A stretch of DNA of 64,000 nucleotides from Spelaeicoccus albus (GTDB lineage Bacteria; Actinomycetota; Actinomycetes; Actinomycetales; Brevibacteriaceae): positions 1,798,001 through 1,862,000 of the forward strand of contig NZ_JACBZP010000001.1 of assembly GCF_013409065.1 (NCBI RefSeq), given 5' to 3'. Each line of letters starts with the position of its first letter. The stretch's first letter is position 1. The position numbers and the translations under genes are program-made. The notes under the pieces were generated by a model. It was not told the origin of the DNA, did not search any database, and saw only the letters and a program-made list of their open reading frames with translations. Positions 1-64,000 of this stretch are shown here, piece by piece.

Positions 1-800
1 TGAAGAACGCATGCGAACAGATCCGCGAACGCCTTGCCGGCGTGGCCGGCGGAATGCTCGGGGCGAATCCGTCCGACGTGCGGTTTTCCGGCGGAACTGT
101 GATGGCACTGGGAGTGCACGACAAGGAGCTGAAATTCGACGACGTCGTGAACGCCGCCTATAACCAGCGGGTGCAACTGTCGGCGTCCGGCTACTACCGG
201 ACCGAAGGGTTGCATTGGGACGCCGAGTCCTGGCACGGCTCGCCGTTCAAGTATTTCGCCTACGGGGCAGCGGCGTCCGAAGTCGAGGTCGACGGGTTCA
301 CCGGGGCGTACCGGACCAGGCGCGTCGACATCGTGCACGACGTGGGCGACTCGCTGTCCCCGTTGATCGACATCGGCCAGGTCGAAGGCGGATTCGTGCA
401 GGGCGCCGGCTGGCTTACGCTGGAAGACCTCCGATGGGACACCTCCGACGGCAACGGCCGCGGCAGGCTGCTCACCCAGTCGGCGAGCACGTACAAGCTG
501 CCGAGCTTTTCCGAAATGCCCGGCGAATTCAATGTGACGCTCTTCGAACGGGCACATGAGGACGGCGTCGTCTACGGCTCCAAGGCCGTCGGGGAGCCGC
601 CGCTCATGCTGGCGTTCAGCGTACGCGAAGCGTTGCGCCAGGCCGTCGCGGCATTTGGACCTGCCGGCCGGGAGACCGAGCTTGCGCACCCGACGACGCC
701 CGAAGCCGTGTTCTGGGCGCTGCACGAGGCGCGCGGGGCCGCCGACCCGGCGGAAACGGAGGCGAGCAATGTCGGTGACGAAATCCTTGCCGGAGGCTGA
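1..800 (+). CDS. xdhB: Xanthine dehydrogenase, molybdopterin-binding large subunit (3' part)
   Basis: The frame is open from the left edge (first full codon at base 3), so the N-terminus lies outside the window; about 266 C-terminal residues are visible. They match the molybdenum-binding end of the xanthine dehydrogenase family: VDIVHDVGDSLSPLIDIGQ, then GGFVQGAGWLTLEDL, then a YGSKAVGEPPLMLA stretch. In this family the Glu of GEPP is the base that activates the hydroxide for hydroxylating hypoxanthine or xanthine. The following gene, xdhC, overlaps the 3' end by 32 bases. The substrate is inferred from the family and not proven; other molybdenum hydroxylases share these motifs. Confidence 0.9.
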   Translation, partial: KNACEQIRERLAGVAGGMLGANPSDVRFSGGTVMALGVHDKELKFDDVVNAAYNQRVQLSASGYYRTEGLHWDAESWHGSPFKYFAYGAAASEVEVDGFTGAYRTRRVDIVHDVGDSLSPLIDIGQVEGGFVQGAGWLTLEDLRWDTSDGNGRGRLLTQSASTYKLPSFSEMPGEFNVTLFERAHEDGVVYGSKAVGEPPLMLAFSVREALRQAVAAFGPAGRETELAHPTTPEAVFWALHEARGAADPAETEASNVGDEILAGG

Positions 801-1608
801 CTACGATTGGCTCGCTGCCGTCCGCGAACTGCGCGCGCGGCGGGAGCCCTGCGTGATAGTGACGCTGGCCGGCGTCCGCGGTCACAGTCCAAGGAATGCC
901 GGCGCCAAGATGATCGTGTCGTCGGGCAGCGTCAGCGGCACCGTCGGCGGCGGTAACCTCGAGGCGACCACCATTGCGCGGGCCCGCAGCATGATCGCCG
1001 GCGGCGCCGTCGAGCCCGCGATGATGGTGATTCCGCTGAACGACAAGGTGCGTACCGAGTACGGCCGGCAATGCTGCGGAGGTGAGGTGACGATCATGCT
1101 CGAACCGGTGCGGGTTCCGCCGACCATCGCGATCTTCGGCGTCGGACACGTCGGCATCGAATTGGCAAGGATTTTGTCGCGGCACGAAATCGACTTGTTC
1201 CTTGTCGACTCGCGGGAGGACATGCTCACCGGGGAGCGGCTGGCTCCGATCATGGACGGTCCGGCCACTATCGAAGTACGCAACGCTCCGGTGCCCGAGT
1301 CCGTACTTGCCGAGCTGCCGGCGTCGGCGCACGTAGTCATCATGACGCATGATCACGCCGAGGACATCGCCGTGTGCGATGCAGCGTTGCGGCGGCCCGA
1401 CCTGGCATCGATCGGGCTCATCGGGTCGAGCGCGAAATGGGCACGTTTTCAGGTGCAGCTCCGGGCCGAAGGACATGGTGACGACGACTTGGCGCGGATC
1501 ACCACGCCGATCGGACGCCGCGACATCGCCGGTAAGGATCCCGCCGCGATAGCCGTGGGTGTGGCCGCCGAGCTACTGGCGGCCCTGACCGCATCCTCGG
1601 TCGGTTGA
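769..1608 (+). CDS. xdhC: XdhC-type molybdenum cofactor maturation protein
   Basis: This 279-residue protein belongs to the XdhC/CoxI family, which binds the molybdenum cofactor, helps sulfurate it and inserts it into xanthine dehydrogenase. The N-terminal half has the family stretch VTLAGVRGHSPRNAGAKM and a GTVGGGNLE motif. The C-terminal half is a Rossmann-like domain (IAIFGVGHVGIELARIL, then HDHAEDIAVCDAAL and IGLIGSSAKW). The ATG at 769 is chosen because the protein then begins MSVTKSLPEADYDW, a normal XdhC start; the frame is open further upstream but that part only shadows xdhB. The 32-base overlap suggests translational coupling. Confidence 0.92.
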   Translation: MSVTKSLPEADYDWLAAVRELRARREPCVIVTLAGVRGHSPRNAGAKMIVSSGSVSGTVGGGNLEATTIARARSMIAGGAVEPAMMVIPLNDKVRTEYGRQCCGGEVTIMLEPVRVPPTIAIFGVGHVGIELARILSRHEIDLFLVDSREDMLTGERLAPIMDGPATIEVRNAPVPESVLAELPASAHVVIMTHDHAEDIAVCDAALRRPDLASIGLIGSSAKWARFQVQLRAEGHGDDDLARITTPIGRRDIAGKDPAAIAVGVAAELLAALTASSVG

Positions 1609-1619
1609 GCGAGCGCGCC

Positions 1620-2774
1620 TCACGCGCGCAGCTGCTCCCGGGCAATCCGCCGTCCCAGCTCGGTGAGTAGCCGGGTCGGCTCGGCCAAGCACACGTCGAG
1701 ATCCGGCTCGACGTCGACGAGCGAGTAGACGGCACGAATAGACGCGCCGGCCAGATCGTCATCACCCAGTTCATTGGCGCCGCACACCGCCACGACGGGG
1801 ACGCCGCGGTCTCGGGCAAACGCCGCGGCACCGGCAGGGGCCTTGCCGCTCAGGGTCTGGCGATCCAGTTTGCCTTCCCCCGTGACGAGCAGGTCGGCAC
1901 CGTCGAACTTCTCAGCGAACCCGACGAGCTCGAGCACGACGTCCACGCCCTGGCGCATAGTGGCACCGAGCACCGTCATGGCGGCGTACCCCATGCCCCC
2001 GGCCGCGCCGGCGCCGGGACGATCCGCGGCGGCGGCATCCACCAGGCCGGCGAATCGTTCCAACGAGTCGTCGAGCAAAGCCACGTCGTGCGGGTCGGCG
2101 CCCTTTTGCGGCCCGTAGACCGCAGCCGCGCCGTCCGGGCCGGTCAAGGGATTGTTCACGTCGGTGGCCAGTACGATCTCGGTGTCGGTGAGGCGGGAGT
2201 CGAGCCCGGTGAGGTCCACCCGGCCGGCTTGGGCGAGGCCGCCGCCGCCCGGCGGAACCGGGGAGCCGTCCCCAGTCACGATCCGGACGCCGAGCGCTTC
2301 GAGCATCCCGGCGCCGGCGTCCGTCGTGGCGCTTCCGCCGATGCCGAGTACCAGAGTGCGAGCGCCGGCGTCGAGCGCGGCCTTGATGAGCTCGCCGGTG
2401 CCGCGGCTGGTGGCTCCCAGCGCGTCCAGACCGTCGCGGGACAGGAGGGCGAGCCCCGACGCCGTAGCCATCTCGATGACTGCCGTGTCGCCCAGTAACG
2501 CGTATTCGGCTTCGACCGGAGTGCCGACCGGCCCGGTCACGGTCTCGGATTTCGACACGTATCCGGCGGCCAGAGCGGCAGCCACCGTGCCGTCGCCGCC
2601 GTCCGCGATCGGCACCGATGCGATACGGGCGTTCGGCGCGATTTCGCGGATGCCGGCAGCCACGGCGGCGCACACGTGCGCGGCATCCAGCGAGCCTTTG
2701 AATTTGTCCGGGGCGACGACAATACGCGGGGAGTGAGCAGCGTCTTCATTAACGTGTGCCATACGAGCGAGCAT
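1620..2774 (-). CDS. glxK: Glycerate kinase (GlxK/GarK type)
   Basis: The 384-residue protein starts with the family signature IVVAPDKFKGSLDA, followed by PIADGGDGT, GIGGSATTDAGAGML and LVTGEGKLDRQTLSGK, all hallmarks of the glycerate 2-kinase family that phosphorylates D-glycerate with ATP. It is convergent with xdhC, with 11 bases between stops. Glycerate is formed from glyoxylate, an end product of purine and allantoin breakdown, so its place next to xanthine dehydrogenase fits a purine salvage/catabolism region; that link is inference. The start could be 2774 or the second ATG at 2762; no clear ribosome binding site separates them. Confidence 0.93.
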   Translation of the reverse strand: MLARMAHVNEDAAHSPRIVVAPDKFKGSLDAAHVCAAVAAGIREIAPNARIASVPIADGGDGTVAAALAAGYVSKSETVTGPVGTPVEAEYALLGDTAVIEMATASGLALLSRDGLDALGATSRGTGELIKAALDAGARTLVLGIGGSATTDAGAGMLEALGVRIVTGDGSPVPPGGGGLAQAGRVDLTGLDSRLTDTEIVLATDVNNPLTGPDGAAAVYGPQKGADPHDVALLDDSLERFAGLVDAAAADRPGAGAAGGMGYAAMTVLGATMRQGVDVVLELVGFAEKFDGADLLVTGEGKLDRQTLSGKAPAGAAAFARDRGVPVVAVCGANELGDDDLAGASIRAVYSLVDVEPDLDVCLAEPTRLLTELGRRIAREQLRA

Positions 2775-2997
2775 AAGGGGTGGTTCGCAGTACCCGTGCC
2801 GGCGTACTCATCGTGAGACGGCGGCGCGCCTTCGCCAAGGAGACGCTGAAGGCGTTGCCCAAGGGGACTCGGTCGTTACGACGCGGAAGCGGCGGTTCGC
2901 CATGAGTCCAGCCGCGTCTTCCGGTTGAGCCTGCTGATCCGGCGGGCGTTTCGAAGGTTCGGACGACGGGACGGGTATTCGAACTGCACAAAGTCGC

Positions 2998-3099
2998 CTA
3001 CCGGCGGAAGAACAGGCGCACGACAACTATCAACAAGACGATCATGGCAGCGAATCCTGCGACGGCGGTGAGGAGACCGAACACGATTGGTGCGCTCAT
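2998..3099 (-). CDS. Small single-span membrane protein (33 residues)
   Basis: An ATG at 3099 opens a 33-codon frame ending with TAG at 2998-3000. The product begins MSAPIVFGLLTAVAGFAAM, continues with IVLLIVVV and ends RLFFRR: one hydrophobic helix with a basic cytoplasmic-looking tail, the usual build of small actinobacterial membrane peptides. It lies 45 bases downstream of an MFS exporter on the same strand, so it may be cotranscribed and could act on that transporter, as some small membrane peptides do; this is only inference. There is no strong Shine-Dalgarno (a weak GAAG). No family was recognised. Confidence 0.5.
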   Translation of the reverse strand: MSAPIVFGLLTAVAGFAAMIVLLIVVVRLFFRR

Positions 3100-3144
3100 G
3101 GCTTCACGCTACCGGACGACGCGTCCGCCGCCTGCACAAGTTGC

Positions 3145-4347
3145 TCATTCCACATGCTCGTGGCGGAAACCGATGATCACCGTTGAGGCGATGAGTGACA
3201 GCCCATAGAACGAGAACATTCCCAGGGCCATCATGAAACCGTTGTCGACGCCCATCAGGCCCATGAGCGGTGACGAAATTGCTGCAGCGCTCAAGGCGGA
3301 CGCTCCCATCAGTGCAGCGGCGATACCCGCATTCGACGGATGCCTGGCCAGCCCCATCGTCCGATTGTTCGGAGTGACGAGCTGCTGGAAGCCGATACAC
3401 AGCCACGAGAACGCCGCAACACCGGCGAGGCCGACCGTCGGCGCGGCAATCATCATCAGGCAGGACGACGTCAGCGCGCCGGCCAGTCCGATGAGGGCTA
3501 CCCGGTGCGACGAGAATCGTCTGATCAGGAGCGGCCCGAGACGGTTCATGAACAGCATCACGACCGCGCCTCCGGTCAAAATGAGCCCGTATGACTGCTC
3601 GGACACGCCGTACCAGTCTTGCGCGACGAAGCTCAGTCCCGAGATGTAGCAAAAGCTTGCCGCCATCATCGCGGCCTGTGACAGCGCCGAACCGACGAAA
3701 ACCCGGTCCGCAGTCACGATTTTCAGACCCGTCGCCAATTTTGCCTGCCGGATTGACTGCCGATGCGGCTGCGTCTCCGGCAATGCGAAAAGCGCCGTCA
3801 CGGCCAATGCCATCGACATGGCCGCCTGAACGAGGAAGATCCCGTGCCAGTCGGTCCACAGCAGTAGGCCCGAGCCGATCAAGGGTGCGACGATCGGGGC
3901 GACCATGGAGACGAACATGATCGCCGAATAGCGGATCGATGCCTCCCGTCCCGTTGAAATATCGCGGATGATCGCTACGGCAATAGCCGGCGCCGCGGCC
4001 GAACCGGCCCCCTGGAGCGCGCGGAAAATGATGAGTGTGCCGATTCCGGGGGCGAGTGCCGAAAGCACCGAAAACACCACGTGAATCCCGAGCCCCGCAA
4101 TGAGCGGCCAGCGCCGGCCGAGCGCGTCCGTGATCGGGCTGAGCACGAGTTGTCCGGCCGCCATTCCGAGAAGCGAGCCGGTCAACGTGGTTTGAACCGC
4201 GGCTTCGGACGTCGCAAAGTCGTGCGTGATCTGCGGAAGCGCCGGCAGATACATGTCGACAGTCATGGGGCCGAGCGCTGACATGAGGCCCAAGAGCACT
4301 ATCAGGCCCCGGTGGGACCCTTTTTGCTGCGCACTGACATGGCGCAT
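3145..4347 (-). CDS. MFS multidrug transporter, Bcr/CflA type
   Basis: This is a 400-residue, 12-helix major facilitator protein. Helix 1 carries GPMTVDMYLPALPQI, the hallmark of the Bcr/CflA drug:H+ antiporters (bicyclomycin, florfenicol, sulfonamide type). The loop 2-3 motif appears as GQLVLSPITDALGRRW, and RALQGAGSAAAPAIAVAIIRD corresponds to family motif C. It is probably an exporter of small hydrophobic compounds; the actual substrate cannot be read from sequence. It follows another MFS gene on the same strand with a 69-base gap, so both exporters may share one transcript. Confidence 0.92.
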   Translation of the reverse strand: MRHVSAQQKGSHRGLIVLLGLMSALGPMTVDMYLPALPQITHDFATSEAAVQTTLTGSLLGMAAGQLVLSPITDALGRRWPLIAGLGIHVVFSVLSALAPGIGTLIIFRALQGAGSAAAPAIAVAIIRDISTGREASIRYSAIMFVSMVAPIVAPLIGSGLLLWTDWHGIFLVQAAMSMALAVTALFALPETQPHRQSIRQAKLATGLKIVTADRVFVGSALSQAAMMAASFCYISGLSFVAQDWYGVSEQSYGLILTGGAVVMLFMNRLGPLLIRRFSSHRVALIGLAGALTSSCLMMIAAPTVGLAGVAAFSWLCIGFQQLVTPNNRTMGLARHPSNAGIAAALMGASALSAAAISSPLMGLMGVDNGFMMALGMFSFYGLSLIASTVIIGFRHEHVE

Positions 4348-4416
4348 GGTCGTTGAATCGGCCTTTCACAGGTGGAGATTGACTTCAAGCATCGTATCCA
4401 GGTACGCGATGCCGAT

Positions 4417-5955
4417 TCAGCGACCGTCCGGCGGCGCTTCGTCCTTCACGTGTTTCAGCGCGTCGGGAACTGCAGTGCGCAAGAGCAGTACCGTGACGAC
4501 GGCGCCGACGAGAAATAACGCCGAACCCCACCAAAAAGCGGCGATATAGCTCGCGATTGCGGCATGCGCGATCGGAAGGGCCACCGAAAGACGGTTCGTG
4601 CTCAAGTACGCGGAGGCGGCTTGGATGGCCAACGTGTTCAACACCGCCGTGCCGACTGCGCCGCCGACTTGCTGGCTCGTGTTCACCGACGCGGACGCCG
4701 CTCCGGCATCCGCGGGGTCGACATCAAGGGTGGCCAGGTTGATACTCGTCGGGAATGCCAGGCCGAGACCCAACCCGAGGAGAACGAGTGGAAGCAGCAA
4801 GACGCCCACGTAGCTGCTGCCGAGGTCGATTCGCGTCAAAAGCGCCAGCCCGATCGCCGCGAGCAGGAGGCCCGTCGGCAACAGAATCCTCGGACTCACT
4901 CGCCGAACAAGAACGACATTTCCGGTGATCGATGCCAACACCATGCCGCCGACGGTCGGCAAGAATGCGACGCCCGCTTGCAGCGCACTGTATCCGAGGG
5001 TCTGCTGCACGTAATAGGTCACGAACAACAGAGCCCCGAACAGGCCGGCGCCGGCCAGAAATAGCGCCACAAATGCCGGCCCGCGATATCGGTGGCCGAG
5101 GATGCGAAGCGGCAGCAACGGGTGTCGTACACGGGTCTGGATCACCACAAATGCCGACAGCAACACGAGAGCCGCGATCAAGAAGCCGATGGTGACAGGG
5201 TCGTCCCAGTTGTTCGTGTTTCCCTTGACGGCGTTCGAGAACCCGTACACCAACGCAAACAAGCCACCGGACACCGTCAAAACGCCGGGCGCATCCAAGT
5301 GCGCCGCCGTCGTCGAGTGATGCCCATGAAACAACACGAGCGCGCCGAGCAGAGCCAATACCGCGAACACGATGTTCACGTACAGGCACCAGCGCCAGGA
5401 CAGGTATTCGGTGAGAAAGCCGCCCAGGAGCAGTCCGACCGAGGCGCCTCCGCCGGCAACCGCGCCGAAGACACCGAACGCCCGCCCACGTTCCTTGGGG
5501 TCGGTGAACGTTGTCGTGAGCAGCGAGAGTACCGATGGGGCAAGTAGCGCCGCAAAGCACCCTTGAACGGCGCGGGCCGTGACGAGCATGGCGAAGCTCC
5601 CCGCTGCGCCGCCGACCGCCGACACGGCCGCGAACCCCGCGAGTCCGATCATGAGCGTGTTCTTGCGGCCGAGCAAATCGGTCAGCTTGCCGCAGAACAA
5701 GAGCAAGCTGCCGAACGCCAGCGCATAGGCAGTGATGATCCACTGCCGGTCGGCAGTGGTGAACCCCAGTGACTTTTGCGCCGACGGCAGCGCGATGGTG
5801 ACAACCGTGGCATCGAGGACGATCATTAGCTGCGACAGCGCCAGGACGGCAAGCACCCACGCATGATGACCCTGTGAATCGGTGCGATGCGCGGGCGCGT
5901 GTCGCCGTCCCGCGTGCCGATGAGAGGCTGCGAAGGCTTCGTCAGGTGCCGACAA
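4417..5955 (-). CDS. MFS transporter, DHA2 (EmrB/QacA) type
   Basis: The 512-residue protein has 14 predicted helices. It shows the DHA2 motif LDATVVTIALPSAQKSLGFT in helix 1, loop motif GKLTDLLGRKNTLMIG, and RAVQGCFAALLAPSVLSLL, all typical of proton-driven multidrug exporters such as QacA/EmrB. The reading frame starts with a TTG at 5955 and has a His/Arg-rich leader before helix 1; an AGGAG lies about 14 bases upstream, too far to be convincing, so the exact start is uncertain. No regulator is adjacent. Confidence 0.9.
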   Translation of the reverse strand: MSAPDEAFAASHRHAGRRHAPAHRTDSQGHHAWVLAVLALSQLMIVLDATVVTIALPSAQKSLGFTTADRQWIITAYALAFGSLLLFCGKLTDLLGRKNTLMIGLAGFAAVSAVGGAAGSFAMLVTARAVQGCFAALLAPSVLSLLTTTFTDPKERGRAFGVFGAVAGGGASVGLLLGGFLTEYLSWRWCLYVNIVFAVLALLGALVLFHGHHSTTAAHLDAPGVLTVSGGLFALVYGFSNAVKGNTNNWDDPVTIGFLIAALVLLSAFVVIQTRVRHPLLPLRILGHRYRGPAFVALFLAGAGLFGALLFVTYYVQQTLGYSALQAGVAFLPTVGGMVLASITGNVVLVRRVSPRILLPTGLLLAAIGLALLTRIDLGSSYVGVLLLPLVLLGLGLGLAFPTSINLATLDVDPADAGAASASVNTSQQVGGAVGTAVLNTLAIQAASAYLSTNRLSVALPIAHAAIASYIAAFWWGSALFLVGAVVTVLLLRTAVPDALKHVKDEAPPDGR

Positions 5956-6070
5956 CTCTTTGGTGATAGCTCCTCTCGGGCATGCGTGCTCCGGAGGGCG
6001 AATGCTCGCTCATTTTCACTTTAGCGCCACTGCGAATACGTTGGCGGTGCCGACAACGTTTACTTCAAGC

Positions 6071-6100
6071 AGCCCTGCTTCAATCAGCCCTGCTTCAATC
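6071..6100. repeat. Exact 15-bp tandem duplication
   Basis: The 15-mer AGCCCTGCTTCAATC occurs twice head to tail (6071-6085 and 6086-6100) in non-coding DNA. Two copies only; it looks like a slippage duplication and not a CRISPR or iteron array. Confidence 0.85.
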
Positions 6101-6301
6101 GCACTCGCGCATCCGGGACCGATAGCGAAGAGGGGACACCGGGTGCATGAGGGTGAGCGCCGGTTGCAATCGTCTGTCGGTCAACGCACGTAGCCACCGT
6201 TGGGCCGAAGACGGCATTCGCAGTCCGCGCGGCGGCTCTGGGAGCTGAGCGAGAAGTTGCTCTCGGCTTGACCGGGCTGCCGCCCCGGCGCGTTGTGCGC
6301 C

Positions 6302-6307
6302 TACGGT
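6302..6307 (+). promoter_or_regulatory. -10 box TACGGT, probable leaderless start
   Basis: TACGGT is followed by exactly 6 bases and then the GTG start at 6314, with no Shine-Dalgarno between, so the transcript probably begins at the start codon itself. Confidence 0.55.
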
Positions 6308-6313
6308 TGAATT

Positions 6314-8329
6314 GTGACGAATCGACTCCAGTTTTCGCAGTCCCCGTACTTGCTCCAGCACGCCGACAACCCGGTGGATTGGCGCGAATGGGACGACGAC
6401 GCGTTCGACGAGGCCGTGCGACGCGATGTCCCGGTGCTGCTATCGGTCGGCTATGCCGCGTGCCATTGGTGCCACGTGATGGCGCACGAGTCGTTTGAAG
6501 ACGAAGCGACGGCGCGCCTGATGAACGAGAACTTCGTGTGCATCAAGGTCGACAGGGAGGAACGCCCCGATGTCGACGCCGTCTATATGAACGCGTTGCA
6601 GCTGATGACCCGGCAAGGCGGCTGGCCCATGACGGTCTTCCTCACTCCGACGACGCGGGCGCCCTATTACGCCGGTACCTACTACCCGGCAACTCCGCGG
6701 TACGGCAGCCCGTCTTTCCGCCAGGTGCTGGCGGCGTGCAAGGAAGCGTGGGACGACAGGCGCGATCAGCTCGAAGACAGTGCGGTGCGGATTGTCGAGC
6801 ACCTCGCGGCGTCCGCGCCCGAGGCCGGCGAAGCCCCGCCCGGCAATGCACTGCTGTCCGGGGCGATCCCGCGGCTGGCGGCCGATTTCGACGCCGTCAA
6901 CGGCGGATTCGGCGGTGCGCCGAAATTTCCGCCGCCCATGACGCTCATTCAGCTCATGCGGCATGTGGCAAGGCTTCCGGACGCCGAGGAATCGGCCGAA
7001 GCGCGCACTATTGTGTCGTCGACCTGCCGTTCCATGGCGCGCGGCGGCATCTACGACCAGCTCGCGGGCGGCTTTTGTCGCTATTCGACCGATGCGACCT
7101 GGACGGTGCCGCACTTTGAAAAAATGCTCTACGACAACGCCCTGTTGCTGCGCGCGTACACGGAATGGTGGCTCGCCGACCGCGACTCCCTTGCCGAACG
7201 CATTGCCCGCGAGACTGCGCACTGGATGATCGCCGAGCTGCGCACCGACGACGGCGCTTTCGCATCGTCCCTGGACGCCGACTCGGACGGCGTCGAAGGC
7301 GCCTACTACGTGTGGACTGCCGCCGAACTGGCCGATGTACTCGGGGCAGCGGACGGCGCTTGGGCGGCGGACCTGCTGGGCGTCACCGAGACCGGTACTT
7401 TCGAGGGCGGCGCCTCGGTGTTGCAATTGCGTGCGGATCCCGAGGACGATGCCCGGTGGGCACGCGTGCGTGCAACGCTTGGCGAATCACGACATGGCCG
7501 TACCCGGCCCGGACGCGACGACAAGATCGTCGCCGCGTGGAACGGATTGGCCATCTCAGCACTTGCCCGCGCCGGCAAAGTATTCGACGACCCGGATTTC
7601 CTGTCCGCGGCCGAGGGCGCCGCGGAATTCGTCCGCAGGGTCCATATGAGCGGCGACCGATTGGTCCGGACGTCGCGGCTCGGCACGGCGGGGACGAGCG
7701 CCGGCGTCCTCGAGGACTACGGCGCAATGGCAGGGGCGTTCCTCGACCTGTATCAGGCGACGGGCGACGGCACCCGGCTGCGTGACGGCGAGATGCTCCT
7801 GGATGCCGCACTGACCCATTTCGCGCCGGATCCTCCAACTGAGTTCTTCGATACCGCTGATGACGCCGAGCAGCTGATAGTGCGCGGCGCGGACCCGACG
7901 GACAACGCAACTCCGAGCGGACGGTCGGCCCTTGCCGAAGCACTCGTGGCCTCTGCCGCCCTGACCGGATCGGAGCGCCATCGGACGGCAGCACACAGCG
8001 CGCTCGCCGTGTATGCGTCGTTGGCACTCGGTTACCCGCGTTTTGCCGGATGGGGCCTCGCTGCAGCCGAGGCGCTGGCCGACGGCCCGCGGCAGATCGC
8101 CATCGTGGAAGCAGCCGGATCGGATCATCGCCTCCAAATCGAGGCTTGGAACAACGCCACCGCCGGCGGCGTCGTCGCCGTACGGCAGGCAGGGGCACCG
8201 CCGTCCGTGCCGCTCGTCGAGAACCGGACCGCTCGCGACGGTCTGGATACCGCGTATGTATGCCGGGGATTCGTTTGCGATCTGCCAACGTCCGATCCGG
8301 CCGAACTACGCCGGCAGCTCGCGCAATAG
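6314..8329 (+). CDS. Thioredoxin-domain protein, YyaL/SPATA20 family
   Basis: The 671-residue protein has an N-terminal thioredoxin-like domain beginning [21 protein letters not shown] and containing [16 protein letters not shown] (a CxxC pair of the family), followed by [11 protein letters not shown] and [11 protein letters not shown]. The rest is an (alpha/alpha)6-barrel-like region with [40 protein letters not shown] and [18 protein letters not shown]. This is the highly conserved bacterial/eukaryotic SSP411 (spermatogenesis-associated protein 20) family, usually about 670 residues. Its biochemical role is not established; a redox or sugar-epimerase-like function has been suggested from fold. 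Confidence 0.93.
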
Positions 8330-8401
8330 CCGGCCAACGAGGTCGCGACGCGAAGTCTCCGGCTCCGAACCCGGCTCTGGCCACACCGGAGGATCTCTGG
8401 T

Positions 8402-8407
8402 TACTGT
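8402..8407 (+). promoter_or_regulatory. -10 box TACTGT, probable leaderless start
   Basis: TACTGT is followed by 6 bases and then the ATG at 8414; there is no room for a ribosome binding site downstream of a normal start of transcription. Confidence 0.55.
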
Positions 8408-8413
8408 GACGAT

Positions 8414-9076
8414 ATGAAACTTTCGCTTGTCGACGAACTGTTGCTCCTGTCCATGCGCGACGGCGACGGCAAGCGCCTGATCGGCGGCACCGAGCTGGCG
8501 TGCGGGCTCGCCGGCGCGACGCTGGCGGATCTGGTTCTCGACGGCCTCGTCACGATCGAGGAGAACAAGGTGGTGCCCGCGGCGGAGCAGGCCGACGGCC
8601 CGCCGACGTCCGGCCCCCACGACGATTTATATAACCGGATCCTGGAGCAGACCAAACCGCATAAGGCCGCGTGGTGGGTGGAAAAGCTGCAGTCGACCAA
8701 ACTCGTCAACGAGCGGATCGAATCGCTCGTGGACAGGGGACTGCTCAAAGAAGAGGTCGTGTCGTTCCTCGGCATCTTCCATCGTGCGACTTATCCGGAG
8801 AACAATCCGGCGCCCGAAGCGGCATTGCGCAGGAGGTTGGATTCCGTGTTCGCCGGCGCGAGTGCCGACGAACACCTCGGAGTACTAGTGGCGCTCATGC
8901 ACGCGACGGGTTTGGCCGGCCGGCTCTATCCGGAAGTGCCGAAGAAGCGGGTTGAGGAGATCGCGGACGCCGCGCCGCTCGGCAAGGCAGTCAAGGGCAC
9001 TATCGACGGAATGCATGCGGCGATCGTTGCCGCGACGACAGTTGCCACCACGGCGGCGGTCTCGGCTGCGACGTAG
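8414..9076 (+). CDS. GPP34 (GOLPH3/Vps74-like) family protein
   Basis: The 220-residue protein begins MKLSLVDELLLLSMRDGDGK and continues with LACGLAGATLADLVLDGLV, the opening pattern of the GPP34 family. In eukaryotes GPP34 proteins (GOLPH3, Vps74) bind phosphatidylinositol-4-phosphate on Golgi membranes; the function of the many actinobacterial members is unknown. Here the C-terminus is Ala/Thr/Val-rich and could lie on a membrane. It is transcribed alone, convergent to a PadR gene. Confidence 0.9.
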   Translation: MKLSLVDELLLLSMRDGDGKRLIGGTELACGLAGATLADLVLDGLVTIEENKVVPAAEQADGPPTSGPHDDLYNRILEQTKPHKAAWWVEKLQSTKLVNERIESLVDRGLLKEEVVSFLGIFHRATYPENNPAPEAALRRRLDSVFAGASADEHLGVLVALMHATGLAGRLYPEVPKKRVEEIADAAPLGKAVKGTIDGMHAAIVAATTVATTAAVSAAT

Positions 9077-9091
9077 AGCATGATCGACCGC

Positions 9092-9157
9092 TCCGCGTGA
9101 GCATATGACACGTTGTAGGCTCACGCGGAACGCCGTCGCCCACGCGGAACGACGGCG
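9092..9157. terminator. Double hairpin between convergent genes
   Basis: Two perfect stems stand side by side: an 11-bp stem (9092-9102 with 9119-9129, 16-base loop) and an 8-bp stem (9131-9138 with 9150-9157). The 11-mer CACGCGGAACG is also repeated directly at 9122-9132 and 9141-9151. There is no U-tract, as is common for actinobacterial terminators. The position between the ends of two convergent genes suggests bidirectional termination. Confidence 0.5.
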
Positions 9158-9189
9158 GCAAGACGGCCGCGGCCCCGTAATCGCCTGAC

Positions 9190-9810
9190 TCAATCCTTCA
9201 AGGTGGCGACGATGGACGCCTTTGCTTGAGACAGCACGGTCTTGATGGTCTCCACCGTCAAATCGTCGAGGCCGGTGCGGGCCGCGTGCGTGCGCAATTC
9301 CGCCCGCATGTCGTTCCGGAACGCCGTGAACTGCGCTTCGGCTTCTTTCAACTGCCGGAGTCGGTTACCGCTCGGCGTGCGGTCGGCATCGCCGCCCGTC
9401 GCCCATGCCGTAGTTGCGGAACTGCGAGCCGACTGCGCGGCAGCTGCCATATCGGCTCGCATGCTGCGCATCGTGGCGGAGATGTCCGTGCGGATATCGT
9501 CGGCCATCCGCTTGACGGATTCGGCGATGCCGTCTTCGACACTCTCGAGGTCGTCCCGGCGTGCATCGACTTCGGCCTGCCCGGCGTCCGTGATTCGATA
9601 CACGGTGCGCCGTCCGGCCTGCTCGGTCTCGACCAAGCCCTCCTCTTGAAGCTTTGCCAGGCGAGGGTAAATGGTACCGGCGCTCGGCTTGTACGTGCCG
9701 CCGAACCGATCCGAGAGCTCGCCGATCAGCTCGTACCCGTGTTTGGGCCCATCGCTCAGCAGTGCCAACAAGTACAACCGCAGCGCACCGTGGGCAAATA
9801 CCGGTGGCAT
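9190..9810 (-). CDS. PadR-family transcriptional regulator
   Basis: The 206-residue protein has the PadR winged helix at residues about 8-80 (LRLYLLALLSDGPKHGYELI, then KPSAGTIYPRLAKLQEEGLV and RRTVYRITDAG), followed by a long helical C-terminal dimerisation region. Its ATG overlaps the TAA of the preceding DUF4097 gene by one base (TAATG), so translation is coupled. A palindrome just upstream of the operon (10626-10660) is a likely binding site, implying autoregulation. The inducer is unknown. Confidence 0.92.
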   Translation of the reverse strand: MPPVFAHGALRLYLLALLSDGPKHGYELIGELSDRFGGTYKPSAGTIYPRLAKLQEEGLVETEQAGRRTVYRITDAGQAEVDARRDDLESVEDGIAESVKRMADDIRTDISATMRSMRADMAAAAQSARSSATTAWATGGDADRTPSGNRLRQLKEAEAQFTAFRNDMRAELRTHAARTGLDDLTVETIKTVLSQAKASIVATLKD

Positions 9811-10610
9811 TACTTTTCACCTTCCTGCCGAAGTACTGTGACATCCCCGCTGGCGGAGTTGGCGGCCACCGTCCAGCGCGGATCGCCCGTGGCCGCCCGA
9901 GACACCCCGGATCCGACACCGGCCCGGTACCGCTCTCCGTCGATCATGACTGTGCCGCCGGCGGAATTGGCCTTCAATTCGACGTCGGATTCCGGCGGGA
10001 TGCGCATTGTCATGGCGCCCGAAACACTGTTCGACCGCAGCGTGCCGGCCGGGTTGAACAAGTCGAACATCAAGTCGCCGTCCACCGTGTTCGCCTTGAG
10101 ATCGGTGATTTCGCCGGACGCCGTGATCTCACCCGATACGGCATTGGCATTCAGCGTGCCGCTCAGATGACGAATGGTCAGCTCGCCCGACACGGTGTTG
10201 GCTTTGAGGTCCCCGCGCAGGGCATCGGCGACAAGCGAGCCGGAGACCGTGGCGATCGAACATTTGCCGGCCGCTTCGGACACCAGCCCGTCAGCGCTCA
10301 CCGTGCTGACCGAGACAGTGATTCCGCGGGGGACGGCAATGCTGATGACCGCCGACTCCTTTGACCGGAACGTCCGGAATTTTTCCCAGAAATTGTCCCA
10401 TCGCACGTTCGGATGTTTGATGCTGAGCAGTCCGTCCACACTTTCGATGCGAACCGGCTCGCCGTGGATGTCCGATACCTCGATACGGGCAACCTTTTCG
10501 TCGTGAGCGATGACGTCCACTTGGCCGCCCATCAGCATCACCTTGAGCGCGTCGACATCTTCGATCTCCAATGTGCCCGGCTCCGAGACCTCCCAATGGT
10601 CGGTACTCAC
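9810..10610 (-). CDS. DUF4097-family beta-helix-like protein
   Basis: The 266-residue protein consists of repeating short beta-strand units such as LKANTVSGELTIRHLSGTLN and LRSNSVSGAMTM, in which S-G/D-[DE] turns recur about every 20 residues. This is typical of DUF4097 (putative adhesin) proteins often paired with PadR regulators. There is no signal peptide, so it is probably cytoplasmic. The GTG at 10610 is chosen because GGAGG lies 4 bases upstream; an ATG at 10643 in frame would place the coding region across the operator-like palindrome. It heads a two-gene operon with the PadR gene. Function unknown. Confidence 0.85.
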   Translation of the reverse strand: MSTDHWEVSEPGTLEIEDVDALKVMLMGGQVDVIAHDEKVARIEVSDIHGEPVRIESVDGLLSIKHPNVRWDNFWEKFRTFRSKESAVISIAVPRGITVSVSTVSADGLVSEAAGKCSIATVSGSLVADALRGDLKANTVSGELTIRHLSGTLNANAVSGEITASGEITDLKANTVDGDLMFDLFNPAGTLRSNSVSGAMTMRIPPESDVELKANSAGGTVMIDGERYRAGVGSGVSRAATGDPRWTVAANSASGDVTVLRQEGEK

Positions 10611-10625
10611 TGTTCCTCCAATTTG

Positions 10626-10660
10626 CGTTATATCGCGTGTCATGGATTCACGATATAACG
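10626..10660 (-). promoter_or_regulatory. Palindromic operator of the DUF4097-PadR operon
   Basis: Perfect 10-bp arms CGTTATATCG (10626-10635) and CGATATAACG (10651-10660) are separated by 15 bases, just upstream of the GGAGG and GTG start at 10610. The distal arm overlaps a possible -10 (TTATAT, minus strand 10658-10653) paired with TTGCTT at 10682-10677. The place and symmetry suit binding by the PadR protein encoded in the same operon. Confidence 0.6.
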
Positions 10661-10759
10661 TGTTTATCAAACGCGCAAGCAACTGCTGAAGCGAATCGTC
10701 GATACCCCGGTCGTCGGTGGTCGGCGTTACCGTAGAAGCAGACAACCACGGCGGGGTGA

Positions 10760-11548
10760 ATGATGGAACCGAACACCATGACGGCGCCGGTCGCTGCCGA
10801 CATCGACGGTGCGATCGGCTATCTGACGTTGAATGACGCCGAGCGACGGAATCCGTTGTCGGTGGATACCATGCTTCGGATGACCGGCGCATTGCACGAG
10901 CTCAGCAAATCCGGCGTCCACGTCATAGTGATTCGTGCAGCCGGCACCGTCTTTTCGGCAGGCCACAACCTTGCCGAAATGATTGACAGGACTCGGGCGG
11001 ACGAACAATATGTGTTCGATGTCTGCACCGAGCTCATGGAAACGGTGCAGACTGTGCCGCAGCCCGTGATAGCCGAAGTGGCGGGCCATGCCATCGCAGC
11101 CGGCTGCCAGCTTGTCGCCAGCTGTGATTTGGCGATCGCGTCGACATCCGCCGTCTTCGGCACGCCCGGAGTCAAGATCGGTTTGTTCTGCTCGACGCCG
11201 GGCGTGGCGGTGGTGCGCGCCGTCGGCCGCAAGCGCGCCATGCAGATGCTCTTGACCGGGGAGACGATCGATGCGCGCACTGCGGCCGATTGGGGACTGA
11301 TCAACGAAGCCGTCGATCCCGCCGATCTCGAAGACGCAGTACGGAGTCTTGCCGCAAAGATCACCGGCGCCAGCACCTCGACGTTGACGATCGGCAAACG
11401 CGCCTTTTACGAACAAGTCGACCTGCCGCAGTCGGAGGCCTATCGCCGGATGGGCAGCACGATGGCGATCAATGCTCAAACATGCGATGCCCAAGAAGGC
11501 ATGCAAGCCTTTTTAGACAAACGGGAGCCACACTGGCAAGGAAAATGA
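10760..11548 (+). CDS. Enoyl-CoA hydratase/isomerase family, ECHDC3-like
   Basis: The 262-residue crotonase-fold protein shows FSAGHNLAEM (first oxyanion-hole segment), VIAEVAGHAIAAGCQLVASCD (second oxyanion-hole Gly) and FGTPGVKIGLFCSTPGVAVV. The last stretch is more like the ECHDC3 branch than FadB-type hydratases. The usual catalytic acids of crotonase are not obvious, so hydratase activity is uncertain. A GGCGGGG precedes the tandem ATGs at 10760/10763, and a TACCGT -10 lies at 10728-10733. Its TGA overlaps the next start (ATGA). Confidence 0.9.
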   Translation: MMEPNTMTAPVAADIDGAIGYLTLNDAERRNPLSVDTMLRMTGALHELSKSGVHVIVIRAAGTVFSAGHNLAEMIDRTRADEQYVFDVCTELMETVQTVPQPVIAEVAGHAIAAGCQLVASCDLAIASTSAVFGTPGVKIGLFCSTPGVAVVRAVGRKRAMQMLLTGETIDARTAADWGLINEAVDPADLEDAVRSLAAKITGASTSTLTIGKRAFYEQVDLPQSEAYRRMGSTMAINAQTCDAQEGMQAFLDKREPHWQGK

Positions 11549-12441
11549 CGCGGCCTCCGCTGCCGGTGCGCGACGGATTGAACCCGAGCCGAATCACGAT
11601 GCCGGACGGCGGGCACTGGCACACTGTCGCCGACTATCTGACTCATCGGTTCGGCGTGGCCGACGTGCGGCGCAAGATCGACGCCGGCGAGATCGTGGAC
11701 GCCGGCGGAGGGCCGGTCACGCACTCCACGACGTATTCCTCCGGTGCCGTCGTTTATCTCTACCGGGATCCGCCGGACGAAGCCGAGGTTCCGTTTGCTA
11801 TCGAGCTCATTCACCGTGACGAGACGCTCGTGGTCGCCGACAAGCCGCACTTTCTGGCCAGCACTCCGCGCGGCGCCCACGTCGTTCAGACCGCGCTTGT
11901 GCGGCTGCGGCGCACGCTCGGCAACCCCGATCTCAGTCCGGCGCACCGCTTGGACCGGCTCACGGCAGGCGTGCTGCTGTTCACTGCGCGTCCCGACGCC
12001 CGTGCTGCCTATCAACTGCTGTTCGAGCGTCGCGAGGTGAGCAAGACTTATGAGGCCATCGCACCGGTGAACACCGACCTGACCTTCCCGTTTGTCCATC
12101 GCAGCCGGCTCGTGAAGCAGGACGGCATTCTCGCGGCTTTCGAAGTCCCGGGTGCGCCGAATGCCGAAACCGAGATCGAACTTGTCGAGTCCGCGGGCGG
12201 ACTCGGCCGATTCCTCCTGCGGCCGCGGACCGGTAAAACGCATCAGCTACGGGCTCATATGAACGCCCTGGGAATGCCGATCATCGGTGACGACTTCTAT
12301 CCGGAAATGGCGCCACGGGCTATCGACGACTATTCGCAGCCGTTGCAACTGCTGGCCCGCACGCTCGAATTCGACGACCCGTTCACCGGCCGGGCGCGCC
12401 GGTTCGACAGTCGGCGGAGGCTCGTTGCATGGCCGGGGTAG
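11545..12441 (+). CDS. RluA-family pseudouridine synthase
   Basis: The 298-residue protein has the RluA catalytic motif SPAHRLDRLTAGVLLF with the invariant Asp, an N-terminal region of S4-like character (ADVRRKIDAGEIVDAGG), and the late motif GKTHQLRAHMNALGMPIIGD. It would isomerise uridine in 23S rRNA or tRNA; the target site cannot be inferred. The ATG overlaps the stop of the crotonase gene (ATGA at 11545-11548), so the downstream start is preferred to the longer open frame that only shadows the crotonase. Confidence 0.92.
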   Translation: MTRPPLPVRDGLNPSRITMPDGGHWHTVADYLTHRFGVADVRRKIDAGEIVDAGGGPVTHSTTYSSGAVVYLYRDPPDEAEVPFAIELIHRDETLVVADKPHFLASTPRGAHVVQTALVRLRRTLGNPDLSPAHRLDRLTAGVLLFTARPDARAAYQLLFERREVSKTYEAIAPVNTDLTFPFVHRSRLVKQDGILAAFEVPGAPNAETEIELVESAGGLGRFLLRPRTGKTHQLRAHMNALGMPIIGDDFYPEMAPRAIDDYSQPLQLLARTLEFDDPFTGRARRFDSRRRLVAWPG

Positions 12442-13355
12442 GCGGGCGCCGTGGGCCGCATCCGTTCCGAGATCGATTGCGGATGACGTTTGCCGGGCAG
12501 GTCGAGGAAGTGCCCGAGTGGGAGCGCCGGCTCGCCGACGGACGCGACGAAGGGTATTTCGCACCCGATTCGGCCGTCTGGGCAGTGCACGGCGGAATGG
12601 CGTCGATAGTGGCGGGCGTGCGCTCGCTGCTCATGCAGGCATTGCATCCGGGGGCGATGGCCGGCGTGTACGACTGGTCCGACTATCGGTCGGATCCGTT
12701 GGCCCGGCTAGCCGGTACGATCCGGTGGATCTTCACCGTGACGTACGGCGATACGGCTGCGGCCAACGAGGCTACCGAATTCGTCAGGCGTATCCACGAC
12801 CGGGTACATGGGCGGTACGTGGACGCGCACGGCGTCTCCCGGCCGTATTCCGCGAACGATCAAGAACTCCTGGAATGGGTGCATCTGGCGTTCACCGACT
12901 CGTTCCTTGCGGCACACCGGAGGTGGGGCGGCGAGATTCCCGGGGGAGAAAACGCATACGTGCGGCAGTGGGCGATTTCGGCCGAGCTGATGGGCGTGGC
13001 CGGGCCGCCCCGGTCAATGCGCGAGTTGAGGGCCGATATGGACGCCGTCTATGACGCCGGTGATTTGTGCGCGGACGATCGCGTCGCGGAGGTGGTGCAT
13101 TTTTTGAAGCACCCGCCCTTGGCAAAGGCGCTTCGGCCTGGTTATCAGGCGGTTTTCGCCGGAGCCGCGGCGTCGATCGAACCGAAGTACCGACGCATGT
13201 TGGGCTTGAGCGTGCCGCTTGAACCGGTGGCGACGTGCGCGGCCGGTTCGGCATTGAAAGCGGTTGGACGCGCGTTGGGCCCGCAGGGCCCGAGTGAACT
13301 TGCCGCGCGCGAGCGGCTGACGCGTTTGGCGATAAAACGACAAAACGCGTCGTAA
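12429..13355 (+). CDS. Oxygenase MpaB-family protein (DUF2236)
   Basis: The 308-residue protein carries the DUF2236 pattern: DSAVWAVHGGMASIVAGVRS, LLMQALHPGAMAGVYDWSDY, then IHDRVHGRYVDAHGVSRPYS and WVHLAFTDSFLAAHRRWGG. Relatives include the fungal MpaB oxygenase and latex-clearing-type haem proteins; the conserved His residues may bind haem. The substrate is unknown. The start overlaps the RluA gene by 13 bases, making it the third member of a tightly packed operon with unrelated predicted functions. Confidence 0.88.
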   Translation: MAGVGGRRGPHPFRDRLRMTFAGQVEEVPEWERRLADGRDEGYFAPDSAVWAVHGGMASIVAGVRSLLMQALHPGAMAGVYDWSDYRSDPLARLAGTIRWIFTVTYGDTAAANEATEFVRRIHDRVHGRYVDAHGVSRPYSANDQELLEWVHLAFTDSFLAAHRRWGGEIPGGENAYVRQWAISAELMGVAGPPRSMRELRADMDAVYDAGDLCADDRVAEVVHFLKHPPLAKALRPGYQAVFAGAAASIEPKYRRMLGLSVPLEPVATCAAGSALKAVGRALGPQGPSELAARERLTRLAIKRQNAS

Positions 13356-13381
13356 TTGTTCGATAAAAAACGAAGAACCTA

Positions 13382-13410
13382 TTGAATTGATTCGCACGAA
13401 CCCTTAAACT
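13382..13410 (+). promoter_or_regulatory. Promoter of the HNH gene
   Basis: TTGAAT (13382-13387) and TAAACT (13405-13410) are separated by 17 bases in an AT-rich gap; a start of transcription would lie about 20 bases before the ATG at 13438. Confidence 0.5.
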
Positions 13411-13437
13411 GGAACTAGCAGCGAGGGGGTGTCCTCA

Positions 13438-15234
13438 ATGACGAAGGACCAGCAGACGATGACGTTTCGGGCCGCCGCACGGTCTGCCCCCGCGAATCGC
13501 TCGCCCGAAGCAAACCGGCCGGGGAATGCCACGAGCGTCGGTGACCACGAGGTCGATGCCGCGATGGACGCCGTCAATAGCGGACTGCTTGCCATCGGCG
13601 GACTGGACGACACTCGGTTGTGCAAGGGTGAGATCGTCCAACTGTTTTCCGATGTCGTGACGGCGCGGCGGCGCTTTGACGCGGTCTATTTAGGGCTCGT
13701 TGCGCTCATTGACAGGCTGGGCGCGGCAGGGGAGTCCGGTCTCGGTGTTCAATCGACCGAAGGCTTGTTGAAATCGCTTGTCGGGCTTGCGCCGGGACGG
13801 GCCAAGGCGGATGTTGCGGCCGCCAGGGCCGTCCACGGCGACGAGGGGTCCGGGACGGCCGGCCTCACGTCGGTGCCCACCGGGTCGAAGGCGCCTTTGC
13901 ACGGGCTCGGCAAGTTGCTGGTGGACGGCCGGATCTCAATGAACCATGTCGATACTGCCGTGCGGACGCTCGCCAAGCTGCCGACCGAGATCCTCGAAGC
14001 CTCGATGGCGCCGGGCGCGGAGTGCGATGAAGGCGGGCCACCCGCTGATCGCGACGAGTCCGAGAAGTTCGAACCCGTGACGGTACGGCAGAGCATTGCC
14101 GACTATTTCGCGTCAACTGCGCCAACGACTTCAACCGACGATATGCGCCACCTTGCCAAGCATCTCATCCAAGTGCTCGACCCGGACACCGACGATCACT
14201 TCGACCCGGATTCCTTCAATAGGCGCTCGATGACCATGAGCACCGACATCACCGGCATGGTGTTCGGCACGTATCAACTCGACCCCGTGGCGGGAGCACA
14301 GTTGCGGGCAATTCTCGATCCGCTGTCGGCACCGCGGCCGATGCAGTGTGACGAGAACGGCAACGTTGCAGTCAGAGACTGTCGCACGGCCGTGCAGCGA
14401 CGCGCCGACGGCCTGCTGGAACTCGTCGGAGCGGCGTCCGGGCTGGGTACCGGGGTCGTTGGTGCGGGCACGTCGGTGGGCCGGCCTTCCGCTCAGTCGT
14501 CCGCCCGGACGCGCGACGCCGCGTCCGTGCAGGACGCGGTCGAGAAACTATTTGGCCTGGTCGGCGAGCCCGACGGCAGCGTTCACGCCGGAAAAGCCGC
14601 GAAACTGCGCTCGGGACACCGCCCGGCACGCGTGACAGTCGTGACGACTCCGGAAAAACTTTCGGGTGCCGACCCGACCCCGTCGCATTGCTTTCAAATC
14701 GGCCGGATCCGGCCGGGCGCCTTGAAGCGATTGCAATGCGACGCGACGGCCGAACGGCTGATCATGGACGCCAAGGGCGCGGTGCTCGACCTCGGGGTAG
14801 GGGTGCGCCTTGCCACGCCGAGGCAAAAGCGGGCAATCGCGGCTCGCGATATGGGCTGCGTTTTCCCGGGGTGCAATAGACCGCCGAGCTGGTGCGATGC
14901 CCATCATGTGCTGTGGTTCAGCCGAGGCGGGCCAACGAACGTGGATAACCTCTGCTTGCTGTGCCCCACGCACCACACGCTGGTCCACACCGGCCAATGG
15001 GAAGTCACGATGATTTGCGGGGTGCCCTATGTCAGGCCGGGGCCGGAAGTGCGGGCCGTCAAGGTTCGCGGGCTCGTCGCCAGGTCGTACGGAACTCGTT
15101 CGCGCGACGGCCACTGGGTCCGGAACTCCTATTTCGATCGACTCAAAGACGCCGAGTCCTTTGCCCGTGACATCGTCGCCTCCGCGTCCGATCCCGGTAA
15201 TCCGCTGGGAAGAGCGGGTCTTCGACCGCGCTGA
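13438..15234 (+). CDS. DUF222 / 13E12-type HNH endonuclease-like protein
   Basis: The 598-residue protein combines an N-terminal DUF222 region with a C-terminal HNH domain (about residues 470-525: CVFPGCNRPPSWCDAHHVLW, then NVDNLCLLCPTHHTLVH), holding four Cys of a zinc site and the paired His of the nuclease motif. This is the 13E12 repeat family of mycobacteria and other actinobacteria, often multicopy and thought to be mobile or selfish; its true activity is unproven. The ATG at 13438 has GGGGG 8 bases upstream; a GTG at 13429 is possible but would overlap that site. It stands alone with its own promoter. Confidence 0.9.
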   Translation: MTKDQQTMTFRAAARSAPANRSPEANRPGNATSVGDHEVDAAMDAVNSGLLAIGGLDDTRLCKGEIVQLFSDVVTARRRFDAVYLGLVALIDRLGAAGESGLGVQSTEGLLKSLVGLAPGRAKADVAAARAVHGDEGSGTAGLTSVPTGSKAPLHGLGKLLVDGRISMNHVDTAVRTLAKLPTEILEASMAPGAECDEGGPPADRDESEKFEPVTVRQSIADYFASTAPTTSTDDMRHLAKHLIQVLDPDTDDHFDPDSFNRRSMTMSTDITGMVFGTYQLDPVAGAQLRAILDPLSAPRPMQCDENGNVAVRDCRTAVQRRADGLLELVGAASGLGTGVVGAGTSVGRPSAQSSARTRDAASVQDAVEKLFGLVGEPDGSVHAGKAAKLRSGHRPARVTVVTTPEKLSGADPTPSHCFQIGRIRPGALKRLQCDATAERLIMDAKGAVLDLGVGVRLATPRQKRAIAARDMGCVFPGCNRPPSWCDAHHVLWFSRGGPTNVDNLCLLCPTHHTLVHTGQWEVTMICGVPYVRPGPEVRAVKVRGLVARSYGTRSRDGHWVRNSYFDRLKDAESFARDIVASASDPGNPLGRAGLRPR

Positions 15235-15252
15235 CGTTGACCGATGAGTTAG

Positions 15253-15276
15253 ATAGTTGCGCAGTTGTGCAACTAT
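15253..15276 (+). promoter_or_regulatory. Inverted repeat upstream of the ferritin/VIT gene
   Basis: Arms ATAGTTGC (15253-15260) and GCAACTAT (15269-15276) flank an 8-base spacer. The repeat overlaps the -35 area of a promoter whose -10 is TATGAT at 15282-15287 (possible -35 TTGCGC at 15257-15262). The place fits a repressor operator; the regulator is not encoded nearby. Confidence 0.55.
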
Positions 15277-15319
15277 TAGGGTATGATGGAGTCTCGCCAA
15301 TTATTTGGAGACTTCCTCG

Positions 15320-16405
15320 ATGAACCAAGCGACGTCCGGACGCTCCCGGTCTGCGACCTTGCGCAAATGGCGCAAATATCTCGCCGACGAGCGTGCCGAG
15401 GCTGCCGTCTACCGTGATTTGGCCGGCCGGCGGCATGGGGAAGAGCGCGAGATTCTCTTGGCGTTGGCCGATGCGGAGGGGCGACACGAAGCCCACTGGC
15501 TTGAGTTGCTGGGTGATGACATCGGCAAACCTCGCCGAGGCGATATTCGCACGCGCGCGCTCGGCTTCTTGGCCCGCAGGTTCGGATCGATTTTCGTGCT
15601 GGCTCTGGCACAGCGTGCCGAGGGGCGTTCGCCGTATGCGCGGGATGACGACGCCACCGGCGCCATGGCTGCCGATGAGCAGATTCACGAAGAAGTGGTG
15701 CGCGGGCTGGCGGCACGGGGGAGAAACCGGCTGTCGGGTACATTCCGCGCCGCAGTATTCGGCGCGAACGACGGGCTCGTCAGCAACCTCGCCCTGATCA
15801 TGGGCATCGGCGCCAGCGGCGTCTCGAGTTCCATTGTGCTGATGACCGGCGTGGCGGGCCTGCTTGCCGGTGCCTTGTCGATGGGCGCAGGTGAGTTCGT
15901 GTCGGTCCGCTCGCAACGTGAATTGCTTGCAGCATCGTCGCCGAACCCCGAGGCGAAGCACGCTATAGGGCACCTGGATGTCGATGCCAACGAACTCGCA
16001 CTCGTCTACCGTGCCCGTGGGTTGGCGCCGGACGCCGCCGAGGCACGTGCCGCCGAGGCACTCGCGGAAGTGAGTAGGATCGACCACGTGTCCTCGGTCG
16101 AGGACGGAGGCGAGGATCACGAGGTCGTCGGTACGGCGATCGGGGCGGCCCTTTCGAGCTTTTGCTTCTTTGCCTCCGGAGCGATCATCCCGGTCATCCC
16201 ATACCTGTTCGGACTCTCCGGGCCGGCAGCCGTCGTCGTGGCCGCCGGTCTTGTCGGTATCGCGTTGCTCATCACCGGCGCCATCGTCGGGCTGCTTTCC
16301 GGCGGGTCCCCGGGAGGGCGGGCATTGCGGCAGCTGATCATCGGATTCGGCGCCGCCGCGGCGACTTACCTGCTCGGGCTGCTGTTCGGAGCCAATGTGC
16401 ACTAG
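15320..16405 (+). CDS. Ferritin-like/VIT1-CCC1 fusion (iron or manganese transporter, MbfA-like)
   Basis: The 361-residue protein has an N-terminal ferritin-like helical domain (about residues 10-135, with the pattern EAAVYRDLAGRRHGEEREIL and DAEGRHEAHW giving Glu/His metal ligands). A VIT1/CCC1 membrane domain follows from about residue 140 (FRAAVFGANDGLVSNLALIM, then AGLLAGALSMGAGEFVSVRS), with five predicted helices. Rhizobial MbfA of the same build exports iron. The ATG at 15320 is preceded by GGAG at 9 bases. The palindrome in its promoter suggests metal- or stress-dependent control. Confidence 0.9.
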   Translation: MNQATSGRSRSATLRKWRKYLADERAEAAVYRDLAGRRHGEEREILLALADAEGRHEAHWLELLGDDIGKPRRGDIRTRALGFLARRFGSIFVLALAQRAEGRSPYARDDDATGAMAADEQIHEEVVRGLAARGRNRLSGTFRAAVFGANDGLVSNLALIMGIGASGVSSSIVLMTGVAGLLAGALSMGAGEFVSVRSQRELLAASSPNPEAKHAIGHLDVDANELALVYRARGLAPDAAEARAAEALAEVSRIDHVSSVEDGGEDHEVVGTAIGAALSSFCFFASGAIIPVIPYLFGLSGPAAVVVAAGLVGIALLITGAIVGLLSGGSPGGRALRQLIIGFGAAAATYLLGLLFGANVH

Positions 16406-16470
16406 CTTTCATCGATCGATGCTCCACGGCGGCCGACCCGGCGACGTCGGCCCGCAATTCGGCACACCGG

Positions 16471-16476
16471 TAGGTT
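16471..16476 (+). promoter_or_regulatory. -10 box TAGGTT, probable leaderless start
   Basis: TAGGTT is followed by 6 bases and the GTG at 16483. The spacer is GGAGAC, so a Shine-Dalgarno role of GGAG cannot be excluded if transcription begins further upstream. Confidence 0.45.
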
Positions 16477-16482
16477 GGAGAC

Positions 16483-17529
16483 GTGACTCATCTCGTGATG
16501 GACGTCGACACCGGAATCGACGACTCGCTGGCCCTGCTCTATCTGCTCGGCGATTCGCGTGCGCAACTCGAGGCGATAGTCTGCACTGCCGGAAACGTGC
16601 CGGCTCGGCAAGTCGCCGACAACACGCTCGGCTGGCTTGCGCTGGCCGGGGCGGGAGCCATCGAGGTCGCGCTGGGGGCCGAGGTCCCGCTGTCGCAGCC
16701 GTTGCAGACCACCGAGGACACTCACGGACCACTGGGCGTCGGCTACGCCGAGCTCCCGCCGCACGGCAGGACCATCTCCGGCAGGCATGCCGCGTCGGTG
16801 TGGTCGGAGGCGGCGCGCTCGCACCCGGGGGAAGTCACCGGTCTGGTCACGGGCCCGCTGACGAACCTGGCGCTGGCAGTCCAGCTCGACCCGGAGCTGC
16901 CGCAGCTCCTCGGAAGACTCGTCGTCATGGGCGGTGCGCTCAATCACCCGGGCAACACGCGCCCGACTGTGGAATGGAACACCGCAGTCGATCCGGACGC
17001 TGCGAAAATCGTGTTCGACAGGTTCGCGGGCCTGCCGGCGGAACGCCGTCCAATCCTCTGCCCGCTCGACCTGACCGAGCGGATCGTCATGACGAGCGCA
17101 CACGTCGAACGTCTTGCCGCGGCGTCCGGATGCGCGGCTCCCGAACGGATCCTGCCGAGCGACGACCGCGGACGACGGTCGAGCGCCGACGTCGAATTGA
17201 TCAGACAGCTCTCGGATGCCATCCGCTTTTATATGGAATTCCACCGCGATATGGGGCAAGGGTTCATAGCGCACATGCATGACCCGTTTGCCGCCGCCGT
17301 GGCTCTTGACCCCGGCCGTGCGCAGTACCGACCCGCGACACTCGATGTCGAGCTGGCGGGCCGGCTCACGCGCGGCCAGATCGTCGCCGATTGGCCGGGC
17401 CCGAGCGGTGCGGGGATCTGGGGCCGGCCGCCGAACGCGGACGTTGCGGCCGATACCGATCCGGAGGCGTTCTTTGACGCGTTGATCGAGAGGATCGCGG
17501 CAGTGGCACTGGACGGCCCGGCCCGGTAG
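16483..17529 (+). CDS. Nucleoside hydrolase (inosine/uridine-preferring type)
   Basis: The 348-residue protein begins MTHLVMDVDTGIDDSLALLY, the Asp cluster that binds the catalytic calcium in nucleoside hydrolases. It continues with LVTGPLTNLALAVQL and GRLVVMGGALNHPGN, and has HDPFAAAVALDP near the C-terminus. It would release ribose and a free base from nucleosides; the exact base preference is not visible. It may work with the xanthine dehydrogenase encoded at the left edge of the window, although the genes are 15 kb apart. It converges on an MFS gene, with 3 bases between stops. Confidence 0.93.
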   Translation: MTHLVMDVDTGIDDSLALLYLLGDSRAQLEAIVCTAGNVPARQVADNTLGWLALAGAGAIEVALGAEVPLSQPLQTTEDTHGPLGVGYAELPPHGRTISGRHAASVWSEAARSHPGEVTGLVTGPLTNLALAVQLDPELPQLLGRLVVMGGALNHPGNTRPTVEWNTAVDPDAAKIVFDRFAGLPAERRPILCPLDLTERIVMTSAHVERLAAASGCAAPERILPSDDRGRRSSADVELIRQLSDAIRFYMEFHRDMGQGFIAHMHDPFAAAVALDPGRAQYRPATLDVELAGRLTRGQIVADWPGPSGAGIWGRPPNADVAADTDPEAFFDALIERIAAVALDGPAR

Positions 17530-17532
17530 CGC

Positions 17533-19074
17533 TCAGGAATCGAGTCGAGAGACCGCCGCGTGTTTCGGCCCGGCGTCCGGCGCGACAATGTCGGTCGACC
17601 CGGGAGCGCCGTCCGGCTGAGTCCAGTTGTGCGGCTTGGGCTTGCCCAAGAACAACACTGCGATGAAGCCGATCAGCAGGACTCCGGCCGGCAGGTAGAG
17701 CGACTGGCCCATTGCCGTGGCGAACGGGTCGTGCAGGAACTGCGGCAGAGTGCCCAGACCGGAGGTGTCCGCCTGCGCCGCGCCGGGCGCAGCAGGGAAG
17801 TTCGCGGTGATGCGCGCTTCCATGATTGCTGCAATTCCGGCGCTGCCCAGGACGGCGCCGATTTGGCGGGTCGTGTTGTAGACACCCGAGCCCGCGCCGG
17901 CGCTCTTCATCGGCAGGTTGCGGGTGGCGGTCGTCGAAAGCGGCGCCCACACGCCGGAGCTGGCCAAGCCGAGCAAGGCGATCGGCAGGAGTAATTTCCA
18001 AATCGCGATGTCCGGGGACAAGATGCTGCCGAGCCAGATCAGCGAGATCGGAAAGAGGAGCAGCCCGATCGTCACGACGTACTTCGGATTGATCGTGTCG
18101 ACGAGTTTGCCGACCACTGGTGCCATGCCGCCGCTGATGACGGCCATCGGCACCATGAGCAGGGCGGACTCGGTTGGTGACAAGCCGCGCACGTTCTGAG
18201 CGAACAGCATCAACGGCAGCGCCATGCTGATCACTGCGAAGCCGACGGTCGTGATGCCGATATTGGCCAAGGAGAAGTTGCGGTCCTTGAAGAGCCCGAG
18301 GGGCAGCAGCGGTTCGGACTTGTTGCGTGCTTGCCAGACCACGAATGCGGCCAGAATCACCAAACCGGTGATGATGAGGCTCCACACCGAGATGACGCCG
18401 GTGATGGTGCCCCAGTCATAGCTCTCGCCTTCCTGGATGCCGAAGACCAGGCAGAACATGCCGGCCGCGCTGAGGACCACGCCGGGGATGTCGAACTTGT
18501 GCGAATGAGTGGGAAGCTCCGGCACGAGACGCAATGCCAGGATGAAGCCGACCACTCCGACCGGAACGTTGACGTAAAAGATCCATTCCCATCCGACGGC
18601 GTCGACCAGGACGCCGCCAAGCAGCGGGCCGACGAGCGTTGCGACACCGGCCACGGATCCCCACATTCCCATGGCGGCGCCGCGCTTGTCCGGTGCGAAG
18701 GTGCGGGTGATGACCGCCATGGTCTGCGGGGTCATGAGGGCTGCGCCGAGTCCCTGGAACACGCGGGCCAAAATCAACATGTTGATATCGCCCGACATGC
18801 CGCACCAGATCGACGACAGCGTGAAAATCGCCAGGCCGGTCAGATAGATGTTCTTGGGGCCGAAACGATCGCCCAGCCGACCGGTGATGAGCAGCGGGAC
18901 GGCGTAGGCCAACAGATACGAGCTGGTTACCCAAATCACCGAGTCGATGTCGGCGTTCAGTCCTTTCATGATCGCCGGAGTTGCGACCGACACGATCGTC
19001 GAATCGACGAGGATCATGAAGAATCCCAGGCAGAGCGCCCAGAGAGCGGGCCAGGGACGGGTGGTGGTGTTCAT
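17533..19074 (-). CDS. MFS transporter, DHA2 (EmrB/QacA) type
   Basis: The 513-residue, 14-helix exporter shows LVDSTIVSVATPAIMKGL in helix 1, TGRLGDRFGPKNIYL in the loop 2-3 motif, and RVFQGLGAALMTPQTMAVI. The ATG at 19074 overlaps the TGA of the PadR gene by 4 bases (ATGA), so the regulator and transporter are translationally coupled; a longer frame that starts inside the regulator is rejected. The pairing suggests a drug-inducible efflux pump repressed by the PadR protein. Confidence 0.93.
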   Translation of the reverse strand: MNTTTRPWPALWALCLGFFMILVDSTIVSVATPAIMKGLNADIDSVIWVTSSYLLAYAVPLLITGRLGDRFGPKNIYLTGLAIFTLSSIWCGMSGDINMLILARVFQGLGAALMTPQTMAVITRTFAPDKRGAAMGMWGSVAGVATLVGPLLGGVLVDAVGWEWIFYVNVPVGVVGFILALRLVPELPTHSHKFDIPGVVLSAAGMFCLVFGIQEGESYDWGTITGVISVWSLIITGLVILAAFVVWQARNKSEPLLPLGLFKDRNFSLANIGITTVGFAVISMALPLMLFAQNVRGLSPTESALLMVPMAVISGGMAPVVGKLVDTINPKYVVTIGLLLFPISLIWLGSILSPDIAIWKLLLPIALLGLASSGVWAPLSTTATRNLPMKSAGAGSGVYNTTRQIGAVLGSAGIAAIMEARITANFPAAPGAAQADTSGLGTLPQFLHDPFATAMGQSLYLPAGVLLIGFIAVLFLGKPKPHNWTQPDGAPGSTDIVAPDAGPKHAAVSRLDS

Positions 19075-19709
19075 CGGTGGGTCCTTGTCGGAGAGTCGCT
19101 GTGGATGTCGGACGTCGGCGGCTGGAGCGACTCGTTGTTGTCGGGCCAATCGAGCTCATGTGACTGCAACCTTTCAACAAGCGAAGTCAGCCAGTTCATT
19201 TCCGCCGCGGACATTTTTTCGAGGTAATCGATATCGAGCCAAAATCGCTCGGGCAGGTTTTTGCCGACGACCGCGGCACGGGCCAATGCGAACTCGTCCA
19301 AACGTTCACGAAACGCATCGATCCTCGAGCGCAGCTGATCCAGAACAATTTCGCGCGGGAGATTATGCGCTTCGGCAATGGCCTGCGGGAACCGCGGATA
19401 CTCGTTCACCGGTGTCCCGAGCAGGCCGACCACGTCGGCCTGCAGGCGGCTGCGGCCGGTTGCGGTAATGGCGTATGTCGTGCGCTCCGGACGATTGCCG
19501 GCCCTGTCGGTGCCGGAAATCTCGATCAGCTCGCTTGCCGCCAGTCGGTTGACGGTGTGGTACAAGGTGCCGGGCTTGATATTCACTATCTGATCTTCGT
19601 GCCGCTCGACGAAGGTCTGATGCATTTCGTACGGATGGAGCGGGCCTTCCGTGAGAAGCGCTAAAACCGAAATGCCCAGTGCCGATAACGGCTTGGCGGC
19701 ATCGATCAT
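19071..19709 (-). CDS. PadR-family regulator of the adjacent efflux pump
   Basis: The 212-residue protein begins MIDAAKPLSALGISVLALLT and has the PadR winged helix EGPLHPYEMHQTFVERHEDQ, GTLYHTVNRLAASELI and TTYAITATGR at residues about 10-90, then the helical Vir_act_alpha_C-like tail (LDIDYLEKMSAAEMNWLTSL). The ATG at 19709 is chosen because AAGGA lies 8 bases upstream; the frame is open for 59 more codons without PadR homology. It is coupled to the downstream exporter, which it probably represses. No clear operator palindrome was seen in its 177-base upstream region. Confidence 0.92.
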   Translation of the reverse strand: MIDAAKPLSALGISVLALLTEGPLHPYEMHQTFVERHEDQIVNIKPGTLYHTVNRLAASELIEISGTDRAGNRPERTTYAITATGRSRLQADVVGLLGTPVNEYPRFPQAIAEAHNLPREIVLDQLRSRIDAFRERLDEFALARAAVVGKNLPERFWLDIDYLEKMSAAEMNWLTSLVERLQSHELDWPDNNESLQPPTSDIHSDSPTRTHR

Positions 19710-19886
19710 TTGCTTATTCCTTGTCGAGTACTCCGTGTGAATTAGTCCAGTTGGAATATATGCCAGTGACGGCATCGCCGTCAAACCGTCGGCCGCAAGC
19801 GACGGACACGGTGACAGACTGGACACCGAGGCCGGCGCTAACCACACTCGGGCGCCGCCCTGACCGACAAGCGAGGAGCAACGCAC

Positions 19887-21050
19887 GTGTCACAAATCGA
19901 TGCCGTCACCGAATCCGATCTGCGAGCCCAAGGATCGATGAAATGGACGAGATATCCGGACGTCACGGGTGCCTGGGTTGCCGAAATGGATTTCGGCGTC
20001 GCTGGGCCCATCACCGACGCACTGCACAAGGCAGTCGATGCCGGGGGATTCGGATACCTGCCGCCGGCCATGGAGGTCGAGCTCTCGGCCGCGGCCGCCG
20101 ACTGGTACACGAGCCGGTACGGCTGGAACGTGGCGCCTGAGCGGATCCGTCCGCTACCCGACGTGCTGACCGGACTTGATGCGGCAATCGATCATTTCAG
20201 CGTGCCCGGCTCGAAAGTGATCCTGCCGACGCCTGCGTACATGCCCTTCATGACGGTGCCGGGTGCGCACCACCGGGACATCATCCAAGTGCCGATGTCG
20301 CGCACGGACGACGGGTGGAATCTTGATCTCGACGCTATCGACAAGGCGTTCGACGACGGCGGAGACTTGCTGATTTTCTGTAATCCGCACAATCCGATCG
20401 GCAAGGTTTACTCCAAAGAAGAGATGCTGGCCGTCGCCGAAGTCGTCGACCGGCACGGCGGCCGGGTGTTCTCCGACGAGATACATGCGCCGCTCATCTA
20501 CCCGGGGTCCGGCTCTCGGCACATCCCGTACGCGTCAGTGTCGGAGGTGGCAGCCGGCCACACCGTCACGGCGGCCTCGGCGTCAAAGGCGTTCAATCTT
20601 CCGGGGCTCAAATGCGCGCAGCTCATCCTGTCGAACGACGCCGACGCCACAACGTGGGCACGAATCGGGCACCCGTACGAGCACGGCGCGTCGAATCTCG
20701 GCGTGGTGGCGAACGTCGCCGCCTACACGCAGGGCAGCGAGTGGCTCGCCGGAACCCTGGACTATCTCGACGGCAACCGGAAAGCCATGGTCGATCTCGT
20801 GGCCGAGCAGCTGCCGGGCGTGGGCTTCCTGCCGCCGTCCGGTACTTATTTGGCGTGGCTGGATTGCCGCGACCTTGATCTCGGCGATCACCCGTTTGAA
20901 TTCTTCATGGAGAACGCGGGGGTGGCCTGCACGGACGGCGCATTGTGCGGGGAGGCGGGCAAGTGCCATATTCGATTCAATTTCGCCACGCCGCGGCCCG
21001 TGTTGACTGCCGCGCTCGAACGGATGGGGCGGGCTTTGGCAGCGCGCTGA
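19887..21050 (+). CDS. PLP-dependent MalY/PatB-type C-S lyase or aminotransferase
   Basis: The 387-residue fold-type I PLP enzyme shows MKWTRYPDVTGAWVAEMDF, typical of MalY/PatB, then FCNPHNPIGKVYSKEE, FSDEIHAPLIYPG and the PLP-binding SASKAFNLPGLKCAQLIL. MalY/PatB enzymes cleave cystathionine or cysteine conjugates to pyruvate, ammonia and a thiol. The gene begins with GTG after GAGGAG. It is divergent from the PadR-MFS pair and ends 4 bases before a convergent membrane-protein gene. The physiological substrate is unknown. Confidence 0.92.
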   Translation: MSQIDAVTESDLRAQGSMKWTRYPDVTGAWVAEMDFGVAGPITDALHKAVDAGGFGYLPPAMEVELSAAAADWYTSRYGWNVAPERIRPLPDVLTGLDAAIDHFSVPGSKVILPTPAYMPFMTVPGAHHRDIIQVPMSRTDDGWNLDLDAIDKAFDDGGDLLIFCNPHNPIGKVYSKEEMLAVAEVVDRHGGRVFSDEIHAPLIYPGSGSRHIPYASVSEVAAGHTVTAASASKAFNLPGLKCAQLILSNDADATTWARIGHPYEHGASNLGVVANVAAYTQGSEWLAGTLDYLDGNRKAMVDLVAEQLPGVGFLPPSGTYLAWLDCRDLDLGDHPFEFFMENAGVACTDGALCGEAGKCHIRFNFATPRPVLTAALERMGRALAAR

Positions 21051-21054
21051 CCGG

Positions 21055-21561
21055 TTAGCGCGCGCGGGCCGAGGCGGCCAGCGACGATGCGTAATTCACC
21101 CGTCCGGCGAAGTCGCGCACGATTGCCGAACTCGCCACGGGCGTCTGGAAGGTGTGCATAAAGCCGGGACCCGTCACGATCACCTGGACGGCCCCCGAAG
21201 TGCGCTCCTCCTTGGCCAGCAAGAAGAGTAGGCCGAGCAGGAAGAAAAAGAAGCCGATGATTGCCAGGACGATAGCCCAGGCCGGAGTCACTCTGTCGGT
21301 GCGGGACATGTCGCTGAACGTGAATTGCGCCCGGTGCAGCGGTACGGTACCCACCGGAGTGATCACGGCCTCCCGAGTCACGGTGATGTCGCCGATTGTG
21401 ACGAGTGGCGGCGCGGGGGTCGACGGTTCGGCCGGCGCCGGAACAATCGGATTGATCGGCGCCGGCCCGTTGTTCGGCAGGGGATCGATCGTCGACCGGT
21501 TCACGGGCGGGTGATCCGGCTGTACGGGGATGCGCGGGGTTTCGTCAGGGAGATTGGACAT
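21055..21561 (-). CDS. Proline-rich membrane protein of unknown function
   Basis: The 168-residue protein has a Pro-rich, Asn-rich N-terminal half (about residues 1-50), then a domain with TIGDITVTREAVITPVG and the R-A-Q-F segment. One long hydrophobic helix follows (about residues 93-115, WAIVLAIIGFFFFLLGLLFL), then a short C-terminal domain containing VQVIVTGPGFMHTF. Similar small membrane proteins occur in actinobacteria but I cannot name a family. A TAACGT box lies 7 bases before the ATG. Confidence 0.75.
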   Translation of the reverse strand: MSNLPDETPRIPVQPDHPPVNRSTIDPLPNNGPAPINPIVPAPAEPSTPAPPLVTIGDITVTREAVITPVGTVPLHRAQFTFSDMSRTDRVTPAWAIVLAIIGFFFFLLGLLFLLAKEERTSGAVQVIVTGPGFMHTFQTPVASSAIVRDFAGRVNYASSLAASARAR

Positions 21562-21568
21562 GCCACTG

Positions 21569-21574
21569 ACGTTA
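21569..21574 (-). promoter_or_regulatory. -10 box TAACGT, probable leaderless start
   Basis: On the minus strand TAACGT is followed by 7 bases and the ATG at 21561. Confidence 0.5.
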
Positions 21575-21603
21575 ACAGCGCGCTGCGACGCCGGCTGCTC
21601 GCG

Positions 21604-23598
21604 TTACCAGATCGCAACGCGAGCAACGGGCTCCAGATACATGCCGTCGTCCGGCGACACATCGAAAGCCGCGTAAAACGCGTCGAGGTTTTTCACAATC
21701 TGATTGCAGCGAAATTCTTCCGGTGAATGCGGGTCGGTGGCCAGGCGGCGCTTGCGCTCCTCGACCCGTGCCTTTGACCGCCATGCGGCGGCCCACGCCA
21801 TGAAGAATCGCTGATCGGCGCTCAGCCCGTCCATCGTCGGCGGCTCCGCGCCGTTCAACGCGATGCGGTACGCCTGGTGTGCAATGCCGAGCCCGCCCAG
21901 GTCGCCGATGTTCTCGCCGATGGTGAGTGCGCCGTTGACGTGGTCGGTCGGCTCCAAACCCTTCGGCACCAGCGCGTCGTACTGATCGATGAGCGATTTG
22001 GTCAGCGCCTCGAACGCTTCCTTGTCCTCGGCCGTCCACCAGTCGACCATATTGCCGTCGCCGTCGAATTTGGCGCCCTGATCGTCGAAACCGTGGCCGA
22101 TCTCGTGGCCGATGATCGCGCCCATTCCGCCGTAGTTGACCGCGTCGTCCGCATCGGCCGAGAAGAACGGCGGCTGCAAAATGGCGGCCGGGAACACTAT
22201 CTCGTTCATCAGCGGGTTGAAATAGGCGTTGACGGTTTGCGGCGTCATGAACCATTCGCTGCGATCGATCGGCTTGCCGACCTTGCCGAGCTCGCGCTCG
22301 TGCTCGTACACGCTGGCCCGGCGCACGTTGCCGACCAGATCGTCCGGCAGGATCTCCAACTTCGAATAGTCACGCCACTTGTCCGGGTACCCGACCTTCG
22401 GCGTGAACTTCTCCAGCTTGGTCAGCGCGCGGGCCTTGGTCTCCTCACCCATCCACGTCAGGCCTTTGATGCTCTGCCGGTAAGCGGCGATGAGATTACC
22501 GACGAGCTCATCGATGCGCGCTTTCGACTCGGGCGGAAAGTGACGCTCGACGTAGACCTTGCCGACGGCTTCGCCGATCAAGCCCTCCACCAGCGAGACG
22601 CCGCGCTTCCACCGATCCCTGATCGTTTCGGTGCCCGAGAGCGTGTGCCCGTAGAAGTCGAAGTTCTCGTCGACGAATTCAGCGCTCATCGTGGGGGCGG
22701 CAGTGTGCACAATCGTGAACAGCAGCCATGCCTTCCACTCGTTGAGCGGGCGGTTTCGCCAGACCTCGGCTGCCGCCGAGAAGAAACTCGGCTGCATCGC
22801 GACGACTGTGTCAAAACTTCCGGCCGGCACCTCCATGGAGTCGATCCAGGCGTTCCAATCGAAGCCGGGCGCCGATGCGGCGAGCTCGGCCCTCGTCATC
22901 TTGTTGTAGGCCTTTTCCATATCGCGGCAGGCAACGACGTCCCAATGCGAGGCGGCCAGCTCGGTCTCGAGCGACATGACGGCATCGGCAAACGCGCCGT
23001 CATCGTCGAACCCGGCCAACGGAGCGAGCCCGGCGAGCTTCGACATGGCGGCAACATGCGCGACATACGCCGTACGGATATCGGCGTACTTGTCTTCGCG
23101 GTAGTACGACTCGTCGGGAAGGTGCAGCCCGCCTTGCATCATGTAGACGATGTATTCGTCGGACTTCTTGGCATCCGGCTCGACTCCCGCCGGAAACAGA
23201 CCGCCCGATCCCTCACGGTCGAGCCGGCCGAGCAGCGTCGTCAGCTCAGCCTTGTCGCCGGCGGAGGCGACGGCGTGCAGATCGGCGTACAGCGGGCCGA
23301 TTCCGAGCTCGTCGAGCTTTGCGGAATCCATGAACGACGAATACAGGTCGCCGACTTTTTGCGCTTCGCTTCCGGGCTCGGGGTCGGACGCCGCCGCCTC
23401 TTCAATGAGGGCATGGACGTTGTGCTCCGACAGGTCGCGCAACATCCGCATGGCGCCGTCCATGGCACGGTCAGCCGGAATCGGAGCGTCCGCCAGCCAC
23501 CGGCCGTTCACATGGGTGAACAAATCGTCTTGCACGCGCACGGTCTCGTCGACGTACCGGGTCTCGATACCCGACTCCGTGGGAATGTCAGTTGTCAT
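21604..23598 (-). CDS. M13-family zinc metallopeptidase (neprilysin/PepO type)
   Basis: The 664-residue protein has the zinc motif HEIGHGFDDQG (H498, E499, H502) and the third-ligand motif ENIGDLGG (E562), plus NAYFNPLMNEIVFPAAILQP just before the active site, all diagnostic of M13 peptidases. No signal peptide is visible, so it is probably cytoplasmic and cleaves oligopeptides, like PepO. The gene lies 32 bases downstream of the antiporter gene but has its own TACCGT box 7 bases before the ATG. Confidence 0.95.
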   Translation of the reverse strand: MTTDIPTESGIETRYVDETVRVQDDLFTHVNGRWLADAPIPADRAMDGAMRMLRDLSEHNVHALIEEAAASDPEPGSEAQKVGDLYSSFMDSAKLDELGIGPLYADLHAVASAGDKAELTTLLGRLDREGSGGLFPAGVEPDAKKSDEYIVYMMQGGLHLPDESYYREDKYADIRTAYVAHVAAMSKLAGLAPLAGFDDDGAFADAVMSLETELAASHWDVVACRDMEKAYNKMTRAELAASAPGFDWNAWIDSMEVPAGSFDTVVAMQPSFFSAAAEVWRNRPLNEWKAWLLFTIVHTAAPTMSAEFVDENFDFYGHTLSGTETIRDRWKRGVSLVEGLIGEAVGKVYVERHFPPESKARIDELVGNLIAAYRQSIKGLTWMGEETKARALTKLEKFTPKVGYPDKWRDYSKLEILPDDLVGNVRRASVYEHERELGKVGKPIDRSEWFMTPQTVNAYFNPLMNEIVFPAAILQPPFFSADADDAVNYGGMGAIIGHEIGHGFDDQGAKFDGDGNMVDWWTAEDKEAFEALTKSLIDQYDALVPKGLEPTDHVNGALTIGENIGDLGGLGIAHQAYRIALNGAEPPTMDGLSADQRFFMAWAAAWRSKARVEERKRRLATDPHSPEEFRCNQIVKNLDAFYAAFDVSPDDGMYLEPVARVAIW

Positions 23599-23605
23599 GT
23601 GCTCT

Positions 23606-23611
23606 ACGGTA
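23606..23611 (-). promoter_or_regulatory. -10 box TACCGT, probable leaderless start
   Basis: On the minus strand TACCGT is followed by 7 bases and the ATG at 23598 of the M13 peptidase. Confidence 0.5.
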
Positions 23612-23630
23612 ACGCGCCGGTCCGACTGTC

Positions 23631-25346
23631 TTATGAGCGCATACGAGCGGCCCAGGAATTGTCCATGGCGAGCTCTTCGGCGTCGAGTTCGCGCTGGATT
23701 TTGAGCATGACCTCTTCGTCGAGTCTTCCGGCGTCCCGCTCGGCGACCAGCACGCTGCGCCGCACCGCCAGCATTTCCCGGCGCAGCAGCCCCATCAGCC
23801 GGGACCGGTTCTTCAACTCGACTGCGTGCGGATCGTCGTCACGGTCCGTCTCATCGGCGACGAGCTCCATCAACCGGTTTTGCGGGTTGAGAGTCCTTGT
23901 AACGCGCTCGATCGCGGCGTCCGTGAGTTTTTCGCCGTACTGCGCGGCCCACTCGGGCTTGTCTTGCTCGAGTTTCGCCATCGCGGCCTCGCTCGTGAGC
24001 CGGTACAAGCGGGTTTCGGCCTGCTGATCCTCGGTCCGCTGTTGCGGATTGCGCACCCGCAACCTGGTGATCAGGGCCGGCAATGTCAGTCCTTGCAACA
24101 ACAGAGTTCCCACCGTCACCGTGAAGGCGATCAAGAACACCAGGTCGCGTGCCGGGAACGGCTCGCCGGCGTCGGTGACGGCCGGCACGGAGGCCGCTGC
24201 CGCAAGCGTGACCACGCCGCGCATGCCTGTCCACGACATCACCATGAGATCACGTCCGGTCATGTCGAGCTCGGGGTCCGGCTTGTCCGCCAGCGGACCC
24301 CAGCGCGGAGGCTTCCGCCGTTTGAACCGGCGCGGCAGGAAGCGACCGCGGATCCGCAGCAGCGTCAGATGCCAGGCATGGGAGGAGAAAACATACAGCG
24401 GCCGGACGACGAGCACCACGGCGAACACGATGAACGCCACTGCGATACTTGCGAGCAAGCCGCGCGGACCGGAAGCGACATCGCTGATGACCGTCTTGAG
24501 CTGGATTCCGATCAACCCGAAGACGAATCCCTCGAGCAAAATGTCCAGGGACGACCAGACCGGCTGCTCCTGCAGGCGCGACGCGTACCCGGTCTTCGGC
24601 GCGTTGTAGCCGAGCAGCAGACCGGCCGCCACGACGGCCAACACGCCGGAGCCGCCGATCTCTTCGGCAAGCACGTAGCCGACGAACGGCAGCAGCAGCC
24701 CGACGACGACGTTGACCGTCGGATCGTCCAAATGCATGCGGAGCCAGTGCGCCGCGATGCCCAGCGCCACGCCGACGACGACCCCGACCACCACCGCATC
24801 GGCGAAGACGAAAAGCCCTTGGCCAAGTGTCATCGATGCGCCGGTCGCCGCCGCCAAGAACACCTTGAACAAGGTCAGCGACGTCGCATCGTTGATCAGG
24901 CTCTCCCCGGCAAGCACCGTCATGAGCTTGCGCGGCAAGCCGAGTTTCCGGCCGATGGCCATTGCCGACACGGCGTCCGGCGGTGCGACGACGGCGCCGA
25001 TGAGGAAGGCGGCCGGCAAGGTCAAGTCGGGTACCAGGGCGTACGCGACGAATCCGGCGGCCAAGGCCGTGGCGAGCACGAGCGTGACGCCGAGCCGGCG
25101 GATGGGCCGCAGGCTTTGATGGAAATCCTGATACGAGACTCCGAGCGCCGAGGAGAACAACAACGGCGGCAACACCAGAGTCAAGATCGTGTTCGAGTCG
25201 ATGGTGAATTGCGGGATGCCGGGAATATACGACGCGGCTAGGGCGGCGGCCGTGACCAAGAGCGGAGCGGGCCAGCCCCGCCACCGGGCGAAGGCGGTGA
25301 GCGCCAACGAGCCCGCCAACAATGCCAGGAGGTGCTCGATATGCAT
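23631..25346 (-). CDS. Na+/H+ antiporter, CPA1 family
   Basis: The 571-residue protein has 12-13 predicted helices and the CPA1 motifs: LLFSSALGVSYQDF, GAVVAPPDAVSAMAIGRKLG (ion-binding Asp), AGESLINDATSLTLFKVF (the ND pair of the transport site) and MSWTGMRGVVTLAAAASVP. A charged cytoplasmic tail of about 140 residues follows. It would exchange Na+ or K+ for protons in pH and salt homeostasis. The ATG has GGGAG at 5 bases. Confidence 0.94.
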   Translation of the reverse strand: MHIEHLLALLAGSLALTAFARWRGWPAPLLVTAAALAASYIPGIPQFTIDSNTILTLVLPPLLFSSALGVSYQDFHQSLRPIRRLGVTLVLATALAAGFVAYALVPDLTLPAAFLIGAVVAPPDAVSAMAIGRKLGLPRKLMTVLAGESLINDATSLTLFKVFLAAATGASMTLGQGLFVFADAVVVGVVVGVALGIAAHWLRMHLDDPTVNVVVGLLLPFVGYVLAEEIGGSGVLAVVAAGLLLGYNAPKTGYASRLQEQPVWSSLDILLEGFVFGLIGIQLKTVISDVASGPRGLLASIAVAFIVFAVVLVVRPLYVFSSHAWHLTLLRIRGRFLPRRFKRRKPPRWGPLADKPDPELDMTGRDLMVMSWTGMRGVVTLAAAASVPAVTDAGEPFPARDLVFLIAFTVTVGTLLLQGLTLPALITRLRVRNPQQRTEDQQAETRLYRLTSEAAMAKLEQDKPEWAAQYGEKLTDAAIERVTRTLNPQNRLMELVADETDRDDDPHAVELKNRSRLMGLLRREMLAVRRSVLVAERDAGRLDEEVMLKIQRELDAEELAMDNSWAARMRS

Positions 25347-25424
25347 AGGCGCTCCCGGCGGGGTCGGTCGTGAGGTTCCATTTTATGCCCGCCGCTCCCG
25401 GGCCGCCGGGACGGGCGCGACGGG

Positions 25425-25430
25425 TAGGAT
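25425..25430 (+). promoter_or_regulatory. -10 box TAGGAT before the phosphatase gene
   Basis: TAGGAT is followed by 8 bases and the ATG at 25439, consistent with a leaderless or nearly leaderless transcript. Confidence 0.45.
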
Positions 25431-25438
25431 TCGTCGGT

Positions 25439-25939
25439 ATGAGCTATCGCCCCGACGCATATCGCATCCTGACCGTGTGCACCGGCAACATTTGTCGATC
25501 GCCGATGGCCGAAGTGCTGCTGCGCGATCGCTTCGCCGACCTGGGCATCGACGTCGTCATCGATTCGGCCGGCGTCAGTGCGGAGGAGAGCGGCAACCCG
25601 ATGGACGAGCGGGCCCAGCGGGCCTTGCGCCGCCGCGGCTACGCGCCGGGCGCGCATACCGCCCGGCGGGTCAGTGCCGAGTGGTTGCCGGAGCGGGATC
25701 TCGTGCTGGTGATGACCGCCGCGCATGAACGGGCTGTGGCTCGGCTGGCCGAGGCGTACCGGCCGGACGTCGCGGCACGCGTCCATCGGTATCGTGAGTT
25801 CGACGACGCGGCGACCGGCGATCTGGATATTGCGGATCCGTGGTACGGGGACGACGGCGATTACGAAACAGTGATGGATCAGCTCGAAACCGGTCTCCCC
25901 GGAATCATCGACTACGTGCAGGCCTCGCGCCGACGCTGA
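25439..25939 (+). CDS. Low-molecular-weight protein-tyrosine phosphatase
   Basis: The 166-residue protein has the P-loop VCTGNICRSPMAEVLL (nucleophile C14, R20) and the general-acid loop IADPWYGDDGDYE. These define the low-molecular-weight PTP family that dephosphorylates tyrosine or arginine residues. The ATG at 25439 gives the usual family length; the open frame upstream carries no homology. The neighbouring genes give no hint of its partner kinase. Confidence 0.94.
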   Translation: MSYRPDAYRILTVCTGNICRSPMAEVLLRDRFADLGIDVVIDSAGVSAEESGNPMDERAQRALRRRGYAPGAHTARRVSAEWLPERDLVLVMTAAHERAVARLAEAYRPDVAARVHRYREFDDAATGDLDIADPWYGDDGDYETVMDQLETGLPGIIDYVQASRRR

Positions 25940-25960
25940 GACGTTGTCGGCGCTGCCGGT

Positions 25961-25966
25961 TAGGGT
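25961..25966 (+). promoter_or_regulatory. -10 box TAGGGT, probable leaderless start
   Basis: TAGGGT is followed by 6 bases and the ATG at 25973; the in-frame GTG at 25967 would directly abut the box, so the ATG is the likely start. Confidence 0.5.
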
Positions 25967-25972
25967 GTGAGC

Positions 25973-26371
25973 ATGGACGCCCGAGACCTGAAGGCCGCAT
26001 GTTTGTCGATGCCCGGAAGCTTTGAAGACTTCCCGTTCGGCCCGGAGTCGTCCGTCTTCAAAATTCGCGGCAGATCCGGCCGGGAAAAGATGTTTGCGCT
26101 GTCGGCCCTGAGCGCGCCTCGGCTCACCATCAGCCTCAAATGCGATCCGGTCGTCGCAGACCAGCTGCGCGGCGCCTATCCCGAGATCACCGGTGCCTAC
26201 CATATGAACAAGAAGCATTGGAACGGCGTGGACTGCACGGGGCAGCTGACCGACCGGATGATCGTGGAGATGATCGAAGACTCGTACGATCTCGTCGTGT
26301 CATCGCTACCTCGGGCCGACCGCGAAGCACTTGGCTGGCAACGGATCGTCGACGGCGGGGCAGCGGAATGA
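25973..26371 (+). CDS. MmcQ/YjbR-family protein
   Basis: The 132-residue protein shows the YjbR pattern: LSMPGSFEDFPFGPESSVFKI near the N-terminus, FALSALSAPRLTISLKCDP in the middle, and YHMNKKHWNGVDC followed by MIEDSYDLVVSSLP. The fold is a DNA-binding-like (CyaY-like) domain, but the role of the family is not settled. It converges on the CbiX-type gene. Confidence 0.9.
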   Translation: MDARDLKAACLSMPGSFEDFPFGPESSVFKIRGRSGREKMFALSALSAPRLTISLKCDPVVADQLRGAYPEITGAYHMNKKHWNGVDCTGQLTDRMIVEMIEDSYDLVVSSLPRADREALGWQRIVDGGAAE

Positions 26372-26390
26372 CTGCGCCCCCTGCGCCGGC

Positions 26391-27143
26391 TCAAGTCGAG
26401 CGTGCGGCATCGAACCTGTCGAGAGCGACCCGGGCGACCACGTCGGCGGGTGAGTCGACAATCGAGTCGCCCCGCACGTCGGCAGCGAGCAGCGGGGGAG
26501 TGACGACGTCGGCGCCGGTGCGCTCCAGCAGCGAGGCAAAGTAGCCGGGCGCCAGCAAATACGAGGCAACGGCGATGCGGCCGGGGGCGTTGCGCAGGTC
26601 GGCGACCGCGTCGCGCACGCCCGGCGTGCCGCCTGCCGCGTACGCAACCGTCGTCCGTCCGGAGCGGCCTTCGCCGAATCGCGTGCGCAACGCATCGTCG
26701 ACAAGCCGCGCCGCGGCATGCACGTCGGCGAGCGCCCGCGGATCCGAGCTGCCGGCGGCGGCCAGCACGACGTCGTCCGCGGCCCCCGCGTGCGCGCTCA
26801 CCAAGGCGCCGGTCACAAGGTCGGCAAGTCGTGGATCCGGGCCGAGCGCGGACGCCACTACGGTGTCCGGCCTGGAATCGGCTGCGCCGGCGATATCGAC
26901 GTGCACGTGATACCCGGCCGACAACAACAACGGCACGATCACGGCCGGCCGACCCGGGCCGATGCTCGCCACGACTTCTGCGACCCCCGGGACTTGCACA
27001 TCGACGAATGCTTCGCGCACATCGAGCCCCGGTCTTTGGCGGCGTACCGCGTCCAACAGCCGCCGCACCGACGCACGGCCCGCCGGATCGTCGGTGCCGT
27101 GTGAGCAGCCGATGAATACCGGCGAATTCGTTGGGGCGGTCAT
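26391..27143 (-). CDS. Sirohydrochlorin chelatase, CbiX/SirB-like
   Basis: The 250-residue protein has two CbiX-type halves; the first contains FIGCSHGTDDPAG and VPLLLSAGYHVHVDI, where the two His residues would bind the metal, and the second contains VASYLLAPGYFASLLE. Members insert Fe2+ or Co2+ into sirohydrochlorin. It is divergent from the leader peptide and sulfite reductase operon, whose enzyme needs siroheme, so iron chelation for siroheme is the natural inference. The minus-strand TACTAT box lies 6 bases before the ATG. Confidence 0.9.
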   Translation of the reverse strand: MTAPTNSPVFIGCSHGTDDPAGRASVRRLLDAVRRQRPGLDVREAFVDVQVPGVAEVVASIGPGRPAVIVPLLLSAGYHVHVDIAGAADSRPDTVVASALGPDPRLADLVTGALVSAHAGAADDVVLAAAGSSDPRALADVHAAARLVDDALRTRFGEGRSGRTTVAYAAGGTPGVRDAVADLRNAPGRIAVASYLLAPGYFASLLERTGADVVTPPLLAADVRGDSIVDSPADVVARVALDRFDAARST

Positions 27144-27149
27144 TCGGCG

Positions 27150-27155
27150 ATAGTA
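27150..27155 (-). promoter_or_regulatory. -10 box TACTAT, probable leaderless start
   Basis: On the minus strand TACTAT is followed by 6 bases and the ATG at 27143 of the chelatase gene. Confidence 0.5.
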
Positions 27156-27262
27156 CGGGTTCCGGCCGGTCCGGGCAGTGCGCGGGCGACAGAAAACCGG
27201 GAATGTGACGGGAAATGACGTGACGAAAGCCGGAATCCGGGCCCGTCGGCAACCATGAAGCC

Positions 27263-27370
27263 ATGACTTCCGGCACCTGGAGCCTGTGGACTCGACTGCA
27301 CGTCGACCTCATGCGCGTCGCCAGCAATCTGATGTGCCGTCCGTCGCTGCGCTCACTTCGCTTGCGCTAA
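27263..27370 (+). CDS. Leader peptide of the sulfur assimilation operon
   Basis: An ATG at 27263 opens a 35-codon frame ending in TAA at 27368-27370. It contains RLHVDLMRVASNLMCRP, matching the actinobacterial 'putative leader peptide' consensus (H-V-D-L-x-R-V-x-S-x-L-C-R) found before cysteine and sulfur genes. The single Cys sits near the end and an Arg/Leu-rich tail follows. It is 183 bases upstream of nirA with a hairpin in between (27478-27508). Cysteine-dependent translation of such leaders is known from mycobacteria to control downstream sulfur genes. Internal ATGs (for example 27311) could also serve as start. Confidence 0.75.
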   Translation: MTSGTWSLWTRLHVDLMRVASNLMCRPSLRSLRLR

Positions 27371-27477
27371 CCGCCCCGCGGTAGTCGCCGCGCACGCTGC
27401 CACTCCGGCCCTGTCGCACCGATCTCTTTTATTTCGCGATCCGGCCGGCTCACGCCGTCCGCCGCCAATTTTCTCTC

Positions 27478-27508
27478 GGGCGAGCCCCGCCCGGCCAATG
27501 GCTCGCCC
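27478..27508 (+). promoter_or_regulatory. Attenuator-like hairpin between leader peptide and nirA
   Basis: A perfect 9-bp stem GGGCGAGCC/GGCTCGCCC (27478-27486, 27500-27508) encloses a 13-base loop, 108 bases after the leader stop and 45 bases before nirA. There is no U-tract. It could act as a terminator or as a structure responding to leader translation. Confidence 0.5.
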
Positions 27509-27553
27509 GCTTGTCCCGATCCCGGCGCATTCTCTTGCGCCAGAAAGGTCGTC

Positions 27554-29257
27554 ATGCCTACTTCCACCGCAGCACCGCCCGCCTCATCGACAGCCCGCAC
27601 GCGCAAGCCGAACGGTCAGTGGGTGATCGACGGCAGGGAGCCGCTCAACGCCACCGAAATCTTCAAAGCGGACGACGACGGGCTGAACGTGCGCGAACGC
27701 ATTGAAACCGTTTATGCGAAAAACGGCTTCGACAGTATCGCCGGCGACGATTTGCATGGCCGTTTCCGCTGGTGGGGCCTTTACACGCAACGTCGCCCCG
27801 GCATCGATGGCGGCAAGACCGCGACGCTTGAGCCGCACGAACTCGAAGACCGGTACTTCATGATGCGCATTCGCATCGACGGCGGCGTGCTGAACGCCCG
27901 ACAGCTACGCGCCATCGGCGGCATCTCGACCGATTTTGCCCGCGACACGGCCGATCTCACCGACCGACAGAACATTCAACTGCACTGGGTGCGCATCGAA
28001 GACGTGCCGGAGATCTGGCGCCGGCTGGAATCCGTCGGGCTTCGGACCACCGAGGCGTGCGGAGACGTGCCCCGCGTCATCCTGGGAAGCCCCGTCGCTG
28101 GGATCGCAGCCGACGAGATCATCGATCCGACTCCTGCCTTGAAGGAGATCTCGGACAATTACATCGGCGATCCGCGGTTTTCCAATCTGCCCCGCAAATA
28201 CAAGACGGCCCTGACCGGACATCCCAGTCAGGACGTTGTCCATGAAATCAACGACGTGGCCTTTGTCGGCGTGCGTCATCCCGCCCTCGGCCCCGGCTAC
28301 GATCTGTGGGTCGGCGGGGGCTTGTCCACGTCGGCGCACTTGGCACAACGTCTTGGCACCTTCGTCCCTGAAGACCGGGTTGCGGAGGTCTGGATCGGCG
28401 TGACGTCGATCTTCCGGGACTACGGGTACCGCAGGCTGCGCAACAAGGCGCGGTTGAAATACCTTGTCGCCGACTGGGGGCCGGAGAAATTCCGCGACGT
28501 GCTCGAGGGCGAATATCTGGGCGCGCCGCTGCCCGACGGCCCCGCCGCGGAGAAGCCGGACACGCCCGGTGACCATATCGGCGTCCACCGGCAAAAGGAC
28601 GGCAAGTTCTACATCGGTCTCGCCCCTACCGTCGGCCGTTCGTCGGGGACCACTCTCACGGCGTTGGCGGACCTGCTGGACAAGTACGGCTCCGGCCGGC
28701 TGCGCACGACTCCGCACCAGAAGATTCTGCTCCTCGACATCGACGAAAGCGACGTCGACGACGTGATCGCCGGTGCCGCCGAGCTCGGCCTGCAAGCACG
28801 GCCCAGCCCGTTTCGGCGAACGACAATGGCGTGCACCGGGCTGGAATTCTGCAAACTCGCCATCGTCGACACCAAGGACACGGCCGCCGACGTCATCGCC
28901 GAACTCGAGCAGCGGCTGGACGGCGTCCCGCTGCCCGCGCCGATCGCCCTGCACATCAACGGATGCCCGAACTCGTGCGCCCGCATCCAAACGGCCGACA
29001 TCGGGTTGAAGGGACAGTTGCTGCCGGACGGCGACGGCGGCCACCAACCCGGATTTCAGGTGCACGTGGGAGGCGGACTCGCCTCAGCCAACCGGGACGA
29101 AGCCGGCTTGGGCCGCACGGTGCGCGGCCTGAAAATCCCCGCCGCCGAGCTCGCCGACTACGTCGAGCGCCTCGTGCGCACGTTCCTGGCCGAACGTGAG
29201 GGCAGCGAAACGTTCGCCCAGTGGGCGCACCGCGCCGACGAGGAATCGTTGCGATGA
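27554..29257 (+). CDS. nirA: Ferredoxin-dependent sulfite reductase (NirA type)
   Basis: The 567-residue protein carries the siroheme/4Fe-4S cysteines in MACTGLEFCKLA (C427, C433) and NGCPNSCAR (C471, C475), with the repeated half-domain motifs FMMRIRIDGGVLNARQLRAI and TDRQNIQLHWVRIEDVP. It reduces sulfite to sulfide with electrons from ferredoxin in assimilation; the mycobacterial NirA is the closest named type. WWGLYTQRR and EACGDVPR match the regions of the Tyr-Cys crosslink of that enzyme. It has GAAAGG upstream of the ATG and overlaps cysH by 4 bases. Confidence 0.95.
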   Translation: MPTSTAAPPASSTARTRKPNGQWVIDGREPLNATEIFKADDDGLNVRERIETVYAKNGFDSIAGDDLHGRFRWWGLYTQRRPGIDGGKTATLEPHELEDRYFMMRIRIDGGVLNARQLRAIGGISTDFARDTADLTDRQNIQLHWVRIEDVPEIWRRLESVGLRTTEACGDVPRVILGSPVAGIAADEIIDPTPALKEISDNYIGDPRFSNLPRKYKTALTGHPSQDVVHEINDVAFVGVRHPALGPGYDLWVGGGLSTSAHLAQRLGTFVPEDRVAEVWIGVTSIFRDYGYRRLRNKARLKYLVADWGPEKFRDVLEGEYLGAPLPDGPAAEKPDTPGDHIGVHRQKDGKFYIGLAPTVGRSSGTTLTALADLLDKYGSGRLRTTPHQKILLLDIDESDVDDVIAGAAELGLQARPSPFRRTTMACTGLEFCKLAIVDTKDTAADVIAELEQRLDGVPLPAPIALHINGCPNSCARIQTADIGLKGQLLPDGDGGHQPGFQVHVGGGLASANRDEAGLGRTVRGLKIPAAELADYVERLVRTFLAEREGSETFAQWAHRADEESLR

Positions 29258-29949
29258 CCGCCGATACCGCGCTGCTCCGCGACATCGCCGGCGACGGCGC
29301 CGGTGCCGGCGACATGAGCGCCGTCGACGCCATTCGCTGGGTTGCCGAGCGCTTCGACACGCGTGACGTGGCAGTCGCCTGCTCGATGGCCAACGGCGTG
29401 CTGCCGCACATCGTGTCGGCGCAGCTGCCCGGCGTCGACGTCCTGTTCCTCGACACCGGCTACCATTTCGCTGAAACCCGGTGGACCCGTGACGACGTGG
29501 CAAGGCGCCTCGACGTGCGCGTCGTCGACCTGCAACCGGAGCACAGCGTTGCCGAGCAGGACGCGGAATATGGCCCGCGGCTCTACGAGCGCAACCCATC
29601 GCTCTGCTGCGCGCTGCGGAAGGTCGCCCCGCTGAACCGCGCGCTCGCGGGATACCGCCTCTGGTTGACCGGGGTTCGCCGCGAGGAGTCCCCGACGAGG
29701 GCAAACGCGCCATTGATCTCGTTCGATGACGCGCACGGACTGATCAAGGTCAATCCGCTTGCCGCATGGACCCTCGACGATCTCACCGGCTACGCGGCCC
29801 GCCACGATGTGCCGGTCAACCCGCTGGTGGCCGAAGGTTACCTCTCGATTGGCTGCGCGCCCTGCACACTGCCGGTCGCCGCCGGCGCCGACCCCCGGTC
29901 CGGCCGTTGGGCAGGGCGGACCAAGACCGAATGCGGAATTCACCAATGA
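29254..29949 (+). CDS. cysH: Adenylyl-sulfate (APS/PAPS) reductase
   Basis: The 231-residue protein has the PAPS-reductase fold motifs VAVACSMANGVLPHIV (P-loop-like) and DVLFLDTGYHFAETRW. It also has the two Cys pairs NPSLCCALRK and GCAPCT that hold a 4Fe-4S cluster, and the C-terminal TECGIHQ with the catalytic Cys. The cluster Cys pairs indicate the APS-using type, which makes sulfite for NirA. The ATG at 29254 overlaps the nirA stop (ATGA). Confidence 0.94.
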   Translation: MTADTALLRDIAGDGAGAGDMSAVDAIRWVAERFDTRDVAVACSMANGVLPHIVSAQLPGVDVLFLDTGYHFAETRWTRDDVARRLDVRVVDLQPEHSVAEQDAEYGPRLYERNPSLCCALRKVAPLNRALAGYRLWLTGVRREESPTRANAPLISFDDAHGLIKVNPLAAWTLDDLTGYAARHDVPVNPLVAEGYLSIGCAPCTLPVAAGADPRSGRWAGRTKTECGIHQ

Positions 29950-29966
29950 CTCGAAGGACATCGACA

Positions 29967-31187
29967 ATGCCACACACTTACCCGCTTGCCTTGCACCTGG
30001 CCGGCAAGTCGGTCGTCGCAGTAGGCGGCGGCGCGGCGAGCGTTCGGCGCATCCGGTCGCTTTCCGGCGCCGGCGCGGCCGTCACGGTGATCGCGCCGTC
30101 CATCGACGACTCGCTCCGACGGCCGGCCCGAGACGGCGAGATCGCATGGTTGCCTCGGCCTTACCGGCACGGCGATCTGGACGGCGCGTGGCTGGTGCAC
30201 ACGGCAACGGGCAATCCGGACGTCGATGCGGCAGTTGCGGCCGAGGCCGACGCAGCTCGTACCTGGTGCATCAATGCATCGGACGCCGTGACGTCGGCGG
30301 CGTGGACGCCGGCGGTCGCGCAGGCCGGCGACGTGAGCGTGGCGGTCAACGCCGGAGGCGATCCGCGCCGAGCTGCAACCCTGCGCGACGGCATCCAAGC
30401 GGCCCTCGATTCGGGAGACTTGCCAATGCGCCGATTCCGGCGGCGAGGCCCCGGAACCGTGGCGCTGGTCGGCGGAGGCCCGGGGGATCCGGGGCTGATC
30501 ACGGCGCGCGGACGCCGGCTACTTGCCGAGGCCGATGTCGTCGTTGCCGACCGGCTCGGGCCCCGGACGCTACTGGACGGCCTGGCCGCCGAGGTGATCG
30601 ACGTGGGCAAACGGCCCGGCCGCCATCCGGTCCCGCAAGCCGAGATCAACGACATTCTCGTCAGCCGCGCCGAAGCGGGCCGGCGCGTCGTCCGGCTCAA
30701 GGGCGGCGACCCGTACGTGCTGGGACGGGGTGGCGAAGAGCAGGCCCATTGCCGCAGCCACGGAATCGACGTCGAAGTCGTGCCGGGCGTCACCAGCGCC
30801 GTGTCGGTGCCGGCTGCCGCCGGGATCCCCGTCACCCACCGCGGTGTGGCGCGCGGGTTCACCGTCGTCACCGGCCACGACGAACTGGTCACTGCGCCGA
30901 CCGGCGGCGACCACACGCTCGTGCTGCTGATGGGGGTGGCGACGCTGAGCCGGTCGGCTCGGAGCCTCCTCGACGCCGGGCGGCCGCCGGCGACTCCGGT
31001 CGCAGTCGTCGAGGACGGATTCGGACCCGACCAACGCGTCACAATCGGCACGCTGACCGATATCGCCGGCAAGGCGGATCGAATCGGCGTCCGGCCGCCG
31101 GCCGTCATAGTCGTCGGCGACGTCGTCCGGCTCAGCCCGTTCGCCGACCAACTCGAAACCCACCACGAGACGGAGGCCCTGCTATGA
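29967..31187 (+). CDS. cysG: Siroheme synthase-like fusion (dehydrogenase + uroporphyrinogen-III methyltransferase)
   Basis: The 406-residue protein joins an N-terminal precorrin-2 dehydrogenase-like Rossmann domain (HLAGKSVVAVGGGAASVRRI, about residues 1-150) to a C-terminal uroporphyrinogen-III C-methyltransferase (VALVGGGPGDPGLITARG, RLKGGDPYVLGRGGEE, VVPGVTSAVSVPAAAGIPVTH). It makes sirohydrochlorin for the siroheme of NirA. The N-terminal part is shorter than in E. coli CysG, so the separate CbiX-type chelatase may provide iron insertion. AAGGA lies 8 bases before the ATG at 29967; an earlier ATG at 29946 overlaps the cysH stop. Confidence 0.92.
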   Translation: MPHTYPLALHLAGKSVVAVGGGAASVRRIRSLSGAGAAVTVIAPSIDDSLRRPARDGEIAWLPRPYRHGDLDGAWLVHTATGNPDVDAAVAAEADAARTWCINASDAVTSAAWTPAVAQAGDVSVAVNAGGDPRRAATLRDGIQAALDSGDLPMRRFRRRGPGTVALVGGGPGDPGLITARGRRLLAEADVVVADRLGPRTLLDGLAAEVIDVGKRPGRHPVPQAEINDILVSRAEAGRRVVRLKGGDPYVLGRGGEEQAHCRSHGIDVEVVPGVTSAVSVPAAAGIPVTHRGVARGFTVVTGHDELVTAPTGGDHTLVLLMGVATLSRSARSLLDAGRPPATPVAVVEDGFGPDQRVTIGTLTDIAGKADRIGVRPPAVIVVGDVVRLSPFADQLETHHETEALL

Positions 31188-32614
31188 CCCGCACGGAACC
31201 GAACCGCGTATTGCGCATCGGCATCATCGGAGCCGGCCCGGCAGGCATTTACGCAGCCGATCAACTCACGAAAGCCGAAGTGCTCACGCACACCGACACC
31301 GCAGTGTCCATCGACATCCTCGACCGCCTGCCGACGCCGTTCGGGCTGATCCGGTACGGCGTGGCGCCCGACCATCCGCGCATCAAGGGGATCGTGAGCG
31401 CATTGCACCGGGTGATGGGGAAGGACGAGATCCGGTTCCTGGGCAATATCGACTACGGCACCGACATCACGCTTGATCGGCTTCGGGAATTCTATGACGC
31501 GATAATCTTCGCGACCGGATGCATCGACGATGCCGGGCTCGACATTCCCGGCATCGACTTGGCCGGATCGCACGGCGCCGCCGAGTTCGTGAATTGGTAC
31601 GACGGGCACCCGGACTACCCGCGCGAGTGGCCGCTGGATGCGCGCGAAGTGGCCGTGATCGGCAACGGCAACGTGGCGCTGGACGTGGCCCGCATGCTTG
31701 CCAAACACGCCGACGATCTGCTCTCGACGGAGATTCCCGACCACGTGTATGCCGGGTTGAAATCATCGGCGGTCACCGACGTGCACGTGTTCGGCCGGCG
31801 CGGGCCGGCGCAGGTGAAATTCACGCCGCTGGAATTGCGCGAGCTCGGCAAGGTCCCGGACGTCGATATCGTGCTGTATCCCGAGGACATCGAGTTCGAC
31901 GACGAATCGATGCGGCAGATCCATTCGAACAATCAAACGAAGCAGGTCACCAAGACGCTGACCGACTGGACGTTGCGCGATCCGGGAACGGCCGAACGTC
32001 GACTGCACCTGCACTTTCTGCAATCGCCCGTCCGGGTGCTCGGCGACTCGCACGTCCGGGGATTGCGCACCGAACGGATGGAACTCGACGGCACCGCCCA
32101 CGTGCGAGGGACCGGAACGTTCACGGACTGGCCGGTGGGCGCCGTCTACCGGGCAGTCGGATATTTCGGCACGCCGGTCAAGGACGTGCCGTTCGACGAT
32201 GCGGCCGGAGTGATCGCGAACGAGGCCGGCCGGGTCGTGAGCGATGACGGCCCGGTCGCCGGCCTCTACGCGACAGGGTGGATCAAACGCGGACCGGTCG
32301 GTCTGATCGGGCACACCAAGGGCGATGCCCTCGAGACCGTCACGAACTTGCTTGCGGACGCCGGTGGTCTCACCGCGCCGGCCCGGCCGCACCCCGGCGA
32401 CGTCGACGAGTATCTGGCCGGCGCCGGCATCCCCTTTACGACGTGGCGGGGCTGGCTGACTCTCGACGAGCACGAGCGTGCGCTCGGACAGGCCTTCGAT
32501 ATGCCGCGGGAACGGATCAAGGTCGTCGGACGCGAAGAAATGGTTGCCGTCTCCCGCAGCCGATCATGGGGCCGAGCGGGCGACGCCGGCGAGAGGCGGC
32601 CGGGTCGGGGATAG
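31184..32614 (+). CDS. fprA: Ferredoxin/flavodoxin-NADP+ reductase, adrenodoxin-reductase type
   Basis: The 476-residue flavoprotein begins with the FAD motif IGIIGAGPAGIYAADQL, then RLPTPFGLIRYGVAPDHP, the NADP-binding AVIGNGNVALDVARML and VFGRRGPAQVKFTPLEL, and the C-terminal ATGWIKRGPVGLIGHTKGDA. This is the FprA/adrenodoxin reductase family. Its place at the end of the operon, overlapping cysG by ATGA, suggests it passes electrons from NADPH to the ferredoxin used by NirA; no ferredoxin gene is adjacent. Confidence 0.94.
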   Translation: MTRTEPNRVLRIGIIGAGPAGIYAADQLTKAEVLTHTDTAVSIDILDRLPTPFGLIRYGVAPDHPRIKGIVSALHRVMGKDEIRFLGNIDYGTDITLDRLREFYDAIIFATGCIDDAGLDIPGIDLAGSHGAAEFVNWYDGHPDYPREWPLDAREVAVIGNGNVALDVARMLAKHADDLLSTEIPDHVYAGLKSSAVTDVHVFGRRGPAQVKFTPLELRELGKVPDVDIVLYPEDIEFDDESMRQIHSNNQTKQVTKTLTDWTLRDPGTAERRLHLHFLQSPVRVLGDSHVRGLRTERMELDGTAHVRGTGTFTDWPVGAVYRAVGYFGTPVKDVPFDDAAGVIANEAGRVVSDDGPVAGLYATGWIKRGPVGLIGHTKGDALETVTNLLADAGGLTAPARPHPGDVDEYLAGAGIPFTTWRGWLTLDEHERALGQAFDMPRERIKVVGREEMVAVSRSRSWGRAGDAGERRPGRG

Positions 32615-32636
32615 CTGCTTCAAGAAGCGCCGCAGC

Positions 32637-33617
32637 TTAAAGAAGCGCCGCGCCGGCCCACGCCAGTGCGGCGGTGATCACCAGCGCAGCGGCCCCGGCC
32701 GTCAGCGCGCGCGGGCGCAGCCGGGTGAGTGAACTGAGCTTGACTGCCGCTCCCAAGGCGATGAGGGCGGCGGCGACGAATACGTCTGCCACGATGCCGA
32801 GCACGTCCGCGGCGCCGCGCGGCACCGGGCCGGCTGCGGCGACCGCGACCGCGACGGCGAACCCGACCACCGCAATGGCAGGCAGCCGTGCCGCAGCGTA
32901 TTTGCCCGTCACTGCCGCGAGGACTGCCGCGAAGAACAGCCGCACCAGCACGGCGACGGACACCGCCGACGCCGTTGCCGGCTGTCCACCCGGACCAAGG
33001 GCGGCTCCTGCCGCGATTGCCTGCCCGGCTCCCGGCACGCCGGTGCCCGCCCAAAAGCCGGCGCTCACGGCGTCCAGGCCCAAGGCACCCGTCAGCGCGG
33101 GCAGCAGCAGGACCGCAATGAGCGCACCGGCCGTGGCAAGCACGGAGATATCGCCGGACCGGGTGCGTGACGGCCGTGTTTTTTTGCCGCCGGTGTCGAA
33201 TGATCCGGAGGCGAGGGCGAACCCGCCGGCCAGCGCGAGCGGCTCCCCGGCCGGCAAGCGAAACGCCAGGCCGATCAGGAAGACCGCCGCAAAGGACACG
33301 GCCGCCACTGCGACGGCTGCCGGCACGGGCGGCGCGGCAGCTTCGGTGATCTGCACGGTGAGGCCGGACAGGATCAGTCCGGCCGGCAACAGGTACCGCG
33401 CGGCTGCGTCCAGGCCGGCCCTCAGCGACCGATTGGCGTACTGACGGAACCCCGTGACATTGCCCAGCACGAGTCCGAGCACGATTGCCACGCTGAGCGG
33501 CGGCAGCCCCGGTGCGCGCGAATGAACTGCGTAAGCCACGGCGGCGCCGGCGCCGGCGGCGACAAGTCCCGGTGCAAGCCTGCGGAAAACGCCGTGCACC
33601 GGACTGCCTTGACTCAC
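32637..33617 (-). CDS. YeiH/UPF0324-like putative sulfate exporter
   Basis: The 326-residue, roughly 10-helix protein is very Ala/Val-rich. It matches the YeiH family at SVAIVLGLVLGNVTGF, LPAGLILSGLTVQITEA, FWAGTGVPGAGQAIAAGA and the C-terminal helices. The usual central G-x-S-x-C-G-A segment of this family is replaced by FALASGSFDTGGKKTRPSR, an odd divergence. The GTG at 33617 gives the usual family length; the longer frame runs back into the DUF4188 gene. It follows that gene by 7 bases and converges on fprA, so a role in sulfur export is plausible but unproven. Confidence 0.75.
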   Translation of the reverse strand: MSQGSPVHGVFRRLAPGLVAAGAGAAVAYAVHSRAPGLPPLSVAIVLGLVLGNVTGFRQYANRSLRAGLDAAARYLLPAGLILSGLTVQITEAAAPPVPAAVAVAAVSFAAVFLIGLAFRLPAGEPLALAGGFALASGSFDTGGKKTRPSRTRSGDISVLATAGALIAVLLLPALTGALGLDAVSAGFWAGTGVPGAGQAIAAGAALGPGGQPATASAVSVAVLVRLFFAAVLAAVTGKYAAARLPAIAVVGFAVAVAVAAAGPVPRGAADVLGIVADVFVAAALIALGAAVKLSSLTRLRPRALTAGAAALVITAALAWAGAALL

Positions 33618-33624
33618 GCATCCA

Positions 33625-34137
33625 TCATGGCCCAGGCGCCGACTCCGCCGATCCGTCGGGGTGCGGCGCACTGTTTCGGACGGCGGCCAGCCGGGACCGG
33701 GCACGGTTTCCGCGGCTGATCGGCGTGCTGGAGGTGAACTTGGCCAAGCCGAGCGGTGGTGTTCCGTTGTAGACCGATTCGGCGCGGTCGACGCTGAACG
33801 TTTCATGCCAGATGCCGACGGCGTTCGGGGCCTTCGCGGCGCGCCGGTTGAATGCTCCCCACGCGGGCCGGTGTTCGGCGTCCGGATTGCTCGCGTAGGC
33901 GTACAGCTTGTCCAGGGAGTCCCAGTACTGGATGACGACGGGATTCAGCCCTTCGAGGAGATAGCGGTATCCGAGCAGGCCCGAGTCGCGTTCGCCGGCA
34001 AGTTCGCGCAACATGCGCGGCATTGCCGCGAAAGACGGCATCCAGAGGTCCGGTCGCCAGACCTTGTTGATTGTCATGCCGATCAGGAAGACGACGAGGT
34101 CGCCGTCATGGTGGTGAGTGCGGCGGTCGATGCGCAT
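33625..34137 (-). CDS. DUF4188 protein (monooxygenase-like fold)
   Basis: The 170-residue protein shows the DUF4188 pattern: DGDLVVFLIGMTINKVWRPD, LWMPSFAAMPRMLRELAGER, then DSGLLGYRYLLEGLNPVVIQ and IWHETFSVD with the conserved His. Members resemble small dimeric monooxygenases or aldoxime dehydratases; the reaction is unknown. GGAG lies about 8 bases before the ATG at 34137; an upstream ATG at 34173 is less likely because it would sit in the divergent control region. It leads into the YeiH-like gene and is divergent from a MerR regulator. Confidence 0.85.
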   Translation of the reverse strand: MRIDRRTHHHDGDLVVFLIGMTINKVWRPDLWMPSFAAMPRMLRELAGERDSGLLGYRYLLEGLNPVVIQYWDSLDKLYAYASNPDAEHRPAWGAFNRRAAKAPNAVGIWHETFSVDRAESVYNGTPPLGLAKFTSSTPISRGNRARSRLAAVRNSAPHPDGSAESAPGP

Positions 34138-34216
34138 ACCGTTCTCCACGGAGATAAAGTTAGATACTGACACTAGCTATTATTAGAGAGTTTAAGTATC
34201 CAATGCAAGGGGTTTT
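34138..34216. promoter_or_regulatory. Divergent AT-rich control region (DUF4188 / MerR)
   Basis: This 79-base stretch is far richer in A and T than its surroundings. A 6-bp dyad GATACT (34163-34168) and AGTATC (34195-34200) spans its centre, and AAGGGG for the MerR gene lies at its right end. It probably holds both promoters and the MerR operator. Confidence 0.45.
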
Positions 34217-34846
34217 GTGCGCATCTCCGAATTGAGCACTGTCTGCGGGGTTCCGGTCGCCACCGTGAAGTACTACTTGCGCGAAGGCTTGCTCCCGGCA
34301 GGCAGGCTGACGTCGGCGACGCAGGCGCAGTACGACACGACGCATGTGGCACGGCTGAATCTGATTCGAGCGCTGGCCGGCGCGGGCGGGCTGAGCGTTG
34401 CGGCCATCCGCGACGTCTTGGCCGGCATCGACCAGCCGCCCGAGTCGGTTGCCGAAGTGCTCGGCACCGCGCATCGGGCGCTCGGCACGCCGCTCGGAAC
34501 GCCGGAGAAAGGGCCCGAGGCGCGGCCGCACCCGTCCGTCATGCCGTTGCTGGAGAAGTTGGGGTGGTGGATCGACGGCTTGGATCAGCAAGCGCTGGAT
34601 GATGCGTCGGCCGCGCTCTATGCGCTCGACGCCGCAGACTTCCCCATTTCCGAGAACGAACTGATCGCCTACGGGCGCAGCATGGAGGCGATGGCACAGA
34701 CCGAGATCGCCGGAATTCCGAATGGCTCGCGCGAAGAGGCAGTGCGCTACGTCGTCCTCGGCACCATCCTCATCGAACCGTTGATTCTTGCTCTTCGACG
34801 TCTTGCCCACGACGATGCGGCGATCCGACGGTTCGGCCCAGGCTGA
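34217..34846 (+). CDS. MerR-family transcriptional regulator
   Basis: The 209-residue protein starts with the MerR winged helix MRISELSTVCGVPVATVKYY and LREGLLPAGR, then YDTTHVARLNLIRALAGAGG. A long C-terminal effector domain with no recognised ligand motif follows. GTG start with AAGGGG 4 bases upstream. It is divergent from the DUF4188-YeiH pair, which it probably controls. It converges and overlaps by 77 bases with the end of the fused ABC gene. Confidence 0.92.
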   Translation: MRISELSTVCGVPVATVKYYLREGLLPAGRLTSATQAQYDTTHVARLNLIRALAGAGGLSVAAIRDVLAGIDQPPESVAEVLGTAHRALGTPLGTPEKGPEARPHPSVMPLLEKLGWWIDGLDQQALDDASAALYALDAADFPISENELIAYGRSMEAMAQTEIAGIPNGSREEAVRYVVLGTILIEPLILALRRLAHDDAAIRRFGPG

Positions 34847-37259
34847 GACGGTTCCCGGCCTCGACCAGTTCGAGGGTCCGCGGATGCTTTGGCGCGCCGA
34901 GCACGGTTCCCGTGTCGCCGAATTCGACGACCTTGCCGCGGTCCAGCACGACTATCCGTTCGGCGAGGCCGGCCAGCACGCTGACGTCGTGGCTGATGAC
35001 GAGCAGTGTGATCCCGTATTCAATCTGCAGGGCGCGGATCACGTCGATGAGACGCGCAGCCGTTTCCCTGTCCAGCTGGGCGGTCGGTTCATCGAGGACC
35101 AGCACCCGGGGCCGCGCCGCCAGCGCCCTGGCCAGGACGACGCGCTGGCGCATGCCGCCGGACAGCTCCGCAGGCAGTGCCTCGTAGGTCTCCGGCGGAA
35201 GTCCGACGGCGTGCAGCAGATCGCGCGTGATGGACCGCGGGCTCGCGGCAGCCGAATCCCGGGCGGCGTGCAATCGCACGAGGGCCTCCAAATCCGGGCC
35301 GACCGGGCACAGCGGATCGAGCGCCAGATCCGGATCCTGCCACACCAGTTGGGCTGCCTTGGCTCGCTTGAGCCTGGGCGGCCGTGTCGTTGTCCATGCG
35401 CCGGCCCTTGTCCACTCGATGGCGCCGGACGTCGGCGCTTCCAGCCCGACGACGAGCTTCGCCACGGTGCTTTTGCCGCTGCCGGACCGCCCGAGCAGCC
35501 CGATATTGCGGTCGAGGGCGAAGGACACGTCGTCCAGCGCCATGGCCCCGCCGTAGACCTTGCCGGCCGCGCGCACCGTGACGACCGGCTGCGGCGTGCC
35601 GGCCCGGCCCGGTGCGTCGCCTGTGGTCGTGACTGCGGACGGCGCCGGAATCGTTCGGGCTGCGGTGGGCGCGGTGTCCTCGGTGAGGGCCAGATCGCCG
35701 AGCCGGACGACCCGGTCGGCAATGGCATGGGCAAGCCCCTCGTCATGGGTGGTCATGAGCAGGCCGGTGCCGTATTCGCGGCATGCGGCGCGCAGCATGT
35801 CCGCCACGGCCGCACCCGTGACGACGTCCAGCGCCGCGGTTGGCTCATCGGCCAGGAGCAGACGCGGCCGCGCCATCAGCGCCCCGGCGATGGCGACTCG
35901 CGCGGCCATGCCGCCGGACAGTCGGCCGGGGTAGGCGCGCATGGTGGACGGCGGCAAGCCGACGTCCGCCAGCAACTTTTCGGCGCGCGCCCGCGCAGCG
36001 CCTCGGGGCAGGCCGTCGTCGCACACGACTTCCGTCATGTGCGCGCCGATCCGACGCATCGGATTCAGCCCGGCACGCGATTCCTGCCAGATCACTCCGA
36101 CATGGCGTCGCCGCAATTCGCGGAGGCGGCGATCGCCGGGCCGGTCGTGGGCCGGCAGCCTGCCGAAACCCGCAAGGGCGGCCCCGGACGCGTTCGCCGA
36201 TTCCGGCAGCCGCCCCGTGAGTGAGGCGAGCAACAGGGACTTTCCGCTGCCGGACGGGCCGACCAGGCAAACGATCTCGCCGGAGCGGACGTCCAAGTCG
36301 CTGCCGCTGATGAGAGGGCGGCCGTCGACCTCGAGACGGTAGTCGCGCAGGGTCAACAGCTCCGCCGCCCCCTGCTCTTCCTTCCGCAAAACGCGGCGCC
36401 GCGTCGAGAACGCGCCGTCATGACGGCGCGTTCTATCCGCCGCGCCGCGTTTTGCGGGAATTTTGGCGGAACGAGCAGCGGGTTCGGCAAGCGCGTGGGT
36501 GGCAAGCACGAATGCGGCAAGGCAGACCGCCGGGGCCAGGGCCTGCCACCATTGCCCGCGTAGTGCGGCTTGCCGGCCGTCGTGGATGAGAACTCCCCAA
36601 TCGGCGTCCGGCGGTTGCACGCCGAGGCCGAGGAACGACAGCCCGGCCAGCCACAGCAACGACGAGCCAACGTTCATGAGCGACTGGGTGCCAATGACCG
36701 GAAGCAGATGCCGGGCGCCGCGGCGCAGCATGATCCACCGTCTGCTGAACCCGGCGAGCCGGTACGCCGTCATGAATTGCCGACTGAGCAGTTCGTGCGA
36801 CGTCGACCGGACCAGCAACGCGATATGCGGAATGGTGCCGAGGGCCACGGCACACACCGGTGCGACGGTCCCCGAACCGAACCGGGCGACGACGACGATG
36901 CCCAGCAGCATGCCGGGAAGCGCCATCAGCACCGTCATGGCCCGATGCGAGAGCGCGTCCATCCAGCCGCCCGCTGCTGCGCTGAGTACCCCGATGACCG
37001 ATCCGAGAACCGATGAGATGAGGACGACGCACACGGGCAGCAGCAGGCTGAGCCGCGTTGCCGCAATGGTGCGGGACAGTACATCGCGGCCCGAACCGTC
37101 CGTTCCCAGCGGATGGCCGAGCGTGGGCGGCGCATAGGTGTGGAACAAATCGGGCGCCGTCGGCGAATGCGGCGCGATGAGCGGGCCGGCCACCGCCATG
37201 CCGAGAAACACGAAGAGCACTGCGCCAGGCAGTACGAGTCGCGGCCTCAACGCGTCCAC
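34770..37259 (-). CDS. Fused ABC importer subunit: DppC-type permease + two ATPases
   Basis: One 829-residue frame joins three normally separate subunits of a peptide/nickel-type importer. Residues about 1-265 are a DppC-like permease (PLGTDGSGRDVLSRTIAATR, SFLGLGVQPPDADWGVLIHD). Then follows a DppD-like ATPase (Walker A VGPSGSGKSLLL at about 335, LSGGMAARVAIAGAL, LLLADEPTAALD). A DppF-like ATPase ends the chain (Walker A GRSGSGKSTVAKL at about 590, LSGGMRQRVVLARAL, VLDEPTAQLD). The GTG at 37259 overlaps the dppB-like stop by 13 bases. No stop or convincing internal start was found between domains; a TTG near the first ATPase is possible. A large inverted repeat sits at the junction. Confidence 0.85.
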   Translation of the reverse strand: MDALRPRLVLPGAVLFVFLGMAVAGPLIAPHSPTAPDLFHTYAPPTLGHPLGTDGSGRDVLSRTIAATRLSLLLPVCVVLISSVLGSVIGVLSAAAGGWMDALSHRAMTVLMALPGMLLGIVVVARFGSGTVAPVCAVALGTIPHIALLVRSTSHELLSRQFMTAYRLAGFSRRWIMLRRGARHLLPVIGTQSLMNVGSSLLWLAGLSFLGLGVQPPDADWGVLIHDGRQAALRGQWWQALAPAVCLAAFVLATHALAEPAARSAKIPAKRGAADRTRRHDGAFSTRRRVLRKEEQGAAELLTLRDYRLEVDGRPLISGSDLDVRSGEIVCLVGPSGSGKSLLLASLTGRLPESANASGAALAGFGRLPAHDRPGDRRLRELRRRHVGVIWQESRAGLNPMRRIGAHMTEVVCDDGLPRGAARARAEKLLADVGLPPSTMRAYPGRLSGGMAARVAIAGALMARPRLLLADEPTAALDVVTGAAVADMLRAACREYGTGLLMTTHDEGLAHAIADRVVRLGDLALTEDTAPTAARTIPAPSAVTTTGDAPGRAGTPQPVVTVRAAGKVYGGAMALDDVSFALDRNIGLLGRSGSGKSTVAKLVVGLEAPTSGAIEWTRAGAWTTTRPPRLKRAKAAQLVWQDPDLALDPLCPVGPDLEALVRLHAARDSAAASPRSITRDLLHAVGLPPETYEALPAELSGGMRQRVVLARALAARPRVLVLDEPTAQLDRETAARLIDVIRALQIEYGITLLVISHDVSVLAGLAERIVVLDRGKVVEFGDTGTVLGAPKHPRTLELVEAGNRLSLGRTVGSPHRRGQDVEEQESTVR
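36384..36457. repeat. Nested inverted repeat at the permease/ATPase junction
   Basis: Outer arms of 15 bp (36384-36398 and 36443-36457) surround a perfect 28-bp palindrome (36407-36434); the intervening 8-base segments do not pair fully. The transcript could fold into a hairpin of about 74 bases. It lies inside the fused ABC gene, in the Arg/Lys-rich linker between permease and first ATPase. Confidence 0.85.
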
Positions 37260-38272
37260 ACCGGCCCCGATCCTTCGGCCGCACCGGCGCCCGCCGCCGA
37301 TTGCAGGCCGGCCCTGCGCCGTGCCGCGAGCCCTGCCAGGTCGACGGCCGTCGTCACGAGCGCGTAGCCGATCAGGCTGATCAGGATGAGTGCTTGGACG
37401 ACCGCGAAATCCTTGGTCTGCACGCTGTCGACGAGCAGCATCCCGAGCCCCGGAATGGCGAACAACGATTCGACGATGGCGGCGCCGCCCAGGAATCCGG
37501 CGATTTCCAATCCGGTGATCATGGCAATCGGCGGCCAGCCTCCCGGCAGCAGATGCCGGACGACGATCCGGCCGCGATCCACACCGCGCGCCTCGGCCAG
37601 CCGGGCGTGCGGTCGTGCCAGTTCGCTCGCCAGCGAAGCCCGGGTGATCCGAGCAATGACGGCGCTGCCTCCGAGCCCGAGCGTGAAGGCCGGCAGGAAA
37701 AGATGGTGCAACCGGGACCACACGCCGTCCCCGAGACCGGCTCCGCCGCCGTAACTGGGGAACCACCCCAGCTGCACGGCCAACACCGCCACCAACAGGG
37801 TGCCCACCGCGTAGCTCGGCACCGCCGACACCAGCGCCGTGCCTGCTACGACAGCCTTGTCGGCACGACGAAAGCGCACCGCCGCGAATCCGGCCGCCAG
37901 ACCGACGGCGACCGCGAACACCGTGGCAAGGACGGCGAGTTGCGCTGTGACGCCGGCCCGTTCCAGCAGCAGCTGCGAGACGGGCATCCGGTATTGGATC
38001 GACACGCCCAAATCGCCGTGCGCCACGCCGGCCAGCCACAGGGCGAACCGGACCCAGACCGAATGAGTGAGTCCGAATTGTCGCTCCCGTGCGGCGATCG
38101 CGTCCGGCCGCAGCGAACTGCCTTCGCCGCCGCTGCCGAGCACTGCCGCGTTGCCGGGGGTCGAATCAAGCAGCAGGAAGACGAACAATGATGCCAGCAG
38201 GGCCGTCAGCACCAGCCCGCCGAACCGCAACAGGGCGGCGCGGACGGTCCGGGCGGGACGGCGTCGGGCCAC
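37247..38272 (-). CDS. ABC importer permease, DppB type
   Basis: The 341-residue permease has six predicted helices and the DppB features: DSTPGNAAVLGSGGE after helix 1, LTHSVWVRFALWLAGVAHGDLGVS, and the EAA-type loop RGVDRGRIVVRHLLPGG, followed by FLGGAAIVESLFAIPGLGML. It forms the channel with the DppC-like part of the fused downstream gene. The GTG at 38272 lies 3 bases after the stop of the binding-protein gene. The family transports oligopeptides, nickel or other solutes; the substrate is not evident. Confidence 0.93.
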   Translation of the reverse strand: MARRRPARTVRAALLRFGGLVLTALLASLFVFLLLDSTPGNAAVLGSGGEGSSLRPDAIAARERQFGLTHSVWVRFALWLAGVAHGDLGVSIQYRMPVSQLLLERAGVTAQLAVLATVFAVAVGLAAGFAAVRFRRADKAVVAGTALVSAVPSYAVGTLLVAVLAVQLGWFPSYGGGAGLGDGVWSRLHHLFLPAFTLGLGGSAVIARITRASLASELARPHARLAEARGVDRGRIVVRHLLPGGWPPIAMITGLEIAGFLGGAAIVESLFAIPGLGMLLVDSVQTKDFAVVQALILISLIGYALVTTAVDLAGLAARRRAGLQSAAGAGAAEGSGPVWTR

Positions 38273-38275
38273 CGG

Positions 38276-39925
38276 TCACCGCCCTCCGACGTATTTCGCC
38301 CACGGGAAGTTCTGGGTGCCTGCCGCATTGGTCGGCCCGCCCGTGACGCGTTTGCCGAAGTACACGGCGACGGGTGAGGAGATCAGCGGGATCCACGGCA
38401 TATCGTGCAGCAGGATTCCGCGCGCCTTCTTCAGCGCGGCAATCCGCTTTGCCCCGGACTCGCTGCGTGCTGCGGACTTCACGAGCGCGTTCAGCTTCGC
38501 GTTCGAGTATCCGGCAAAGTTGAGGAAGCCTCCGGGGGTGAATTCGCGGTAGACCTCGAGCGGGTCTCCGCTCTGACTGCCGATCATGGCCAGCGACAAG
38601 TCGGTACCGCGCCGTGACTTCGGATCGGACACAAAGGCGTTCGTGACGGCCGTGCTGACCTCTTTGAGCTGGATATTCAGGCCAATCGATTGTCCGGCCG
38701 CCCGAACCGCCGTGGCCATTGGAGTGACGGTCGACGATTGCGCCGAGTACGAAAGCACGAGTTTTTTCCCTTGTGCGCCGGCCGCGTCAATGAGCTTTGT
38801 GGCCTTGGCGGTATCTTTGCGTAGCGGCGGCAGCCGGTCGGACCCCCGCGGCCAGAGACCCGGTGCGGCGAAATCGCCGGCCGGGACCGCGGTGCCGTTC
38901 GACGCCGCGGCAACGAGGCCGGCACGGTTGATGGCAAGCGACAAGGCGCGGCGTACTCGCGGATCTCCCAGCACGCCGTGGGAGTTGAACAAAGCCACCG
39001 ACCACGTGGAGGTGCCGGCGCCGTAATACATGTGCCCGCCCGGGCTCTTGATTTCGGGTGCGGAGCCCGAACCCACTGCCGACGACCCGTCGATCTCTCC
39101 GGATGCGAGAGCTTGGTCGCGCGTCTCGGAGTCTTCGATGATCTTCATCTGCACGTGCCGGGCGAGAGCCGGGGTGCCCCAGTAGTTCGGGGCGCGGCGC
39201 AAATCGATCTCCGTCCCGCGCGTCCACCGGGTCATTGTGAAGGCTCCCGTGCCGTCAAGGTACTGCGGCGCCGAACCGTACTTGTCGCCGGCCTTTTTCA
39301 AAAACGACGCCGATTCGACGGTGCCGGCGGCGGTCGACAGGTAGCTGCCGACCAGCGAATCCGGTCTGGACAGCGAGATCCGCACGCGATACGGCCCGCG
39401 CGCCGTCACGTCGTCGATGGACCTCAAGGCGTACGACCAGACGGAGCCCTTGGCCCGTGACCTGTCGAGGCTCGCCACGACGTCCCGCGCCGTCATGGCC
39501 GACCCGTCGTGGAAGCGCACGTGTCGGCGCAGTTTCACATCGATGGTCCGCGGGGACGGCGTGCGAAGTTTCACGGCGAGCCCGGGGGAGCGGCCGCCGT
39601 CGGGGTCCTTGAAAAAGAGCCGTTCGACGACGTTGGGCAACACGCGGCCGCTGTGCGAGCTGTTGTCCTTGGTCCAATCGAATGTCGACGGTTCACCCGA
39701 CAGAGCCCAGCTGAACGAGTCGATGGCGGCCTTCGGCTTCGCCGACCAGGTGGAGAGCTTTGCACCGGTCGGGGCGGGCGAAGCGCCGGTCCCGCTCGAT
39801 GAGTCGTCCGACGAGCGGCCGGATGAGCCGGCGCACCCGGCCATGGCCATTCCGACGACGAGTACGAAAGCTGTCGCAATGGCCGGCGCTCCGGCGCGCG
39901 CAAAGGAAGAACGATGTGGTGGCAC
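38276..39925 (-). CDS. ABC importer substrate-binding lipoprotein (SBP family 5)
   Basis: The 549-residue protein begins with a lipoprotein signal peptide ending in the lipobox MAGC (about residues 28-31), followed by a Ser/Gly-rich linker. It has the family-5 solute-binding pattern SGEPSTFDWTKDNSSHSG, RHVRFHDGSAMTARDVVASL and DPRVRRALSLAINRAGLV. It would capture peptides, nickel complexes or similar ligands outside the membrane for the importer encoded downstream. GTG start with AAGGG 6 bases upstream. First gene of the importer operon. Confidence 0.94.
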   Translation of the reverse strand: MPPHRSSFARAGAPAIATAFVLVVGMAMAGCAGSSGRSSDDSSSGTGASPAPTGAKLSTWSAKPKAAIDSFSWALSGEPSTFDWTKDNSSHSGRVLPNVVERLFFKDPDGGRSPGLAVKLRTPSPRTIDVKLRRHVRFHDGSAMTARDVVASLDRSRAKGSVWSYALRSIDDVTARGPYRVRISLSRPDSLVGSYLSTAAGTVESASFLKKAGDKYGSAPQYLDGTGAFTMTRWTRGTEIDLRRAPNYWGTPALARHVQMKIIEDSETRDQALASGEIDGSSAVGSGSAPEIKSPGGHMYYGAGTSTWSVALFNSHGVLGDPRVRRALSLAINRAGLVAAASNGTAVPAGDFAAPGLWPRGSDRLPPLRKDTAKATKLIDAAGAQGKKLVLSYSAQSSTVTPMATAVRAAGQSIGLNIQLKEVSTAVTNAFVSDPKSRRGTDLSLAMIGSQSGDPLEVYREFTPGGFLNFAGYSNAKLNALVKSAARSESGAKRIAALKKARGILLHDMPWIPLISSPVAVYFGKRVTGGPTNAAGTQNFPWAKYVGGR

Positions 39926-40053
39926 TGACGGCCCTTGTCAGGTCGAACACGTCGATGACACCTCACATCGGGTGGTCGGCGTGCAATACGGCGACGGACT
40001 CCCGCGCCCGGGCCAGTCTATCGACCCGGCGCCGCTGTCCGCGACCCGGCGCC

Positions 40054-41691
40054 TTAGGAGTCCAGGACGTCGGCGACTACCTGCCGCGCGGCGTCCTGCA
40101 CCTGGGCCAGATGGTCCTCGCCGCGCAACGACTCCGCGTAGATCTTGTACACGTCCTCGGTACCCGACGGGCGCGCAGCGAACCACGCGTTCTCGGTAGT
40201 CACCTTGAGCCCGCCGATCGGCGCGTCATTGCCGGGTGCCCGCGTCAGTTTGGCAGTGATCGACTCACCGGCCAGCGAATCGGCCGTGACCTGCTCGGGA
40301 CGCAACTCGCCGAGTACCTTCTTTTGCGCCTTCGTGGCCGGGGCGTCCACGCGGGCGTAGGCGGCCCGTCCGAACCGCTCGGCCAGTTCGTCGTAATGTT
40401 TGCTGGGCGTCTTGCCCGTCACGGCAGTGATTTCGCCGGCCAAGAGCGCAAGCAGGATGCCGTCCTTATCCGTCGTCCACGGCCGTCCGGCGCGCGTCAA
40501 GAAACTGGCACCGGCCGATTCCTCGCCGCCGAACGCCACGGAACCGTCGAGTAGGCCGGGCACGAACCATTTGAACCCCACCGGCACCTCGAGCAGCGTG
40601 CGCGAGTTCGCCGCAGTGACCTTGTCGATGATCGACGACGACACGAGAGTCTTGCCGACGGCGGCGTCGGCCGGCCAATCCGGGCGATGACGCAGCAGGT
40701 AGTCGATCGCCACGGCGAGGTAATGATTCGGGTTCATCAGTCCGGCGTCCGGCGTCACGATGCCGTGCCGGTCGGCGTCCGCATCGTTGCCGGTGGAAAT
40801 GTCGTAGTCGTCGCGCCTGTCGATGAGTGAGCGCATGGCCCACGGCGACGAGCAATCCATGCGGATCTTGCCGTCCCAATCGAGCGTCATGAACGCCCAT
40901 GTCGGATCGACGACGGGATTGACGACCGACAGGTTGATATCGTGCCGGTCGGCGATCGCGGACCAGTAGTCGACGCTTGCGCCGCCGAGCGGATCGGCGC
41001 CGATATGCAGATCCGAGCCGGCGATCGCGTCCATGTCGAGCACGCTGTCCAGATCGTCGAGGTAGCGGGCCAGATAGTCGTAACCGCTCACGCCGTCCAA
41101 CTGCCGGGCCCTGGTGAACGGGGTGCGCGGAATCGCTCCGATGCCCGCGGCCAGCAGCTCGTTCGCGCGGCCGGCGATCCACGACGTCACCGAGGTGTCG
41201 GCCGGGCCGCCGTTCGGCGGGTTGTATTTGAACCCGCCGTCGCTGGGCGGATTGTGGCTCGGGGTGACGACGATTCCGTCGGCCGGCCCAGACGTTTTGC
41301 CGGCGTTGAACGTCAGGATGGCGTGCGAAACGGCAGGCGTCGGCGTATAACCGTCCCGGTCGTCAATCATCACCCGGACGCCGCGTGCCGCAAGCACCTC
41401 GAGCGCGGTGGCCCACGCCGGCTCGCTCAGCGCGTGCGTGTCGCGGCCGATGAAGAGCGGCCCGGTGATGCCTTGGCCCTCGCGGTAATCCACTATCGCC
41501 GCGGTCGTGGCAACTATGTGCGCTTCGTTGAACGAGCCGTTCAGGCTGCTGCCTCGGTGCCCGGACGTGCCGAAGACGACTTTTTGGTCCGGGTCGCCCG
41601 CGTCCGGCGTGATGTCGTGATAGGCATCGAGCAATTCGGGGATATCGACGAGGTCTTCGGCGCGGGCCGGTTTTCCTGCGGATGAGTTCAT
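40054..41691 (-). CDS. pgm: Phosphoglucomutase (alpha-D-glucose-specific)
   Basis: The 545-residue protein matches E. coli Pgm in length and motifs: VVFGTSGHRGSSLNGSFNEA, the active-site serine loop VTPSHNPPSDGGFKYNPP, the metal loop GNDADADRHGIV, and FGGEESAGASFL for sugar recognition. It interconverts glucose-1- and glucose-6-phosphate, linking glycolysis to glycogen/alpha-glucan synthesis, including the GlgE pathway encoded 20 kb away. The ATG at 41691 gives the standard start. Confidence 0.96.
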   Translation of the reverse strand: MNSSAGKPARAEDLVDIPELLDAYHDITPDAGDPDQKVVFGTSGHRGSSLNGSFNEAHIVATTAAIVDYREGQGITGPLFIGRDTHALSEPAWATALEVLAARGVRVMIDDRDGYTPTPAVSHAILTFNAGKTSGPADGIVVTPSHNPPSDGGFKYNPPNGGPADTSVTSWIAGRANELLAAGIGAIPRTPFTRARQLDGVSGYDYLARYLDDLDSVLDMDAIAGSDLHIGADPLGGASVDYWSAIADRHDINLSVVNPVVDPTWAFMTLDWDGKIRMDCSSPWAMRSLIDRRDDYDISTGNDADADRHGIVTPDAGLMNPNHYLAVAIDYLLRHRPDWPADAAVGKTLVSSSIIDKVTAANSRTLLEVPVGFKWFVPGLLDGSVAFGGEESAGASFLTRAGRPWTTDKDGILLALLAGEITAVTGKTPSKHYDELAERFGRAAYARVDAPATKAQKKVLGELRPEQVTADSLAGESITAKLTRAPGNDAPIGGLKVTTENAWFAARPSGTEDVYKIYAESLRGEDHLAQVQDAARQVVADVLDS

Positions 41692-41870
41692 GGCTCGATC
41701 TTGCCAGCCCTGCCGGAACCGCAACAGGGGTACGCCATATGGTGGGACGCCGTCTCGGCCGGTGTCCGACTACGGGGTGGAGCAGATCATCCTCCGGGAG
41801 GACTCCGCATCCGCCAAGATCCGGCCCGGCGCCGACGCGCGGACCGCCCGCGGCGCGACAAGCTTGGTCC

Positions 41871-42683
41871 ATGACACCTTCGCTGTTCGACAACCAGCCG
41901 CAACCCGTACAAAATCCGGACGCCGGGCGGAGGGGACCGGCGCTGACCGCCTCCGGGCTCGTCAAGACTTTCGGCCCGGCACGCGCGCTCGCCGGGGTCG
42001 ACGTCGCGATCGGTCCGGGCGAATCCCTGGCGGTGATGGGACCGTCGGGCTCGGGCAAATCGACACTTTTGCACGTGCTGGCCGGCATCATGACGCCGGA
42101 CGCCGGCACGGTTGCCTTGTACGGCGACACGATCAGCGGATTGTCCGAACGGGCTCGCACCTCGCTCCGGCGCCGTCGTTTCGGCTTCGTGTTCCAGTTC
42201 GGGCAGCTGCTTCCCGAGCTCCCGGCGATCGAAAACGTAGCGCTGCCGTTGATGCTCGGCGGGGTACCCAGACGCGACGCCGAAGCGCGGGCGACCGGAC
42301 TGTTCGGCCCGCTCGGGCTGGCCGGGCTGGAAGCGCGCCGGCCCGGCGAATTGTCCGGCGGGCAATCGCAGCGCGTCGCGGTCGCCCGCGCACTCGTGAC
42401 GGCGCCCGACGTCATCTTTGCCGACGAGCCGACCGGATCGCTCGATTCCCGGTCCGGCGTCGAAGTGATGAACCTGCTCACGGACGCTTGTCGCGGCCAA
42501 GGCGCCGCCCTCGTCCTGGTCACGCACGACCGGCAGATCGCCGGCTGGTGCGAGCGCACCATCACCATGCGGGACGGTCTGGTCAGCGGGGAATACCGAC
42601 GCCCCGGGACGGAAGCCGGCGACACCGCGCCCGGCGTCCGCGCGGCGTCCGGCATCGGATCGGGCCGGGCAGCGACACGATGA
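41871..42683 (+). CDS. ABC exporter ATPase (MacB/LolD type)
   Basis: The 270-residue ATPase has Walker A MGPSGSGKSTLLHVLAGI, the Q-loop region FVFQFGQLLPELPAIENVAL, signature LSGGQSQRVAVARAL and Walker B VIFADEPTGSLDS. The length and the VxFQxxxLLPxL pattern are those of MacB/LolD/FtsE-like ATPases that power FtsX-type permeases. Its TGA overlaps the next start (ATGA). The frame is open upstream but has no homology before 41871. Confidence 0.94.
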   Translation: MTPSLFDNQPQPVQNPDAGRRGPALTASGLVKTFGPARALAGVDVAIGPGESLAVMGPSGSGKSTLLHVLAGIMTPDAGTVALYGDTISGLSERARTSLRRRRFGFVFQFGQLLPELPAIENVALPLMLGGVPRRDAEARATGLFGPLGLAGLEARRPGELSGGQSQRVAVARALVTAPDVIFADEPTGSLDSRSGVEVMNLLTDACRGQGAALVLVTHDRQIAGWCERTITMRDGLVSGEYRRPGTEAGDTAPGVRAASGIGSGRAATR

Positions 42684-44722
42684 ATACGACCGAGCTCAAA
42701 GGAAACCGGTTGACGGCAACTGTGGGGCTGTCCATGCGGTTGCTGCGCGGCGGCGGACGACGCGACTATCAGTCGGTGGTCTTGGCGGTTGTCGCATACG
42801 CGGTGACCACCGCGCTGCTGATAGTGATCCTCGGCGGACTTTTCGCCTTCCACGACAGGGCCGAGCGGGCATCGGCCTGGTCGGTCACCGGAGTGTCGAG
42901 CGCTGCGGAACACGGCAGGCAGGGGCCGATAATTGCCGCCCATCATGAGCCGGCCGGCGGCAAGAGCATGACCGTTGTCGAGATTGCCGGTGCGCCAAAG
43001 AATGCGCCGGGCGAGTCGGCGCCTCCCGGCATGACTCGCGCGCCGAAGCCCGGTGAGGTGTTCGTGTCACCGGCGCTCGCCACGTTGATGCGCACGCTCC
43101 CGGATGCGCAACTGGCCGACAGGTTCCCGGCTGTCGCGGGCGTGCTGCCAACGGACAGCATGCCGACTCCGGGAAGTCTCGTCGCGGTCGTGGGACGGGA
43201 CGACGGCGCGCTTTCCGGGAATTCCGCAACCGGGTCGTGGGACGGGCTGGAGCCGCACCATTACACGTCGTTTGCCGAGCCGCAGGCATCGCTGGCGATC
43301 GACGCCGACGCATCATCGCTCGGCGTCGACGACGACGCGTCACTGTATTACGGGCTCGCCTGGCTGGCAGTGCTGCTCATGGCCGTTCCTCTTGTCACGC
43401 TCGGCGGCGCGGCGGCCCGGCTCGGCGTGTCCCGCCGCAACGCTCGGTTGGCCGCGCTGCGGTTGGCCGGGGCCACGCCGCGACAGGTCGTCGGCATGAC
43501 AGCCGTCGAATCGATGGTGCACGCCGGGACGGGTGCCGTGATCGGCGCCGTCCTGTCGATCGTGTTGCTGCCGATAGCCGGCGTGGTGCCGTTCCAGGGG
43601 TCCGGTTTCGGATTCGCCGGCCTCTGGATCGGTGTGGTGCCGTTGCTTGCCGTGCTGGCTGGCGTCGTCATTCTGGCCGGGGTCAGTTCGGTGCTCGGAC
43701 TGCGCCGCGTGGTCGTGTCGCCGCTCGGCGTCGCGGCACGGACGACGCCGCCGGGCGTTTCCTGGATCCGTGCACTCGTTTTCTTCGCCGTCATCATCGG
43801 GTGGAACGTGCTGGCGCGGTCGCCGGCCGGATTCGGTATCTCGATGGTGCTGATAGCCCTGTTCTGCGTGTTCTCGGTCATCGGCGTGATCGGCCCGTGG
43901 CTGGTGGCGATGATGGCGAAGATCCGAGCCCGGAGCGCAACCGGGCCGGTGAATCTGCTGGCGGCCCGCCGTCTGCTCGACGACCCGAAGGGAGCGTGGC
44001 GGGGCGTGTCCGGACTGGCGCTTGCCGGTTTCGTCGCGGCAATCGTGTCGGTGATGCCGGCATTGACGTCCGCGGTGTCGGCCCCGCCGTCGTCCGTGAG
44101 CGTGACCGCATCGAGCTCGGCTGCCGCGGGGCAACTCGCCGCGACGGCCCGGGACCGGTTGGACGATGCACAGGTGGCCGCGGCGGTGACAACCGCGAAG
44201 GACAGGGTGGTCATTCGACCGAAGGCCGATACCCCGGCGGCCGAAGACGAGGTCACCACTATTGCCGCGAAGTCGGCGGACGGCGCGCCGGTCACGTCGA
44301 CCGCAACGCGGGCCGCATCCGACGCCGAACTCATGTCCGACATCCGCACGGGGGTGCTGTTCACGCTGCTCATCACGTTCGTGATCGCGGCCTCGTCCGT
44401 GGGCATCACCAGCGCGGCGTCCACCCTCGATCGCCGGCAACTGTACGGGCTGATGCGGCTGGCCGGAACCGAACGGCGCGTTCTCGACGCAGTTCGCTTC
44501 AAGACGACTTTGTGGCCGTTGTTGCTGACAGTCGCCGTGTCGGCCGGGTTGGGCCTGTTCTTTACGTTGCCGATGCTGGGCAGCCTCGTCGCTCAGCCGG
44601 CCGGTCTGTTCATGCTCGCCGGCTGTCTGCTCGTCGGCATTGCCATGGTGCTGGCCGCGTCGGCCGCCTCGCGGCCGATCCTGCGGGACGTGCTGCGCGA
44701 TCCGTCGCCGCGGCCGGATTGA
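42680..44722 (+). CDS. FtsX/MacB-type ABC permease
   Basis: The 680-residue membrane protein has one N-terminal helix, an extracytoplasmic domain (about residues 55-205), and two FtsX domains. The first lies after residue 210 (VTLGGAARLGVSRRNARLAA, RLAGATPRQVVGMTAVESM), and the second near the C-terminus (STLDRRQLYGLMRLAGTERR). It probably works with the upstream ATPase as a mechanotransmission-type exporter or envelope complex; BceB-like antibiotic-resistance permeases have a similar layout. No sensor kinase is adjacent. The substrate is unknown. Confidence 0.9.
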   Translation: MNTTELKGNRLTATVGLSMRLLRGGGRRDYQSVVLAVVAYAVTTALLIVILGGLFAFHDRAERASAWSVTGVSSAAEHGRQGPIIAAHHEPAGGKSMTVVEIAGAPKNAPGESAPPGMTRAPKPGEVFVSPALATLMRTLPDAQLADRFPAVAGVLPTDSMPTPGSLVAVVGRDDGALSGNSATGSWDGLEPHHYTSFAEPQASLAIDADASSLGVDDDASLYYGLAWLAVLLMAVPLVTLGGAAARLGVSRRNARLAALRLAGATPRQVVGMTAVESMVHAGTGAVIGAVLSIVLLPIAGVVPFQGSGFGFAGLWIGVVPLLAVLAGVVILAGVSSVLGLRRVVVSPLGVAARTTPPGVSWIRALVFFAVIIGWNVLARSPAGFGISMVLIALFCVFSVIGVIGPWLVAMMAKIRARSATGPVNLLAARRLLDDPKGAWRGVSGLALAGFVAAIVSVMPALTSAVSAPPSSVSVTASSSAAAGQLAATARDRLDDAQVAAAVTTAKDRVVIRPKADTPAAEDEVTTIAAKSADGAPVTSTATRAASDAELMSDIRTGVLFTLLITFVIAASSVGITSAASTLDRRQLYGLMRLAGTERRVLDAVRFKTTLWPLLLTVAVSAGLGLFFTLPMLGSLVAQPAGLFMLAGCLLVGIAMVLAASAASRPILRDVLRDPSPRPD

Positions 44723-44778
44723 CGGCCCGGACCGGCTGTCTGCGCCGGCGCGTGTGCGGTGCGGTGGTGGGCGAGGGC

Positions 44779-44800
44779 GGCTACCGTAGGGGAGGTAGCC
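44779..44800 (+). promoter_or_regulatory. Inverted repeat over promoter/RBS of the MaoC-like gene
   Basis: Arms GGCTACC (44779-44785) and GGTAGCC (44794-44800) flank 8 bases that include part of a TACCGT -10 box (44782-44787) and of the GGGGAGG ribosome binding site before the ATG at 44805. Confidence 0.45.
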
Positions 44801-44804
44801 GCGA

Positions 44805-45284
44805 ATGATTGGAGAGCCGATGCCGCTGTACTTGGAAGATCTGCATGCCGGGCAGTCCTTTGAAACGCCCGGGCGCACCATCACGGAGGCCGACGTGATG
44901 TCGTTTGCGGCATGGACGAACGACAACAACCAGGTGCATACCGATGTGGAATTCGCCAAGGGCACCAGGTACGGGCAGCGCGTCGTCCACGGCATGCTCG
45001 GCGCCTCGCTGTGTCTGGGTCTCATTGCTCGCACGGGGGTGTTTGAAGGCAGCGCCGTCGCGCTGCTGGGTATTGACGGGTGGAAGTTCAGCGCCCCGGT
45101 GTTCATCGGCGACACCGTGACGTGCACCGTCGACATCCTCTCCGCGCGGCCGACCAGCAAAGGCGGCTACGGGATCGTCGAACGCATGCTGACGCTGCGC
45201 AACCAGCACGGCGAAACCGTGCAATCCGGTCGAATGGACATCATGGTGCTTGCGGGCGCCGACTCGGGCTCGGAGACGGGATAA
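44805..45284 (+). CDS. MaoC-like hotdog dehydratase
   Basis: The 159-residue protein has the (R)-specific hydratase 2 pattern: TITEADVMSFAAWTNDNNQV followed by HTDVEFAKGTRYGQRVVHGM, with the D-x(4)-H catalytic pair (N/D and H of NNQVHTD) slightly altered from the usual D-x-N-P-x-H. Members act on acyl-CoA or acyl-carrier substrates. Two starts are possible: 44805 (GGGGAGG 9 bases upstream) and 44820 (GGAG 4 bases upstream). Confidence 0.88.
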   Translation: MIGEPMPLYLEDLHAGQSFETPGRTITEADVMSFAAWTNDNNQVHTDVEFAKGTRYGQRVVHGMLGASLCLGLIARTGVFEGSAVALLGIDGWKFSAPVFIGDTVTCTVDILSARPTSKGGYGIVERMLTLRNQHGETVQSGRMDIMVLAGADSGSETG

Positions 45285-45288
45285 GCCG

Positions 45289-46158
45289 ATGCCGGAGCTG
45301 CCCGAAGTCGAAGGCTTGGCGCGATTCTTACGTGCCGAGGCGGTGGGGAGCGTCGTGGCCACTGTGACGATGGCGTCGATAGCGGCGTTGAAGACGGTCG
45401 ACCCTCCCGTCACGGCACTGGCCGGGCTCAGCGTCACGGGTGCCGCCCGGCACGGAAAATTCATCGACCTCGACGTCGACGGGCTGCACCTCGTGTTTCA
45501 CCTGGGAAAGGCCGGCTGGTTGCGTTGGTACGACTCGATCCCGGCTACCCCGCTTCGCCCCGGAAAGGGCCCCATCGCCATGCGCGTGCGGCTCGACAGC
45601 ATTGAAGGCGGCGAGCCGTACGGGTTCGACCTGACCGAGGCCGGAACAAAGCGCCGACTGGCCGTGTACGTCGTCCGGAACCCCCGGGACATACCCGCCA
45701 TTGCGGCCCTCGGCCCGGACCCGCTCGCTATGGCGTTGCCCGAATTCGACGGTCTCGTGCGCAGCTCGCACGCGCAGATCAAGGGAGTGCTGCGCGACCA
45801 AAACCTGATCGCCGGCGTCGGCAATGCCTACAGCGACGAGATTTTGCATGCGGCGAAGCTTTCGCCGTTCGCCATGGCCGATACGTTGGACGCCGACGCC
45901 GTCCGGAACCTGTTCGACCGGATGCACGAGATACTGGCCGGCGCGGTCGCGGCGGCGGACGGCAAGCCGGCCAAGGCACTCAAGGACGCCAAGAGGTCCG
46001 GCATGCGCGTTCACGGCCGTGCCGGCGAGCCCTGCCCGGTGTGCGGCGACACCGTGCGCGAGGTCTCCTTTGCCGATTCCGCGCTGCAATATTGCCCGAC
46101 GTGTCAGACTCGCGGCAAGATCCTTGCCGACCGGCGCACATCCAAATTCCTCAAGTAA
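45289..46158 (+). CDS. Fpg/Nei-family DNA glycosylase
   Basis: The 289-residue protein starts MPELPEVEGLARFLRAEAVG, where P2 and E3 are the Schiff-base and proton-relay residues of Fpg/Nei enzymes. It has the helix-two-turn-helix DQNLIAGVGNAYSDEIL and the C-terminal zinc finger CPVCGDTVREV with YCPTCQTRG. It removes oxidised bases from DNA. Whether it prefers purines (Fpg) or pyrimidines (Nei) is not clear from the sequence. It lies 4 bases after the MaoC-like gene. Confidence 0.94.
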   Translation: MPELPEVEGLARFLRAEAVGSVVATVTMASIAALKTVDPPVTALAGLSVTGAARHGKFIDLDVDGLHLVFHLGKAGWLRWYDSIPATPLRPGKGPIAMRVRLDSIEGGEPYGFDLTEAGTKRRLAVYVVRNPRDIPAIAALGPDPLAMALPEFDGLVRSSHAQIKGVLRDQNLIAGVGNAYSDEILHAAKLSPFAMADTLDADAVRNLFDRMHEILAGAVAAADGKPAKALKDAKRSGMRVHGRAGEPCPVCGDTVREVSFADSALQYCPTCQTRGKILADRRTSKFLK

Positions 46159-46163
46159 CCCGC

Positions 46164-46220
46164 CGAGTGGTGGCGAATGGCTGCGAAATCTCTGATTTCG
46201 CAGCCATTCGCCACCACTCG
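46164..46220. repeat. Perfect 27-bp inverted repeat with 3-base loop
   Basis: Arms at 46164-46190 and 46194-46220 are perfect complements with the loop TCT. It lies 5 bases after the stop of the glycosylase gene and about 46 bases before the start of the next gene. There is no U-tract. It may be a terminator or a mobile palindromic unit. Confidence 0.9.
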
Positions 46221-46266
46221 ACGAGCGGGGTCGTGCGGAAGGGCCGGCCGTGCCACTATGGACCGC

Positions 46267-47226
46267 ATGACACTTGCTTATGACGACGTGCTGGCGGCCC
46301 GCCGGCGCATTGCGGGGATCGCGCACCACACACCCGTGTTCACGTCGCGCACTTTCGATGAGTTGACCGGTGCCGAGGTGTTCTTCAAGATGGAGAATTT
46401 CCAACGTGTCGGCGCCTTCAAGTTCCGCGGTGCGTACAACGCGTTGTCACGGATCGATGCCGACCGGCGTGCTCGCGGCGTCATCGCCTTCTCCAGTGGA
46501 AATCACGCACAAGCGGTTGCGCTGGCGGCGCGGATACTGGGCATCAAGGCGACAATAGTGATGCCCTTTGACGCCCCCGCCGCCAAACTCGAGGCCACGC
46601 GCGGCTACGGCGCCGAAATCGTGCAATACGACAGGTACTCGCAAGACCGCAGGGATGTCGGCGCCGAGCTTGCGGCCGAGCACGGTTACACGATGATCCC
46701 TCCGTTCGATCATCCCGACATCATTGCCGGCCAGGGAACGGCAGTTGCCGAGCTCATCGGCGAGGTCGGCGTGCTGGACGCCGTCGTCGTGCCGCTCGGC
46801 GGGGGAGGGCTGCTGTCGGGCAGCGCGCTGTCGGCCCGCGAATTGTCGCCCGGTGCGCGGATTTACGGTGTCGAGCCCGAAGCCGGGGACGACGGGCGGC
46901 AAAGTTTCCGGGCGGGGCGCATCGTGACGATCCCGACGCCGAAGACGATTGCGGACGGCGCTCAGACCACCGCATTGGGTGAACTGACGTTTCCGATCAT
47001 TCGCGACCTGGTCGACGACGTCGTGACGGCGTCGGACGACGAGCTGGCCGCCCAGGTGCGCTTTTTCGCCTCCCGAATGAACGTCGTCGTCGAGCCGACG
47101 GGCGCGCTGGCCGCTGCCGCAGCGTCCGGGAACCAGTTGGACCTCGCGGGTCAACGGGTCGGCGTGGTCGTCTCGGGCGGAAACGTGGATCCGGCAGCGC
47201 TCGCCGGCATCCTGGCGCCGGCCTGA
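46267..47226 (+). CDS. Threonine/serine dehydratase-like PLP enzyme
   Basis: The 319-residue fold-type II PLP enzyme shows FFKMENFQRVGAFKFRGAYN (PLP Lys in the KFRGA motif), FSSGNHAQAVALAARILG, the glycine-rich phosphate loop PLGGGGLLSGSALSA and a C-terminal VVVSGGNVD. It lacks the regulatory ACT domain of biosynthetic IlvA, so it is nearer to catabolic threonine dehydratase, serine racemase or threo-3-hydroxyaspartate lyase. An in-frame ATG at 46258 is an alternative start. Confidence 0.93.
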   Translation: MTLAYDDVLAARRRIAGIAHHTPVFTSRTFDELTGAEVFFKMENFQRVGAFKFRGAYNALSRIDADRRARGVIAFSSGNHAQAVALAARILGIKATIVMPFDAPAAKLEATRGYGAEIVQYDRYSQDRRDVGAELAAEHGYTMIPPFDHPDIIAGQGTAVAELIGEVGVLDAVVVPLGGGGLLSGSALSARELSPGARIYGVEPEAGDDGRQSFRAGRIVTIPTPKTIADGAQTTALGELTFPIIRDLVDDVVTASDDELAAQVRFFASRMNVVVEPTGALAAAAASGNQLDLAGQRVGVVVSGGNVDPAALAGILAPA

Positions 47227-47227
47227 G

Positions 47228-47563
47228 CTATTTCACGTACGGTTCGTCCGGGCCGTCGGAGACGATCGGCAGACCGTTGTCGAGTGACCAGGAGCCCATC
47301 CCGCCGGTCAGGTTGACCGCGTCGATGCCGTTGTCGTTCAGCCATTGGACGGCTCGCGCCGAGCGGCCGCCGGACCGGCACACGACCACGACGTCGTCGT
47401 CACCGTCCATCGGCACCTCGCCGTATCGTTCCATCAACTGGCCGAGCGGAATGTGCACTGCCCCGTTGATGTGGCCGGCCTGCCATTCATCGTCTTCACG
47501 GACGTCGACAATCGGCGCTCCGGGCGGAACCTCGGTGGCGCTGATACTGGGTAGATCGCTCAT
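47228..47563 (-). CDS. Rhodanese-like domain protein
   Basis: The 111-residue protein is a single rhodanese domain: IVDVREDDEWQAGHINGAVHI, then VVVVCRSGGRSARAVQWLND with the active-site Cys and an Arg-rich loop. It could carry persulfide sulfur; the partner is unknown. A minus-strand TAGCCT box lies 6 bases before the ATG. It converges on the dehydratase gene, 1 base between stops. Confidence 0.92.
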   Translation of the reverse strand: MSDLPSISATEVPPGAPIVDVREDDEWQAGHINGAVHIPLGQLMERYGEVPMDGDDDVVVVCRSGGRSARAVQWLNDNGIDAVNLTGGMGSWSLDNGLPIVSDGPDEPYVK

Positions 47564-47569
47564 GATTCC

Positions 47570-47575
47570 AGGCTA
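47570..47575 (-). promoter_or_regulatory. -10 box TAGCCT, probable leaderless start
   Basis: On the minus strand TAGCCT is followed by 6 bases and the ATG at 47563. Confidence 0.5.
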
Positions 47576-47742
47576 AACCAGGCCCGGCCGGCGTGGCCAC
47601 GCCGTCGCCGCTGCGCCTCCCCGCCGCCCGCGGACGAAGTCGGCGGAAATGTCTGCGTGGCGAGCCGGCCGCTGCAAAATCACTGCTGAAGTACACGGAT
47701 GTCACACGTATGTCGCTGCAGCTAGAAACGGCAATACGCCGA

Positions 47743-47748
47743 TAGCGT
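47743..47748 (+). promoter_or_regulatory. -10 box TAGCGT, probable leaderless start
   Basis: TAGCGT is followed by 6 bases and the ATG at 47755. Confidence 0.5.
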
Positions 47749-47754
47749 TAAGGC

Positions 47755-48960
47755 ATGGATCCCATCCGTAACCCCTACGCGCCCGGCGCCGGGCAACGGC
47801 CGCCCGAATTGGCCGGCCGCGACAGCGAGCTGCGCTCGTTCGACGTCGTGCTGGAGCGAATTTCCCGCGGCCGACCCGAACGCTCGCTCGTGTTGACGGG
47901 GTTGCGCGGAGTCGGAAAGACGGTGCTGCTCAACAGCATGCGGTCAACGGCGGTGCGCCGCGGGTGGGGCACCGGAAAAATCGAGGCAAGGCCCGACACG
48001 GACCTGCGTCGTCCCTTGTCGGCTGCGCTGCATTTGGCAGTCCGTGAGCTGGGGCTGAAGGACGCCGACCAGCGCGACCAGGTGCTCGGCACGCTGAAGG
48101 CGTTCGCCATGCGCAGTGGCCAGGAACCGGGCAAACCGCCGGCGAAGCTGCGCGATCGATGGCAGCCGGGCATCGATGTGCCGGCGACGACCGGCCGCGC
48201 CGACACGGGCGATATCGAGATCGATCTCGTCGAGTTGTTCACCGACATCGCCGGCCTGGCCGGGGACGCGGGGCACGGCGTGGCGATCTTCATCGACGAG
48301 ATGCAAGATCTCCGGCCGGACGACGTGTCGGCCCTGTGTGCCGCGTGCCATGAGCTCAGCCAGCTCGGGCTGCCGCTGATCGTCGTCGGCGCGGGCCTGC
48401 CGCATTTACCGGCAGTACTCTCGGCATCGAAATCGTACAGCGAACGGTTGTTCAGCTACGTGCGCATCGACCGTCTGGACCGGGAACAAGCCGATCGGGC
48501 GTTTCGCACCCCGGCAATCGACGAAGACGCCGATTACACGATCGAAGCCCTTGACGCGCTCTACGAAGCCACCGACGGGTACCCCTATTTCGTGCAGGCC
48601 TACGGCAAAGGTGCATGGGACGTTGCCCCGAAGTCGCCCATCACGGCGGACGACGTGCGCGTCGCCTCGCCCGGGGCCCAGGCCGAACTCGCCGTGGGAT
48701 TCTTCGGTTCCCGCTATGAGCGGGCGACGCCGGCCGAACGCGAATACATGCGCGCCGTCGCAGATCTCGAACACGATAGCGAGGACGGCACCCTGATCGT
48801 CACGACGTCCTCGGTGGCCGATCATTTGAAGCGCAAGCCGCAATCGCTGTCGCCGGCCCGAGACGGCCTGCTGAAGAAAGGGCTCGTCTATTCGGCCGAG
48901 CGCGGGCGAATCGCCTTCACGGTTCCGCATTTCGGCCGCTATCTCCGCTCGGCCGGCTAA
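47755..48960 (+). CDS. AAA+ ATPase of unknown role
   Basis: The 401-residue protein has an Orc1/Cdc6-like or COG1672-type AAA core: RPPELAGRDSELRSFDVVLE, Walker A LVLTGLRGVGKTVLLNSM (about residues 44-56) and Walker B VAIFIDEMQDLRPDDVSAL. A sensor-like region (LPLIVVGAGLPHLPAVL) and a C-terminal winged-helix-like domain follow. Related proteins occur widely in actinobacteria without a proven function. It is monocistronic and leaderless-looking. Confidence 0.88.
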   Translation: MDPIRNPYAPGAGQRPPELAGRDSELRSFDVVLERISRGRPERSLVLTGLRGVGKTVLLNSMRSTAVRRGWGTGKIEARPDTDLRRPLSAALHLAVRELGLKDADQRDQVLGTLKAFAMRSGQEPGKPPAKLRDRWQPGIDVPATTGRADTGDIEIDLVELFTDIAGLAGDAGHGVAIFIDEMQDLRPDDVSALCAACHELSQLGLPLIVVGAGLPHLPAVLSASKSYSERLFSYVRIDRLDREQADRAFRTPAIDEDADYTIEALDALYEATDGYPYFVQAYGKGAWDVAPKSPITADDVRVASPGAQAELAVGFFGSRYERATPAEREYMRAVADLEHDSEDGTLIVTTSSVADHLKRKPQSLSPARDGLLKKGLVYSAERGRIAFTVPHFGRYLRSAG

Positions 48961-49014
48961 CCGCTGCACCCCCGGCGAGGGACGAGCGCGTTTTGCCGCA
49001 AAAGGCGCGCCCAG

Positions 49015-49020
49015 TAGGCT
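49015..49020 (+). promoter_or_regulatory. -10 box TAGGCT before the DUF5926 gene
   Basis: TAGGCT is followed by 8 bases and the ATG at 49029; an imperfect GC-rich hairpin with TTTTG/CAAAA (48986-49010) lies just upstream and may terminate the AAA ATPase transcript. Confidence 0.4.
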
Positions 49021-49028
49021 TGGGCCCC

Positions 49029-49985
49029 ATGGGTAAAAAGTCGCGCAAACCTGTCGGGCGCACCGACGTCGCCGCCGAAGATCTACCGGTCGTCGGAATG
49101 CGCGAGCCGTGCCCGTGCGGTTCGGGAAAGCGGTACAAGCAGTGCCACGGCCGCAAGGTGCATGCCGAAGAGGCCGACCTGGTGCCCCGCCCGTATGAAG
49201 GGCTTCCCGGCGAAGCCGATTGGGTGGCCATGCGCGAGCTCGTGCCCGCCGCCACTGCGACGGCCAAACTGCGTGACGAGTACGGCGGCGAGGAAGTCAC
49301 CATCGCCACCCTGCTTCCCGGCGCGTGGCAGGCGCTGAAACGCAACGACGGCAAACTCTTCATCGGCTTGCAGACGGCGGCGTCGTCGGCCGATCTGTCC
49401 CGCGACGCTGCTGCCGCACTGCTGGACGTCAAGGACCGCGATGCGGGTACGCAGTCGGGCGGCGGATCGCGCCCCGGCCCGGGGCCGCGCCTGCAAGACA
49501 TTCTGGACACCTCCCACCCGTGGACGGTCCGCGTCCAGGAGACGTTCGACTATTGGCTGCCCGAGGACGGCGACCACGATGAAGAGGTCAAGGCGTCGCT
49601 CGAACAAGCCAACGAGGCCGTCGCCCCGACCGAGCGTCTTGCGGGAGTTGAATCGGCGTATTGGACGGTCATCGGCGGGCGCACGTATCTTCGCTGGTCG
49701 ATGGCGCACGACGAGGAGCCGTTGCTCGACGCGTTCGCCAAACTGCACGCCGCCGGCAAGAACAGCATGGGAGAAGGCAGCCGGTACCTGGGCTGCTTCC
49801 GGGCCGATGGACTGATCGTGCCGGTGTGGGAACTCCAACAGGGCACCCAGGCCGACGATGTCGAAGAACCGGCCGCAGCGTTCGGAGCCGCTCTCGACGA
49901 CGCCCTTGCCGCGCCGTCCGACCTCACGGTGGAAGAGCGCCGCGCCCGCGCCGGAGTCGTCTCGCGCCAGTTGACCCTGCGTTAA
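49029..49985 (+). CDS. SEC-C motif protein, DUF5926 family
   Basis: The 318-residue protein has an N-terminal SEC-C zinc finger (MREPCPCGSGKRYKQCHGRK, about residues 24-43), the Cys/His knuckle first seen in SecA, followed by the DUF5926 body, which includes WTVRVQETFDYWLPEDG and YWTVIGGRTYLRWSMAHDE. The function is unknown; the gene order with the GT2 and pheA genes looks conserved in actinobacteria, from memory. MGKKSRKP at 49029 is a natural start; the open frame before it is not conserved. Confidence 0.9.
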   Translation: MGKKSRKPVGRTDVAAEDLPVVGMREPCPCGSGKRYKQCHGRKVHAEEADLVPRPYEGLPGEADWVAMRELVPAATATAKLRDEYGGEEVTIATLLPGAWQALKRNDGKLFIGLQTAASSADLSRDAAAALLDVKDRDAGTQSGGGSRPGPGPRLQDILDTSHPWTVRVQETFDYWLPEDGDHDEEVKASLEQANEAVAPTERLAGVESAYWTVIGGRTYLRWSMAHDEEPLLDAFAKLHAAGKNSMGEGSRYLGCFRADGLIVPVWELQQGTQADDVEEPAAAFGAALDDALAAPSDLTVEERRARAGVVSRQLTLR

Positions 49986-50000
49986 AAAACCGGGGACAAG

Positions 50001-50006
50001 TAGGCT
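50001..50006 (+). promoter_or_regulatory. -10 box TAGGCT, probable leaderless start
   Basis: TAGGCT is followed by 7 bases and the GTG at 50014. Confidence 0.5.
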
Positions 50007-50013
50007 AGGCCGA

Positions 50014-50790
50014 GTGAACGACCAGCATGTTGCAGTAGTCATCCCGGCCAAGGACGAGTCGGCGACAATTGCCGCCACGGTGCGCTCGGCGCGGTCCATT
50101 TCCGGAGTCGACCTCGTCATAGTCGTCGATGACGGCAGCGCCGACGACACGGGCCGGGTCGCCCGCGGCGCCGGCGCCGGCGTTCTGACCCACCCGCGCA
50201 ACAAGGGCAAGGCCGCCGCCATGATGTCGGGCGCGCTGGCCGTGCACAATCGGGAGATCTCATCGGCGGACACCAGCAAGCCGCCGCGCGCTCTGCTCTT
50301 CATCGATGCCGATCTGGGCGACACGGCAGCCGAAACAGCCCCGTTGACCGAGCCTGTCGTGGCCGGCCGGGCCGACATGACCATCGCCGTCCTTCCACGC
50401 CAGAGCACGGACGGCGGCGGGTTCGGCCTTGTCGTCGGCTTGGCCCGGCGCGGCATCGCCGAACTCAGCGGCTTCACCGCCACCCAGCCGTTGTCGGGAA
50501 TGCGGTGCCTGACCCGCGCCGCCTACGACGCCGCCCAGCCGTTTGCCGCCGGATGGGGCGTCGAGACGGCCATGACGATCGATCTGGTGTCGGCGGGGTT
50601 TCGGGTGCGCGAAGTCGAATGCGCGCTGCAACACCGGGTGACCGGACGCGACCTGCGTGCGCAGCTGCACCGCGCCGCCCAGTATCGGGACGTCTGGCGG
50701 GCACTTGCCGTTCGCCGGATGTCGGCCCGGCGCCGGGCGCCGCGTCAATCAATCGGCAGCAAACGGACACACGGAAAAGAGAACTCATGA
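50014..50790 (+). CDS. GT2-family glycosyltransferase
   Basis: The 258-residue protein has the GT-A fold pattern VAVVIPAKDESATIAATVRS, VIVVDDGSADDTGRVARGAG, PRNKGKAAAMMSG and LLFIDADLGD, the D-x-D metal motif. LSGMRCLTRAAYDAAQPF and GWGVETAMTIDL follow. There are no membrane helices, so it is cytoplasmic or peripheral. It resembles glucosyl-3-phosphoglycerate synthases, but the donor and acceptor are not certain. Its TGA overlaps the pheA ATG. Confidence 0.87.
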   Translation: MNDQHVAVVIPAKDESATIAATVRSARSISGVDLVIVVDDGSADDTGRVARGAGAGVLTHPRNKGKAAAMMSGALAVHNREISSADTSKPPRALLFIDADLGDTAAETAPLTEPVVAGRADMTIAVLPRQSTDGGGFGLVVGLARRGIAELSGFTATQPLSGMRCLTRAAYDAAQPFAAGWGVETAMTIDLVSAGFRVREVECALQHRVTGRDLRAQLHRAAQYRDVWRALAVRRMSARRRAPRQSIGSKRTHGKENS

Positions 50791-51740
50791 ATGACGGCAC
50801 CCGGTCGCGCTATGCCTATCTTGGCCCGTCGGCGACGTTCACGGAGTCCGCACTGCTCCAGTTGCCGGAGGCAGCGGACGCCGAGCGGGTACCGATGCCC
50901 GGCGTCATCGAAGCGCTCGAAGCGGTACGCACTGGCGAAGTATCGGCGGCCGTGGCTCCCATCGAGAACTCGGTCGAGGGCGGTGTCAGCGCCACTCTCG
51001 ATGCCTTGATCAGTGACATGCCGCTGCAGATCATGCGCGAATTCGTGGTGCCCATCAAGTTCGTGCTGGCCGCGCGCCCGGGCGTGAAGCTGAGCGATAT
51101 CCGCACGTACGCCACCCATCCGCATGCGGAGGCCCAAACCCGACGCACAATCGGCAAACTGCTGCCGGGCGTGACGTACCTGCAGGCCGCGTCGACGGCT
51201 GCCGCGGCGGCCGGCCTCGGCGCCGATCTGGTCGGCGCGCCGTATGAAGCGGCAGTGTGCAACGAATTGGCGGCATGGCGCTACGGCCTGCACGTGGTGG
51301 CCGATAACGTCGGCGACATCGCGGACGCCGAGACCCGGTTCGTTCTGGTGTCGAAGCCGAGCCCCGTGCCGCCGCCCACCGGCGCCGACCGTACGTCGAT
51401 AGTTGCGGGCCTGCGCACTGAAGCACCCGGTGCGCTGCTGGAACTTCTCGAACAATTCGCGGCCCGCGGCGTCAATCTCACCCGGATCGAATCCCGCCCG
51501 ACTGGCGACGGCCTCGGCCTGTACCAGTTCTCGCTCGACGTCGACGGCCACATCAGCGAAGCCCGCGTCGCCGAAGCCTTGTCCGGCGTGCACCGCACGG
51601 CTCGCAGCGTCCGGTTCCTCGGGTCGTATCCGCGCGCCGACGGGCGTCGTCCGCTCATCACCGAGCAGACGACGGACGATGCGTTCGGCCGGGCGGATGC
51701 GTGGCTGGACGCCGTCTCGCACGGCTGCGAGCCGTCCTGA
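50787..51740 (+). CDS. pheA: Prephenate dehydratase
   Basis: The 317-residue monofunctional enzyme begins with RYAYLGPSATFTESALL and has VAPIENSVEGGVSATLD and the substrate-binding TRF of AETRFVLVSK. It ends in an ACT domain (GALLELLEQFAARGVNLTRI, ESRP), where phenylalanine binds for feedback control. It turns prephenate into phenylpyruvate. Its start overlaps the GT2 gene by ATGA, an unexplained coupling. Confidence 0.96.
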   Translation: MNDGTRSRYAYLGPSATFTESALLQLPEAADAERVPMPGVIEALEAVRTGEVSAAVAPIENSVEGGVSATLDALISDMPLQIMREFVVPIKFVLAARPGVKLSDIRTYATHPHAEAQTRRTIGKLLPGVTYLQAASTAAAAAGLGADLVGAPYEAAVCNELAAWRYGLHVVADNVGDIADAETRFVLVSKPSPVPPPTGADRTSIVAGLRTEAPGALLELLEQFAARGVNLTRIESRPTGDGLGLYQFSLDVDGHISEARVAEALSGVHRTARSVRFLGSYPRADGRRPLITEQTTDDAFGRADAWLDAVSHGCEPS

Positions 51741-51883
51741 CGCCGGACGTTTCACAGTGTGAGACTTCCGTCTCATTCCGTTGAGCGCGGGCGTATCGTT
51801 TTTGCGTGATGCCCGTCACCCGGGCACCCGTCCCCAGCCGCCCACCGGCGCCGCCCGGCGGATCGGTCCGAAGGAGTCCCCAC

Positions 51884-53212
51884 GTGACAAGCCAGAACAT
51901 CCCCGCCGACGATCGCACGACGTCCGGCCCGCCGCGCGAATCCGTCTTCCGTATCGCGGTGGCGAGTTTCGCCGGTACGACAATTGAATTCTTCGACTAT
52001 TACGCCTACGGCCTTGCCGCGGCGCTCGTGCTCAACAAGGCGTTCTTCCCCGACCTCAGCCCGGCGGCCGGTACGCTCGCCGCGTTCGCCACGTTCGGCG
52101 TGGCCTTCGTGGCCAGGCCGGTCGGAGCCGCGCTGTTCGGTCATTGGGGCGACCGGATCGGCCGGAAGAAGATCCTCGTCGTGTCGTTGCTCATGATGGG
52201 GCTCGCCACGTTCGCGGTCGGGCTGCTGCCGTCGTTCGCCACCATCGGCCTCTGGGCGCCGATCCTGCTCGTCGTCCTGCGCATCATCCAGGGGATCGGG
52301 CTCGGCGGCGAGTGGGGCGGAGCCGCGCTGATCGCGACCGAACACGCGCCGGAAGGCAAGCGCGGGCTGTACGCCATGTTCCCGCAACTCGGCCCGGCCA
52401 TCGGGTTCATCCTGGCGAACCTGACGTTCCTTGCCTGCCGCGTGAGCATGTCCGACCACGCATTCAACACGATCGGCTGGCGCATCCCGTTCCTCGTCAG
52501 TTTCGTCCTGGTGCTTGTCGGCCTCTACGTGCGGTTGAAGATCGCCGAGACACCGATCTTCAAGGAAGCCACCGCCAATCACGAGATCGTGCGAGCCCCG
52601 CTCGTCGAGCTTGTCAAAAATCAGTGGAAGGCGCTGTTGCTGGGTGCCGGCGGCATGATCATCCAGTACACGCTGTTCTACACGGCCACCACGTTCTGTC
52701 TGGCGTACGCCACCACCACCCTGGGCGTGAAACAGTCGACGATGCTCGTCATCGTGATGCTCGCGGTCGTCATGCTCGGCGTCGCCACGGTGTTCAGCTC
52801 GATCCTGTCCGACCGGATCGGCCGCAAACGCGTCCTGCTCATCTCGTGCGGACTCGCCGTCGTCTGGGGGCTTGCGACGTTCCCGCTGCTCGACACCGGC
52901 AACTACGTGCTGATGTGGCTGGCATTGGCCGGATGTCTGGCGCTGATGGGACTCGGATTCGGGCCGATGGGCGCCTTCCTGCCGGAGCTGTTCGAAACCC
53001 GGTACCGCTACACCGGCGCGTCCCTGTCATACAGCCTGGGCGGCGTCTTCGGCGGAGCACTGCCGCCGCTGATCGCCACCGAACTGTCGGCCAACTTCTC
53101 CAGTTGGACGATCGGGGCGATGATCTCCGTGCTAGCGCTCATCTCACTGGTGTGCATCCTCGGGCTGCCGGAAACGAAATCGTCGTCGATGCTGGCCCGC
53201 GCCTCGCGCTAA
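51884..53212 (+). CDS. MFS transporter, metabolite:H+ symporter (MHS) type
   Basis: The 442-residue, 12-helix protein shows the MHS hallmarks: GTTIEFFDYYAYGLAAALVL in helix 1, PVGAALFGHWGDRIGRKKIL in loop 2-3, and QGIGLGGEWGGAALIATEHA in helix 4. Members import organic acids, betaine or similar solutes with protons. The GTG at 51884 has AAGGAG 8 bases upstream, which decides the start; the longer frame from 51806 lacks one. Convergent with the lipid kinase gene. Confidence 0.93.
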   Translation: MTSQNIPADDRTTSGPPRESVFRIAVASFAGTTIEFFDYYAYGLAAALVLNKAFFPDLSPAAGTLAAFATFGVAFVARPVGAALFGHWGDRIGRKKILVVSLLMMGLATFAVGLLPSFATIGLWAPILLVVLRIIQGIGLGGEWGGAALIATEHAPEGKRGLYAMFPQLGPAIGFILANLTFLACRVSMSDHAFNTIGWRIPFLVSFVLVLVGLYVRLKIAETPIFKEATANHEIVRAPLVELVKNQWKALLLGAGGMIIQYTLFYTATTFCLAYATTTLGVKQSTMLVIVMLAVVMLGVATVFSSILSDRIGRKRVLLISCGLAVVWGLATFPLLDTGNYVLMWLALAGCLALMGLGFGPMGAFLPELFETRYRYTGASLSYSLGGVFGGALPPLIATELSANFSSWTIGAMISVLALISLVCILGLPETKSSSMLARASR

Positions 53213-53243
53213 GCCGCCGACCCGGTTCCGGCCGCGCCGCGCC

Positions 53244-54443
53244 TTATTGCCGGGACGTCGCCGGCGTGCTCTTTGGCGCGGGGCGCGGCCCGAGAGTGCC
53301 CAGGTTCGGCCACATGTCGAGTCGCATTTGCCGACGTTGTTCGGGAGTGGGCACCCGCACCAACAAGGCGCCGGGTTCGACCTGCATGGTCAGGGTCGAG
53401 GTGCTGCCGATCATGTCGCCGTCCAGTTGCACGTCAAGCGGCTGTTCGGCGTCAATGACGACTTTGGCGCCCTGATAGTGCTCGACCACCGGCAGGCCGC
53501 GCCGCGTGCGGAAGAGCACGCGGGCGGCCACCCCGACCCAACCGAAGTAGCCGGGCGGGGAGACGGCCATGACGTCGAGGATGCCGTCGTCGATCTTGGC
53601 GTCGGGCATCAAGTCGATACCGCCGGGCAGACGGGCGCAATTGCCGCCCAACACCGTGCGGATCTTGCGGGACATCGGTTCGCCGTCGTCCAAGCGCAAC
53701 TCGACCTTGGTACGCGGGCCGCCCAGGTTGCGCATGCCCGCTTCGAGATACGCCCACCAGCCGACGATCTGCTTCAAGTCGCTTCGCGTGCCGGCCATGA
53801 CCGTCGCATCGAATCCGATCCCGGCCAACACCAAGAACACGTGCGCCGGGTCGCCCGTACCGCCCGGCTCGCCCGTGCCGCCGTCCAGCTTGGCCAGGCC
53901 GACGTCGATGCGCCGATTCTGTCCCCACAGTGCCGTGCGAATTGCCCATTCGTGCCGGTCGACAGTCACGTCAAGATTGCGTGCCAACAGATTCCCGGTG
54001 CCCAGCGGGAGCAGGCCGAGCGCGACGTCCGTACCCGCCAGTTGCTCGGCCACAACGCGCACCGTGCCGTCCCCGCCGGCGGCGATCACGACGTCCACCC
54101 CTGCCTCGAGCGCTTCGCGGGTCTGTCCGCCGCCCGGATCGTCGACCGTCGTTTCCAGCCACAGCGGATCCTGCCAGCCCTCTTGCCGGCAGATGGCCTC
54201 GACCGTGGCACGCAGCTGCTTTGCGTCGCGCTTCGTCGGATTCATGATGACGGCGGCGCGCCGGCCCGTCCGATTTCCGCCGATCTCGATGGTCGACGTG
54301 TCGGTATGCACGGCGCGACGCAAGCTCGTCGGGCCGCCGCGGCCGACCAGTCGGCGACGCGTGACGACGCTGCCCGCAAGCACACCCAGGATCGCCACAA
54401 CGACTGCGATGGCGATCACGAGTACGAGGGGGACGGTAATCAT
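53244..54443 (-). CDS. Diacylglycerol kinase-type lipid kinase
   Basis: The 399-residue protein has an N-terminal membrane anchor (about residues 3-27) and the DAGK catalytic domain: AAVIMNPTKRDAKQLRATVE, VIAAGGDGTVRVVAEQLAGT (the GGDGT ATP motif), LGLLPLGTGNLLARNLDV, and a second domain with VFLVLAGIGFDATVM. It would phosphorylate a lipid such as diacylglycerol or undecaprenol. A TACTGT box lies 9 bases before the ATG. Confidence 0.92.
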   Translation of the reverse strand: MITVPLVLVIAIAVVVAILGVLAGSVVTRRRLVGRGGPTSLRRAVHTDTSTIEIGGNRTGRRAAVIMNPTKRDAKQLRATVEAICRQEGWQDPLWLETTVDDPGGGQTREALEAGVDVVIAAGGDGTVRVVAEQLAGTDVALGLLPLGTGNLLARNLDVTVDRHEWAIRTALWGQNRRIDVGLAKLDGGTGEPGGTGDPAHVFLVLAGIGFDATVMAGTRSDLKQIVGWWAYLEAGMRNLGGPRTKVELRLDDGEPMSRKIRTVLGGNCARLPGGIDLMPDAKIDDGILDVMAVSPPGYFGWVGVAARVLFRTRRGLPVVEHYQGAKVVIDAEQPLDVQLDGDMIGSTSTLTMQVEPGALLVRVPTPEQRRQMRLDMWPNLGTLGPRPAPKSTPATSRQ

Positions 54444-54502
54444 GGTGATGCAACAGTAACCCGCTTGGCTGAGCGGATTCTGATGAGGCGGTGCTCTCTC
54501 GG

Positions 54503-54508
54503 TAGGCT
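54503..54508 (+). promoter_or_regulatory. -10 box TAGGCT of serS
   Basis: TAGGCT is followed by 6 bases and a GTG at 54515, favouring leaderless initiation at that GTG over the ATG at 54509 which directly abuts the box. Confidence 0.5.
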
Positions 54509-54514
54509 ATGAGG

Positions 54515-55786
54515 GTGATCGATCTTCAACTCTTGCGCGACGACCCCGACAAATTCCGCGCTTCGCAGCGGGCCCGCGGCGAGGACGACTCTCTCGTCGA
54601 CTCGATACTGCGTGCCGACAAGGCACGGCGGACGACGCTGTCCGAGTACGAGAGCCTGCGCGCCGAGCAGAAATCGTTCGGCAAGCGCGTGGCGCAGGCC
54701 TCCGGCGACGAGAAGAAGGACCTCGTGGCGGCTGCCAAGGGCATGAGCGAAAAGGTCAAGACGTTGCAGTCGGACGCCGACGACGCCCAAGACGCGCTCG
54801 ACCGGCTGCTCTTCAAACTGCCCAATCTGGTGGCCGTCGGAGTGCCGTCCGGCGGCGAGGAGAACTTCGCCGTTGTGAAGACGGTCGGCGAGCCGCGCGA
54901 TTTCGACGCCGAGGGGTTCACCCCGCGCGACCATCTCGACATCGGCACGGAGCTGCACGCGATCGACACCGAACGCGGCGTGAAGGTGTCTGGTGCCCGG
55001 TTCCACTACCTGCTGGGTGTGGGCGCGCGCCTCGAACTGGCGCTGCTGACCATGGCACTGGACCAGGCAATCGCCAACGGATTCGTGCCGATGATCACTC
55101 CGACGCTGGTCAAACCCGAGGTGATGGCCGGCACTGGGTTCTTGGGCGAGCATTCCGACGAGGTGTACCGGTTGGAGGCCGACGACTTGTTCCTCACCGG
55201 CACGTCCGAGGTGGCGCTGGCCGGCTATCACTCCGGCGAGATCGTTGACCTGGACTCGGGGCCGCTCCGGTACGCCGGATGGTCGTCGTGCTATCGGCGC
55301 GAAGCCGGGTCGTACGGCAAGGACACCAAGGGCATCATCCGGGTGCATCAGTTCCAGAAGGTGGAGATGTTCAGCTACGTGCATGCCGCGGACGCCGCCG
55401 CCGAACACGAGCGCATGCTGGCCTGGCAAGAGCAGATGCTCGCCAAGTGCGAACTGCCCTACCGCGTGATCGACACGGCTGCCGGCGATCTCGGGTCGTC
55501 GGCCGCCCGCAAATACGACTGCGAGGCGTGGGTGCCGAGCCAGCACACGTACCGCGAGCTGACGTCGACGTCGAACTGCACGACATTCCAAGCCCGCCGG
55601 TTGGGTATCCGCGAACGCACCGAGCACGGCACCGAACCGGTCGCCACGCTCAACGGCACCATGGCGAACACCCGCTGGCTCGTTGCCCTTTTGGAAAACC
55701 ACCAACAAGCCGACGGATCGGTCAAGGTGCCGGCCGCCTTGCAGCCGTATCTGGGCGGCATGAGCGTATTGGAGCCGACCGCATGA
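54515..55786 (+). CDS. serS: Seryl-tRNA synthetase
   Basis: The 423-residue protein begins [20 protein letters not shown] (standard SerRS start), has the long coiled-coil tRNA-binding arm at about residues 25-105, and the class II motifs: [20 protein letters not shown] (motif 2) and [20 protein letters not shown] (motif 3). It charges tRNA-Ser. The GTG at 54515 is preferred because it follows the -10 box by 6 bases and matches the family N-terminus; an ATG at 54509 adds two residues. Its TGA overlaps the next ATG. Confidence 0.96.
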
Positions 55787-56610
55787 GCCTGGCCGTGGAC
55801 GAGTCCGGAATACCGGCCGCCGACGCGTATCTGATCGCGCTCGACGTCGACGGAACACTCGTCGGCTACGACGGAGCGTTGAGCGAGGCCGTCCGCGATG
55901 CCGTGCAAGGCGTGGCCGGCGCCGGACACCACGTAGTGATCTCGACGGGGCGTTCGGTGGCCGGCACGCTGCCGGTGCTCGACAGCCTGTCGCTGACGTC
56001 CGGATACGCAGTGTGCGCGAACGGGTCGATGATTCTCAGGCTCGACCCGGAATACGACTCCGGCTGGGAAGCGGTGCAGGTGACGACGTTCGACCCGCGG
56101 GCCGCACTGCTTCGGCTGCGGGAGATCGCCCCGATGTCGCGGTTCATGATCGAGGACGGCGACCTGCACCGGTGGGTGACGCAAGCCTTCCCCAACAACG
56201 AGCTGTCCGGCGCCATTGACACGATGCCGTTCGAGGAGATGCTGGACAAGCGCGTCACCCGCATCGTGATGCGCGATCCCACCAAGACCGCCGCCGAGTT
56301 CGACGACGTGGTGGAGGCAAGCGGATTGCACGGGGTGAGCTATTCGGTGGGCTGGACGGCGTGGCTCGACATCGCGCCGGAAGGCGTGTCGAAAGCCAGC
56401 GCCCTGGAAACGGTACGCGATTGGCTGCAGATCGACGCCGGGCACACGTTTGCGGCGGGCGACGGCACCAACGATTTGGAGATGATCCGTTGGGCCGGCC
56501 GCAGCGTCGCCATGGGGCAGGCTCCCGACGTCCTCAAGGAGGCGGCCGCGGAGATCACCGGCACCATCGACCAGGACGGCCTGGTCGACGTGCTGGGGCC
56601 GTATCTCTGA
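55783..56610 (+). CDS. HAD-family hydrolase, Cof type (first of two)
   Basis: The 275-residue protein has the HAD motif [16 protein letters not shown], motif [11 protein letters not shown], and the late [20 protein letters not shown] (motif IV), with a C2-type cap in between as in Cof/YbiV phosphatases. It probably dephosphorylates sugar phosphates or flavin nucleotides. ATGA overlap with serS and a 1-base gap to a second HAD gene make a three-gene operon. Confidence 0.92.
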
Positions 56611-56611
56611 T

Positions 56612-57424
56612 ATGCCCGGACCCGTGCGGCTGGTAGCCAGCGACATCGACGGCACCATTCTGACGTCGTCCGGCCTCATCCGCCCGCGCGTGATCGAAGC
56701 GCTGCACTCGGCACGGGACGCCGGCATGGCGCTGGTGTTCGTCACCGGACGGCCGACCAGGTGGCTGGGGCCCATCGAGGAGCAGATCGGCCACGCCGGC
56801 ATGGTGATCTGTTCGAACGGCAGCGTGCTGTACGACATGGAAGCCCGGCGAATCGTGTCGGCGCAAACGATTCCGGCGGCGGCCGCTCGCGCTGTGGCCG
56901 AGCGGCTGCGCAGCGAGTTCACCGAACTCGGGTTCGGCCTGGAAACACTCGACGGATACCGCGTCGACCCGGTCTACTCGCGCAACTTCCCGCCGGGCGT
57001 CAAGTGCCGCGTCGGGCAGATCGACGAGTTGCTTGCCGATTCGCCGCGCATTGTGAAGATGCTGGCGCGCTGGACCGGTGACGGCGACGAATTCCTCACC
57101 CGTGCCCGTCAAATGTTGACCGACCTCGTGACGCCTACCCATTCGAGCCCGCGCGAGGCCTTGCTGGAGATGTCGCCCCTCGGCGTCGACAAGGCGCACG
57201 CGCTGGCCGGGTACGCCAAGACGTTGGGGCTTTCCGCCGACGAGACGATCGCGTTCGGCGATATGCCCAACGACATCGAAATGCTCCGCTGGGCCGGACG
57301 CGGCTACGCCATGGCCGGCGGCCACCCCGAAGCGATCTCCGCGGCCCCGGGGTTGGCGCCTCCGATCGATGAGGACGGCGTGGCGCAAGTGCTCGAAGGG
57401 CTGCTTGCCGAAAACGTCGGCTAG
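56612..57424 (+). CDS. HAD-family hydrolase, Cof type (second of two)
   Basis: The 270-residue paralogue-like neighbour shows RLVASDIDGTILTSSGLI, LVFVTGRPTRWLGPI, and TIAFGDMPNDIEMLRWAGRG. Similar architecture to the preceding HAD protein suggests tandem duplication followed by divergence. The substrate is unknown. It starts 1 base after the previous stop. Confidence 0.92.
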   Translation: MPGPVRLVASDIDGTILTSSGLIRPRVIEALHSARDAGMALVFVTGRPTRWLGPIEEQIGHAGMVICSNGSVLYDMEARRIVSAQTIPAAAARAVAERLRSEFTELGFGLETLDGYRVDPVYSRNFPPGVKCRVGQIDELLADSPRIVKMLARWTGDGDEFLTRARQMLTDLVTPTHSSPREALLEMSPLGVDKAHALAGYAKTLGLSADETIAFGDMPNDIEMLRWAGRGYAMAGGHPEAISAAPGLAPPIDEDGVAQVLEGLLAENVG

Positions 57425-57475
57425 CCCCGTTCGCTCCGCGTGCGTGTCGGTTCGGAACGGCGACGTCGAGCCCGG

Positions 57476-57940
57476 CTAATCACCGGTGTTCAACAGCCGT
57501 TCGGCGCGGTCGACGAGGTCCAGAGCCTCGCGGACGGCGCGCACGGCCGGCTCGGCGTCCGCAGGCTCGCCGGTGCGCAGCGCCGCTCGCACCATGAACG
57601 CTGCCTGGGCGGCTTGCGCCACGGCAGTCGCGGCCCGGGACAGGTTTCGCTGGACGTCCATGAACTCCGGTGCGCCGCCCGGCAACGCCATTCCATCGGT
57701 CGGTGCAAGCCGCTCGGCCCGCACACAGATGCCGTGCACCCGGTCCGCCGCCTGACCCAAGTCGCCCGTCAACGCGGCAAGCGCTTCGCGGGAAGCGCAC
57801 GTGCCGTCGGGCTTCCGGTCGGTGTCGATGCCGCCGACGATGGCATAGAACCGGTCGACGGCGCGGCCGAACCGGTCGTGATCGTGCCGCCACGCTCCAC
57901 GCCCGAGCTCGTCCCGGCGCCGTTTGCCGAATAATGCCAT
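57476..57940 (-). CDS. Helical protein of unknown function
   Basis: The 154-residue protein begins MALFGKRRRDELGRGAWRHD and is then almost wholly Ala/Leu/Asp-rich helix with no membrane segment or recognised motif. ATG has AGGAG 5 bases upstream. It follows bpa on the same strand. I do not recognise the family; the clean start and full-length codon usage argue that it is real. Confidence 0.7.
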   Translation of the reverse strand: MALFGKRRRDELGRGAWRHDHDRFGRAVDRFYAIVGGIDTDRKPDGTCASREALAALTGDLGQAADRVHGICVRAERLAPTDGMALPGGAPEFMDVQRNLSRAATAVAQAAQAAFMVRAALRTGEPADAEPAVRAVREALDLVDRAERLLNTGD

Positions 57941-58035
57941 ATGTCTCCTGCCGGTGTTTGCGCCGCTGCCCGGCGCCCCGCCGTCCTACCGCCCCGTCGG
58001 CACCCCGGGAAGCCGCCGGCGCGATTGACCTGCGG

Positions 58036-58575
58036 CTACAGGTACTGCCCGGTGCCGGACGGATGCTCGGAGTCCGCCCCGGCCTTTTGCTTCCGAGCTG
58101 CGGCCGCCGCCATGGCCGGGTCGACCCCCGGCGGGAGCTGGCGCATTTGATTCAGCTGCGTCTGAGCGGCCATCTGCTGCGCGACAAGAGCCGTCTGGAT
58201 GCCGTGGAAAAGCCCTTCCAACCAGCCGACGAGCTGTGCTTGAGCGATCCGCAACTCCGCGTCCGACGGGGTCGCATCGTCGCCGAACGGTAGCGTGATG
58301 CGATGCAATTCATCGACCAGGTCCGGCGACAAGCCCTCTTCGAGCTCCTTGAGCGAACGCTCGTGCACTTCGGCCAGGCGCGCGCGGCCCTTGTCGTCGA
58401 GCGGCGCACCGCGTACCTCGTCGAGCAGCTGCTTGATCATTGTGCCGATGCGCATCACCTTGGCGGGTTGCGACACATCGTCGACCGGGCTGGCCTCGGC
58501 GCGTTCGGCGTCCTCGGCCTTCTCAGGCTCGCCATCGATAGTCCTGCCGGTCAATGCCTCCTCGGAATCAGTCAT
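58036..58575 (-). CDS. bpa: Bacterial proteasome activator Bpa
   Basis: The 179-residue protein contains QPAKVMRIGTMIKQLLDEVR and SDAELRIAQAQLVGWLEGLF, then HGIQTALVAQQMA, the core of the ring-forming Bpa (PafE) family. The chain ends in GQYL, the motif that docks into the 20S proteasome and opens its gate without ATP. Mycobacterial Bpa uses this to degrade unfolded proteins and the heat-shock repressor HspR. An acidic N-terminal region of about 30 residues is variable. Implies that the organism has a 20S proteasome elsewhere. Confidence 0.95.
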   Translation of the reverse strand: MTDSEEALTGRTIDGEPEKAEDAERAEASPVDDVSQPAKVMRIGTMIKQLLDEVRGAPLDDKGRARLAEVHERSLKELEEGLSPDLVDELHRITLPFGDDATPSDAELRIAQAQLVGWLEGLFHGIQTALVAQQMAAQTQLNQMRQLPPGVDPAMAAAAARKQKAGADSEHPSGTGQYL

Positions 58576-58623
58576 GATCCCATTGTGTCACTCGACGAGA
58601 GGTGCCGTCGTTCGACCGGAATC

Positions 58624-59598
58624 CTACGAGCCGAGCGTGAGCAGGACCTTGCCGACACTTGTCGAATCCTCCAGCATTTGCTGCCCGCGCGCGGCCTCGT
58701 CCAACGGCAGCCGGGCGTGGATCGTCGGGGCAACCCGCCCGGACTCGATCAGCGGCCACACTTCGGCAGTCACCTCGGCAACAATCGACGCCTTTTCCTG
58801 ATCGGGGCGTGCCCGCAGCGTCGTCCCGATCACCGCCGCCCGCTTGCCCATCAACTTGTTCAGGTCGAGTTCCGCCTTGCGCCCGCCCAAGAGCCCGATG
58901 ACGACCAGACGCCCGGACGGCGCCAACGCTTCGACGTTACGGGCCAAATATTTTGCCCCGACCACGTCAAGAATCACATCGGCCCCGTCACCCGTCCGGT
59001 CGCGCATCCGTTCGACGAAATCGTCGGTACGGTAATTGATGGCCAGTTCGACACCCAGCGGCCGGACGGCGTCCAGCTTCTCCTGGCTGCCGGCAGTCAC
59101 TGCCACATGCGCGTTGAACGCTCGGGCAACCTGGATGGCCGCGGTGCCGATCCCCGAACCGCCGCCGTGCACCAGCAACCACTCGCCGGGGCGCAAATTC
59201 GCCGTCATGAACACGTTCGAATACACGGTGCACATCACCTCGGGAAGGGCCGCGGCATCCTCGAGCGGTACGCCAGCCGGCACCGGAAGCACGTGCCCGG
59301 CATCGACGGCGACCTTCTCGGCGTATCCGCCGCCGGACAGCAGCGCGCACACCTCGTCGCCGACCTTCCACTGGTGCACGGCGCGGCCGACTGCGGCGAT
59401 CCTGCCGGAGACCTCGAGACCCGGCACGTTCGGGCCGCCGTGTGGATTGGGGTAAAGGCCCTGCCGCTGCATCACGTCGGCACGGTTGATCCCCGCCGCG
59501 ACAACGTCGATGAGCACATCGCGCTCGCCGTACTCCGGCTCCGCCATTTCGCAAGGTCGCAACGTTTTCGCGGTCTCATCGATTTCAATTGCCTGCAC
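58624..59598 (-). CDS. NAD(P)H-quinone oxidoreductase (zeta-crystallin/PIG3 type)
   Basis: The 324-residue protein is a medium-chain dehydrogenase without the zinc ligands: VLIDVVAAGINRADVMQRQG, PNVPGLEVSGRIAAVGRAVH, then the NADPH motif LVHGGGSGIGTAAIQVARAF and NYRTDDFVERMRD. This is the quinone oxidoreductase/PIG3 family. GTG start with AAAGGA 10 bases upstream. Confidence 0.93.
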   Translation of the reverse strand: MQAIEIDETAKTLRPCEMAEPEYGERDVLIDVVAAGINRADVMQRQGLYPNPHGGPNVPGLEVSGRIAAVGRAVHQWKVGDEVCALLSGGGYAEKVAVDAGHVLPVPAGVPLEDAAALPEVMCTVYSNVFMTANLRPGEWLLVHGGGSGIGTAAIQVARAFNAHVAVTAGSQEKLDAVRPLGVELAINYRTDDFVERMRDRTGDGADVILDVVGAKYLARNVEALAPSGRLVVIGLLGGRKAELDLNKLMGKRAAVIGTTLRARPDQEKASIVAEVTAEVWPLIESGRVAPTIHARLPLDEAARGQQMLEDSTSVGKVLLTLGS

Positions 59599-59641
59599 GG
59601 CTGGTCAGTCCTTTCGTTCGGTCCGTCAAGGAAATCGTGCC

Positions 59642-60274
59642 TCATCGGCGTCGCCGTCGCGTTGGCCCGATGCGTGAACGGGCCGCCGACAAATCTTCGG
59701 GTGTGTCGATGTCGTAGCACAGCCGCTCGGGTACCTCGACAAATCGGTGGCGCAAGCCGGTCAGCAAACTGCGCGCCGTCCGAAGCGACGAGTCGGCTGC
59801 CAGCACGCCGGCCAGGGTGCGACGCCGGTAAACGGCCAGCAGCGGTTGTACCGCGCCGCCGGCCCGAGCCACCGCGACGTCGAGGTTGTCGTACGTGGCA
59901 AGCGGCTGCACGAGGTCGCCGAGCACCGCCGGCGCTTCGGGCATATCGCCGGCCAGCACGGCTACCAGCGCGGCGTCCGACGGAACGGCGTCCATTCCTG
60001 CGCGAATGGCGGGGACCGGACCGCCGCCGGGCGGGTCTTCGCGGACTCGCGTCACCCGAGATTCCGGCATCTCGGCCGGTAGCTCGCGATACGGGCCCAC
60101 TACGATGATGGGCGAATCCGGGAATTGCCCGGCAACGTTCGTCAGGCACATGTTCAAGACAGTGTCCGAACCGAATCGGGCGGTCATCTTGTCCTGCCCG
60201 CGCATCCGGGAACTTTGCCCGCCGGCCAGCACGATCACCCCGAGCACATCGCGGAGAATATGTGCACGGGTCAT
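59642..60274 (-). CDS. mobA: Molybdenum cofactor guanylyltransferase-like protein
   Basis: The 210-residue protein has the MobA nucleotidyltransferase signature GVIVLAGGQSSRMRGQDKM followed by REDPPGGGPVPAIRAGMDAV, LVAVLAGDMPEAPAVL and DIDTPEDLSAAR. It would attach GMP (MobA) or CMP to the molybdenum cofactor. This could serve the xanthine dehydrogenase at the left edge, 59 kb away, or other molybdoenzymes. A CATGAT lies 6 bases before the ATG on the minus strand. Confidence 0.88.
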   Translation of the reverse strand: MTRAHILRDVLGVIVLAGGQSSRMRGQDKMTARFGSDTVLNMCLTNVAGQFPDSPIIVVGPYRELPAEMPESRVTRVREDPPGGGPVPAIRAGMDAVPSDAALVAVLAGDMPEAPAVLGDLVQPLATYDNLDVAVARAGGAVQPLLAVYRRRTLAGVLAADSSLRTARSLLTGLRHRFVEVPERLCYDIDTPEDLSAARSRIGPTRRRRR

Positions 60275-60377
60275 GTCTCAATCATGCATCGCAGCCGGCA
60301 AAGTGGCCAAAGATGCTTTTATCCCCGGCGACAATCGGCCATACTGAGCGGTAAGCGAGAGCCGAAGGAGGCCGGCG

Positions 60378-60815
60378 ATGTCCGAGGCAATGGAAACGCA
60401 CAATATTCCGGGGCAGGCTGCCGCCGGTGATTCGGATCAATTGCAGGTCGGCGACACCCTCGACGACCGGGGCGTGGTCGATTTGCTCGATGAGGGGTAT
60501 TCCCCGCCGGAGCGCCCGTCGGTCGGTTGGCGTCGCGGCTATTCGACCGACGACGACTGGTACGGCCAGAATCTCGACTATCGGCTGGCGCAGGAAGAGC
60601 CCGACGACTACGAGATGAGTCTGGTCGAGGACGAAGGCGAATGCGTGGGCGGCGAAGTCGGGCTCCGGCGTGCCGGCCGGTTGCAGAACGGCAGCGGCGC
60701 TGACGGCGGCGAAACGATCGGCGACGTGTACGCGACCGATATGGGAATCGACGGCGGCGCGGCCGGTGCGGAAGAGGCCGCCGTGCACGTGATCGACGAC
60801 GATGACGAAGACTGA
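60378..60815 (+). CDS. DUF5709 protein, acidic
   Basis: The 145-residue, strongly acidic protein shows the DUF5709 pattern: DQLQVGDTLDDRGVVDLLDE, GYSPPERPSVGW, then a late LRRAGRL and a D/E-rich tail. The function of this actinobacterial family is unknown. A perfect AAGGAGG lies 7 bases before the ATG at 60378. Confidence 0.9.
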   Translation: MSEAMETHNIPGQAAAGDSDQLQVGDTLDDRGVVDLLDEGYSPPERPSVGWRRGYSTDDDWYGQNLDYRLAQEEPDDYEMSLVEDEGECVGGEVGLRRAGRLQNGSGADGGETIGDVYATDMGIDGGAAGAEEAAVHVIDDDDED

Positions 60816-60816
60816 T

Positions 60817-60822
60817 CATAAT
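60817..60822 (+). promoter_or_regulatory. -10-like CATAAT, possible leaderless start of glgE
   Basis: CATAAT is followed by 5 bases and the GTG at 60828. Confidence 0.4.
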
Positions 60823-60827
60823 AGAGC

Positions 60828-62885
60828 GTGACCACTCAACGCCCCGAGGCCCAATCGTCCGAATCCCGCCGTCTCGTCACAATGCCCCGCCACGCCGCAC
60901 CGGGCCATTACGGACGCATCGTCGTGACCGACCCGCGCCCGCTCGTCGAAGCCGGCGCCTTCCCGGCCAAGGCGATCGCCGGGGAAAGCGTGCCGGTCGG
61001 GGCCACAGTGTTTCGGGAGGGCCACGACCTGGTCGGCGCGCACGCCGTCCTGCTGGGAGCTACCGGCGAGGAAATCGAACGGGTGCGCCTTGTCGAAGAA
61101 GTTCCGGGAACCGACAGGTTCACCGGCACGGTGCATCCGGCCCGGGTCGGCCCCGCCAAGATCGTCATCGAAGGATGGGCCGATGCGTATGCCACATGGG
61201 CGCGGGACGCGACTTCGAAGGTCCCGGCCGGCGTCGACGTCGATCTGATGCTCGCCGAGGGCGTTGTTGCGCTCGATCGGGCTCTCGCCGTGGCGGGCCG
61301 GAGCGACGCGGACCAAGCGGTGTTGCGCCGGGCAAAGGATCAGCTGAACCGCACCGACCTGGGCGCCGCCGAACGGCTCGGGCCGGCGCTCGGAGCCGAA
61401 GTGCGGGCCGTCGTGGCCGCGCTGCCGGTCCGTGATTTCGTGACGGCGTCCGAAGCGCTGCCGGTGAAAGTCGAACGGCGGATGGCCGGAAATGCCGCCT
61501 GGTACGAATTCTTCCCCCGATCGGAAGGCGCGCGGTTCGACCGGATCGCGAAAACCTGGACGTCGGGCACGTTGCGGACGGCGGCCGAGCGGCTCGACGA
61601 CGTCGCGGCCATGGGGTTCGACGTGATTTATCTTCCGCCCGTGCACCCGATCGGCACGGTGAACCGGAAGGGCCCCAACAACACGCTCGACCCGGCCCCG
61701 GGCGACCCGGGATCGCCGTGGGCGGTCGGGTCGGCCCAGGGCGGTCATGACGCGATCCACCCGGACCTCGGCGACTTCGACGATTTCGACGCTTTTGTGG
61801 CGCGCGCCCGCGACCTCGGTCTGGAAGTCGCCCTCGACCTGGCTCTGCAAGCCGCGCCGGATCACCCATGGGTCACCGAGCACCCCGAATGGTTCACCAC
61901 GCAGCTCGACGGGACTATTCGCTACGCCGAGAACCCGCCGAAGAAGTATCAGGACATCTATCCGCTCAATTTCGACAACGACTACGACGGTCTGCGTCGG
62001 GAAGTCCTGCGCATCGTCGAACTCTGGATCGCCCACGGCGTCACGATCTTCCGCGTCGACAATCCGCACACGAAACCTGTCAAATTCTGGGAGTGGCTGC
62101 TCGGCGAAGTCGCGCGGCGGCATCCGGACGTCGTGTTCCTGGCCGAAGCGTTCACTCGCCCGCCCATGATGCATGCACTTGCCAAGGCCGGCTTCCAGCA
62201 ATCGTATTCGTACTTCACGTGGCGCAATACGCGCGAAGAGCTGGAAGAATACCTGATCGAGCTGCGCGACGACTCCGGCGATTTCCTCCGCCCGAACTTC
62301 TTCGTCAACACGCCGGACATCCTGACCGAATATTTGCAGTTCGGGGGACCGCCGGCGTTCAAGATCCGCGCCGTGCTGGCATCGATGGGCAGCCCGCTGT
62401 GGGGCGTGTACGCCGGATACGAGCTGTGCGAACACGTGGCCCGGCCGGGCTCGGAAGAGTACATGGACAACGAGAAGTACGAATACCGCCCCCGCGACTT
62501 TGCCGCCGCCGAAGCCGACGGCAGGTCGCTGGCCGGGTATCTGACGCGGCTGAACGAAATCCGTCACGCCCACCCGGCCACGGGAGAGCTGCGCAATATT
62601 CGACTGCACCGCGCGGACGACGACTCCATCCTCGCCTTTTCCAAACGCACCGGGGACGACAGAGTCATCGTCGTGGTCAACCTCGACCCGCACGCCGTCC
62701 GCGAGACAACCGTCGACATCGATGTCGAAGCCCTGGGCCTGCCGACCGGCAGCACGTACCGCGTGCGAGATCAGCTCAGCGACGGCGAGTGGGAGTGGGG
62801 CGCGCACAACTACGTGCGCCTCGACCCGTACATCGAGCCGGCGCATATCCTCGTCGTCTCGGCGGCCGACGGCTCCGGCCGGTAG
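60828..62885 (+). CDS. glgE: Alpha-1,4-glucan:maltose-1-phosphate maltosyltransferase
   Basis: The 685-residue GH13 enzyme shows the GlgE-specific ERRMAGNAAWYEFFPRSEGA and GFDVIYLPPVHPIGTVNRKG. The catalytic nucleophile is D411 in FRVDNPHTKPVKFWEWLL and the acid is E440 in VFLAEAFTRPPMM. It adds maltose from maltose-1-phosphate to alpha-glucans, the route from trehalose to glycogen or capsular glucan in actinobacteria. The next gene is the maltokinase that makes its donor. Confidence 0.96.
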   Translation: MTTQRPEAQSSESRRLVTMPRHAAPGHYGRIVVTDPRPLVEAGAFPAKAIAGESVPVGATVFREGHDLVGAHAVLLGATGEEIERVRLVEEVPGTDRFTGTVHPARVGPAKIVIEGWADAYATWARDATSKVPAGVDVDLMLAEGVVALDRALAVAGRSDADQAVLRRAKDQLNRTDLGAAERLGPALGAEVRAVVAALPVRDFVTASEALPVKVERRMAGNAAWYEFFPRSEGARFDRIAKTWTSGTLRTAAERLDDVAAMGFDVIYLPPVHPIGTVNRKGPNNTLDPAPGDPGSPWAVGSAQGGHDAIHPDLGDFDDFDAFVARARDLGLEVALDLALQAAPDHPWVTEHPEWFTTQLDGTIRYAENPPKKYQDIYPLNFDNDYDGLRREVLRIVELWIAHGVTIFRVDNPHTKPVKFWEWLLGEVARRHPDVVFLAEAFTRPPMMHALAKAGFQQSYSYFTWRNTREELEEYLIELRDDSGDFLRPNFFVNTPDILTEYLQFGGPPAFKIRAVLASMGSPLWGVYAGYELCEHVARPGSEEYMDNEKYEYRPRDFAAAEADGRSLAGYLTRLNEIRHAHPATGELRNIRLHRADDDSILAFSKRTGDDRVIVVVNLDPHAVRETTVDIDVEALGLPTGSTYRVRDQLSDGEWEWGAHNYVRLDPYIEPAHILVVSAADGSGR

Positions 62886-62898
62886 GAACGAATCTGCA

Positions 62899-64000
62899 GT
62901 GGGGATCAGCGGGGCACTTGCCGGTTTGCTCGACGCCTGGCTGCCCGCACGCCGCTGGTACCCGGGCTCCGGGACGGCGTTCTCGCACCCGGCCGAATTC
63001 CGCGAGCTGTTCGACGACGGCGACGAGGTGGCCGGGCGGCTGCTGCTGATCGAACTGACGTGGCCGGGCGGCCGGGCGCTGCTTCACGTGCCGTTGACGT
63101 TCCGGCGGCACCGGTTGGCCGACACGCCGGACGCCGCGCTGCTGGGACGCGTGGACGACCTCACGCTCGGCCCGCGGTGGGTGTACGACGGCGCCGTCGA
63201 CCCGGCAATGGTGCGTTGGGTGGCCGGTGCGATCACCGCGGACGGCGACCATGCCGGTGACGAGGAGGCCGGCGTGGCCCTGACGGGCAATGCGGCGGTC
63301 CGCCCGATCACTGCCGAACAAACGAACAGCTCCGCCGTCCTGGGCACCGGCCCGGACGCCGTGATAGTCAAATTCTTTCGCGTCGTCGCTCCCGGCCCGA
63401 ACCCGGACGTCGAGATCGCTTCCGCGTTGGCGGCCGCCGGGAGCGTCGACACCCCGGCGTGCTTGGGAGCGTTCGAGATCGACCTGCCCGCGGGAGAGGG
63501 GCGGGCGACACTGGCATCGGCCGGCCGGTACGTTCCGGGGGCCTCCGACGGCTGGAGTCTCGCCACCGATGCGTTCGCGGAGGGCCGCGGACTTCCGGGA
63601 GCCTACGATCTCGGGGTGGTCACGGCTCGCGTCCACCGCGATCTGGCAACGTCGTTCGGTGCCCGCCGTGCCGAGCCGGACGACGTCCGCGCGTCCTTGC
63701 TGGACCGCGTCGACTGGGCGCGCCGCGAAGCCGGAGCGCTGCTCGACCCGCACGCCGCGGCGCTGGACGAGCACCGGCGGGCCATCGAGGGCCTCGAGCA
63801 CGTCGGCGACGTCCAACGCGTGCACGGCGACCTGCACCTCGGCCAGTTCCTGGCGGCGGACGGCCGGTGGCTGATGCTCGACTTCGAAGGCGAACCGCTC
63901 CGACCGCTTGCGGCCCGCCGCCGTCCGGCCCCGGCACTCGGCGACGTCGCCGGAATGCTGCGGTCGTTCGATTACGCGGCCGGGTACGGCGCGTTGCACG
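62899..64000 (+). CDS. mak: Maltokinase (5' part, cut by window end)
   Basis: A GTG at 62899, 13 bases after the glgE stop, opens a frame that runs to the window edge (367 full codons). It begins with a WLPARRWYPG-type maltokinase N-terminus. Then come AEQTNSSAVLGTGPDAVIVK, FFRVVAPGPNPDVEI, the phosphotransferase-like HGDLHLGQFL and the metal-binding DFEGEPLRPL. It phosphorylates maltose to maltose-1-phosphate for GlgE. In many actinobacteria it is fused to or next to treS, which is not visible here and might follow downstream. Confidence 0.93.
   Translation, partial: MGISGALAGLLDAWLPARRWYPGSGTAFSHPAEFRELFDDGDEVAGRLLLIELTWPGGRALLHVPLTFRRHRLADTPDAALLGRVDDLTLGPRWVYDGAVDPAMVRWVAGAITADGDHAGDEEAGVALTGNAAVRPITAEQTNSSAVLGTGPDAVIVKFFRVVAPGPNPDVEIASALAAAGSVDTPACLGAFEIDLPAGEGRATLASAGRYVPGASDGWSLATDAFAEGRGLPGAYDLGVVTARVHRDLATSFGARRAEPDDVRASLLDRVDWARREAGALLDPHAAALDEHRRAIEGLEHVGDVQRVHGDLHLGQFLAADGRWLMLDFEGEPLRPLAARRRPAPALGDVAGMLRSFDYAAGYGALH

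Follow-up and report, generated by a model that had tools for sequence, protein, structure and literature searches.

The window, i.e., the whole analysed stretch of 64,000 nucleotides from the one-contig, 4.03-Mb genome of Spelaeicoccus albus, carries a short open reading frame (ORF) followed on the same strand, 183 nt from its stop to the nirA start, by four sulfur genes (Table 1). Family matches confirm the operon nirA-cysH-cysG-fprA in the order given by the earlier note, the name fprA being a putative one taken from a reading of the sequence, with Pfam giving a pyridine-nucleotide oxidoreductase only. The operon is flanked by a divergent CbiX-type chelatase gene upstream and by a convergent YeiH-like gene downstream. 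A nirA 71% identical to that of the window is found in an assembly labelled Vibrio cholerae (L053, WNZI01000069.1), which is probably mislabelled or contaminated with actinobacterial DNA.

Table 1. Features of the leader region and of the operon, with positions in the window
Feature	Position	Strand	Basis or remark
-10-like hexamer AACCAT	27251..27256	+	12 nt before leader ATG
Leader ORF, 35 codons	27263..27370	+	ATG27263-TAA27370; product MTSGTWSLWTRLHVDLMRVASNLMCRPSLRSLRLR
Codons of conserved motif R-L-H-V-D-L-M-R	27293..27316	+	conserved across nirA-linked leaders
Only Cys codon, TGC	27335..27337	+	Asp+10; family rule TGT at Asp+9
Untranslated spacer, candidate Rho loading site	27371..27553	+	C 0.45, G 0.26 over the part ending 20 nt before nirA
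10-bp perfect hairpin, no U-tract	27477..27509 (arms 27477-27486 / 27500-27509, 13 nt between)	+	predicted paired probability 0.97
6-bp hairpin GGCGCA-TTCTCT-TGCGCC	27524..27541 (27524-27529 / 27536-27541)	+	abuts nirA SD; predicted by folding, one average being over a stretch one base off
nirA Shine-Dalgarno (SD) AGAAAGG	27542..27548	+	sequence
nirA, ferredoxin-type sulfite/nitrite reductase	27554..29257	+	family matches, below equivalog cut-offs
cysH, APS/PAPS reductase	29254..29949	+	family matches; ATGA overlap with nirA
cysG, siroheme synthase	29946..31187	+	family match; start inferred from ATGA overlap (ORF open from 29766)
Pyridine-nucleotide oxidoreductase, fprA-like	31184..32614	+	Pfam; ATGA overlap with cysG

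The 35-codon frame with the consensus described by the earlier note is real, with the motif as written there. It reaches 29.7 bits against the NCBIfam model NF042934 ('putative leader peptide'), above the cut-off of 27. When the 4.03-Mb genome was searched in all six frames and 150 of the 190 candidates from the first look were scored, five matches had E values of 10 or less, and this frame alone exceeded the cut-off (E 9.1e-6); at E 0.001 none of 14 control genomes matched. Short ORFs are common in this region, 104 of at least 25 aa overlapping positions 24000-34000, and the frame might have arisen by chance and be devoid of function; however, a score above a curated cut-off, its being the only such match in the genome, the absence of matches in the controls and the correct operon downstream leave a chance origin scarcely credible.

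Distribution of the leader family

Leaders of this kind are named only 'putative' in NCBIfam, yet they score above the cut-off of NF042934 in at least 229 of 394 genomes of the class, and in at least 42 of 396 genomes of the order, both lower bounds with at most 22 candidates scored per genome among those listed. The region upstream of nirA was read at 232 loci, i.e., 28 in relatives of the same order or family, 80 named loci and 124 newly fetched from the class sample, where 296 of 394 genomes have a nirA match and only part of these are among the loci read. A leader with the motif precedes nirA at 107 loci, namely 104 of the 124 from the class sample, three of the 28 relatives and none of the 80 named loci, of which three (L035, L037 and L066) have less than 200 nt before nirA, so that absence cannot be shown there. 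Named and genome-sample loci overlap partly (e.g., L002/L060, L005/L071 and L010/L105), and L155 and L278 are one place. By hand count, the nirA-linked leader loci come from 19 families, and the leader is absent from the Brevibacterium nirA loci read. As read from this distribution, the window keeps a leader that is not found in its nearer nirA-bearing relatives.

The gene that follows the leader was considered at 63 loci (60 chosen by family score, plus L301-L303) by a Pfam scan of the next ORF, some ORF picks being unreliable and some having no Pfam family. Most frequent were an SDF symporter (11 loci), DUF4395 (7), a family-5 binding protein, NIR_SIR and rhodanese (6 each) and sulfatase (5), then NAD_binding_9 (3), PALP, NlpA lipoprotein and PAPS reductase (2 each), and, as single cases among others, TauD, TauE, luciferase-like, FMN reductase and UvrD helicase. 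Many of these families can have a part in supplying sulfur or cysteine, which is not plain for DUF4395, NAD_binding_9 and UvrD.

A DNA search of 60 genomes of the family gave short matches, and among the nine loci read L301-L303 carry the leader motif and L307 has it inside a long frame. At L301 (positions 1497-1538), from another genus of the family, the motif LLVRRLHVDLARVASAN lies before an SDF-symporter-like ORF and is followed by a stop exactly at the Cys position, apparently a leader that has lost its sensor codon. In L302 and L303, two family genomes with no nirA found, the leaders end in RLHIDLMRVTTVIC and a stop, written TGT TGA. Five loci of Brevibacterium-group genomes (L139-L143) have a leader MLWRR(I/L)HIDLKRLTSSNC that ends in Cys directly before the stop; no match to nirA follows it within the locus.

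Conserved codon and peptide of the leader

Counted from the Asp of R-x-H-V-D, the Cys stands at +9 in 104 of the 107 nirA-linked leaders (in L271 at +5, +8 and +9) and at +10 in three, including that of the window. The regulatory Cys codon is UGU in 105 of the 107, with the window and L296 as exceptions, and in the nirA coding parts of those loci Cys is written UGC 80 times and UGU once (80/81 UGC). A second leader set has UGU at +9 in 58 of 60, with Cys codons elsewhere in its tails being UGC 64 and UGU 38 times, and before +5 UGC 19 times and UGU twice; in polycysteine leaders +8 is mostly UGC, and +10 and +11 are often UGU as well. GC3 is 0.04 at +9, against 0.96 and 0.91 in the flanking codons and 0.89 in early nirA, and is also lowered at -5 (0.49), -4 (0.51), +2 (0.66) and -3 (0.69).

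The loci were found by a motif that includes the Cys, so that its presence is partly by construction, which does not hold for the choice of codon. Kinship among the loci, 37 of which share an ALVSRRH-type leader and belong mostly to one genus, was reduced by a set of 71, where UGU is found in 69; by family, exceptions occur in two of 19. Base pairing as the reason for UGU is not supported, a UGC version pairing better in 46 of 69 loci and worse in 20 (L001 and L296 left out). UGU is read via wobble by one tRNA-Cys, and decoding by this single tRNA is a likely cause of the codon choice. No statement of the +9 UGU rule was found in the parts of the literature examined, and Canestrari 2020 could hold part of it; a literature search with the motif letters and the model name NF042934 returned no relevant paper.

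Of the peptide itself, leaders linked to nirA with Cys at +9 keep Arg at -4 (103/103), His at -2 (102/103) and Arg at +3 (94/103), a conservation that is partly by construction, positions being counted from the Asp and the loci having been collected with the motif. The codons of conserved residues vary, with five for Arg -4, four each for Arg -3, Val -1 and Leu -7, and both boxes used for Ser +6 (AGC 86, TCN 7), so that it is the identity of the peptide that is conserved. From its spacing, about 6-13 residues ahead of the Cys, the motif would lie in the upper exit tunnel. At 21 aligned loci, Streptomyces-like by a guess, synonymous sites are nearly fixed too, and a constraint at the RNA level may act there. 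The spacer in this alignment also keeps CAGCACCGCCG, GCGCA..GACGCGC and TGCGCAGGTCAGAGCCGC blocks. Met occupies +7 or +8, close ahead of the Cys, in 30 of the 71 leaders of the reduced set (L247, L189 and L277 among them), and the leader might also sense methionine supply.

The leader of the window shares with the NF042934 kind the motif, the size, the place before a sulfur operon and a score above the cut-off, but departs from the +9 UGU rule—a rule of the present analysis and not a published criterion—in having its Cys one residue later and written UGC. It differs also in its end: the Cys is three residues from the stop in 75 of the 107 leaders, and the tail after it measures 0-5 residues in 105, nine in one and 10 in the window. 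The Arg/Leu-rich tail, to which the earlier note had ascribed a possible part in pausing, is thus present but outside the family consensus, and is, on this comparison of sequences, peculiar to the window copy.

Predicted transcript start and composition of the spacer

Start positions were compared in a set from which L182 (without the motif anchor) had been dropped, L246 and L197 (without a nirA start) being set aside to leave 105 loci, which became 71 after removal of near-duplicates and 69 with a start in range. A hexamer xAxxxT begins at -13 or -12 in 60 of the 69, and at -14..-11 in 62, where shuffling gives 8.8 on average and never more than 16 in 300 trials; this looser pattern was chosen after seeing the sequences, strict TANNNT at -15..-10 being found in 2/71 with SD-like stretches in 7/71 under that start choice. 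The base at -1 is C in 63 of the 69 loci, and an SD-like stretch occurs in three. The window has its hexamer at -12 and C at -1 and is without SD. From this promoter spacing before the leader ATG, a leaderless mRNA starting at A27263 is predicted. A TTG starting at -37..-35 is present in 21 of the 69 loci and absent in the window, a point against the leaderless and Rho model.

Stretches with C over G are a known mark of Rho loading sites. Along the nirA-linked leader loci, C minus G in 20-nt bins runs from -0.05 to 0.10 upstream of and within the leader, steps up to 0.27 in the first 20 nt after the stop and stays at 0.10-0.17 on to 160 nt; the other leaders have 0.16-0.18 as far as 120 nt and 0.09 farther on. 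Within 60 nt of the stop the difference exceeds 0.1 in 61 of 71 nirA-linked and 45 of 54 other leaders, compared with 1/71 and 13/54 within the leaders themselves. The same value is exceeded in 10/42, 2/25 and 1/7 ordinary co-directional spacers, and at leaderless nirA loci in 7/122 at -140 to -20 and 16/122 at -75 to -20. Part of the C lean is not specific to the spacer, since the first 120 nt of nirA coding sequence lean to C too (0.40 vs 0.31) and exceed 0.1 in 24/71. In the window, the 78-nt stretch of the spacer richest in C over G begins at 27400 and is matched by 1.2% of 2000 random window pieces, these having been scanned at a coarser step. Rho is encoded in the genome, and past the leader stop the untranslated RNA has the C-rich, G-poor composition that belongs to a Rho-dependent leader attenuator; such composition is no proof of a rut site.

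Proposed mechanism, alternatives and known systems

The wide spread of the family before sulfur genes and the near-invariant Cys codon make cysteine-dependent control the natural reading of the leader, and to this extent the attenuation expected by the earlier note is supported by the sequences, except for the hairpin as its switch. We consider the ORF of the window probably a cysteine-linked leader and, with somewhat more reserve, lean towards the explanation as a whole, i.e., a cysteine-sensing leader ORF ahead of a spacer in which Rho would end transcription unless a stalled ribosome shields it; that Rho is the effector is a possibility to which we give slightly less than even confidence. 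These gradings overlap with one another and with those of the alternatives and are not shares of one total.

According to the proposed mechanism, transcription would begin at the leader ATG, as the position of the promoter suggests, and the ribosome would start at the 5' end of the mRNA. With R-x-H-V-D-L-x-R in the exit tunnel, it would pause on the Cys codon during a shortage of cysteinyl-tRNA, adjoining and shielding the C-rich, G-poor spacer, so that Rho would fail to load and nirA-cysH-cysG-fprA would be transcribed. When cysteine is ample, the ribosome would finish and depart and Rho, to which the composition points, would terminate in the spacer. Both translation and stalling at the Cys are predictions from sequence features. 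The short distance from Cys to stop in most members fits a ribosome that shields the RNA just past the stop. In the window, where the Cys lies 10 residues before the stop, a ribosome waiting there would cover less of the spacer, and with the sensor so shifted (Asp+10, UGC, ten residues to stop) the response may be weaker or altered.

The stem behind the leader, described by the earlier note as one of 9 bp, is present and is in fact a perfect 10-bp stem with a high predicted paired probability (Table 1), as classical hairpin attenuation with a ribosome-controlled terminator would have it. However, it is without a U-tract, the search for intrinsic-terminator-like sites in 27100-27700 found none, on which the hairpin was rejected as a terminator, and placing a ribosome on the Cys codon in silico leaves the stem unchanged. 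The locus further differs from a trp-type attenuator in that one Cys stands instead of a run of regulatory codons, and control by this hairpin is accordingly very improbable. No Rfam family was found at E 1 over 26000-34000, and the region 27371-27580 is predicted to fold mildly more stably than its shuffled versions (z -1.88; 8/200 shuffles as stable). Attenuation could also act on translation, with the ribosome-binding site (RBS) of nirA locked by leader RNA and opened by a ribosome at the Cys. The cysteine genes of M. smegmatis are so reported, with translational rather than Rho control, in Canestrari 2020 as cited in the available part of PMC13236596. In the window, the minimum free energy structure pairs the HVDL codons (27298-27309) with the SD and start of nirA (27546-27557), the best leader-RBS duplex has -22.0 against averages of -18.4 for a shuffled RBS, -20.4 for a recoded leader and -19.8 for a swapped RBS, and in a consensus fold for the 21 aligned loci, which are of one genus, the leader codons GRMS pair with the RBS. 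Yet the pairing of the window persists with a ribosome on the Cys, the paired site lying upstream of the footprint of the stalled ribosome, and the accessibility of the RBS goes from 0.35 to 0.31; over 71 loci its mean is 0.428 free, 0.424 with the ribosome at the Cys and 0.436 with a control mask, a gain above 0.05 being seen in 12 loci vs 13 with the control mask. Moreover, none of the 39 consensus pairs of the 21 loci has a compensatory change, and native pairing is slightly above controls, with mean z values over 71 loci of -0.29 (sem 0.12) and -0.33 (sem 0.13). In a comparison of native with swapped 12-nt pairing, bearing on RBS sequestration, t was -2.7 at best over 42 positions. We regard translational control as unlikely, bearing in mind that structure predictions for GC-rich RNA say little for or against.

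The copy of the window is atypical and may be a variant or decaying. Decay, with the motif inherited and the regulation lost, is suggested by its being one of the two UGU exceptions among 107, by the shifted Cys and long tail, by the stop in place of the Cys in L301 and by the lack of a leader at the Brevibacterium nirA loci read. Against it, Arg, His, Val, Asp, Leu, Arg and Ser of the motif are all kept, as are the position of the -10 element, the C at -1 and the C-rich spacer; a decayed leader appears improbable, to about the same degree as translational control.

Among known systems, the TnaC leader of E. coli has residues at fixed spacing from a stall site near its stop and a Rho loading region just after, and senses free tryptophan. 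The leaders described here resemble it in the residues at fixed spacing and in the downstream Rho-type region, the sensing of free tryptophan being proper to TnaC. Canestrari et al., as cited in PMC13236596 and PMC9094748, reportedly described polycysteine leaderless ORFs of mycobacteria in 2020. These ORFs (NF042933 Ms5788A and NF042936 Ms4527A) have a run of Cys where the window has one, and its leader reaches 13.4 bits against NF042936, below the cut-off of 45; the -10 hexamer and the missing SD of the window would be in keeping with a leaderless start such as theirs. A polycysteine leader in L146/L147 scores 47.3 with NF042933 (cut-off 45) and 41.8 with NF042934 (cut-off 27), and so belongs to the same wider family, the match pointing to a mycobacterial origin. 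In the available part of Seliverstov 2005 (PMC1262725), Cys leaders without terminators are predicted for Mycobacterium and P. acnes, with Rho as a weak prediction, and few intrinsic terminators are reported for mycobacteria; there, too, a short ORF precedes cys genes, with runs of Cys codons in contrast to the single codon and the quantified C-rich step found here. As far as the excerpts available go, ribosomes were seen on such an ORF in M. smegmatis (Shell 2015, PMC4633059), six such ORFs are given for M. tuberculosis (Smith 2022, PMC9094748), the S. lividans reannotation (PMC8079986) has eight leader peptides, none for cysteine, and nothing on cysteine leaders was found in PMC9386245 and PMC12121999. 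The uORFC-8-2 before cysS in Rhodobacterales is likewise an upstream ORF with Cys codons ahead of a cysteine gene, but it has two of them in tandem, mostly UGC, together with an intrinsic terminator (PMC8632094, in the part available).

The leader of the window is thus a further member of the known NF042934 kind, and the interesting part is the UGU rule together with the C-rich step. More tentatively still than the role of Rho, the leaders across the actinomycetes may be one class of switches for sulfur supply, gated by stalling and acting through Rho, where a single Cys codon would suffice as sensor owing to the nascent chain (R-x-H-V-D-L-x-R) and a UGU that is read slowly exactly nine residues later, the polycysteine leaders of mycobacteria being a derived branch and the window a shifted variant. 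A single UGU at a fixed position after a conserved peptide raises the question of whether sensing lies with the codon, with the nascent chain or with the two together and, if true, would suggest a general design of attenuation for high-GC bacteria.
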